From a virus, in IMG/VR virus record IMGVR_UViG_3300030451_001422, positions 1 to 31,471 of that record: DNA of 31,471 bases; one strand, 5' to 3'. Below are positions 1-31,471 of this stretch, one piece after another. The notes beneath the pieces were generated by a model, which was not told the origin of the DNA, did not search any database, and worked only from the letters and a program-made list of their open reading frames with translations. Each line of letters opens with the position of its first letter. Positions within the stretch are counted from its first letter, which is position 1. A program made the position numbers and the translations under genes.

Positions 1-251
1 TCTTCCTTAATGTCATCTACTTTTTCTTCAAGCTTATCTACTTTACCCTCTGTGTTTAATATTGAATCACGAATCATTTGGTCTTTTAAATCATATTCCA
101 TACGTGAAACCTCTGGTTCTGGTAGTTCTTTTGCAAGTTCTATTTCTGCTTGCAAAGAATACCACATACCAATAATCATACCTACAGTGACTAAGATACT
201 GATACCTGTCTCTATAGATAATGTAAATTTAGTGTCTTTTCCTACTTCCAT
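1..251 (-). CDS. Single-pass membrane protein, 3' end outside window (holin/spanin-like layout)
   Basis: The frame starts at ATG 249-251 and stays open to the window edge, giving 83 residues. An AAGGGG Shine-Dalgarno lies just upstream. After a short charged N-terminus there is one clear membrane segment at about residues 12-33 (Ile/Leu/Val/Met/Gly-rich, ending in MWY). A charged helix with EKVDxLEEKVDDIK heptads follows, which looks like a coiled coil. Phage lysis accessory proteins (holin-like or spanin-like) and some tail-associated membrane proteins have this layout, but no lysin is in view to support a lysis role. It follows the minus-strand structural genes with an 11-nt gap and is probably in the same transcript. 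Membrane topology is well supported; function is a guess. Confidence 0.6.
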   Translation of the reverse strand, partial: MEVGKDTKFTLSIETGISILVTVGMIIGMWYSLQAEIELAKELPEPEVSRMEYDLKDQMIRDSILNTEGKVDKLEEKVDDIKE

Positions 252-261
252 TATTGCCCCT

Positions 262-714
262 TTATCTCATATCTGCTGGAACTACAGCTCTAGTCCCGCC
301 GACTTTATCGTTTTTCTTCATACCGTATCTACGTACAGCTTCTTTGTAACTAGCCATACATTGTTGTGCGGAAGCCATTCTAATTTGAGCAAGACCTGGG
401 TCTGTTGCTCTAGAAGCTGCGTCCATTAAAGCTTTTGATTTTACATAATCTATTAACGCTGGTTGTAAAACATTATCTATATCTATTGTACCAGTAATGC
501 TTGTAAGTTTATCTGGTTCTGCATAATAAGAAACAACAAGACCGTCAATCATCTGGTCTCCAGTAGAACCAAGCTGTACTGCTTTTAGCCTACCTTTATC
601 TGTTTCTGTTGTACTTCCATCTCCTTCTGTGGTAGCAATAGCTAATCTATCGCCTTCTACCCACCATACAAAAGTTTTACTAGGGTCTTTATATGTGCTA
701 CTTACAAAAGCCAT
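262..714 (-). CDS. Probable virion (neck/tail) protein, 150 aa
   Basis: This 150-residue soluble protein lies in the structural block, and its ATG overlaps the stop of the preceding gene by one base (TAATG). It begins with a beta-rich Trp-containing stretch (residues 15-35), followed by a segment of mixed strands. The C-terminal half (about 85-135) is helical, with repeated Ala/Met, and ends in basic and Gly residues. I do not recognise a named family from sequence alone. Its position after the capsid, basic-protein and connector-like genes fits a neck, head-completion or tail protein. Coding status is firm because of length, coupling and the absence of a competing frame. Confidence 0.7.
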   Translation of the reverse strand: MAFVSSTYKDPSKTFVWWVEGDRLAIATTEGDGSTTETDKGRLKAVQLGSTGDQMIDGLVVSYYAEPDKLTSITGTIDIDNVLQPALIDYVKSKALMDAASRATDPGLAQIRMASAQQCMASYKEAVRRYGMKKNDKVGGTRAVVPADMR

Positions 715-1055
715 TATATCTCCGTCCAGTTTGTATTAGCTGCTGTACTTGTTTCACTGTAGAATTGTTTTATCTCTCCATTTGTCAATCTAGGAATCTT
801 TATATATTCTCCATCTGAATTAAGTATTGTACATCTAAATAACTTGTTAACAGTTATTGATTCATCATCATCTAATGCATACCATAGCTGGTCATGCACT
901 AAGTTTGTTTTTGCATTTTCTATTTGATTAGTATATCTACCCATATCAATCAATGCTTCATTAATTAAATTAAGTACATAGTTCTCTGATACGTCAGGAA
1001 CTGCTTGCAGTACTCTACTATAAATCTCTTTTGCCGTAAATTCTATTGCTGCCAT
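714..1055 (-). CDS. Probable head-tail connector/neck protein, 113 aa
   Basis: This 113-residue protein is coupled on both sides by one-base TAATG overlaps. The N-terminal half is helical (FTAKEIYSRVLQAVPDVSE, then NLINEALIDMGRYTNQ), and the C-terminal half looks like short beta strands. Helical bundles of about 100-120 residues are typical of head-tail adaptor proteins in tailed phages, and the location between the long connector-like gene and a small virion gene agrees. No diagnostic motif is visible, so this is a positional and compositional call. Confidence 0.6.
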   Translation of the reverse strand: MAAIEFTAKEIYSRVLQAVPDVSENYVLNLINEALIDMGRYTNQIENAKTNLVHDQLWYALDDDESITVNKLFRCTILNSDGEYIKIPRLTNGEIKQFYSETSTAANTNWTEI

Positions 1056-2299
1056 TATAACGCTCCTTGAAGAGTTTGTATTTGTTCTTTATATCTAGCA
1101 TCAATCATTGCATATTGTTTTTCATACCACTGATATTTAGCAATATCTTTTTGCAAGTTTGCACTGTATTCTTGTACTTCATCTGCAACTTGAGCAGAAT
1201 ATTTTTGTATTTCTGAGTTAAATTTAACAAGTATATCATCGTTGTTTTGTATTGCTGCTGCCATAGTTTGTGCTGCATTTTGCAATGCTAATGCTTGGTC
1301 AGCCGCTTTGTTTGCCAAATCTACAGAAGTTGCTTGTTGCGCTTCTTGCTGTGCTTCTCGGGCATCAATTTGAGCTTGAGTTAAAGCTCTTTGAAGTGCT
1401 GTGTTATGCTTTGCAATTTCATCTTGCATTTCAGCTTGATATCTGACATTATCTTTATTAAACTCGTTTAATTCATTTTGAATATCAGTTTGATATTGAC
1501 TTAACAACTCTCTTTGTTTTTGTATTTCTACAGATGCTAATTCTACGTCTTCGTTTGTACCTAATAATGTATCAAAATTATTACCATTGCCAAAGTTTAC
1601 TGTTGTAGTAGGTTTTGTATAAGTAGGTACAGAGCCAGTAGGGTCTACATCTGTAACACTTCCTACAGACACAGTTGCAACTCCAGTAGCGCTAGCATCA
1701 GCATTTGTAGCAGCTGAATAGCTTACTGTTGATATACTTGGAGCACTAGGTGCACTTACGCTAACAGTTAAGGCACTAATTGCATTCATGCCGTTCATTA
1801 GTCTGTTTAGTGCATTTCTTGCTCCATATAAAACTACTGCTTCTTCTGCCTCATCAGGGAAGTTTGCTATTGCACTATCTCCATGTGCTACGGTTATTGA
1901 AGAGTTTACAAATACAACTCTACTATCATTACTTGCATTGCTACCTGGATATGTATTCAAAACATCATTTTGTATAATATATGCTGGGTCACTTTCTGAC
2001 GCAGCTTCCATATAGTTTGTATCATTTACTCTACCCATCATTGAAGGTGGTAATTTTCTACATGGTGTATAAATCTTACTTGCGTGATTGTTATCTTTTC
2101 TAACAACCGCTAAAATCTTTTTTCCCTCTACATCTATATTGTTTGTAAAGTTTTCATTGCTTGCTACTCTCTCTAGCTTGTTTAGAGGAAGTACATTCAT
2201 TACAGAACGAGCACCAGCTGACAACCAGTCACTTAATGCTGTATCGTCAGTGCTTGCAAAGCCTGTTAAATCATCTATTCTTGTCTTAAAATCAGCCAT
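1055..2299 (-). CDS. Virion structural protein with long C-terminal coiled coil, 414 aa
   Basis: Residues 1-170 form a mixed domain opening with TRIDDLTGF and a helix-rich segment, and include DEAEEAVVLYGARNALNRLM, which resembles the start of phage connector or adaptor proteins. Residues about 175-245 are a low-complexity Ser/Ala/Thr/Val/Pro linker. Residues about 250-414 are almost uninterrupted Gln/Ala/Glu-rich helix with heptad character (repeated QxEIQKY and KDIAKY-type units), so a rod or trimeric coiled coil is likely. The ORF overlaps its neighbours by one base at each end. The architecture suggests a head-tail connector or a tail/fibre-anchoring protein. The domain layout is seen directly; the exact role is inferred. 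Confidence 0.65.
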   Translation of the reverse strand: MADFKTRIDDLTGFASTDDTALSDWLSAGARSVMNVLPLNKLERVASNENFTNNIDVEGKKILAVVRKDNNHASKIYTPCRKLPPSMMGRVNDTNYMEAASESDPAYIIQNDVLNTYPGSNASNDSRVVFVNSSITVAHGDSAIANFPDEAEEAVVLYGARNALNRLMNGMNAISALTVSVSAPSAPSISTVSYSAATNADASATGVATVSVGSVTDVDPTGSVPTYTKPTTTVNFGNGNNFDTLLGTNEDVELASVEIQKQRELLSQYQTDIQNELNEFNKDNVRYQAEMQDEIAKHNTALQRALTQAQIDAREAQQEAQQATSVDLANKAADQALALQNAAQTMAAAIQNNDDILVKFNSEIQKYSAQVADEVQEYSANLQKDIAKYQWYEKQYAMIDARYKEQIQTLQGAL

Positions 2300-2442
2300 T
2301 ACTTACCTTGTCCTCTATACTTTTTTACGTAATACTTTTTACTTGTTTTAGTGCCATACTTAGTATTCACACTCTTTCCTTGTCTTGTTTTTTTCTTTCC
2401 GTTAGTATGTCTAACTTGTGTTCCAAAAGCAGGTCTTCTCAT
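2299..2442 (-). CDS. Basic mini-protein, 47 aa
   Basis: A 47-codon ORF from ATG 2440-2442 to TAA 2299-2301, fused to its neighbours by overlaps at both ends. It has a good Shine-Dalgarno (AGGAGAAAG) inside the end of the upstream gene. The product is strongly basic: a third of residues are Lys or Arg, with repeated KxGTKTSKK and KKYYVKKY patches, Gly and Tyr, and no acidic residue. It is the last of five tiny basic genes placed between decoration and connector genes. DNA or capsid binding is plausible but unproven. Confidence 0.6.
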   Translation of the reverse strand: MRRPAFGTQVRHTNGKKKTRQGKSVNTKYGTKTSKKYYVKKYRGQGK

Positions 2443-2711
2443 TTCTTTCTCCTGCTTCTAGCAAATGTTCTAACGTTAGTTGGTTTACCTCCAACTCCTT
2501 GAGCTTTTGCTCTCTTTCTTCTTACTGCACTTCTTTTTTGTGAAGCACTCATTGTTCTAGCTTTAGCAGCTGGAACACATTTAGGATATTTTCTTTTACT
2601 ACCCTTAGCAGATTTACGTCCACACTTCTGGTATTTACCACCTTTTTTCTTAGAGCCGATGTCTACCCAATCTTCTCTAAACCATTTACGTAATCCACCT
2701 TGGTATGCCAT
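2439..2711 (-). CDS. Conserved basic phage protein, 90 aa (two Cys, Lys/Arg-rich)
   Basis: The protein starts with a Trp-containing segment (GLRKWFREDWVDIGSKKKGG). A block with two cysteines follows (KCGRKSAKGSKRKYPKCVPA, Cys 30 and 45), then an Arg/Lys-rich tail (KRSAVRRKRAKAQG). I recognise this pattern as one found repeatedly in marine phages and cyanophages, usually annotated only as a hypothetical or DUF protein near head genes. It is coupled to the upstream mini-gene by a one-base overlap and overlaps the next gene by 4 bases. The extreme charge suggests nucleic-acid or capsid binding; function is unknown. Confidence 0.75.
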   Translation of the reverse strand: MAYQGGLRKWFREDWVDIGSKKKGGKYQKCGRKSAKGSKRKYPKCVPAAKARTMSASQKRSAVRRKRAKAQGVGGKPTNVRTFARSRRKK

Positions 2712-2875
2712 TATCTATAACCGCCGCCACGTTTTTTATATGTTCTTACTAACCACGCATTTGCGTATGCAGAAGGATATACTTTAAACTTTCTCTTTGC
2801 TTCAGACTTTACTCTTGAATACAAAGAAGGATTAGTTGGCGTAGGACTTCCTTTTTTTCTTTTCTTTTTTGGCAT
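2711..2875 (-). CDS. Conserved basic phage mini-protein, 54 aa
   Basis: A 54-residue ORF from ATG 2873-2875 to TAA 2711-2713, with one-base TAATG overlaps on both sides. It starts with a Lys run (PKKKRKKGSPTP), then NPSLYSRVKSEAKRKFKVYP and a helix-like AYANAWLVRTYKKRGGGYR. This Ser-Ala-Tyr-Ala...Trp-Leu-Val-Arg-x-Tyr pattern recurs in small conserved proteins of marine phages and some giant viruses (I recall the label DUF5872, not verified here). No enzymatic motif is visible. A structural or nucleic-acid-binding role is likely from charge and position. Confidence 0.7.
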   Translation of the reverse strand: MPKKKRKKGSPTPTNPSLYSRVKSEAKRKFKVYPSAYANAWLVRTYKKRGGGYR

Positions 2876-3021
2876 TACTTTCCTCCATGAGTTTTTACTA
2901 CTTTCATAGGCATAGACAATGAAGCTCCTTTATGTCTTTTAAACTTAGCTCCATGTTTCATTAAAACATAGCCTTTGCCTTTTTTCATAAAATGATAGCC
3001 TTTAGGCGCTTTTACTCTCAT
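2875..3021 (-). CDS. Basic mini-protein, 48 aa
   Basis: A 48-residue ORF from ATG 3019-3021 to TAA 2875-2877, coupled at both ends by a one-base overlap. It contains two similar halves: GYHFMKKGKGYVLMKHG, then KFKRHKGASLSMPMK. It is rich in Lys, Gly, Met and His. The pattern is that of a short beta-hairpin-forming cationic peptide. There is no known family; it is supported as a gene by its place in the gap-free overlap chain. Confidence 0.55.
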   Translation of the reverse strand: MRVKAPKGYHFMKKGKGYVLMKHGAKFKRHKGASLSMPMKVVKTHGGK

Positions 3022-3122
3022 TAGTATGAATATCCTCTCTTAGAAGACTTTTTCTTCATAGTTTTTTTCTTCGTAGTTTTTTTCTTCATAGTTTTTTTCA
3101 TTTTACCTTTTTTCATTGGCAT
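3021..3122 (-). CDS. Lys-repeat mini-protein, 33 aa
   Basis: A 33-residue ORF from ATG 3120-3122 to TAA 3021-3023, linked to both neighbours by one-base overlaps. It is essentially a poly-cationic tail built of a five-residue repeat (KKTMK/KKTTK), encoded by a 15-bp tandem DNA repeat. Similar Lys-rich micro-ORFs occur beside head genes of marine phages. It resembles histone-tail or protamine-like peptides, so DNA condensation or capsid-lumen binding is a reasonable guess. A possible internal start two codons in would barely change the product. Confidence 0.5.
   Translation of the reverse strand: MPMKKGKMKKTMKKKTTKKKTMKKKSSKRGYSY
3054..3098. repeat. 15-bp tandem repeat, three copies
   Basis: Three consecutive 15-bp units (CTTCRTAGTTTTTTT on the plus strand) start at 3054, 3069 and 3084, differing only at one A/G position. 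They lie in frame within the Lys-rich 33-residue gene and encode the five-residue repeat. Confidence 0.85.
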
Positions 3123-3376
3123 TACATTACCCTTATTCCTTTCCCACGCGGTGTGGGTTTAGCGTTCTTTTTGCTTTCTTGCATCTTTTTTACACCATCT
3201 TCCATTGACATATGATTAATGTCAATCTGGTCTTTTCTAATTGCTGTTGCAAAAGGATTACCCTCTCTTATAACAAAATTAGTATTCCATTTGCTAGGAG
3301 CTGCTCTTAGCCCACATGAAGGACAGTTAAAGTACCCTTCTGGATTAGGCTTATTACAATGTTGACAATTAGCCAT
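3122..3376 (-). CDS. Small zinc-ribbon protein, 84 aa
   Basis: The N-terminus carries CxxC at residues 4-7 (CQHC) and a second CxxC at about 18-21 (CPSC), an apparent four-cysteine zinc ribbon/rubredoxin-like knuckle. A Trp-containing segment and a basic C-terminus (KNAKPTPRGKG) follow. The stop overlaps the start of the next mini-gene. Such zinc ribbons next to capsid genes may bind nucleic acid or stabilise a virion protein. The zinc site is visible; the role is unknown. Confidence 0.7.
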   Translation of the reverse strand: MANCQHCNKPNPEGYFNCPSCGLRAAPSKWNTNFVIREGNPFATAIRKDQIDINHMSMEDGVKKMQESKKNAKPTPRGKGIRVM

Positions 3377-3377
3377 A

Positions 3378-3569
3378 TTACATGTAAGTTACTATATAAG
3401 CAACTCTTGTACTATCTAGTTTTACCGTATTTATAGAAATGATTGTATTGTCAGTTAGTGTAGCTACAAAGGTTTTAACTTCATTTGCTAATGAACCACT
3501 TACGCTACTAGCTTTTACGCTAATATCATTTACAATAACTTTTACTTCTGCTCCGCTATAGTTTGCCAT
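3378..3569 (-). CDS. Small beta-rich virion-region protein, 63 aa
   Basis: A 63-residue ORF with a strong Shine-Dalgarno (TAGGAGAAAAAA before ATG). It is made almost wholly of alternating Val/Ile/Thr/Ser strands (VKVIVNDISVKAS, TFVATLTDNTIISI), consistent with a small beta-sandwich or barrel. It ends one base before the zinc-ribbon gene starts. It lies directly after a hairpin downstream of the decoration gene. A minor capsid or cement protein is possible, with no family recognised. Confidence 0.6.
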   Translation of the reverse strand: MANYSGAEVKVIVNDISVKASSVSGSLANEVKTFVATLTDNTIISINTVKLDSTRVAYIVTYM

Positions 3570-3606
3570 TTTTTTCTCCTATTATTTAAAATTCTTTATA
3601 GGTTTC

Positions 3607-3627
3607 GGAGTGGGACTAGCCCACTCC
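3607..3627 (-). terminator. Perfect 8-bp GC-rich hairpin, attenuator-like
   Basis: GGAGTGGG (3607-3614) and CCCACTCC (3620-3627) pair perfectly around a 5-base loop. The hairpin sits in the only real gap of the head block, between decoration and downstream genes. The U-run after the stem on the minus strand is poor, so it could be a partial terminator, a processing site or an mRNA-stabilising 3' hairpin that sets capsid and decoration protein levels above later genes. Confidence 0.5.
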
Positions 3628-3644
3628 ATAGTACCTAATAACTA

Positions 3645-4079
3645 TTATGATGTTGTAATACCGTCATTGATTGCGCTTAATCCATTAGCATAGTACTCAC
3701 CATTCCAGAACAGAAGTTCTACAAAGTCTCCTCTTTGAGAAGCAGCTTCTAAAATAATATTAGAAACCTGAGTTCCAGCAGTTGAATTAGCAGCGTCTCC
3801 GCCAGCATCTTTCATTACTAATGAAATGATTGCACTTCCTGCCTTAATTGTAACATCATTAGTAGGTGTTTCCTCATGTACAATAAATTTGTACACTGCT
3901 CCATTTTGACCTGTAGCAGCTGTAGGTAGAGTTATATCATAAGCTCCACCTTCAGAAGAAACCATAAAGACCTTACCTGAGTCTGATTCTACTATTGTTT
4001 TTGCAGCAGTAATGTGCTCTACGTTTGATAGTAAACCACCAATACCACTATTTTTTTCTAGTAATCCACCTTTAGCCAT
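3645..4079 (-). CDS. Capsid decoration/head-fibre-like protein, 144 aa
   Basis: The start chosen is ATG 4077-4079 (MAKGGLLEK...), with GGAGGG seven bases upstream. A longer reading from 4133 would overlap the capsid gene and lacks such a site. The product is beta-rich: a Gly-rich N-terminal arm (residues 2-15), then repeated strands (KVFMVSSEGG, YDITLPTAA, YKFIVHEE, VTIKAGSAI) and a C-terminal segment with FVELLFWNGEYY. This is the look of small decoration proteins made in large amounts right after the major capsid protein. Position, strong ribosome site and following hairpin all agree. The family is not identified. Confidence 0.7.
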   Translation of the reverse strand: MAKGGLLEKNSGIGGLLSNVEHITAAKTIVESDSGKVFMVSSEGGAYDITLPTAATGQNGAVYKFIVHEETPTNDVTIKAGSAIISLVMKDAGGDAANSTAGTQVSNIILEAASQRGDFVELLFWNGEYYANGLSAINDGITTS

Positions 4080-4080
4080 T

Positions 4081-5451
4081 TTATAATCCCTCCACGTTGT
4101 ATAGAGCGTGACATTCAGGTAATGAGATTTCAAGACCAGCTTCAGTCATAATCATGTCTTTTCTCAAATCTTCATCCGCAGCTTGTACGTTTGTCATAAT
4201 TTGAGTGTCACGATTTAAACCGTTACCAACTAATGGTCTGTATGCCAATTTAGACATATCAGCCATAAGCATGAAGCCACTTGCAATTCCTCTGAATAGA
4301 GGTTCTTTCACTAAGAACATAGAACCATGTACAGTGTTGATTTCCATTAACTGGTGACCAAAACTACCTGCTACATTGTTCATGTTAACTCTGTATGGTC
4401 CATTTGCATGTCCAACAGAAGCGTCAATGAAAGCACCGTCGCCCATTTTGTTGAAGAATGTAATTACTGGCAATGAAGCTAGTACAAGTCTTTCACTTGA
4501 ACCGCCTCTTGCTGGGTCAAAAATAACCTCTAAGTCAGCAAGTAATCTATCATATGTAAGTTCAGCCTGTGCTACACTTCTGTAGTAAGGGTTACCTGAT
4601 GAATATGAAAATGCTGAATCGTCAGTTACTGGTTGAACATTTTTAACAATGTGTCCAACTAGACCTTCAGTATATTGTACGCCGTTAACACGAGCTTTTT
4701 GACCGAAAAGCATAGCTCTTTCGATATCTACTTTGTGTTCACGTAATTTTTGAGCCCAAATTCTATCGAACTCGTTTGCATAGCCACGGTATCTTGTAGC
4801 TATTGCTGTGTTTGTCATCTCACAAGCTGTTTTAAAGATTTGAGTATAACCAAAGTCATCTTCAATAGTATCTGAGAAAGTGTCAGGTGAACCTGTTCCT
4901 TCTCCGAATGATGTACCAACAATTTGACATTCGTCATTGTCAGCTAATACATTGTATCCTGATACATTTGAATTAGACAATTCAATAACTCTACCTGAGA
5001 AGGTAGTGTTAGCTGATTGTACGTTTGGTGCAGACTCAACTCTAACTAATGCTTGTGCATAACCGCCAGTCCCATCGACTGTTTTAACAGCTACGACCAT
5101 TCCTTTTGTAAGGAAGCCAATAGCTGAACCTGCTCCATCATCAACTGTAAAATCGTATAGATTTGGTGATGATACAGCACTTCCACCGTTTACGGCTGCT
5201 GCTAAGTTGAAGTTACGTGCAGTGTAGTTAGTGACAGTTCTATTTTCAAGATATCTGAAAATATTATCGTCAGTAGCTACCTTAGCAACTTGACTTAGAT
5301 AGACGAAAAAAGGTGACTCCTCTGGCATAAGTTCTGCAACTCTATCAGAGAAATCATACAGCTTTCTTTGGTCTGGAGCCTGTCCGTAATCTGCGCTAGT
5401 AGCAGCTGCGGTTATTTGTGATGCCTTTAATTGTCCTTGATTAAAAGCCAT
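4081..5451 (-). CDS. Major capsid protein, 456 aa
   Basis: This is the expected head-shell subunit. It lies immediately after scaffold and portal, has a strong Shine-Dalgarno (TTAGGAGTG) and is followed by the decoration gene. The N-terminal region (about residues 30-75) has the DRVAELMPEESPFFVYLSQV and FRYLENRTVTNYTARNF segments, which resemble the capsid proteins of many marine and SU10-type phages. A central domain (about 200-260) carries the FKTACEMTNTAIATRYRGY region, and the C-terminal part has LEISLPECHALYNVEGL. The length fits an HK97-fold subunit with insertions. No delta domain or protease is seen, so maturation presumably uses the separate scaffold. Capsid identity is by position and resemblance, not by a catalytic motif. 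Confidence 0.85.
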   Translation of the reverse strand: MAFNQGQLKASQITAAATSADYGQAPDQRKLYDFSDRVAELMPEESPFFVYLSQVAKVATDDNIFRYLENRTVTNYTARNFNLAAAVNGGSAVSSPNLYDFTVDDGAGSAIGFLTKGMVVAVKTVDGTGGYAQALVRVESAPNVQSANTTFSGRVIELSNSNVSGYNVLADNDECQIVGTSFGEGTGSPDTFSDTIEDDFGYTQIFKTACEMTNTAIATRYRGYANEFDRIWAQKLREHKVDIERAMLFGQKARVNGVQYTEGLVGHIVKNVQPVTDDSAFSYSSGNPYYRSVAQAELTYDRLLADLEVIFDPARGGSSERLVLASLPVITFFNKMGDGAFIDASVGHANGPYRVNMNNVAGSFGHQLMEINTVHGSMFLVKEPLFRGIASGFMLMADMSKLAYRPLVGNGLNRDTQIMTNVQAADEDLRKDMIMTEAGLEISLPECHALYNVEGL

Positions 5452-5468
5452 TTTATTTCACTCCTAAG

Positions 5469-6233
5469 TTAGTTTTTAGCTATTCTACCGATTCTTCCAG
5501 CATTCATAACTCTATCCCACACTTGGTCTTCTTCAGATTTCTGTGGTTGTTGACCACCTTGAAGAACACCTGCAGGTTTAGGAATTGATTTAGCTTTTTG
5601 TACAGCTTCTAAGTTTTCAGTTTTTTTCTCTACTTTGCCTTCTCCTTCTTTCCACACTTTAATAAGAGTTTCAATAGGTAGGTTAGCTTTTGGAGTTGTT
5701 GCAAACTGTAAAAACTTTTCTGCATCATCCGCACCTAAGTTGTGCTTACTTACCAATTCTGTTTTTAAATTATTCATAGCCATCTGATTTTGTAGTTTAG
5801 CTAGTTCGTTATCTACTGTTTCATGTACAAGCTTTTTCTCTTGACTTACTCTAAATTTGTAAGATTCTGAGTCAGGCTTGTAGTAGGCGTCCCAAGGGTC
5901 AAAACTTTCTGGAGTTGTACTCTCAGATTCTGTTGACTCAATAGATTCTCCAGCAAGGCTCTTTTCAATAACATCTACTAATTCAGGTTTTTCAGATAAC
6001 ACTTGTCTTAACTGAAGCAAGTCATTGCTGTCTTTCTTCAAGTTTTCGTGCTCTGCAACCTTTTTGTCGTACATGGATTGAAACTTTTTAGCTTCTCCTT
6101 CCCAATTTACTTCTTCAGATGCTTCCACACCTTCTTCTGTTTGAGGTTCCATTGAAATAGTAGGCTCATTTCCAACTCCCTCAACTATTGGGTCTTGCTG
6201 TTCAACCTGTTGTTTTTCTTGTTCTGTTGCCAT
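5469..6233 (-). CDS. Scaffolding protein, 254 aa
   Basis: This highly charged, Glu/Gln/Lys-rich protein has an acidic disordered N-terminus (residues 1-45) and a helical coiled-coil region at about 45-85 and 120-165 (KKLVHETVDNELAKLQNQM). A basic, Pro/Gln-rich C-terminal tail ends with a short helix (DRVMNAGRIGRIAKN). This composition, its size and its position between portal and major capsid genes are typical of phage scaffolds, whose basic C-terminal helix contacts the capsid protein. GGAG lies nine bases before the ATG. No prohead protease is seen nearby. Confidence 0.8.
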   Translation of the reverse strand: MATEQEKQQVEQQDPIVEGVGNEPTISMEPQTEEGVEASEEVNWEGEAKKFQSMYDKKVAEHENLKKDSNDLLQLRQVLSEKPELVDVIEKSLAGESIESTESESTTPESFDPWDAYYKPDSESYKFRVSQEKKLVHETVDNELAKLQNQMAMNNLKTELVSKHNLGADDAEKFLQFATTPKANLPIETLIKVWKEGEGKVEKKTENLEAVQKAKSIPKPAGVLQGGQQPQKSEEDQVWDRVMNAGRIGRIAKN

Positions 6234-6283
6234 ATTTTTTTTCTCCTTTCGTGATTTAGTCTAAGACTCTGAACCACGACTGA

Positions 6284-8263
6284 TTATTCTTCTTCCTCCA
6301 AAGATTGTCCCATCTGGTCTACCAACATGCCTAATTGCATCACCTTTTCTTTTTCTTTAGCTTTCGTAGAGCTTTTAATTTCACTCAATTGTGATTTAAA
6401 CTTCTCAACTTCTGTGCGTTTTCTAGAAGAAACCTGCTCACGTTCAGATGTTTGTAAATCACCGCTTAGCTTCTTAACTTGATTTTCAAGCTGTGTGATA
6501 TATTGTTGCATTTGTGCCATTTGTCCTTTTCTTTGAAGAACACCTTCTTTGTCAAAGATTTCAGTTTTCTTTAAAACCTCGACGTCATCTACCAGTCCAA
6601 GTTTATACGCATCAAGATACATGTTGTATTCAGATACCTTGTTGCTAGGCAAAGTTGAACCTGATATAATGCGAATATCATGTTGACCTAGTTGAATATC
6701 ATTCTCTATAGTTAACAATTCAGTTCGCTTATCATCGTACAATCTCATATTAACTGTAAATTCAGTAATATCATTGTTTGGTTGTACAATTCTAAATGTT
6801 TTTGCAAATCTGTAGTGGTCTTTACATAAGTTATAAACTACTTGACCAACCATTGCCAAACTTGCTTCAATATCTCTTAATTTTGATTTACCTCTAGATT
6901 CTCCCATTTCTGATAAAAGCATAGTACCTCTAACAGACTCTGGAGCATTGTCTTTAAACCCTTGTAGTAATTCAGGTATACCAAAATTTAAATCTATGTA
7001 TTTTTCTACTCTGTCAATTAAATAATAAAACTCGCTCGTTAAAGGAGCAGGTTGTGGGTAATGAGGTTCTCCAAACTCTGGATTATATTCAATCACAGCA
7101 TTTGGGTTTGCCCAATCTTTTTCTAATTGACTTACACTATCTACACTTCCTTCTGGTATTAAAAGTTTTAAACCAGCAGCAGATTGAGCGTGTGACAAGG
7201 TTAAAGAGAATAACTTGTTTAAAAGTCTCTGAGAGTCCTTAACCTTGTTCACATCTGACTTTGGATAGGGAGTATTTGTCCAAATGTTCGTGAATGGAAC
7301 AATTGGATAGATATCAGTGTTTAATATACGCTCATAAAGTAGTGTGTCTCCAATGCTACTGCATTGTGCAATTCTTGTTTGTTGTATTTCTTCAACTTGT
7401 ATAGCTCCAGATTCTATAGCTTTTTCTGTTTCCTCTTCTTGAATAACTTGAAGATAAACTTCAGGGTCAACTATTTTCTCTGCACCAGTTAAAGTATTAA
7501 ATAATCTATAGTAAGGAACTCTTACTTTGTAAAATCTATCAAGTATTTGATATTTTTGATTTACATTATAATCTAAATCTTTTGCTTCAGCAGGAGTTAA
7601 AACATTATTACTGTTTTTTAAATTAGATGTTGGATAATCTTCTCCATATAAAGAATTTACACCAACTTCTATATCATCAATCATTTCTTCTAACTGAGGA
7701 TATAAGTCTAAAACTTGCTGTTTGGTTAAAAAAGTAGACAATATCATTCCTGACGCATCATTAAAAAATCTATCTCTAGATGCTGGGTCTACATATACTC
7801 TAAAAGGGTCTACGTGTGTATACTTTACCTCTCCTCTTCCATAATCTGCATCAGGGTCAACATATACATACATATATCCCAGTCCAGTAACAGCATAATC
7901 GTGTACTACTTGTTTAAAAGTACTATCACCGTTTGAAATGTCCCATACATATTCTAATATAGTTCTCCAAACGTTTGCTAATTTATTATCAGAATCTTCT
8001 CTTGCAATCACAGAAAACCTTGCTGGTCTAGCTGTAAGTAAAGATTTCAATTTATCAACAGCTGCATATACTCTGTCAATAACAAAATCAGCCTGCCCTA
8101 CTGCTTGTAAAGCATCTGATTCATCGTTGCTATAATGATTTCCCAAAGTAAAATCTACTGCATTTCTTGCTTCAGCGTCCCACTGCTCTCTAGCGTCTCT
8201 CCAACGCCTAAAGAGTTCTTTAGATATTTGTGGTTTGCTTTTATTATCGTCGTAGTTTGCCAT
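6284..8263 (-). CDS. Portal protein, 659 aa
   Basis: The length and layout fit the dodecameric portal of podovirus/P22-like type. The N-terminal helical domain contains FRRWRDAREQWDAEARNAVDF (about residues 18-40), then the conserved DFVIDRVYAAVDKLKSLLTARPARF region. A central domain has VKYTHVDPFRVYVDPASR (about 145-165), characteristic of portal wings and stem. A long C-terminal coiled-coil (about 560-659) would form the barrel or tail extension. It follows large terminase and precedes scaffold, as in canonical packaging operons. A promoter candidate lies in the gap after terL. The start has GGGAG only three bases upstream, which is short but the best available. Confidence 0.88.
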   Translation of the reverse strand: MANYDDNKSKPQISKELFRRWRDAREQWDAEARNAVDFTLGNHYSNDESDALQAVGQADFVIDRVYAAVDKLKSLLTARPARFSVIAREDSDNKLANVWRTILEYVWDISNGDSTFKQVVHDYAVTGLGYMYVYVDPDADYGRGEVKYTHVDPFRVYVDPASRDRFFNDASGMILSTFLTKQQVLDLYPQLEEMIDDIEVGVNSLYGEDYPTSNLKNSNNVLTPAEAKDLDYNVNQKYQILDRFYKVRVPYYRLFNTLTGAEKIVDPEVYLQVIQEEETEKAIESGAIQVEEIQQTRIAQCSSIGDTLLYERILNTDIYPIVPFTNIWTNTPYPKSDVNKVKDSQRLLNKLFSLTLSHAQSAAGLKLLIPEGSVDSVSQLEKDWANPNAVIEYNPEFGEPHYPQPAPLTSEFYYLIDRVEKYIDLNFGIPELLQGFKDNAPESVRGTMLLSEMGESRGKSKLRDIEASLAMVGQVVYNLCKDHYRFAKTFRIVQPNNDITEFTVNMRLYDDKRTELLTIENDIQLGQHDIRIISGSTLPSNKVSEYNMYLDAYKLGLVDDVEVLKKTEIFDKEGVLQRKGQMAQMQQYITQLENQVKKLSGDLQTSEREQVSSRKRTEVEKFKSQLSEIKSSTKAKEKEKVMQLGMLVDQMGQSLEEEE

Positions 8264-8289
8264 ATACTCCCAATTTGTATTTTACGTCT

Positions 8290-8319
8290 AAAATAACAAC
8301 TTTACGACGTTGTTGTCAA
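8290..8319 (-). promoter_or_regulatory. Promoter candidate for the portal/head genes, with internal dyad
   Basis: On the minus strand TTGACA (8314-8319) is followed after 18 bases by TATTTT (8290-8295), upstream of the portal start. The spacer carries an inverted repeat, AACAAC (8295-8300) and GTTGTT (8309-8314), that could be an operator. The -35 is perfect and the -10 is only fair. Confidence 0.4.
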
Positions 8320-8327
8320 GAAAAAAA

Positions 8328-9914
8328 TTATATTTTTTGTCCAGTAATCCAACTTACTGCTCTAGATGCAACGCTTTTCTCTTTATTTAACATTCTTTCT
8401 TCGAATTTATCTCTATCTACAGCGTTACTTTTTGGAGGCTTTGCTGTTGTTACAGCATACCATAAACCATCAAGAAGGTCGTCGTTTCTACCTTTTGGAA
8501 ACTCATACATTTCATCTACTATTTCTTGATGTTCTTTTTTGATGTAAAGCTTTCTACCATTTACAATAGGACATAGTAGTGCTTCTAGTCTGTCTTCTTT
8601 TTTAATACCACCAGGTGGCCTAACACCTTGAGACAATCCAGGTGCTAGTTTTCTATCTTTACCTGCTAACTTATTAACATGGTCTTTAATTAATCCTTGT
8701 GCTCCAACTTTTTCTACATTCACCCTTCTAACTGGGTGATATTTTCTAGCAATGTCTATAATTTGTTTTGGCATATCATATAAAGGAGAATGTTCTCTAT
8801 AGTAATCAATTAAATATATATTTCTTTCACTATCTATTCCGATAGTTACAATCACTTGATAGTCGCTTTTTGCATTTGCTTCATAAGCTAAGTCTACTCC
8901 CATATATACATTTACTGGTATAGCAGCCTCATCTATCATCATATAATTAAAACCATTTCTATTTTCCAAGTATCCTCTATAGTTATGTATTCTATCTATT
9001 AAGAACTTAGCATTTTCTACATCTCTTGCTTCATTTAAATATTCTTGTGCAAATTTATGAACAAGACCCATGTCTGTGAATCTGCTTTTAATATCAAGAA
9101 GTTTTTCTTTTGTAAAATAATTTGGCCATAAAGGTATTCCATCTAATATGGCCTTCTTATACATAACAGCCCAGGCTGATTTTCTATTATCTTTCTGAGC
9201 GTCTAACCAGCCGTCGTAAACTCCCTGCAGGAATGAATCGTAATGGACTATTGTACCAATAAGCCATATGGAACCTTCGTTTTCTTTGGAGTTTTCTAGA
9301 GCGGGTTCTACTGTGGACATTACCCATTCTTTAATTTCCTTTCTTCTATCTGGTGTTTTTGTATTTAACTCTGACTCAAAGTCATCAAGTATAATATTAG
9401 TATAACGTAATCCCAACTGCGAACGTCCACGCAATCTTTGAGATGTACCTTTTGCAATAATTCTATCTCCTCTAGCTGTAGTAAATTCTTTTTCTGTCCA
9501 CTTACTACCTTTTAAGTCACCAAAATAATATTGTAAAGCAGGATTCATATCAATATGGTTTTGTATATATTTAATATGGTCAATAGCCTGTGACTGTTCT
9601 TCAGATACCCAAGCAATAAATTGTTTTTTCTCTGGAGGTGCAAAATACAACTGATATAACAATGCCGTTTTTGCAAGAGTTGATTTAGCATGACCTCTAG
9701 GCAATATAATGCAGACTCTTTTTTCATCGCCTAGTAACAGGTCACTTAGCTCGTATTGGTATGGAGCAGGGCTAGATTTCATAAAATCTTCTGGTAAAAA
9801 CATTTGACCAAAAGTTATTATGTCTTTTCTAGCTAATTCTAATGCTTTTTCTTTCTGATTTAAATCAGGAGGTATAATATTAAATTGCTGGGGTTTGTTC
9901 GAATTTTTTTTCAT
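8328..9914 (-). CDS. terL: Terminase large subunit, 528 aa
   Basis: This is the DNA-packaging motor. The ATPase domain shows Walker A LPRGHAKST (residues 71-79), Walker B IILDDFE (174-180) and the GTSQRLRGRS motif (156-165) typical of this family. The C-terminal RNase H-like nuclease domain starts near VYMGVDLAYE, with Asp 341 as its first metal ligand, and later NDDLLDGLWYAV supplies another conserved Asp pair. The length is normal. The gene overlaps the upstream cyclotransferase-like gene by 35 bases. The ribosome site is weak (AGGG close to ATG), so an alternative start a few codons away is possible. The call itself is secure. Confidence 0.95.
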   Translation of the reverse strand: MKKNSNKPQQFNIIPPDLNQKEKALELARKDIITFGQMFLPEDFMKSSPAPYQYELSDLLLGDEKRVCIILPRGHAKSTLAKTALLYQLYFAPPEKKQFIAWVSEEQSQAIDHIKYIQNHIDMNPALQYYFGDLKGSKWTEKEFTTARGDRIIAKGTSQRLRGRSQLGLRYTNIILDDFESELNTKTPDRRKEIKEWVMSTVEPALENSKENEGSIWLIGTIVHYDSFLQGVYDGWLDAQKDNRKSAWAVMYKKAILDGIPLWPNYFTKEKLLDIKSRFTDMGLVHKFAQEYLNEARDVENAKFLIDRIHNYRGYLENRNGFNYMMIDEAAIPVNVYMGVDLAYEANAKSDYQVIVTIGIDSERNIYLIDYYREHSPLYDMPKQIIDIARKYHPVRRVNVEKVGAQGLIKDHVNKLAGKDRKLAPGLSQGVRPPGGIKKEDRLEALLCPIVNGRKLYIKKEHQEIVDEMYEFPKGRNDDLLDGLWYAVTTAKPPKSNAVDRDKFEERMLNKEKSVASRAVSWITGQKI

Positions 9915-10284
9915 ATACCCTATCTAGCATAATTAATGTTTTCATAGAATGCCAATCTCCATCTGGCACTTCTGTAAAAGTTTTAGACTTGTCCCACAAC
10001 TTAGGACCAGCGACATAAATCCAAGCTTTTTCAGTATCTCCGTTATCTAGCTCTACATTTACTGTTGTTCTAATGTATAAACCTCCATCAACGTTTTCAT
10101 ATTCGTCATACATATTAAGTTCTTCATCAGTTACGTCTATAAGCTCTACAACAGCTCCTTTACCTTTTTCATTCTTAATAATAGCAGGAAATGATTGTGT
10201 TCCAGGGAATACCAAGCTAAAACCTTCTATTTTACCTTTGTCTGGATAATCTCTTCTTAATGTTCCATATACAGCTAATCTCAT
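9880..10284 (-). CDS. Gamma-glutamylcyclotransferase / AIG2-like protein, 134 aa
   Basis: The family fold is recognisable from VYGTLRR at residues 5-11 (the glycine/nucleotide-like loop of the GGCT fold) and from DEYENVDGGLYIR, where Glu 63 matches the catalytic glutamate of D-x-Y-E. The usual AWIYVAG strand follows. Known GGCT enzymes cyclise a gamma-glutamyl group to 5-oxoproline and release the amine, or act on gamma-glutamylamines (BtrG, GGACT). Comparative-genomic work on amidoligases linked AIG2-like proteins with GS-fold amidoligases and class II amidotransferases, both encoded elsewhere in this window. Here the gene is wedged between a zinc ribbon (ATGA overlap) and terL. Its substrate is unknown. 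Confidence 0.8.
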   Translation of the reverse strand: MRLAVYGTLRRDYPDKGKIEGFSLVFPGTQSFPAIIKNEKGKGAVVELIDVTDEELNMYDEYENVDGGLYIRTTVNVELDNGDTEKAWIYVAGPKLWDKSKTFTEVPDGDWHSMKTLIMLDRVYEKKFEQTPAI

Positions 10285-10508
10285 GAATATCCTACCTCTC
10301 TTACTATACCTAAGTCAGTTATTTCAAAATCAGTATCATACATAGTCAAACAATTAATACATTTTAATCTATTTGTATCTTTTGTTTTAATATCCCAAAT
10401 ATATACTGCAGTTTTTCTTAAATGGTATGAACAGATGTGACAGCGCTTATTTCTCGCGTGTGACTTTAACTTCTTCCAGTTTTTTGACTTCTTTCCCTTG
10501 AATTGCAT
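10281..10508 (-). CDS. Zinc-ribbon protein overlapping terS, 75 aa
   Basis: Two CxxC knuckles, CHIC (residues 23-26) and CINC (50-53), separated by 23 residues, form a probable four-cysteine zinc ribbon. The N-terminus is very basic (KGKKSKNWKKLKSHARNKR). The start at 10508 is supported by an AGGAG seven bases upstream, although it lies 62 bases inside the small terminase gene, so the last part of terS is read in two frames. The stop overlaps the next gene by ATGA. A packaging or DNA-binding accessory role is possible. Confidence 0.7.
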   Translation of the reverse strand: MQFKGKKSKNWKKLKSHARNKRCHICSYHLRKTAVYIWDIKTKDTNRLKCINCLTMYDTDFEITDLGIVREVGYS

Positions 10509-11202
10509 TTAGTTGCTCCTTCGTAAATCCTTGGAACAATGTTACAGATTCTGTTTGTTTTTCTGTATCCATCATACCAGAAAGTTTCATTAATGTTGTT
10601 ATAGCAGTAAGTTTATCTCTATCAGATGTACCACCTTTATCTATTATATCACGCATTTCTTCTAATAGATATAAAGGTGTAATCTCTGCTTCTGCTAAAT
10701 ATTTATCTATTTCTTCTCTAATCAATTTTTTCACCCTATCAGTTTTTAATAATAGTTTTGCTTGTGATTTAGCATAATCTTCTTTTTTACTAGGAAAAGC
10801 TTTCATATATGCTTCAACCACATCATCTCCTTTTGCTACGTACTTGCTAAACAAAAATTCTTTTTCTGTTGCGTGTTTACGTTCTTTCTTTCTAACAGAA
10901 GGAGATTTACCTTCAGTTGAAAAGGTGTGCATGTTTGTTCTCATTGGGCCATCCATATTAACTTTGTCGGAGCATATAAAAGAACCTATGATAGTTCTTA
11001 TAAACGTGGTTTCTTTTTTAGATTTTCTAAGAATACCTAAATGTAAAACCTGACAAACGTTTCCGTCATCCGTTAAAACCCAATCACCTGTATTTGAATG
11101 TCTCCAATCAGTAACTAAAGAAACACCACTATGATGTTCTCTAAACTCAGATTCACTCTCGTAAAGGTAGTGTGTCACACCTTTAACAACTCTTTCTAAC
11201 AT
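10447..11202 (-). CDS. terS: Terminase small subunit with extra N-terminal domain, 251 aa
   Basis: The C-terminal half (about residues 105-215) has the helix-turn-helix and oligomerisation look of small terminases: KEFLFSKYVAKGDDVVEAYMKAFP, then AKLLLKTDRVKKLIREEIDKYL and a later helix pair EEMRDIIDKGG...KLTAITTLMKLSGM. The order small before large terminase supports it, with a zinc ribbon and a cyclotransferase-like gene between the two. Residues 1-100 form an additional beta-rich domain with DWVLTDDGNVCQVLHLG and YxRTIIGSF-like strands, not needed in most TerS proteins. Function: recognises viral DNA and hands it to TerL. The very end is overlapped by the next gene in another frame. Confidence 0.8.
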   Translation of the reverse strand: MLERVVKGVTHYLYESESEFREHHSGVSLVTDWRHSNTGDWVLTDDGNVCQVLHLGILRKSKKETTFIRTIIGSFICSDKVNMDGPMRTNMHTFSTEGKSPSVRKKERKHATEKEFLFSKYVAKGDDVVEAYMKAFPSKKEDYAKSQAKLLLKTDRVKKLIREEIDKYLAEAEITPLYLLEEMRDIIDKGGTSDRDKLTAITTLMKLSGMMDTEKQTESVTLFQGFTKEQLNAIQGKEVKKLEEVKVTREK

Positions 11203-11209
11203 AATTTAA

Positions 11210-11443
11210 CTATTTTTCTTCTTTTTCGTCAACGTCTTTTTCAAGTTCGTCAATTACGAATCTAATATAGTTATTAGCAAGAAAACGTAGTTCATTAGCT
11301 TGTTGGTCTAATCTCATCAATTGACCAGCAAGTTCATTAGCTCTATTGTACTGAGCTTGTGCTTCTTCTGTTAAATCAGAATATAAGAACTCTATTTCCT
11401 TACCATCATTCATTATAGTTAGCTTTTCTTCTTTCTTAGCCAT
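11210..11443 (-). CDS. Small acidic helical protein, 77 aa
   Basis: A short beta segment (KLTIMNDGKEIEFLYSDL) is followed by an amphipathic helix with regular Leu/Ala/Asn spacing (AQYNRANELAGQLMRLDQQ). The tail is acidic. The arrangement recalls the short phage/cyanobacterial DUF6447-type proteins, though I cannot confirm this. AGGAG lies just before the ATG. It sits eight bases upstream of terS in the same transcript. Confidence 0.6.
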   Translation of the reverse strand: MAKKEEKLTIMNDGKEIEFLYSDLTEEAQAQYNRANELAGQLMRLDQQANELRFLANNYIRFVIDELEKDVDEKEEK

Positions 11444-11454
11444 GTTCTCTCCTA

Positions 11455-12186
11455 TTACAGTGGTCTCACCATTGGTGGTGCGTGTTCTTCTAGTTTTCTA
11501 TGTAATAACTCTAATATCTCTACATCTGCGACATTATGGTCATATACATACTTTAAAGACTTTTTATCGCCCCATCTTGCTTTTTGCCAGTATTCTGGTT
11601 TGATTCTTGTTTTACCATCAATACCAAAAAACTCTGTTGCAGCTTGCAAAGATGAACGATGTAGCTTTAATTTGGACCTAACTACATAATATAGGTCTTT
11701 ATGTGACTTTTGCTTGTACATAGGGAAGTATGTTCCGTGATATAGAGCTCTAGTTCTAATAAACGGAATATCAAACCTAGTACCATAATAAGTCATAATA
11801 ACATCGTATTTGTTCATTTCGTCTACTAAAAGCTCAACAATACGTGCATCTGACTTTTCTGACATAAGTTCTTCTCTTGTAATACAAGCACCAGCAACTT
11901 TCTTTACGCCTCTTCCTTTTATACACCAAGAAAGCATAACGTCAATATTAGCGCTAAACCCAGTAGATTCAATATCTAGGTACCCAATAGTAATCTCGTG
12001 CCCAGTTTTGTATCTTTTAGGTTTTCTAAACCCTAATGATTCTATTTTTCTAGTTACTGCCTTATACGTTCTATTGTATCCTGCTAGCCTTACTTCTTGG
12101 TACAGTTGAAATGCAGACTTGTTTGTCTTTTCATACTGATGTAGTATTACTATTTCTTCATCTGACCATAGTTTTCTTTTAGCCAT
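11455..12186 (-). CDS. HTH-fused DEDD 3'-5' exonuclease (YprB/RNase H-like), 243 aa
   Basis: Residues 1-60 look like a SANT/Myb-like helix-turn-helix DNA-binding segment (LWSDEEIVILHQYE ... YKAVTRKIESLGFRKPKR). Residues 65-230 are an RNase H-fold nuclease. Motif I is LDIESTGF (Asp 71, Glu 73), motif II TYYGTRFDIPFIRTRAL (Asp 139), and the last motif YVYDHNVADVEIL (Asp 221), matching the DEDD exonuclease superfamily of the YprB type. A 3'-5' exonuclease acting on DNA or RNA is expected. The one-base overlap with the upstream gene places it in the early part of the packaging transcript. Confidence 0.8.
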   Translation of the reverse strand: MAKRKLWSDEEIVILHQYEKTNKSAFQLYQEVRLAGYNRTYKAVTRKIESLGFRKPKRYKTGHEITIGYLDIESTGFSANIDVMLSWCIKGRGVKKVAGACITREELMSEKSDARIVELLVDEMNKYDVIMTYYGTRFDIPFIRTRALYHGTYFPMYKQKSHKDLYYVVRSKLKLHRSSLQAATEFFGIDGKTRIKPEYWQKARWGDKKSLKYVYDHNVADVEILELLHRKLEEHAPPMVRPL

Positions 12187-12389
12187 TACTTGCCTCTTTC
12201 ATTATTAGTATAATTCTTATGCAGTTCTAATGCAACAGCAGATAAATAAACACAAAGGTCTAATAACTCCTCAATGCTCTCTTTCAGATTGTCACGAGTT
12301 CCGTCAATCGGCACCTGTTCGCCGTATTTTTTGGCGCCTATATCAAGCCTCTCTTTTATCATGCTTAGTATTTGGTCGTTATTTGTCAT
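12186..12389 (-). CDS. MazG-like nucleotide pyrophosphohydrolase, 67 aa
   Basis: A short all-helical protein. KERLDIGAKKYGEQVPID is the start of the MazG-like/dUTPase-like alpha-helical fold, and KESIEELLDLCVYLSA carries the metal-binding acidic cluster Glu 37, Glu 40, Glu 41 and Asp 44. Such phage enzymes hydrolyse (d)NTPs to monophosphates or act on alarmones. It is at the minimal size and probably dimerises. It overlaps both neighbours (ATGA upstream, one base downstream). Confidence 0.7.
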   Translation of the reverse strand: MTNNDQILSMIKERLDIGAKKYGEQVPIDGTRDNLKESIEELLDLCVYLSAVALELHKNYTNNERGK

Positions 12390-12571
12390 TTCTTAGGAAA
12401 ATCCTCCATATCTGGCCTGTCTTCCTGGTCTCTAAGTACTTTTTCGTACCTTTTCCAGTCTAGGTTCTTACTTATCTTTTCAAGAGCATCTAATTCTTGC
12501 TGTAATTTCTGAACAATGTCAGTTCTACCTAGACTTTTGAATTTTAAGATTGCTTTTCTGATTTCTTCCAC
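12386..12571 (-). CDS. Small hypothetical helical protein with GTG start, 61 aa
   Basis: The start is GTG at 12569-12571, supported by TAGGAG seven bases before it; no ATG is nearer. The product is charged and helical (RKAILKFKSLGRTDIVQKLQ...DWKRYEKVLRDQ), with no known motif. It overlaps the metallopeptidase gene by 28 bases and the MazG-like gene by four. It is supported by coupling and the ribosome site; function is unknown. Confidence 0.55.
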   Translation of the reverse strand: MEEIRKAILKFKSLGRTDIVQKLQQELDALEKISKNLDWKRYEKVLRDQEDRPDMEDFPKK

Positions 12572-12843
12572 AGATAATCTCCTATTCCTAGTTGAAATAA
12601 ACCATTACTTATAGCTTCTATCTGCCTTTCATCGTGTTCTAAGCCAGTATTATAGAAAATGGCGTGTAAAACCTCGTGAATTAGTGTTTCTTGCATTCTA
12701 GATGCTGCTATTTCATCGTTTATGTAAATAATATTCTCTTTTACTTCGTGTCTACCGTATAATTCTTTACGTGGGTTTTCGTGTTTAAGCTCGTCAACCA
12801 GTATTTCATACGTATGTCCACCTATATTTAGTTTTCTTATCAT
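12544..12843 (-). CDS. Zincin-like metallopeptidase, 99 aa
   Basis: The HExxH zinc motif is present as HEVLH at residues 56-60, within ETLIHEVLHAIFYNTG, and Glu 69 or Glu 76 could be the third ligand. The preceding strand YINDEI fits the minimal zincin core of phage ImmA-like or SprT-like peptidases. It is the first gene of the minus-strand arm, with a strong GGGAGGG before the ATG, so it may be expressed early. A target such as a host protein or a phage precursor is not indicated by the sequence. Confidence 0.7.
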   Translation of the reverse strand: MIRKLNIGGHTYEILVDELKHENPRKELYGRHEVKENIIYINDEIAASRMQETLIHEVLHAIFYNTGLEHDERQIEAISNGLFQLGIGDYLWKKSEKQS

Positions 12844-12988
12844 TTTTACCCTCCCAGTCGGTAAATGTGTACATAAAATTTAGTACGTTTGTCTTTTGTG
12901 TATGCAACTTACATTCATTTTCTTACAGCAGTCAAGTAAATAATACAAATAAATAAAAATAAATCTTTAACAACAGGTAAGAAATATC

Positions 12989-13018
12989 TTGACAACAAAA
13001 ATTTTTTCTTTGTACCTT
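12989..13018 (+). promoter_or_regulatory. Promoter candidate with perfect -35
   Basis: TTGACA at 12989-12994 is followed after 18 bases by a weak TACCTT (13013-13018). The first copy of the 16-bp direct repeat starts at 13020 and would overlap the transcript start. Confidence 0.3.
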
Positions 13019-13019
13019 C

Positions 13020-13085
13020 TAATACTCGGTGCTCTTAATTATATAGTGTTATTAAATCTTTTCTTTATATAATACTCGGTGCTCT
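13020..13085. repeat. Two identical 16-bp direct repeats, 50 bp apart
   Basis: TAATACTCGGTGCTCT occurs at 13020-13035 and 13070-13085, with starts 50 bp apart, close to five helical turns. Each copy contains the end of a -10-like hexamer (TCTAAT and TATAAT). They could be tandem binding sites or two copies of a phage promoter core. Confidence 0.75.
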
Positions 13086-13240
13086 AGAGACCCTTTTCAA
13101 AATTTTACCCGCCGAAATTTTTCAAAACACAAAAAAAATAATATTAACAACAAAAAACCAAACCGCCGCCCTTGGTTGAAAAAATGGCCAAGATTGTGTG
13201 TGCTTCTTTTTTCCACAATAGGGGTCGGGTCTTTTTCCAA

Positions 13241-13253
13241 TTAGAAATTCTAA
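13241..13253. promoter_or_regulatory. Inverted repeat, operator candidate
   Basis: TTAGAA and TTCTAA form a perfect dyad around a single A, upstream of the plus-strand start region. The size suits a small homodimeric regulator. Confidence 0.3.
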
Positions 13254-13335
13254 AATTAGGTTGAAAATTTGGATTTCGTATATATAGGTTAAAAACGTCA
13301 AATAAGGGCTAATTTGCCCTCTTAAAATGATTTAT

Positions 13336-13363
13336 TTGCATATTCCTATTACTTTTGTATATT
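13336..13363 (+). promoter_or_regulatory. Sigma70-like promoter of the 46-aa gene
   Basis: TTGCAT (13336-13341), a 16-base spacer and TATATT (13358-13363) place the transcript start near 13370, leaving a leader of about 35 bases with an AAAGGA ribosome site. Confidence 0.55.
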
Positions 13364-13404
13364 GTAGTATGATAAATATTAACACTAAACGAAAGGACGT
13401 CAAG

Positions 13405-13545
13405 ATGAGACCTACTTTTTCTATGAGTAAGGCCAAAGATAGGGCGGTAATATGGAATATTATTGCTCGTCATAGTCGTAATCGTTTCACTTTGGGTGGC
13501 GAAGTTAAGACTGTGAAGTACGATGATTGGTCTAACATTAGATAG
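13405..13545 (+). CDS. Small basic protein, 46 aa
   Basis: The start at ATG 13405 is preferred over the upstream in-frame ATGs because AAAGGA lies seven bases before it and the promoter lies between them. The protein is basic and compact (RPTFSMSKAKDRAVIWNIIARHSRNRFTL, then Gly/Lys/Asp/Trp), with an amphipathic helix followed by short strands. It has its own promoter and its own terminator, like an isolated early inhibitor or regulator gene. The 14-base segment coding for KDRAV is repeated at the terminator. No family is recognised. Confidence 0.6.
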   Translation: MRPTFSMSKAKDRAVIWNIIARHSRNRFTLGGEVKTVKYDDWSNIR

Positions 13546-13561
13546 TACCAAGTACAAAGAT

Positions 13562-13594
13562 AGGGCGGTGTGTAAAAGCATCGCCTTTCTTTTT
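13562..13594 (+). terminator. Rho-independent terminator
   Basis: A nine-pair stem with two G-T pairs (13562-13570 with 13579-13587) and an 8-base loop is followed by TTTCTTTTT. It ends the transcript of the 46-residue gene. Confidence 0.75.
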
Positions 13595-13773
13595 ATATAT
13601 TTTAAAAATAAAAGATACTAGCTGAAGTAATTACAATTTTTTTTAGCAGCTAGACAGATTCGCCGAAATCCTTAAAATCGGGCAAATATGACCATAAAAA
13701 ACATATAGAGACCTATAATAAGAGGGAAGGGGCAGTTTTGAAAGTGGTAAATAAAAATAGTAGACACATTTTT

Positions 13774-13860
13774 AATTATACATAACATTTATTATATTCA
13801 ATTAATTATACATAATCCTTATTATGCTTAATCAATTATACATAATATATATTATACTTA
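13774..13860. repeat. Three iteron-like 27-bp repeats at exact 30-bp period
   Basis: Units at 13774-13800, 13804-13830 and 13834-13860 all begin AATTATACATAA and continue with a TATTAT-type right half. The 3-bp spacers keep an exact 30-bp period. The right half of each unit mirrors the left, so each can form a dyad. Confidence 0.85.
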
Positions 13861-13972
13861 AATCATCAAAAAAATATATATATCCTTATATAAACCTTAG
13901 CTGAATCTTTTTTAAAATTTCAATGTTTTTTTAGTTTGGCTAGATTATAGACGCATTTTTAAATATAGGGGT

Positions 13973-13999
13973 AGTTATACATAATATATATTATACGCA
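13973..13999. repeat. Fourth iteron-like copy
   Basis: This unit shares a 22-base identical core with the third copy. It lies in the second copy of a larger module, preceded by TAGACGCATTTTTAA (13948-13962) and followed by the same 23-base element (14036-14058) that follows the first set. Confidence 0.85.
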
Positions 14000-14066
14000 C
14001 TAGTATTTATATCATCTGTGAACAATCATCTTAAAAAACCTTAGCTAAATCTTTTTTAGTATTAAG

Positions 14067-14099
14067 AAAAACGCCGACCAAAATTAATTGAATCGGCGT
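14067..14099 (-). terminator. Rho-independent terminator of the 135-aa gene
   Basis: ACGCCGA (14071-14077) and TCGGCGT (14093-14099) form a perfect 7-bp GC-rich stem. On the minus strand it is followed by a short T run ending in TTTTTC. It lies 37 bases beyond the stop of the 14136-14543 gene. Confidence 0.75.
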
Positions 14100-14135
14100 C
14101 TTGTGAGGTAGGATTAACTGATAATAGGGTATATA

Positions 14136-14543
14136 TTAGGATTCAGGGGTAGAAACTTTGTCCTCGTCTACTATTTCGCAAACAAGTTTTAGTTGTGGTA
14201 CTCCTTCGGTTTCTATGGTTGAGTTTCTTTTTTTACGTGATAGTCTTACACCATCAACAATAAACAACAAATTGACATCTAAGACATCATCTTGCATTTG
14301 ATTAATTAGCTTTTTGTACTTCTTATCAACATTACCTAGTCTAACTAAGTGTGCGTCTAATTTAGTACCTTTAATTGCGTGAGTATCTGCGAAATCATCT
14401 TTCATAGTTTGTACGACTTCGGGCTTCAAATTAAACTTCTTGCCTTGCTCGTCAAATTTCGCCATTTGTGAGTCAAAGTATTCCCTAGATACTTTCGCTA
14501 TTTCAGGGGCTTTAACATCATTATTTTTATTTTTTTCACTCAT
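14136..14543 (-). CDS. Small hypothetical protein, 135 aa
   Basis: The start at ATG 14541-14543 is chosen because GGAG lies eight bases before it; the upstream in-frame ATGs fall at or before the promoter -10. Residues 1-20 are charged. A helical region follows (KVSREYFDSQMAKFDEQGKKF, PEVVQTMKDDFADTHAI), with a C-terminal beta-rich part (DVNLLFIVDGVRLSRKKRNS...QLKLVCEIVDED). It is an isolated monocistronic gene with its own promoter and terminator, next to the iterons. That placement suggests a regulator or origin-associated protein, but no HTH is evident. Confidence 0.65.
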   Translation of the reverse strand: MSEKNKNNDVKAPEIAKVSREYFDSQMAKFDEQGKKFNLKPEVVQTMKDDFADTHAIKGTKLDAHLVRLGNVDKKYKKLINQMQDDVLDVNLLFIVDGVRLSRKKRNSTIETEGVPQLKLVCEIVDEDKVSTPES

Positions 14544-14576
14544 TGTAATAACTCCTTTATAGTAGTGAATATTAAC

Positions 14577-14604
14577 ATTATAAGAGAGTTTAGACATAAA
14601 CAAG
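14577..14604 (-). promoter_or_regulatory. Promoter of the 135-aa gene
   Basis: On the minus strand a perfect TATAAT (14577-14582) lies about 30 bases upstream of the start. A weak -35 (CTTGTT, 14599-14604) lies 16 bases further. Confidence 0.55.
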
Positions 14605-14793
14605 CAAAAGTCCAAATATTATATATAAATCAGATACACATACAAAGACACTATATTTTAAAATGTAGAATCATCAGACACCCAAAAATTTCAGACTTGT
14701 CCAAGATTCTGGAAACCTCATTTTTTAGCTAGATTATAGCTAGATAATGGCTTTTATCTCGGTAAAATATATATAGGTTAATTCCTTAAAAAA

Positions 14794-14822
14794 TTGTAAT
14801 TTAATCAGGGTTATTATATATA
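14794..14822 (+). promoter_or_regulatory. Early promoter of the 155-aa gene
   Basis: TTGTAA (14794-14799), a 17-base spacer and TATATA (14817-14822). The leader carries GAAAGG...ACGT, similar to the leader of the gene at 13405. Confidence 0.5.
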
Positions 14823-14850
14823 AAAGTAAATGAAAGGTAGACGTTAAACA

Positions 14851-15318
14851 ATGACCGACACAATAACAACTTCAAAGACTTGCACGTGTTCTTGTGGACA
14901 CAAGCACAAAGTCTACGAAACAATAGAAATAAAGACGTTGCCTCGTAGTATATCCGTATACGTAGTACCAAACGACAATGAACAAAAGACGTGGAACGTA
15001 GTCATATACAACCACTTTGTAAACGACGAAATGGTACACGAAGCGACATCAATGAAAGATGTACATTGGTTTATTAAGAACGTCGCATTTAAAATGCACA
15101 GACTTAATCACCGATTTTCAGTAGAGATTGCAAAGTCTAAATTTGCAACTGCGACAACAATCAACAGACTAGAATTTGATGATTGGTTTAAAGACACGAC
15201 GAAAGAGCGTGATACAAGACTTGACTGGTACCAAGACGTACTAGATAAAGCTAGTCGTAAGCACGTTAGGTTAGCTAACAAGCACGAACGACTAGGATAT
15301 AACAAGGACTCAAACTAA
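14851..15318 (+). CDS. Hypothetical early protein, 155 aa, Cys/His N-terminus
   Basis: First gene of the plus arm. Residues 10-20 are CTCSCGHKHKV, a compact Cys/His cluster that might bind a metal. A beta-rich part follows (SISVYVVPNDN, WNVVIYNHFV), then a helical region with FDDWFKDTTKERDTRLDWYQDVLDKA. The ribosome site AAAGG is 13-14 bases from ATG, longer than usual, but the frame has no other start. No family is recognised. An early, host-directed role is plausible from promoter and position alone. Confidence 0.65.
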   Translation: MTDTITTSKTCTCSCGHKHKVYETIEIKTLPRSISVYVVPNDNEQKTWNVVIYNHFVNDEMVHEATSMKDVHWFIKNVAFKMHRLNHRFSVEIAKSKFATATTINRLEFDDWFKDTTKERDTRLDWYQDVLDKASRKHVRLANKHERLGYNKDSN

Positions 15319-15347
15319 GTTGAGTCTACAATACAAGGAACGACTAT

Positions 15348-15632
15348 ATGTTAGATAATGACACTAAGATAAAAATCGACTCGCTAGATAGACGACTTGA
15401 AAAGGTTCGTTCGTCTGCGATTGAGTTGAAGTCTGATATGAAGACGTTATACTCAGAACTCGGACTCTCGCAACGTAAGATTAATACGTTAGAGTCTAAA
15501 TATGGTATGTTAGTAGAAAGAATACTAGACGTGGATAGTGTGTTTAATAAGCACACAAGACAGACTAGACAAATGCTTACAGAACTAATGTACGAAATGT
15601 CCGCAAACTACGAGCTAGACAATAGGGCATAA
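15348..15632 (+). CDS. Coiled-coil protein, 94 aa
   Basis: AAGGA lies eight bases upstream of the ATG. Residues 5-60 form a heptad-rich helix (KIKIDSLDRRLEKVRSSAIELKS...LESKYGMLVERIL) and the rest is also helical. Such short coiled coils in phages often oligomerise or bind a partner. It follows the 155-residue gene after 29 bases, probably in the same transcript. Function is unknown. Confidence 0.6.
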   Translation: MLDNDTKIKIDSLDRRLEKVRSSAIELKSDMKTLYSELGLSQRKINTLESKYGMLVERILDVDSVFNKHTRQTRQMLTELMYEMSANYELDNRA

Positions 15633-15643
15633 CTTATTATATG
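15616..15643 (+). promoter_or_regulatory. Promoter candidate before the structured leader
   Basis: TAGACA (15616-15621, five of six matches to TTGACA), a 16-base spacer and TATATG (15638-15643) lie at the end of the coiled-coil gene. The predicted transcript start near 15650 coincides with the first base of the closing stem of the following RNA-like element. Confidence 0.4.
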
Positions 15644-15650
15644 AAGAAGA

Positions 15651-15749
15651 CACAGACAGACCCAAGCACTTTTCTAAACAACAAATGCAGACGCAGTTTT
15701 TTTGGTTATTTATCTGCGTTGCAGACTCCTTTCAGCTTGGGCGTCTGTG
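15651..15749 (+). ncRNA. Nested long stem, candidate structured leader of the amidotransferase operon
   Basis: Outer helix: CACAGAC (15651-15657) pairs with GTCTGTG (15743-15749). After a small internal loop, CCCAAGC (15661-15667) pairs with GCTTGGG (15735-15741). An inner arm pairs TGCA (15686-15689) with TGCA (15720-15723) and CGCAG (15692-15696) with CTGCG (15714-15718) around a T-rich loop. No T-run follows, so it is not a simple terminator. A further hairpin (15763-15789) lies between it and the start codon. Confidence 0.5.
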
Positions 15750-15762
15750 CAAGAATTTTAAG

Positions 15763-15789
15763 TCGGTACGACAGGTCGGACGATACCGA
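15763..15789 (+). promoter_or_regulatory. Leader hairpin before the amidotransferase gene
   Basis: TCGGTA (15763-15768) pairs with TACCGA (15784-15789) around a 15-base loop, ending 31 bases before the ATG at 15821. It may form part of the regulatory leader. Confidence 0.4.
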
Positions 15790-15820
15790 GAACGTTAATA
15801 ATAGAATAGGAGAATAGACT

Positions 15821-16981
15821 ATGTGTGGAATATATGGAATGGCTAAGAGCCAACGACCTTATACCAAAGAAGACTGGGATGAAGTCAGACGCATTATGCG
15901 TATGATGGCTATGGACTCTGAAGTCCGTGGAGCCCACTCGTCTGGTATTGCAGGCGTCGGTAATCAAGCTACGATACATAAATCACTACTAGAAAGCTCA
16001 AGGTTCGTCGATACCAAAGAATACAATTCAGTAATCAAAGGTCTACGTAATGACGTCAATATTATTATTGGACATACTAGATTTGCGACTGCAGGTAGTA
16101 TTACTAAGGAAAATGCACACCCATTTAGAGTAGGCAACGTCGTTGGCGCTCATAATGGTTGCGTATATAATATAGACGAAATGGAAAAGAAGTTAGATAA
16201 AAATTGTCCCGTCGATAGCCAATTAATATTTAAGGCATTAGACTTAAACGACGATTTTCAATCTGCAATTAGAAATTTCGACAGCGACTTTGCCTTAGCT
16301 TATGTCAAAGATAATCCTAATGTCTTAAACTTATGTCGTGAAACTAATAGACCTTTATATGTTGCTTACGTTAAACATTTACAGACTCTGTTTTTTGCGT
16401 CAGAACAAGACTTCGTCGAACAACCTCTGTTTTTATTTACAGAGTTAGACGAAAAAGACATTAACGTCGTTAAACTAAATAGAAATAATCTATATAGCTA
16501 CGACATAAATAACTTTGACGAAGAAGGTAGTAATCCGACAAAGACTAAATTCAAATACGATTCAAGAGTCTATAGTTATGGTCTTAATAGCTACTACAAT
16601 AAGAATCTTTACTCGTTTAGTAAGACAAAGACTGCAAACTTAGACACAGACACAACGTATTCCTTTAATGGTAATACTGAGTGGGAAATGGCTAACGACT
16701 ATGCAGTTCTTCCTGACGATTGGAAAGAGAACGATTGGTACGGAGACGAACAAGAAAACCTAGCGACTATCTATGGTGGTAGTGCAGAACAATGGTTTTT
16801 CGACTCTGAAGAAGGTGTTTGGATGTATGCTACTATAGACGGCAGAATACTGCCTGAGTCTGTAATGGCTAATGTCGGACAAATGAATATGTTTAGTCCT
16901 GAAAATGACGAACTCTTAATCGACGAAACAGACGACGCAGTTGCTATGGACGTTGCGGAAGGTATAGACAATGCCTCCTGA
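15821..16981 (+). CDS. Class II glutamine amidotransferase (Ntn hydrolase), 386 aa
   Basis: The protein begins MCGIYGM, so Met removal exposes the catalytic Cys 2 of the Ntn fold. Further family motifs are RGAHSSG (residues 36-42), GHTRFATAG (84-92), NAHPF (98-102) and GAHNG (109-113), all in the order seen in GlmS/PurF-type glutaminase domains. These release ammonia from glutamine for a partner synthetase. The domain covers about residues 1-240. The remaining C-terminal part is Asn/Tyr/Asp-rich, with no partner domain, and ends in an acidic tail. The partner is almost certainly the amidoligase that overlaps the last 11 bases. AGGAG lies seven bases before the ATG. Confidence 0.9.
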   Translation: MCGIYGMAKSQRPYTKEDWDEVRRIMRMMAMDSEVRGAHSSGIAGVGNQATIHKSLLESSRFVDTKEYNSVIKGLRNDVNIIIGHTRFATAGSITKENAHPFRVGNVVGAHNGCVYNIDEMEKKLDKNCPVDSQLIFKALDLNDDFQSAIRNFDSDFALAYVKDNPNVLNLCRETNRPLYVAYVKHLQTLFFASEQDFVEQPLFLFTELDEKDINVVKLNRNNLYSYDINNFDEEGSNPTKTKFKYDSRVYSYGLNSYYNKNLYSFSKTKTANLDTDTTYSFNGNTEWEMANDYAVLPDDWKENDWYGDEQENLATIYGGSAEQWFFDSEEGVWMYATIDGRILPESVMANVGQMNMFSPENDELLIDETDDAVAMDVAEGIDNAS

Positions 16982-19001
16982 GTCCATAAGACGAATAGAA
17001 AGACTTTCACAAGAAGTCAACGACGCACTTAACGATGAACAACAAATCATTGAAGAGTGCGTCAATTGTGGTTGTAGCGTCGATGAGTATGAAGTCAGAC
17101 ACAACAATGACGACGAAGTCTATTGTGAAGGGTGTTATGATGACAACTACTTTAGTTGTGCAGACTGCGGAGAAGAAACAGACGAAGCAGACCAACACTC
17201 TAACGATAGTGGAGCGTCTATATGTCCTGATTGTTTTGAAGACAACTACGACTATTGTGATGGTTGCGACGAAACTCTACATAGAGACGATATGATATGG
17301 AACGACTCAAGAGGAGCCTATATGTGTGAATCTTGCGACGATGAACATAGTGGCGAATTAGTAGAGTGGGAAGTAATGAGCAATAGCTACGTACAAACAA
17401 GGACAGACTTTCTTACTCCGACGAACTCAGGTTATAGTATGCATAATGGTAGACTTATCAAGCAAACAGACCCTGAGATGATGACTAACGAACATAGGTT
17501 TAAGTCTAAAGCTAAGAAGTGGATGAAAGACTCTCACGACATAATTAAAAGTAAACGTTATGTCGGCTTAGAGTTGGAAGTCAACTTAGACGAAACTTAC
17601 TATGACTACGATTCTGACATCTACGACGATATACATTATTGTTTGACTAGTAGAATTGCTCAGTCTAGACACGTTTTGTCTGGAATAACTCGTAAGTACC
17701 CTTACTATCAACAAGGGAACTTTGGCTTTAACGTCGTTGGAGATTCGTCTGTGACTAGTGGCAATCATCCACATGGATGTGAAGTCGTTACTGGTCCTAG
17801 ACGTGGAGATATCATAGACGCAGATATACGTACTATATGTAAAGCTCTTAAAGATGACGCACACGCTTATATAAGCAGTAATTGTGGACTTCATATACAT
17901 ATAGACACAAGCGACTTTGACTTCAAACACTTTTCAGTCTTAACTGCACTGATTAAGTTGATAGAGCCACACGTTTATACGTGGCTTCCGTCTAGTAGAC
18001 GTAATAGTCGTTGGGCTCAACCTGTCTCTCAAGATTATGGACAACTTAGAAATGTCTATGATAGAGATGATTTCATTGAGGCTTGGTACGACGGAAATAG
18101 TTATTATCCTGAGAAGTACCACGACAAAAGATATCATGGACTTAATTTGCATAGTCATTTTTACGCTAATCAAGGGTCTGAGATTAGATATCATAGTGGT
18201 ACACTCAACGCAGACAAAATCAAACATTGGGTCGTATTTTGGACACAAGTCTTTGATACTGCGTATGAGATAGGACAGGGTATAGACAATGGACTATCAG
18301 GGTCTAATTTCTACGAAACTTTACTACATCAAGACAAACTTAAACTCTCAGACAGAGAAAGACAAGTGTTGTCAAGATATGAAAGACACGAAGAAACACT
18401 TACAGACTACAGAAAAGTTAAGTCTGACCCTGAACTACATATACTATATCGTAAGTTAAGGGACTATCATAGACTAAGTACAGATGTAAGTCTGTATGCT
18501 ATTGTCTATGGGTACCATTACTTAAACCCTTGGTATGCACGACAAGACAAATGCTTGACGTTTGATAGTATGATGGACTTATTTGACATACCAAAGTCTA
18601 CAAGAGATTTCTATTACAATAGATACTACAATAGACGTAATGATGAATATTTTGACCACAACCACTTAAAACGTTGTTATGGCAAAATAGACCAGTGGTA
18701 TGAATATTGTAAAGCAACAGAAACGTTTATACTTGTAGACGATACTAGAAACAGACTTGTCAAGTGGGACGAACTTGGTTGTAGACGTCCAAGAAGCAAT
18801 AGACATTGGAGATACATCTATGACGAAGCAGACGTCCAACAACACGTTTGCAGACTAGTACACGAATACGTAAATCGCAATGTTTCGTCTAGTGTACGAT
18901 ATACTCAAAGAGAGTACGACATACTAGAACAGAATAGAGAAGTGATAGGTAGACGATACTCTAGGGTAGGCGAATACTTAGAGCCTTTACCATTTGCGTA
19001 G
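16971..19001 (+). CDS. GS-fold amidoligase with three N-terminal zinc fingers, 676 aa
   Basis: Residues 195-435 match the Amidoligase_2 (COOH-NH2 ligase, glutamine-synthetase-like) family: GLELEV (199-204), GDSSVTSG...CEVVTGP (257-276), CGLHIHID (305-312) and EIRYHSGTLN (404-413), carrying the acidic and His residues of the ATP/metal site. Before it, residues 28-125 hold three treble-clef-like zinc modules with CxxC pairs at 30/33-52/55, 63/66-85/88 and 96/99-119/122, in an unusually acidic chain. The C-terminal 240 residues are helical, Tyr/Arg/Asp-rich and unrecognised. GGAAGG lies eight bases before the ATG. The enzyme should use ATP to join a carboxylate to ammonia or an amine. The tight pairing with the amidotransferase suggests ammonia or glutamine-derived nitrogen is used. 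The substrate is unknown. Confidence 0.88.
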   Translation: MPPESIRRIERLSQEVNDALNDEQQIIEECVNCGCSVDEYEVRHNNDDEVYCEGCYDDNYFSCADCGEETDEADQHSNDSGASICPDCFEDNYDYCDGCDETLHRDDMIWNDSRGAYMCESCDDEHSGELVEWEVMSNSYVQTRTDFLTPTNSGYSMHNGRLIKQTDPEMMTNEHRFKSKAKKWMKDSHDIIKSKRYVGLELEVNLDETYYDYDSDIYDDIHYCLTSRIAQSRHVLSGITRKYPYYQQGNFGFNVVGDSSVTSGNHPHGCEVVTGPRRGDIIDADIRTICKALKDDAHAYISSNCGLHIHIDTSDFDFKHFSVLTALIKLIEPHVYTWLPSSRRNSRWAQPVSQDYGQLRNVYDRDDFIEAWYDGNSYYPEKYHDKRYHGLNLHSHFYANQGSEIRYHSGTLNADKIKHWVVFWTQVFDTAYEIGQGIDNGLSGSNFYETLLHQDKLKLSDRERQVLSRYERHEETLTDYRKVKSDPELHILYRKLRDYHRLSTDVSLYAIVYGYHYLNPWYARQDKCLTFDSMMDLFDIPKSTRDFYYNRYYNRRNDEYFDHNHLKRCYGKIDQWYEYCKATETFILVDDTRNRLVKWDELGCRRPRSNRHWRYIYDEADVQQHVCRLVHEYVNRNVSSSVRYTQREYDILEQNREVIGRRYSRVGEYLEPLPFA

Positions 19002-19002
19002 G

Positions 19003-19097
19003 TTATAGACGTAATTAAGGCATTGACAATATTAATATATTAACAAGTTAAATTATCTAACGTCGGTGTCTTTTTTACGTCTATAAAAATTTTTTTT
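19003..19097 (+). terminator. Terminator with 12-bp perfect stem and long loop
   Basis: TTATAGACGTAA (19003-19014) and TTACGTCTATAA (19075-19086) are perfect complements around a 60-base loop, followed by an eight-T run (19090-19097). It ends the amidoligase transcript. The loop holds the palindrome TTAATATATTAA. Confidence 0.65.
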
Positions 19098-19129
19098 ATT
19101 GAAATATATATATACTAGCTAGATAGATG

Positions 19130-19158
19130 TTGCACTTTCGAAAAATTATTATTATATT
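19130..19158 (+). promoter_or_regulatory. Promoter of the replication operon
   Basis: TTGCAC (19130-19135), a 17-base spacer and TATATT (19153-19158). The predicted start near 19164-19166 coincides with the first base of the following folded RNA element. Confidence 0.6.
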
Positions 19159-19163
19159 GAATT

Positions 19164-19273
19164 ATGGCAGACAGATTACATAAACAATTTAAGCTAGATA
19201 AAGGACTAGCCGTATACATAGGTATACCTTGCCTTAGCAAATGCGTTTATTGGTTGGCGCCTTTGTCTGCCAT
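19164..19273 (+). ncRNA. Candidate structured RNA/leader with three hairpins inside a closing stem
   Basis: P1: ATGGCAGACA (19164-19173) with TGTCTGCCAT (19264-19273), 10 perfect pairs. P2: ATAAAC (19180-19185) with GTTTAT (19245-19250). Inside are three consecutive hairpins: GCTAG/CTAGC (19193-19197, 19206-19210), GTATAC/GTATAC (19212-19217, 19222-19227) and TTGC/GCAA (19229-19232, 19237-19240). GTCTGC recurs at 19296-19301 just before the next start codon and could compete for the 5' strand of P1, a switch-like arrangement. Confidence 0.5.
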
Positions 19274-19307
19274 AAAATTTTGTAAGCAACAAAGAGTCTG
19301 CATATGA
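19164..19307 (+). CDS. Possible 47-codon leaderless ORF (alternative to the RNA call)
   Basis: ATG 19164 opens a 47-residue frame (MADRLHKQFK... with four Cys) that ends by an ATGA overlap with the next gene. There is no Shine-Dalgarno, and the ATG lies at the predicted transcript start, so translation would have to be leaderless, as is also suggested for the gene at 20120. The same bases form the folded element, so this may not be a protein gene at all. Confidence 0.25.
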   Translation: MADRLHKQFKLDKGLAVYIGIPCLSKCVYWLAPLSAIKFCKQQRVCI

Positions 19308-19513
19308 GTGACTATTTACAATTTTTGTCCACAGAAGAGTATGCAGACAACTATGGCATATATACTCCTGCAGTCCAATGCGACTGCGGGAATGCCTGCG
19401 ACGGCGATGAGCCAAAGATTTATATTAACGAATGTGAATTGTGCGAGGAGTACAAAGATGAAGAAGATAGTAGACAAGACGTGGTCTATAAAACACGAAA
19501 GTCATTTAAATAA
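19304..19513 (+). CDS. Small acidic Cys-rich protein, 69 aa
   Basis: The protein has CDCGNAC (residues 26-32) and CELC (44-47), spaced as in a zinc ribbon, in an acidic background (DGDEPKIYINE..., DEEDSRQD). The ribosome site is weak (AAAGAG). A longer frame beginning four bases later at 19308 overlaps it, but only the C-terminal part of that frame has a good start site. The zinc ligands favour this reading for the first 150 bases. Confidence 0.5.
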   Translation: MSDYLQFLSTEEYADNYGIYTPAVQCDCGNACDGDEPKIYINECELCEEYKDEEDSRQDVVYKTRKSFK

Positions 19514-19643
19514 GAATAATATTATATTTACTGAAAAAATGAGAAGATTAATAAGAGACCTAGAGAGAGTTAATAACAATCTAGGATACTATATACTTAA
19601 CCAGGAGGACAAATGGGTAAAGATAGAGCAAAAAAAGCAATAA
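19458..19643 (+). CDS. Small basic helical protein, 61 aa
   Basis: The start at ATG 19458 is supported by GAGGAG seven bases upstream. The 5' extension of the frame to 19308 lies over the Cys-rich gene and is rejected. The product (MKKIVDKTWSIKHES..., EKMRRLIRDLERVNNNLGYY) has a basic start and a C-terminal helix. It overlaps the upstream gene by 56 bases and the next by 31. Function is unknown. Confidence 0.5.
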   Translation: MKKIVDKTWSIKHESHLNKNNIIFTEKMRRLIRDLERVNNNLGYYILNQEDKWVKIEQKKQ

Positions 19644-19849
19644 GATTGCAAAGAGACATACTTAAAGCTACGTCTATGTTGCATAGTCTAGGATATAGAA
19701 TTGAAACTAGATACATAAATGGCGCAGGTTGGAGTAGTGAAATCGTCGACAGGAATACTGGCGAAAATCACGAACTAGACGAACACAGTGAGCCTAGACC
19801 TTTTCCAGGAATGGAAGGCAAGGGAATAGACGGAGGTACAAATGAGTAA
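19613..19849 (+). CDS. Small hypothetical protein, 78 aa
   Basis: A strong AGGAGG lies five bases before the ATG. Residues 3-27 form a basic helix (DRAKKAIRLQRDILKATSMLHSLG). A short strand pair (YRIETRYING, SSEIVDRNTGE) and an acidic/Gly-rich tail follow. Overlap with the next gene is 8 bases. No family is recognised. It sits in a run of small early genes. Confidence 0.6.
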   Translation: MGKDRAKKAIRLQRDILKATSMLHSLGYRIETRYINGAGWSSEIVDRNTGENHELDEHSEPRPFPGMEGKGIDGGTNE

Positions 19850-20075
19850 AGGTTATGAGCAGTTTAAAAGAGTAGATAAAGAATTAGACGCACTACTTCT
19901 TTATTTAGAAAAATTAGAAGAAGAACACGCAAAAGTAATAAGTGATTGCGACAAAAACTTTAGAAACTATGAAAGGTATAAAAAAGGATATAATATACTA
20001 TGTGCTTATTTTGATTATATACCTGAAGGTGATAAAGAAAAAGTTGATAAAAAACTTATGAAGCTTGACTTATAA
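19842..20075 (+). CDS. Small coiled-coil protein, 77 aa
   Basis: GGAGG lies five bases upstream of the ATG. Residues 5-50 form a heptad-rich helix (FKRVDKELDALLLYLEKLEEEHAKVI). A second helical segment with Tyr-rich YERYKKGYNILCAYFDYIP follows, possibly making an antiparallel hairpin. Function is unknown. Confidence 0.6.
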   Translation: MSKGYEQFKRVDKELDALLLYLEKLEEEHAKVISDCDKNFRNYERYKKGYNILCAYFDYIPEGDKEKVDKKLMKLDL

Positions 20076-20083
20076 ACTTTATA

Positions 20084-20113
20084 TTGACTATGGTAAAACT
20101 TTATAACTATATT
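20084..20113 (+). promoter_or_regulatory. Internal promoter of the RHH gene
   Basis: TTGACT (20084-20089), an 18-base spacer and TATATT (20108-20113). The predicted start is about 20120, the A of the ATG chosen for the next gene. Confidence 0.45.
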
Positions 20114-20119
20114 ACACTT

Positions 20120-20302
20120 ATGAAAAACAGATACCAAACATCTTTTGTCGTAGATAAACAACTTTGGATAAAGTTTAAGTCTAAGACATTGAAAGAAGGT
20201 GTATCAATTAAAGACAAACTACATAGTCTGATGACAGATTATGTTAATAACAAGGAGACAAAGAATGCCCGCAATTGGTTTTCTCTACCCAAATGGAGAT
20301 AA
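20120..20302 (+). CDS. Ribbon-helix-helix regulator, 60 aa
   Basis: NRYQTSFVVDKQLWIKFKSK is the beta strand and first helix of a MetJ/Arc-type ribbon-helix-helix. GVSIKDKLHSLMTDYVNN is the second helix, with the typical Gly-Val-Ser turn. No Shine-Dalgarno precedes any of the possible starts (TTG 20084, ATG 20090, ATG 20120). The last is preferred because the promoter places the transcript start at that ATG, so a leaderless message is likely. It overlaps the nuclease gene by 38 bases. A DNA-binding repressor for this arm is plausible; the dyads and repeats between 13020 and 14060 could be its targets. Confidence 0.65.
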   Translation: MKNRYQTSFVVDKQLWIKFKSKTLKEGVSIKDKLHSLMTDYVNNKETKNARNWFSLPKWR

Positions 20303-21146
20303 AGTAACGTTTGAAGACGTAAGGAAGGGCAATGTCGATATTGTTAAAATGGGTATGTCATTACCTACTTTAATTGAGATGTCGAAAGAAAGAGACCCTA
20401 ATAGAAAGCCGTCTACTACGGAGTTGCTTGTCGGTACATGTGAGTCCTATTTAAAGAGAACGAAAGAATATTATGTGAATCCACAAGATAGAGCGTTTTC
20501 TTTAGCAGGAACAATGCACCACGCTAAACTCGAGCAACACGAGGACGACAGACATATGTTAGAAGAAAAGCTAGAAGAGTTTGATATAACTGGTATAGCC
20601 GACTTATATGATAAGGAGACTAAGACGTTGCTAGATTATAAAAACACTGGCTCTTACAAGTGTGCTCAACTATTAGGGATGACATATAGACTAGTACCAG
20701 ACCCGTCTGGTGCAAAATACAAAATCTCTGGCAAGTGGGGTAAAAAAGGTACTCCAAAACAAATAAAAGAATGGTACAGAGATGAAGGTTTAGCAGACTT
20801 CGGAGACTGGGGTTGGCAAGTAAATTGGTATAGATATCTTTTGGAGAAAGCTGGATATGACGTAGAACATATGTATATTCAGGTTACTTTAAGAGACGGT
20901 GGACTAGCTGTATCTAGAGATAGAGGGCTAGACAGACATATCTATCTAATAGAAGTGCCAAAGTATGACGATGAAGTGTTAGAGTTTAAGTTTTTACAAG
21001 CTAGAGATGATTTATTAAAAGCTCTAGACACTGGAAACTTACCTCAACAATGTAGTAAAGAACAAACCTGGGACGGTAAGAAGTGTGAAGCATATTGCGA
21101 CGTACGAAACTTATGTCCTTACAACAATGGGAGTATAAATGGGTAA
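20265..21146 (+). CDS. Cas4/RecB-like PD-(D/E)XK nuclease with Fe-S cysteines, 293 aa
   Basis: The start at ATG 20265 is favoured over 20241 by AAGGAG seven bases before it. Nuclease motifs are GTMHHAKLE (residues 82-90), GIADLYD (Asp 113) and LLDYKNT (Asp 124, Lys 126). Cys 59 with Cys 274, 278 and 284 (C-x3-C-x5-C) gives the four-cysteine pattern of the [4Fe-4S] cluster in Cas4/AddB-type nucleases. No Cas1/Cas2 or CRISPR array is present, so it most likely acts as a phage 5'-3' or end-resecting exonuclease paired with the downstream Rad52-like protein. Confidence 0.85.
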   Translation: MPAIGFLYPNGDKVTFEDVRKGNVDIVKMGMSLPTLIEMSKERDPNRKPSTTELLVGTCESYLKRTKEYYVNPQDRAFSLAGTMHHAKLEQHEDDRHMLEEKLEEFDITGIADLYDKETKTLLDYKNTGSYKCAQLLGMTYRLVPDPSGAKYKISGKWGKKGTPKQIKEWYRDEGLADFGDWGWQVNWYRYLLEKAGYDVEHMYIQVTLRDGGLAVSRDRGLDRHIYLIEVPKYDDEVLEFKFLQARDDLLKALDTGNLPQQCSKEQTWDGKKCEAYCDVRNLCPYNNGSING

Positions 21147-21756
21147 AATGAGTGAATTAGATATGTATCAATCTGATATTGAATCATTGAGCGATGCAGA
21201 CGTAAATCTAACGGCAAAACACCAACACGTTTCAGAAATACCTACTCCGCAAGATGTAGTTAAAAGCAAAAATGGTTTTGACTATGTAGATGAAGGATAT
21301 ATGCGTTGGCGACTAAATCAACATTATCCTATTTGGTCTTGGGAAGTAGTGAAATATGAAACTCTTGGAGATAAAGCTATTGTAGTTCACGGACGTCTTA
21401 AAGTTATGGACGAAGGTGTGCCACGTAGTTTTGACTCAGTTGCTGCACACAGAATAGCTGTAGCTAGAAGTGGTAGTGGTTATGTAGACTTAGGTAATGA
21501 CCTAAAAGCTGCAAACTCAGACGCATTCAAAGTTGCAGTCAACAGACTATGTAATGTAGCTGATGATGTATATCGAAAGCAATATGTAGATAAGAGACTT
21601 GGTGATGTCCAAGTAAATAATCTTATGGATGTTATTGGAGATATGGAAAATAAGAAAGAAGCAGACCAAGTGTATGATGCACTAAAGTCTGGAAAGATAA
21701 ACCAGGACAATTACGATAAAGTAATGTCTAAACTTACTGGAGCAAAAAATGAGTAA
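21139..21756 (+). CDS. Rad52-like single-strand annealing protein, 205 aa
   Basis: Residues about 45-150 carry the Rad52/Sak-like core: YVDEGYMRWRLNQHYP, IWSWEVVKYETLGDKAIVVHGRL, and AANSDAFKVAVNRLCNVADDVY, where the S/T-D-A-x-K-x-A motif is typical. A helical C-terminal region follows. GGGAG lies five bases before the chosen ATG. Its neighbours, an exonuclease before and an SSB after, form the usual phage annealing-recombination set. It would anneal complementary single strands during replication or genome concatemer formation. Confidence 0.75.
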   Translation: MGKMSELDMYQSDIESLSDADVNLTAKHQHVSEIPTPQDVVKSKNGFDYVDEGYMRWRLNQHYPIWSWEVVKYETLGDKAIVVHGRLKVMDEGVPRSFDSVAAHRIAVARSGSGYVDLGNDLKAANSDAFKVAVNRLCNVADDVYRKQYVDKRLGDVQVNNLMDVIGDMENKKEADQVYDALKSGKINQDNYDKVMSKLTGAKNE

Positions 21757-22306
21757 TGTGAAAGATATGCTTTCTGACTTAGATTCTAATGTAGCGTTCT
21801 ACAACCCTACAGAAGACACATCAGGAAGTAAATACGAAACAATACCTGAAGGAACCTTTGAAGCGAACGTAGTGAAGCTAAATACAAAGAAAGATATCAT
21901 TGTGAAAGGCAAATATATTAGCGACATCTTTGAAGCTATATATACTATTGACGACAAAAATCATCCTACTTTTAAAGGTAGAGAGGTAAAGTCAAAAGGT
22001 TACTTTAGATTCAAGACTCCTGACAAAAAGAAACATCCTAATCTTGAAGATAATCAAGGTAATAATAAAGGATATATGATTTTTGCAGAAGCTTGTGGAT
22101 ATGAAATGGAAAAAGACGAACAGGGTAGGTACCAATTACCATACCTTATGGAGTCTGATATTTCAGGCAATCCTGTAACTATCAAAGTCGTTCACGATAA
22201 GTGGACTAACAGTGAAGGTGAAGAGAGAGTTACTCCTTTAGCTGTAAACGTCTTTAAATCTAAAGACAGAGTCGCTCCGATGAAAGACGAGGAGCTGCCG
22301 TTTTAA
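21749..22306 (+). CDS. Single-stranded DNA-binding-like protein, 185 aa
   Basis: Strand-rich protein (KYETIPEGTFEANVVKLN, DIFEAIYTIDD, YMIFAEACGYEM, GNPVTIKVVHDKW) consistent with an OB fold. It ends in the acidic tip KDEELPF, like the C-terminal tail of bacterial SSB (acidic run then -PF), which recruits replication partners. Position between the annealing protein and the nuclease/helicase genes supports the call. It may belong to a phage SSB or DUF-type OB family that I cannot name exactly. Confidence 0.7.
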   Translation: MSNVKDMLSDLDSNVAFYNPTEDTSGSKYETIPEGTFEANVVKLNTKKDIIVKGKYISDIFEAIYTIDDKNHPTFKGREVKSKGYFRFKTPDKKKHPNLEDNQGNNKGYMIFAEACGYEMEKDEQGRYQLPYLMESDISGNPVTIKVVHDKWTNSEGEERVTPLAVNVFKSKDRVAPMKDEELPF

Positions 22307-22536
22307 TGTATAACTTAAAACTAAGCAAACAAGAATGTATGGACTTGATAGAGATGTTAGAACAACATCGAAGAGAAGGCGAAGATAAAGCCTTAGCTGC
22401 ATTAAGACATAAAATCAAAACTGATTTTCAGTCTCAATTCTCATCTGAGGAAAGAGCGTCAAATCTAAGCGAAGAAGACGTTCTAAAAAATGCAGCAGTA
22501 GCTATAGGTCCATCTTACTGTGAAACGTGCGACTAA
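22306..22536 (+). CDS. Small hypothetical protein, 76 aa
   Basis: Its ATG overlaps the stop of the SSB-like gene by one base (TAATG). It is helical, charged, Glu-rich and ends in CETC. No family is recognised. Coupled translation with the replication genes is likely. Confidence 0.55.
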   Translation: MYNLKLSKQECMDLIEMLEQHRREGEDKALAALRHKIKTDFQSQFSSEERASNLSEEDVLKNAAVAIGPSYCETCD

Positions 22537-22763
22537 TGAAAATATCGACTTGGAACAGAATAATGAAATCCTTTGAAGACCTTATGGGTTATGACAAAGG
22601 ACAAAGAGAAGTTGTCATTTTAAAAAGATGGCACTTTGGCGACAAGGAGATAGACGATATAGGTGAGCGAGAAGAAAAGCTTCTCGTTCACTTACTTCGT
22701 TTAAGATATAAGGAGATAGTAGATGAGAAATCTAAAGATAGTCAGGGAGATTCTAATGACTAA
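22536..22763 (+). CDS. Small hypothetical protein, 75 aa
   Basis: The ATG at 22536 overlaps the preceding stop by one base; an earlier GTG at 22527 is rejected because the TAATG coupling is used throughout this genome. It is charged and helical (NRIMKSFEDLMGY, REEKLLVHLLRLRYKEIV). The gene overlaps the next by 41 bases. No family is recognised. Confidence 0.55.
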   Translation: MKISTWNRIMKSFEDLMGYDKGQREVVILKRWHFGDKEIDDIGEREEKLLVHLLRLRYKEIVDEKSKDSQGDSND

Positions 22764-22929
22764 AGGAAGTATATGCGAGTGGGAAGCTATATATAAATAT
22801 GCAATAACTCCTAAAGAATTATCTAGAATAATAGATTTAGTACAAGAAGAAGGTTTTATTATGTCAAAACAAAGATTTTTCTTTGATTTTGAGTACGATG
22901 TAGTAAAAATTAACAAAAAATTAAAATAA
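22723..22929 (+). CDS. Small winged-helix-like protein, 68 aa
   Basis: AAGGAG lies eight bases before the ATG. Residues 1-45 (KIVREILMTKGSICEWEAIYKYAITPKELSRIIDLVQEEGFI) look like a winged helix-turn-helix, and the rest is a basic strand pair (QRFFFDFEYDVVKINKK). It may bind DNA. It overlaps the preceding gene by 41 bases and couples to the next by TAATG. Confidence 0.55.
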   Translation: MRNLKIVREILMTKGSICEWEAIYKYAITPKELSRIIDLVQEEGFIMSKQRFFFDFEYDVVKINKKLK

Positions 22930-23054
22930 TGAACGAGAATATATCTAGAATTGATTATCGTTTTTTAGACGATAGTTATATCGAAAAAATAATTTTACGA
23001 GCTTCTAGGGGCATTCTCGAAAGGAAAAATTTTGGAAGACTTGATAAAATATAG
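22929..23054 (+). CDS. Micro-ORF, 41 aa
   Basis: Starts at ATG 22929 inside a TAATG overlap and ends at TAG 23052-23054. The product is MNENISRIDYRFLDDSYIEK... with a basic C-terminus. It overlaps the TTG-start nuclease gene by 23 bases. It is supported mainly by coupling; it could instead be a leader for the next gene. Confidence 0.4.
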   Translation: MNENISRIDYRFLDDSYIEKIILRASRGILERKNFGRLDKI

Positions 23055-23433
23055 AAAAAGGTTTAATCAACCTATAGTTTTCAATGGATTACAAGACGGA
23101 GTGATATCTCCTACAGATATTGACTTTGTCTTTGAAGTAGACAATAAGTTTTTACTTATTGGAGAATGTAAGGTAGAAGGTAAAGACCTTACTATCGGAC
23201 AAAAACTAGTATTACAAAGACTAGTAGACAACTGGACGGCAGCAGGTAAGCTTGCTATCGCATATTATGTAACTCACAACTTTCATCCAAACGATGATGT
23301 AGTCTTGTCTGAGTGTGATGTACATTCCGTATATACATCTGGACAGTGGCAAAGAAAAAATATTAAATTCAGAGACAGCCTAATGAAGTTAGCAAAACAT
23401 TGGGATATAGGAAAATTAAAGAATTTAAAGTGA
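23032..23433 (+). CDS. PD-(D/E)XK nuclease-like protein with TTG start, 133 aa
   Basis: The start is TTG at 23032, with AGGA six bases upstream and no ATG or GTG available in the short upstream open frame. Motif: TDIDFVFEV (Asp 31), then LLIGECKVEG (Glu 45, Lys 47), the core of PD-(D/E)XK nucleases, followed by a helix QKLVLQRLVDNW. The size suits a small structure-specific or Mrr-like phage endonuclease. It precedes a second small resolvase-like nuclease, so the two may share or divide the work on replication intermediates. Confidence 0.7.
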   Translation: MEDLIKYRKRFNQPIVFNGLQDGVISPTDIDFVFEVDNKFLLIGECKVEGKDLTIGQKLVLQRLVDNWTAAGKLAIAYYVTHNFHPNDDVVLSECDVHSVYTSGQWQRKNIKFRDSLMKLAKHWDIGKLKNLK

Positions 23434-23440
23434 GGACATT

Positions 23441-23779
23441 ATGCCAAGTAAGTCTAAAGCCAAAGGTAACAGATTTGAGAAAGATTGTGTCGATATAGCT
23501 GAGAGTATGGGATTCAAAGCTAAAAGAGCTTGGGGCAGTGACGGAAGAAGTTTAGGTCAAGACCCTGAAGTAGACGTATTAATCAAATACTTACTAAGCG
23601 AGAGCCAAGAAAGAGAGATGAAGGTTCAATGCAAAGTAAGAAATAAAATAGCTCAATATCTTCTACCACCTGATAGTTGCGACATCACTCTTATTAAACA
23701 AGATAGAGGCGAGATATACGCAACAATAAGGTACAAAGATTTGTTAGAGCTTATACAATTAACATATCAATTAAACTAA
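23441..23779 (+). CDS. Holliday-junction-resolvase-like nuclease, 112 aa
   Basis: A compact PD-(D/E)XK protein: KGNRFEKDCVDIAESMGF with Glu 13, DPEVDVLIK with Asp 45, and KVQCKVR giving Gln 63-x-Lys 65. This matches the archaeal Hjc-like/phage resolvase layout, where Gln or Glu precedes the catalytic Lys. The basic N-terminus may contact DNA. GAGG lies five bases before the ATG. It would resolve branched intermediates produced by the annealing system before packaging. Confidence 0.75.
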   Translation: MPSKSKAKGNRFEKDCVDIAESMGFKAKRAWGSDGRSLGQDPEVDVLIKYLLSESQEREMKVQCKVRNKIAQYLLPPDSCDITLIKQDRGEIYATIRYKDLLELIQLTYQLN

Positions 23780-23796
23780 ATTTATAGGGAGTATAA

Positions 23797-24159
23797 ATGA
23801 GAATATATTATGACCAAAAGTCAAAGGACGAGTACGAGCAGGAAAAATCTGCTTTTATGTCCTTGTGGTATTATTTTGGCGAAGATGAAGAATGGTTTGA
23901 CAAACAAGTTGTAGATAAGTATATTAGGAATAAGAATAATCCTCATTACGAGAACAACAGAAAGTTTGTACAATACAAAGACATATCAACTACCAGGATT
24001 CCTACTAGATGTCCTAAGTGCAAACGTGCTTGGGCTATAGAAATGACTGGCAGTAAGTTTGAAGCTTGTATTCTAGACCCTGATGTGTATAACAACATAC
24101 CTATGGTAAAAGGAGAATGCCCTAGTCCAATAGATGAAATATGTAAGGAGAAAGAATAA
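23797..24159 (+). CDS. Hypothetical protein with CPKC zinc knuckle, 120 aa
   Basis: N-terminal Tyr/Asp/Glu-rich region (residues 1-50). Then a CPKC at about residues 72-75, with later Cys residues (about 90, 107 and 115) that could complete a zinc site. GGGAG lies five bases before the ATG. The stop overlaps the helicase start by one base, so it is coupled to it. It may be a helicase loader or accessory, a positional guess only. Confidence 0.55.
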   Translation: MRIYYDQKSKDEYEQEKSAFMSLWYYFGEDEEWFDKQVVDKYIRNKNNPHYENNRKFVQYKDISTTRIPTRCPKCKRAWAIEMTGSKFEACILDPDVYNNIPMVKGECPSPIDEICKEKE

Positions 24160-25481
24160 TGGTACCACAAGAATCACTATCTATACATAACCTAGAGACA
24201 GAAAAAGCTGTATTGGGTTGTATACTTATAGACGAAAATGTTTATGACCTTGTAAAAGATTTTATTCCAGAGAGTGATGTCTTTTACAATACAAAGAATA
24301 AAGAGATATGGGAGACCATGTCAAAGCTGCGTAAAGAAAATATACCAGTAGATACAGTTAATGTTGCATCTAAGATGAAAGGCGAAGCTTTTTATATTAC
24401 AGGATTACTAGAGACTGTTCCTACTAAACACAATGCTATATCTTATGCTAGACAAATGAACTCAGACTGGCTAAGAAGAAAGCTTGTAGTTCAGTCACAA
24501 AAGATTGCAGCAAAAGCTATAGACAATAAAAAAGATATTAATACTTTATTAGAAGAAGTACAAAACACTGCAAGCTCTTTACTTAACCTAGAACCAGGAC
24601 AAAAGTTTGACCTAGATTCTTTGTTAGAAGAAACAGAAGACTCTATATTTAATCAACGTAATCTTGTTACTACTGGTATCAATCCATTAGACGAGATTAT
24701 ATCAGGTATGACTAAAGGAGAGATAACTATCTTTGCTGGACGTCCTGGCAATGCTAAGACTACAACTGTTGCAAACATAGCACGTAATCTAATTATGCAA
24801 GGTAAGAAAGTTATTATGTTCAACAGAGAAATGCCTAACACAGAAATGATGAAAAAGTTTATTGCAATGGAGTCTGAGAATATTACATATGATATGCTAA
24901 GACATAAAGCAATCTCTAATAAAGAAAAAATACAAAAAAGTTTAGAAATTATTAAAGAAAAGTATACTGACAAACTATTTATGTATGACAACATTCGTAA
25001 TTTAGAGGGAACTTTTAGAGAGATAAGACGTATAAAACCTGATATAGTCATTGACGACCATATCGGTCTTATAGAATATCCAAGTAATGATATGAGAGAT
25101 TTAAGACTTAAAATCGGTGATACATCAAGAAGATATAAATGGTTATGTAAATCAGAAAAGATATCTGTTATCCTAGTATCACAACTTAATCGTAATATAG
25201 AATATAGAACAGAACGTATACCTAAACTTAGTGACCTTGCTGAGTCTGGTAATCTAGAACAAGATGCAGAGATAGTAGCATTTACACACTACCCTTGGAC
25301 AGTAAACTTTGAGAATGCAACACATGGACGTTATGGTCTAGAGATTGTTGTAGCTAAAAATAGATATGGTTCTACTGGGAAAGCTTCTGTTGGATTTGCG
25401 CCAGATAGTTGTAAGATATACGATACAGTGCAAGAAGTCCAGGCTGCAACAGCACCACGTATGCCAGAGGTTCCATTTTAA
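24159..25481 (+). CDS. dnaB: DnaB-like replicative helicase, 440 aa
   Basis: The N-terminal DnaB domain (residues 1-110) has HNLETEKAVLGCILIDENVYD. The RecA-like domain has Walker A GRPGNAKTT (194-202), then MFNREMPNTEMM, an acidic Walker B region (IDDHIGLIEYP) and ILVSQLNRNIEYR followed by DLAESGNLEQDAEIV (arginine/loop region), all in DnaB order. The length is normal. It ends in PEVPF, resembling an SSB-type tip. No DNA polymerase or primase is visible in the window. It ends convergently with the minus-strand gene, overlapping by 4 bases. Confidence 0.92.
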   Translation: MVPQESLSIHNLETEKAVLGCILIDENVYDLVKDFIPESDVFYNTKNKEIWETMSKLRKENIPVDTVNVASKMKGEAFYITGLLETVPTKHNAISYARQMNSDWLRRKLVVQSQKIAAKAIDNKKDINTLLEEVQNTASSLLNLEPGQKFDLDSLLEETEDSIFNQRNLVTTGINPLDEIISGMTKGEITIFAGRPGNAKTTTVANIARNLIMQGKKVIMFNREMPNTEMMKKFIAMESENITYDMLRHKAISNKEKIQKSLEIIKEKYTDKLFMYDNIRNLEGTFREIRRIKPDIVIDDHIGLIEYPSNDMRDLRLKIGDTSRRYKWLCKSEKISVILVSQLNRNIEYRTERIPKLSDLAESGNLEQDAEIVAFTHYPWTVNFENATHGRYGLEIVVAKNRYGSTGKASVGFAPDSCKIYDTVQEVQAATAPRMPEVPF

Positions 25482-26083
25482 AAAAATTTATCATATATTT
25501 TTTTAAATCTTAATGCTCTTCCATACTTGTTATTGGTAGGGTCTATTAATCCTTGTTGCAATCCTTTCAAAGTATTAAAAAAAATTCTTTTTCCAAAAAC
25601 AGTGTTTAGTGCATCTATGTCACTTTCTTTTAAAAATTTTCTTACAGCTTCACTTCCACCTTTTCCTAAACCTAGTTTTCCTGAAACATTCATAGCTGCC
25701 TTGAATTTAGTTGTTCCTAACATACCAAGAATAAAATCTTGAACTACTTCAGAAGAATCTAAATCAATGTCGCTTTCAGTCTCTACGTTGCTACCTTCAA
25801 ACACATCTTGCTCTAGAATCTGTAAAAGAGAGTCTGTTTCAGCTTTTTCTGTTTTTAGGGAATCTAAAACATCAAACATAGTATCGGTAGTATTTTCATA
25901 TCCTCCAATTTCAGGATTATATTCTTCTAACATTGTAGCAGCGTTGATTTTGCCTAATTGACCTTCAATTTCAAATCCTTGTTTTTTTGATTTCATTCTT
26001 AGTAAAAGTTTTTCTAAACCTCCTGGTTTAAACAAAGATAATAACTCTTTTATGCTTCTTAATTTTTTTGGTTCATCTGCCAT
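25478..26083 (-). CDS. Hypothetical protein of the large-virion-gene block, 201 aa
   Basis: AGGAG lies five bases before the ATG. The N-terminus is basic and helical (KKLRSIKELLSLFKPGGLEKLLLRM), the middle acidic and the C-terminus basic (NKYGRALRFKKIYDKFF). It is the last gene of the minus block after the 1,503-residue protein and converges on the helicase with a 4-base overlap and no terminator between them. A minor virion role is suggested by position only. Confidence 0.6.
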   Translation of the reverse strand: MADEPKKLRSIKELLSLFKPGGLEKLLLRMKSKKQGFEIEGQLGKINAATMLEEYNPEIGGYENTTDTMFDVLDSLKTEKAETDSLLQILEQDVFEGSNVETESDIDLDSSEVVQDFILGMLGTTKFKAAMNVSGKLGLGKGGSEAVRKFLKESDIDALNTVFGKRIFFNTLKGLQQGLIDPTNNKYGRALRFKKIYDKFF

Positions 26084-26091
26084 AACATCTC

Positions 26092-29000
26092 CTACGGTTT
26101 AAATTCTTTCTCTTCTTGCTGTTTTTTAATTCTGTCTAAAAGTTTTCTTTCTATAGTCTTCCACGAAATATCTCTTTGAGATATCGCTAAAGAAGGGTAT
26201 TTGATTCCATAAACTTCATTATATCCTAACATAATTCTTTCTGCTTGCTTTGGTTTGTTTTCTAAAAGAGCATTTCTTATATCCTCAACAGCAGTCTTTT
26301 TATAATATTCGACTCTATCTCTTTTCATACCTTCTGTTTGTAGACCTGGAGTAAGCTTAAAAGACTTATCAATTAAACCTTCTTCCATAAAAGGAAGTCT
26401 GGTCAAAGGTTCTAGGTCAACACCTATACCAGTTCTAGCCATTCTAGAAATGTTAGGACCAAATATAGGAGCTAAAGTGTTAAATCCTTTTCTGAAAGGA
26501 ACGTCCCACTGTTCAGGATAATGTGTTTCCATACTTCTAGCAAACGTTTCAAAAGACTTTATCACTCTCTCAAAGTCGTCAACTACAACTGGTTTTACAA
26601 AGAATTTTATAGAAGTTAAAGGTTCATCTCCACCGACTATGTCTCCCAAGACACCAAAAGAACCTACGCTTGTCAATGCATTTATATAGTCTTGCCACTC
26701 AGGAGTACGTAGCATTTTCATTCTACTTTCTTTAGATGTATATTGCTCTTCTCCAGTTATTGCAGCATTAAGTTGGTCTTTAGCCCACATAACTAAATTA
26801 CCTCCAGCAAAACCTCCTATACCTAGACGTAAAACAGGAAGTAAGTTTCCATGCTTTACTTCATTTTGTATAGTTTGATTTATATACTGAGCTTGTCTTA
26901 ATCCAAATCTTTTAAACAAAAGTAAAGGTTTTAACATAGGGTCATTAAACATAATAGGGTCTCTTAAGAAGTTTCTTTGTAGCTGAGTATCTGAAGCAAA
27001 TTTTTTCATACCTAACAAAAGTCTTCTTCTAAATTGTTGCTCTGAAGCTGATTCAAATACTCCGCTTTCTAAAGCTTTTAAGTTCTTTACTAGGTCATCT
27101 GGGTCTAAACCTAAAGCCTCAGCTTTAGCTTTAGCCCACGCTAATCTTTTATTTTTAGCCCAACCAGGAACCATTGTAGTCAAAAAATCTTTTTTACCAG
27201 AAAGTATTCTACCATATTTTTTAGCCGCCTCTTCAGCAGTAGCTGCAGCGATAACCTGGTTCCAAGAGTTAACTGTAGAGAATAAAACAGATGTCTTTCT
27301 TGTTGCAAAAGCAATAGCATCTTTAGACTTCACTTCTCCCTTAAGCCAGTCTTTTACAAACTGTCTTATAGGAGCTTCTGTCTTTAATTTTTCAGCAGCA
27401 CCAATTTGCAAAGCTCTATCTTGCTGCATTAAGTCGTCAAAGGCAGTTAAAATTGTAGCACCACTTTCACGCACTCTTTTTCTAAAACCTGAGTCTATTC
27501 CCATTCTAACTAAGCCTTTAAACATAGAACCAAACCCTTGGTCTACAGAAGTAGAAATAAATGACTGTGTTAAATTAGGAATAAAAGCTTGACCTAAAGA
27601 TATCTTACTCATCATCTCAAGGTTAGATAAAGACTGCAAAGACTCTGACATAGGATTTTTAACTCTAAAATTATATTCTCCAGTAAAACTTTCTTTTATT
27701 AAGTTGACAGCAGCAACCTGTGTTTGTTGAGAAAAAGGCAAGAATTGACCACCTAAACTCTTAGGGAATCTACCACCGTCCAATTCTAAATCACCGTCTG
27801 CCATTTTTATAAGTTGATTGTAATATGCTCCTGTAGGAGTAAATGCTTTAGAAAGCTCAATTCTTTTTGTAGCACCTCCTATATATTCAGCCATAATTTT
27901 TGTATAATTAGTTTCCATATAATTTTCAAAAGCATTTGCAACAAGCTTAGAGACATCTCCTGAACCTATACTGCTGTTAGCTATTTTTCTGGATTTTTCA
28001 AGAGGACTGAACTCTTTTAAACTACCAGAAAATAAGTTTTGGTGTAGAACTCTAAAAACATTATAGTTCTTAGGAACACCAGCAGATGATTCTTTGTTAG
28101 CTAAAAGGTCCCAAATCTGTTTAAACACAACAGCATCAGGCTTAGAAGAGCCTTCCATTTTTCTAATGATACCCTGTAACATACCTTCCAGTCTTTCAAG
28201 GACGTCAGGTCTGTATTGTCCGTCTATGTTAAAGTCTCCTCCTGTAATCTTCATAATCTTTTTTTCCATAGATTCCATTTGGTCAAACATAATATCTAAA
28301 ACATCTTTTCTAAACATTCTAGGAAGATAACCATTAATTTTTTGCCCTACTCTTAGATTTGCTTTCTTAGCATCTGCCCAAACAGAGTCAATGGATTTTG
28401 TTTTAGAGTTGTAAACACCGCTAGTAGTAAGTTCATCAGAAGCTTCTAGAAAGTTTGCTCTTGCTAAAAGTCTTTCTTTTTCACTTCCTGTAAGTCTGTC
28501 TGCTTGCCTTCTTAAATCTCTAAGATACAGTCTAAAACCTTTTCCTGGATTATCTGCTTCAAAATTTTGTATTGTTTTAAAATCTTTAAAGGCTGTTTGT
28601 TCTCCTGTTCCATCTAAATATGTTTTCCACCAATTAGAATGTGCCTTTTCAAAAGAAATTTTAGGCTTTATTATAGCATCTAACCTATTTAATCTTTCTG
28701 CAGTTTTTTGCTCAGTCGAGTTCGCAACATTTTGAATAAGTCTAGTAGCTTTTCTAAGATAAGGGTCTGTTATATGATAATAAAATGGAGTTATAAAACT
28801 TCTAATAATACCTCTTTTAGAATTACTCATGAAGTGAGGTTGATACATATAATTAATATCGTAGTCAGGTAAGTTAGTTTTTATAAAATGTCTTACCTCA
28901 ACCTGATTTTCCATCATCTTTGCCATTAACTTCTTTTCAGACAATGTCATATCTTTTATTCTTACTGGCTTACCGTCTGCTATAGATTTTTCCCAACGTT

Positions 29001-30603
29001 TAAACAATGTTTTACCTATTCTTTTTCCAGTGTCTGGGTCTATAGCGTCATCCATATATCTGTTCATAGTGCTTATAACAGAGTTCATCCAGTCTTCTGG
29101 CTTATATCCGTCTTCGCCTTTAATAGACTTTTCTCTTATAGACCTAATTCTTTGGTCATAATGTAAGTCTAAAGCATTTTTACTGTTTCTAACACCCTTA
29201 AGATTTTTCTCAAACATTGCAATAAGTTTAGGGTCTTCAGAGTGGAATTTAAAAAACAACTCGGTGTTAAATTCATCTAGTAAAAATTGTCCTTTACCTT
29301 CTACGTTTATAGCAACAGTCAAACCTTTATCTGTCTGTCTTACACTCTTGTCTACAATTTTACCTGTTGTAAAAGCTAAAGTACTTTTGTGAGAGTCAAT
29401 TGTAATTTTTTCATCAACCTGACCTTTAATCTTACCAGTAACAACCTTTGCTCCTTCAATAGAAGCTTCTCCACCTCTAATCCTACGTCCCATTAAGTTA
29501 ATATGAGCATATTCTCCTCTACCAATCTTAAAGACATTTTCTCTTCTGTATCTTTGTCCAGCTTCTTTTATGTCTTTTGTTCTTGCAAAAGGTTGTTGTA
29601 TTTGCTCATAAAGCTCTGCACCTTCTGCTGTAAATATATCTTGTAGTTTAGCTTCACTTGCAATTGCTTGATTATGTTGTTTTGTAAGTTCGTCTCTAAT
29701 TCTACCTTTTCTTTTAGCAACTAAAGATGCTGGTGCAGCTACAGCTCCTGCAACTCCAGCAGCCATAATTAAGTCTTGAAATCCAGGTATTCTACCCTCG
29801 TAAGCCAAAGGAGATAAAGCTCCTATGGTAAATGTTTCTCCAGTAAAAGCTCTGATACCTCTTTTGTAAGCTTCTCTTGCTTCTTTTCCATCTGAGAAAG
29901 GCGCAAGCAATCTTGATGTTCTACCAACACCTCCTGCTAAACCTAAAAATCCTCCTCTAAAAAAATCTTTAGCATCTCCTTTTTTCAATACATCTTTAAA
30001 CGCTTGACCATAATCCATTCCTTTGTAATTCGATAAATCTGCTTTATCCAATATTTCATCTCTTGCTTCTTTTGCTGCGTAATAAAAACCGTCATATGTA
30101 CCTAGCATAGCTGCCTGCACACCACCGTAGTTTACAACATCATCTACTATAGAAGTTGCATTTCTAATCCCTAAAGCTTTGCCTTTATATTGAAGTTTTT
30201 TACCTAACATTACAGCAGCACGTCTTTTTGCTGCAGTTGTAACACCAGCTCTTAATACAGCACTAGCAGTTCCAGCACTTGCTACACTTAAACCAAAGTC
30301 TGTCTTTGATGCGAAAAATGATAAAAAACCTGCACCAATATCATGAATAACACCTCTTGGTATGTCAGCAATTTCATAATACTTTTTACCTGTCATCATC
30401 TCATGCATCATACCTTCTATAGATTTATTGTATGCATCTTTATAGACTACTGGCATTGAATCCCAAAAAGCATTTCTTTCTCTTTCTCTTTGGTCATTGT
30501 TTTCAGGTTCCATGACATATGGACTAACCATGTTTTTAAGATTGCCTGTTGGCTCTGCTTGTGTGGCAACTTGTTGTGATTTAAATCTATCTCTTAGACT
30601 CAT
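26092..30603 (-). CDS. Giant putative internal virion/ejection protein, 1503 aa
   Basis: A 1,503-residue reading frame with no interruption. The N-terminal 300 residues contain Ala/Gly-rich, weakly hydrophobic helices (GAGFLSFFASKTDFGLSVASAG; GGFLGLAGGVG; LIMAAGVAGAVAAPASLVAK). The middle is Lys/Glu-rich and helical with no repeat. The C-terminal part has FGLRQAQYINQ, LRLGIGGFAGGNLVMWAKDQ and further conserved-looking helices. This resembles large internal core or ejection proteins of podoviruses and the tail ends of polyvalent phage proteins, with no recognisable enzyme motif. It lacks the repeated Trp/Phe pattern or coiled coil of a tape measure. Confidence 0.65.
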   Translation of the reverse strand: MSLRDRFKSQQVATQAEPTGNLKNMVSPYVMEPENNDQRERERNAFWDSMPVVYKDAYNKSIEGMMHEMMTGKKYYEIADIPRGVIHDIGAGFLSFFASKTDFGLSVASAGTASAVLRAGVTTAAKRRAAVMLGKKLQYKGKALGIRNATSIVDDVVNYGGVQAAMLGTYDGFYYAAKEARDEILDKADLSNYKGMDYGQAFKDVLKKGDAKDFFRGGFLGLAGGVGRTSRLLAPFSDGKEAREAYKRGIRAFTGETFTIGALSPLAYEGRIPGFQDLIMAAGVAGAVAAPASLVAKRKGRIRDELTKQHNQAIASEAKLQDIFTAEGAELYEQIQQPFARTKDIKEAGQRYRRENVFKIGRGEYAHINLMGRRIRGGEASIEGAKVVTGKIKGQVDEKITIDSHKSTLAFTTGKIVDKSVRQTDKGLTVAINVEGKGQFLLDEFNTELFFKFHSEDPKLIAMFEKNLKGVRNSKNALDLHYDQRIRSIREKSIKGEDGYKPEDWMNSVISTMNRYMDDAIDPDTGKRIGKTLFKRWEKSIADGKPVRIKDMTLSEKKLMAKMMENQVEVRHFIKTNLPDYDINYMYQPHFMSNSKRGIIRSFITPFYYHITDPYLRKATRLIQNVANSTEQKTAERLNRLDAIIKPKISFEKAHSNWWKTYLDGTGEQTAFKDFKTIQNFEADNPGKGFRLYLRDLRRQADRLTGSEKERLLARANFLEASDELTTSGVYNSKTKSIDSVWADAKKANLRVGQKINGYLPRMFRKDVLDIMFDQMESMEKKIMKITGGDFNIDGQYRPDVLERLEGMLQGIIRKMEGSSKPDAVVFKQIWDLLANKESSAGVPKNYNVFRVLHQNLFSGSLKEFSPLEKSRKIANSSIGSGDVSKLVANAFENYMETNYTKIMAEYIGGATKRIELSKAFTPTGAYYNQLIKMADGDLELDGGRFPKSLGGQFLPFSQQTQVAAVNLIKESFTGEYNFRVKNPMSESLQSLSNLEMMSKISLGQAFIPNLTQSFISTSVDQGFGSMFKGLVRMGIDSGFRKRVRESGATILTAFDDLMQQDRALQIGAAEKLKTEAPIRQFVKDWLKGEVKSKDAIAFATRKTSVLFSTVNSWNQVIAAATAEEAAKKYGRILSGKKDFLTTMVPGWAKNKRLAWAKAKAEALGLDPDDLVKNLKALESGVFESASEQQFRRRLLLGMKKFASDTQLQRNFLRDPIMFNDPMLKPLLLFKRFGLRQAQYINQTIQNEVKHGNLLPVLRLGIGGFAGGNLVMWAKDQLNAAITGEEQYTSKESRMKMLRTPEWQDYINALTSVGSFGVLGDIVGGDEPLTSIKFFVKPVVVDDFERVIKSFETFARSMETHYPEQWDVPFRKGFNTLAPIFGPNISRMARTGIGVDLEPLTRLPFMEEGLIDKSFKLTPGLQTEGMKRDRVEYYKKTAVEDIRNALLENKPKQAERIMLGYNEVYGIKYPSLAISQRDISWKTIERKLLDRIKKQQEEKEFKP

Positions 30604-30611
30604 GCTTGCCT

Positions 30612-31471
30612 TTATCTACGAATAAAATATTGATTTATTAATTCTTTTGTATCTTCGTTAACACTATTAACAAGTAAAAATTCGCTTAAAAGGTCTGCTT
30701 CTGATTCGTATTTTTCCTGTAATTTATCTACTTTTTTCTGAGCTGCAGTTAAGAAAAATTTATTTCTTTGTTTTAAAACATTTTCCAAAAAACTTCTACT
30801 ATACACTTCACCAAAACGAAGTCCTTGCAAAGGAGCGGTTGCGTCATTTTTATACTTTATAGGTTTGACTTTTCTTTGAGCTTCTACAATTTCTTTTCTA
30901 GTCAATCCTGATAATCTAGGAATATTGAACATTTGTTTCAATTGTTCTCCTGCTTTTGGAACATTCCTTTCAGTAGGACCAATCAACATAACTTTATCTC
31001 CTGTAGCCTGTAAGCTTTGTAGTATAATTTGATTGTCCATCTTAATTTCATCAAGCTCTTTTATTGCAGTTTGTAGTCTAGTAGCATTGCTTCCTGATTT
31101 TACAGCTCTTGTGTTAAAAAAGTTCATACCTCCTTTTTCAAAAAGTCTTATTGCTTTCTTTCCATTGCGTGTGCTACCTATAATCTTTAATTTATTTGTC
31201 AGAGAATCTAATCTAGCTCTTTCATCTGGTGTGTAATTTCTTGTTCCAGCAATCCTATCAAGATAAGCTTTTTCTTGAATTATTTCAGATAAAGCAATTT
31301 CGTTCTCTGAGAATAACTCACTTCTTTCTAAGGGTATTGAAGCAACAATGTTTCCGTTAATATCTTTTTCTCCAAATTTTTCAGGATTGACTATAGCCTT
31401 AGCTCTGTTTGATACATCTATAGATTTTGTAATTCTGTTTTCAATTGTATCTTCTGCTAGAATAATTCCTC
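30612..31471 (-). CDS. Large virion protein, 5' part outside the window
   Basis: The frame is open from 30612 up to the window edge (286 codons). The ATG at 31125-31127 is therefore internal: GGAGGT directly abuts it without a spacer and does not act as a start site. The visible part is helical and charged (RNYTPDERARLDSLTNKLKIIG, then EKGGMNFFNTRAVKSGSNATRLQ...QKKVDKLQEKYESEADLLSEF), with no known motif. It ends 8 bases before the 1,503-residue gene. It probably belongs to the same set of internal or tail virion proteins. Confidence 0.65.
   Translation of the reverse strand, partial: GIILAEDTIENRITKSIDVSNRAKAIVNPEKFGEKDINGNIVASIPLERSELFSENEIALSEIIQEKAYLDRIAGTRNYTPDERARLDSLTNKLKIIGSTRNGKKAIRLFEKGGMNFFNTRAVKSGSNATRLQTAIKELDEIKMDNQIILQSLQATGDKVMLIGPTERNVPKAGEQLKQMFNIPRLSGLTRKEIVEAQRKVKPIKYKNDATAPLQGLRFGEVYSRSFLENVLKQRNKFFLTAAQKKVDKLQEKYESEADLLSEFLLVNSVNEDTKELINQYFIRR

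Follow-up and report, generated by a model that had tools for sequence, protein, structure and literature searches.

The DNA analysed here (the window) is a viral stretch of 31,471 bases with 34.8% GC that makes up the whole of its IMG/VR record and carries two divergent arms. According to the profile matches of its proteins, an SU10-type major capsid protein, the portal and the terminases are encoded on the minus strand, in a packaging arm that also holds a DNA-polymerase-type exonuclease, while the plus-strand arm includes a PD-(D/E)XK nuclease and a DnaB helicase. The genes of a glutamine amidotransferase (GAT) and of an amidoligase (AL) with overlapping reading frames are located among the replication-type genes. 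A third gene, coding for a cyclotransferase (GGCT), is found on the opposite strand at a distance of about 5.5 kb, placed between those of the terminase small (TerS) and large (TerL) subunits and overlapping the TerL start by 35 bases (Table 1). The frequency of sigma-70 promoter matches at about 12.8-19.7 kb was not above that of shuffled sequences, and operon starts therefore cannot be placed. The gap between the arms contains AT-rich repeats of 30 bases (a tandem run of three plus another, partial, copy), possibly corresponding to an origin or control region.

Table 1. Features of the window discussed in the text.
Feature	Position	Strand	Basis or remark
TerL, terminase large subunit	8328-9914	-	downstream neighbour of GGCT
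GGCT, gamma-glutamyl(amine) cyclotransferase (PF06094, GGACT/AIG2-like), 134 aa	9880-10284	-	Pfam, motifs
75-aa CxxC protein between TerS and GGCT	10281-10508	-	kept in close relatives
TerS, terminase small subunit	10447-11202	-	upstream neighbour of GGCT
Metallopeptidase-like protein, 99 aa, at the start of the minus-strand arm	12544-12843		HExxH; SprT/M78-like, below cut-off
AT-rich repeats between the arms	13774-13996
GAT, class II (Ntn) glutamine amidotransferase, 386 aa	15821-16981	+	Pfam, motifs, model
GAT/AL reading-frame overlap, 11 bases	16971-16981	+
AL, Amidoligase_2 (GS/GCS fold), 676 aa	16971-19001	+	Pfam, motifs, model
1503-aa protein, possibly a virion or ejected protein	26092-30603	-	no PHROG match, no Pfam match over cut-off

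The initial annotation had read the extent of the GAT/AL overlap, the position of GGCT and a series of catalytic motifs from the DNA, all of which were confirmed. GAT carries Cys2, GHTRFATAG, NAHPF and HNG, matches GATase_6 (PF13522) with 55 bits against a cut-off of 27, and has the catalytic set of class II enzymes, that is, an N-terminal Cys after the Met, an Arg, an Asn-Gly and an Asp, with C2, R87, N98, N112, G113 and D132 being invariant in an alignment of 36 sequences. In its AlphaFold model (mean pLDDT 74.7) the glutaminase domain extends approximately from residue 2 to 240 and matches that of GlmS (1xff; Foldseek E 1.3e-13), the C-terminal part being modelled with low confidence. NCBIfam returned for GAT only scores far under the GlmS, PurF and AsnB cut-offs, and gave no name to AL or GGCT.

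AL contains GLELEV, CEVVTGP, CGLHIHID and GTLN and reaches 89 bits with Amidoligase_2 (PF12224; cut-off 22), a profile matched by none of 14 cellular controls. The ExE, HxHxD and ExR motifs are invariant in the aligned proteins, including E201, E203, E271, H308, H310, E404 and R406 (n=43). Cys-rich modules at residues 30-122 are followed by a GS-fold core at about 195-440 and by a C-terminal extension of about 235 extra residues. In the AlphaFold model (mean pLDDT 78.4) the core aligned with YbdK over 251 residues (VIA Z 13.7, rmsd 4.5, model range 130-564) and with glutamine synthetases at a Z of about 13, in a comparison that, for rows outside 156-564 of the model, is a weak test of the zinc and C-terminal parts. 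GGCT scores 60 bits with GGACT (PF06094; cut-off 22.8), and its YGTLR (residues 6-10) and catalytic Glu (E63) are invariant in 29 sequences. When its profile was compared with solved structures, gamma-glutamylamine cyclotransferase (GGACT, A2LD1) ranked first as its best solved relative (2kl2, 1vkb, 3jub), the alignment covering residues 17-81 only. GGACT acts on gamma-glutamyl-epsilon-lysine. The enzyme assignments originally proposed are thus borne out by Pfam scores over the cut-offs, by invariant catalytic residues and by the modelled folds, GAT corresponding to a GlmS glutaminase with its Ntn Cys and AL to the YbdK/GS fold. Chance matches are ruled out by the scores, the invariant active sites and the synteny.

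The three genes were present in each of the first six relatives. A scan with a GAT profile retrieved 79 loci, 39 of them records of the window's own clade, in which AL and GGCT were each found in 38. The record lacking AL is a contig that stops right after GAT (G032), and the one lacking GGCT begins 2.6 kb before GAT (G017). Every one of the 63 locus entries with both genes (the window is counted among them, and some contigs were entered twice) has GAT next to AL in the same orientation, with overlap in 57. Within the clade GGCT always lies about 5-8 kb from this pair on the opposite strand, adjoining TerL and between TerS and TerL. Loci were also selected by TerL, a marker outside the trio. 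GGCT is encoded in 76 of these 80 loci, the other four beginning inside or just before TerL. Among the 16 loci that extend 9 kb or more upstream of TerL, 15 have the GAT-AL pair and the remaining one an AL cut by the contig end. The trio are core genes of the clade, which means that common descent could explain their co-occurrence in it as well as functional linkage could. Two of the loci (L229 and L233) lie on one 80-kb contig (IMGVR_UViG_3300030708_000851) with two different TerL genes, 86% and 83% identical to the query, which may join two phage genomes.

The named-phage searches found no close cultured phage of this clade. Only three named phages were matched by GGCT in tblastn, and the capsid protein search gave three, all distant, for which reason the clade is taken to have no close cultured member. 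A scan of prokaryote genome contigs with TerL, aimed at the host, found no relative.

Evidence of another kind comes from distant phages. In 15 named phages chosen by AL, GAT or GGCT matches, AL was present in all, GGCT in 13 and GAT in 11. The Geobacillus GR1, Bacillus 031MP004 and Faecalimonas phages encode AL and GGCT and no GAT, the two genes being near a terminase gene in the last, and GGCT adjoins AL in the unrelated phages Waltz, UFV-P2, Geobacillus GR1 and Faecalimonas. This recurring association, in varied arrangements and in different phages, speaks for a shared pathway centred on AL. The proposal that GGCT belongs with the GAT-AL pair is therefore upheld, since the three genes are present together in every relative whose contig is of sufficient length, and also in independent lineages of phages.

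The opposite possibility, that GGCT belongs independently to the packaging block and the functional unit is formed by GAT and AL only, is unlikely. It would account for the distance and the strand separating GGCT from the pair, and for its constant position against TerL. Moreover, Porphyromonas and Klebsiella phages encode AL without detectable PF06094. A further argument is provided by a close relative (L002; 98% identical to the window in TerL, 97% in GAT and 86% in AL) in which GGCT (L002:3046-3309, minus strand) has a clean in-frame deletion of 46 aa, removing residues that are invariant elsewhere and most of the GGCT fold and sparing the part that overlaps TerL. This suggests that GGCT activity was lost in one relative, where the protein may be dispensable if the deletion is not an assembly error; and because GAT and AL are kept intact in this genome, the GGCT step would not be strictly required. 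What this explanation does not predict is the repeated GGCT-AL adjacency in unrelated phages, which is not expected by chance. It was also suggested initially that GGCT acts later than GAT and AL. This is possible, and agrees with the conservation of its terminase-block position across the clade; against it stand the exonuclease of the packaging arm and the loss of most of the GGCT fold in L002.

In the N-terminal part of AL, the twelve near-invariant Cys of residues 30-122 are predicted to form LIM/ZZ-like zinc-finger-like modules. Among the closest genomes, dN/dS (omega) is 0.16-0.28 for AL, about 0.10-0.19 for GAT and 0.03-0.05 for TerL, the zinc module, residues 441-500 and the tail being the fastest-changing parts of AL. 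The pattern would fit a recognition surface, yet one under purifying selection, with omega well below 1. All 30 AL matches in named phages fall within query residues 230-493, none being in the zinc part, and when viral contigs were scanned again with an AL profile, only the same close relatives came up. In one relative the GAT terminates in a zinc-like, Cys-rich module (L007:9473-9685) similar to the N-terminal part of the AL with which it is paired. At L269:1-2755 the order is AL followed by GAT, with about 190 extra N-terminal residues in AL and a terminal CxxC ribbon in GAT, as in the GATs of Omnitrophota.

Pairs of a zinc-module AL and a GAT were identified on conjugative/integrative elements of Candidatus Omnitrophota (L293-L300). 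Like those of the window, they combine a Cys-rich N-terminus and GS core in AL with a neighbouring class II GAT; they differ in that AL precedes GAT and in having neither GGCT, another point in favour of an independent GGCT, nor TerL. They are linked to genes for a TraG/TraD coupling protein, replication-relaxation and RadC. In one of them, a patatin phospholipase and a DncV-like nucleotidyltransferase (CBASS-like) are encoded 2 kb from the pair (L296:10209-12501). An Elusimicrobia contig (JAGWUP010000007.1; L301, L302) has two AL and GAT pairs about 18 kb apart. A match in Acinetobacter MD-2021a (L292) was dropped as glmS among bacterial genes.

These features invite the idea of protein tagging, in which the zinc modules of AL would dock on a host or phage protein whose side-chain carboxylates or amines would be amidated or gamma-glutamylated with ammonia from GAT, GGCT trimming the product. 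The near-invariant Cys, the faster evolution of AL relative to GAT and TerL and the sharing of the pair with conjugative elements speak for it, but the AL omega is still far under 1, the ALs of Waltz, CW02 and UFV-P2 are short, as opposed to the long protein of the window, the matches in named phages lie outside the zinc part, and there is no sign of modified virion proteins; we consider it improbable. Its extension to a mobile-element system for protein modification, common to the phage clade and the conjugative elements, with a host-protein target and the packaging-arm GGCT as eraser, is a speculative reading with little probability. As to tagging of the capsid, which the initial annotation had put forward, no specific support was found. 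Homologous ORFs of phage PaP3 peak at 10-30 min and are middle genes by time course (PMC4707531), and the SU10 GAT was classed among early products (PMC4281155). Together with the location of the pair among replication genes, this timing favours the host, in the course of infection, rather than the capsid as the target.

The explanation that we favour, with somewhat better than even confidence, is that of a reduced three-enzyme phage amidoligase module acting on glutamate-type carboxylates, most likely of the cell wall. The chemistry of the three proteins is predicted from well-known families, and the complex, the ammonia transfer and the order of action are inferred. GAT, with its Cys2 nucleophile exposed by loss of Met1, would release ammonia from glutamine. 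AL, produced from the overlapping gene and probably complexed with GAT, would spend ATP on turning a glutamate-type (gamma) carboxylate into an acyl phosphate, which it would then join to the ammonia or to another amine, giving an amide or isopeptide. GGCT would take gamma-glutamyl groups off amines as 5-oxoproline, thereby editing or reversing the linkages. The likeliest acceptor would be the cell wall of the host, in the form of stem peptides or precursors of its peptidoglycan, during phage replication, a change that could exclude competing phages or resist lysins. This target is a literature hypothesis, published as wall modification against superinfection (PMC5498523, PMC10580990, PMC11945000) and put first here with modest confidence; the literature searched yielded no tests of phage amidoligase module function. 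Two points tell against the wall: the clade lacks the ATP-grasp enzyme and the second ligase to which the making of the special linkages in the wall is ascribed, and zinc modules, typical of macromolecule binding, are not obviously suited to a wall precursor.

A purely metabolic role, rewiring glutamine, glutamate or gamma-glutamyl metabolites (for example to supply nitrogen or glutamate to the phage) with no macromolecular target, is quite unlikely. Small gamma-glutamyl compounds are substrates of the GGCT family, and an eLife study of Phage-ZRK32 interpreted this gene set as auxiliary genes of nitrogen metabolism; however, the growth effect of this phage was not tied to them (PMC10945688), and a dedicated GAT with a long zinc-bearing AL would be an odd substitute for host GS and GGT. 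The position of GAT in the arm with DNA replication genes also brings to mind hypermodification of DNA bases with GAT as ammonia donor, as in the Gat-QueC archaeosine phages. Class II GATs serve as ammonia donors in dG+ phages. The dG+ phage 9g has been described (PMC5567051). Such a role is very improbable here, as the window proteins that were scanned include no recognisable QueC, TGT, base hydroxylase or nucleotide kinase. A known defence system was discarded, with PADLOC matching none of the three proteins.

As the initial annotation stated, the families had been linked before, and the same gene set is described in phage papers (PMC5498523, PMC11945000, PMC3890496, PMC10945688). The observation is sound and its earlier interpretation partly supported. 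Amidoligase modules of phages have appeared in annotations for more than fifteen years. This large clade, with just three of the parts in all genomes sampled, shows that ATP-grasp and the second ligase are dispensable and that GAT, AL and usually GGCT are retained. The three-gene form offers biochemistry a small, reconstitutable set, with the zinc modules as a handle for target fishing.

Among solved proteins, YbdK and gamma-glutamyl-cysteine-ligase-like carboxylate-amine ligases, together with glutamine synthetase, appear from the model to share the fold of AL and its ATP-dependent amide-forming chemistry, whereas AL differs by an identity of about 12%, by its extra zinc and C-terminal parts and by its partner GAT. 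Genes 94-96 of Arthrobacter phage Waltz, already annotated as gamma-glutamylamine cyclotransferase, amidoligase and glutamine amidotransferase, represent the same three families, equally with no ATP-grasp match, but form one contiguous GGCT-AL-GAT cluster with an AL of 338 aa in which only Amidoligase_2 is recognised. The peptidoglycan modification cassette of LUZ24/RIO-1/phiEco32/CW02-like phages (e.g., UFV-P2, PSA-HP1), which lies outside the structural genes and near the replication genes (PMC3890496, PMC5498523, PMC11945000), likewise contains GAT, Amidoligase_2 and GGCT. It differs in keeping GGCT inside the cluster and in having, besides, a COOH-NH2 ligase (PF14395) and an ATP-grasp protein (phrog_2599), the former being added in UFV-P2, CW02 and QDWS535 and the ATP-grasp family being matched in UFV-P2 and CW02. 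PF14395 was found in none of the 39 clade records nor among the window proteins scanned, as against seven of nine distant GAT records, and phrog_2599 was absent from the window and from 31 clade records (possibly incomplete), as against its presence in six of six cassette phages. The set is therefore real and not new, being a reduced form of the known amidoligase/GAT/ATP-grasp/GGCT cassette; what is new is the absence of the ATP-grasp protein and of the second ligase, the location of GGCT in the packaging arm and the fast-evolving zinc modules carried by AL.
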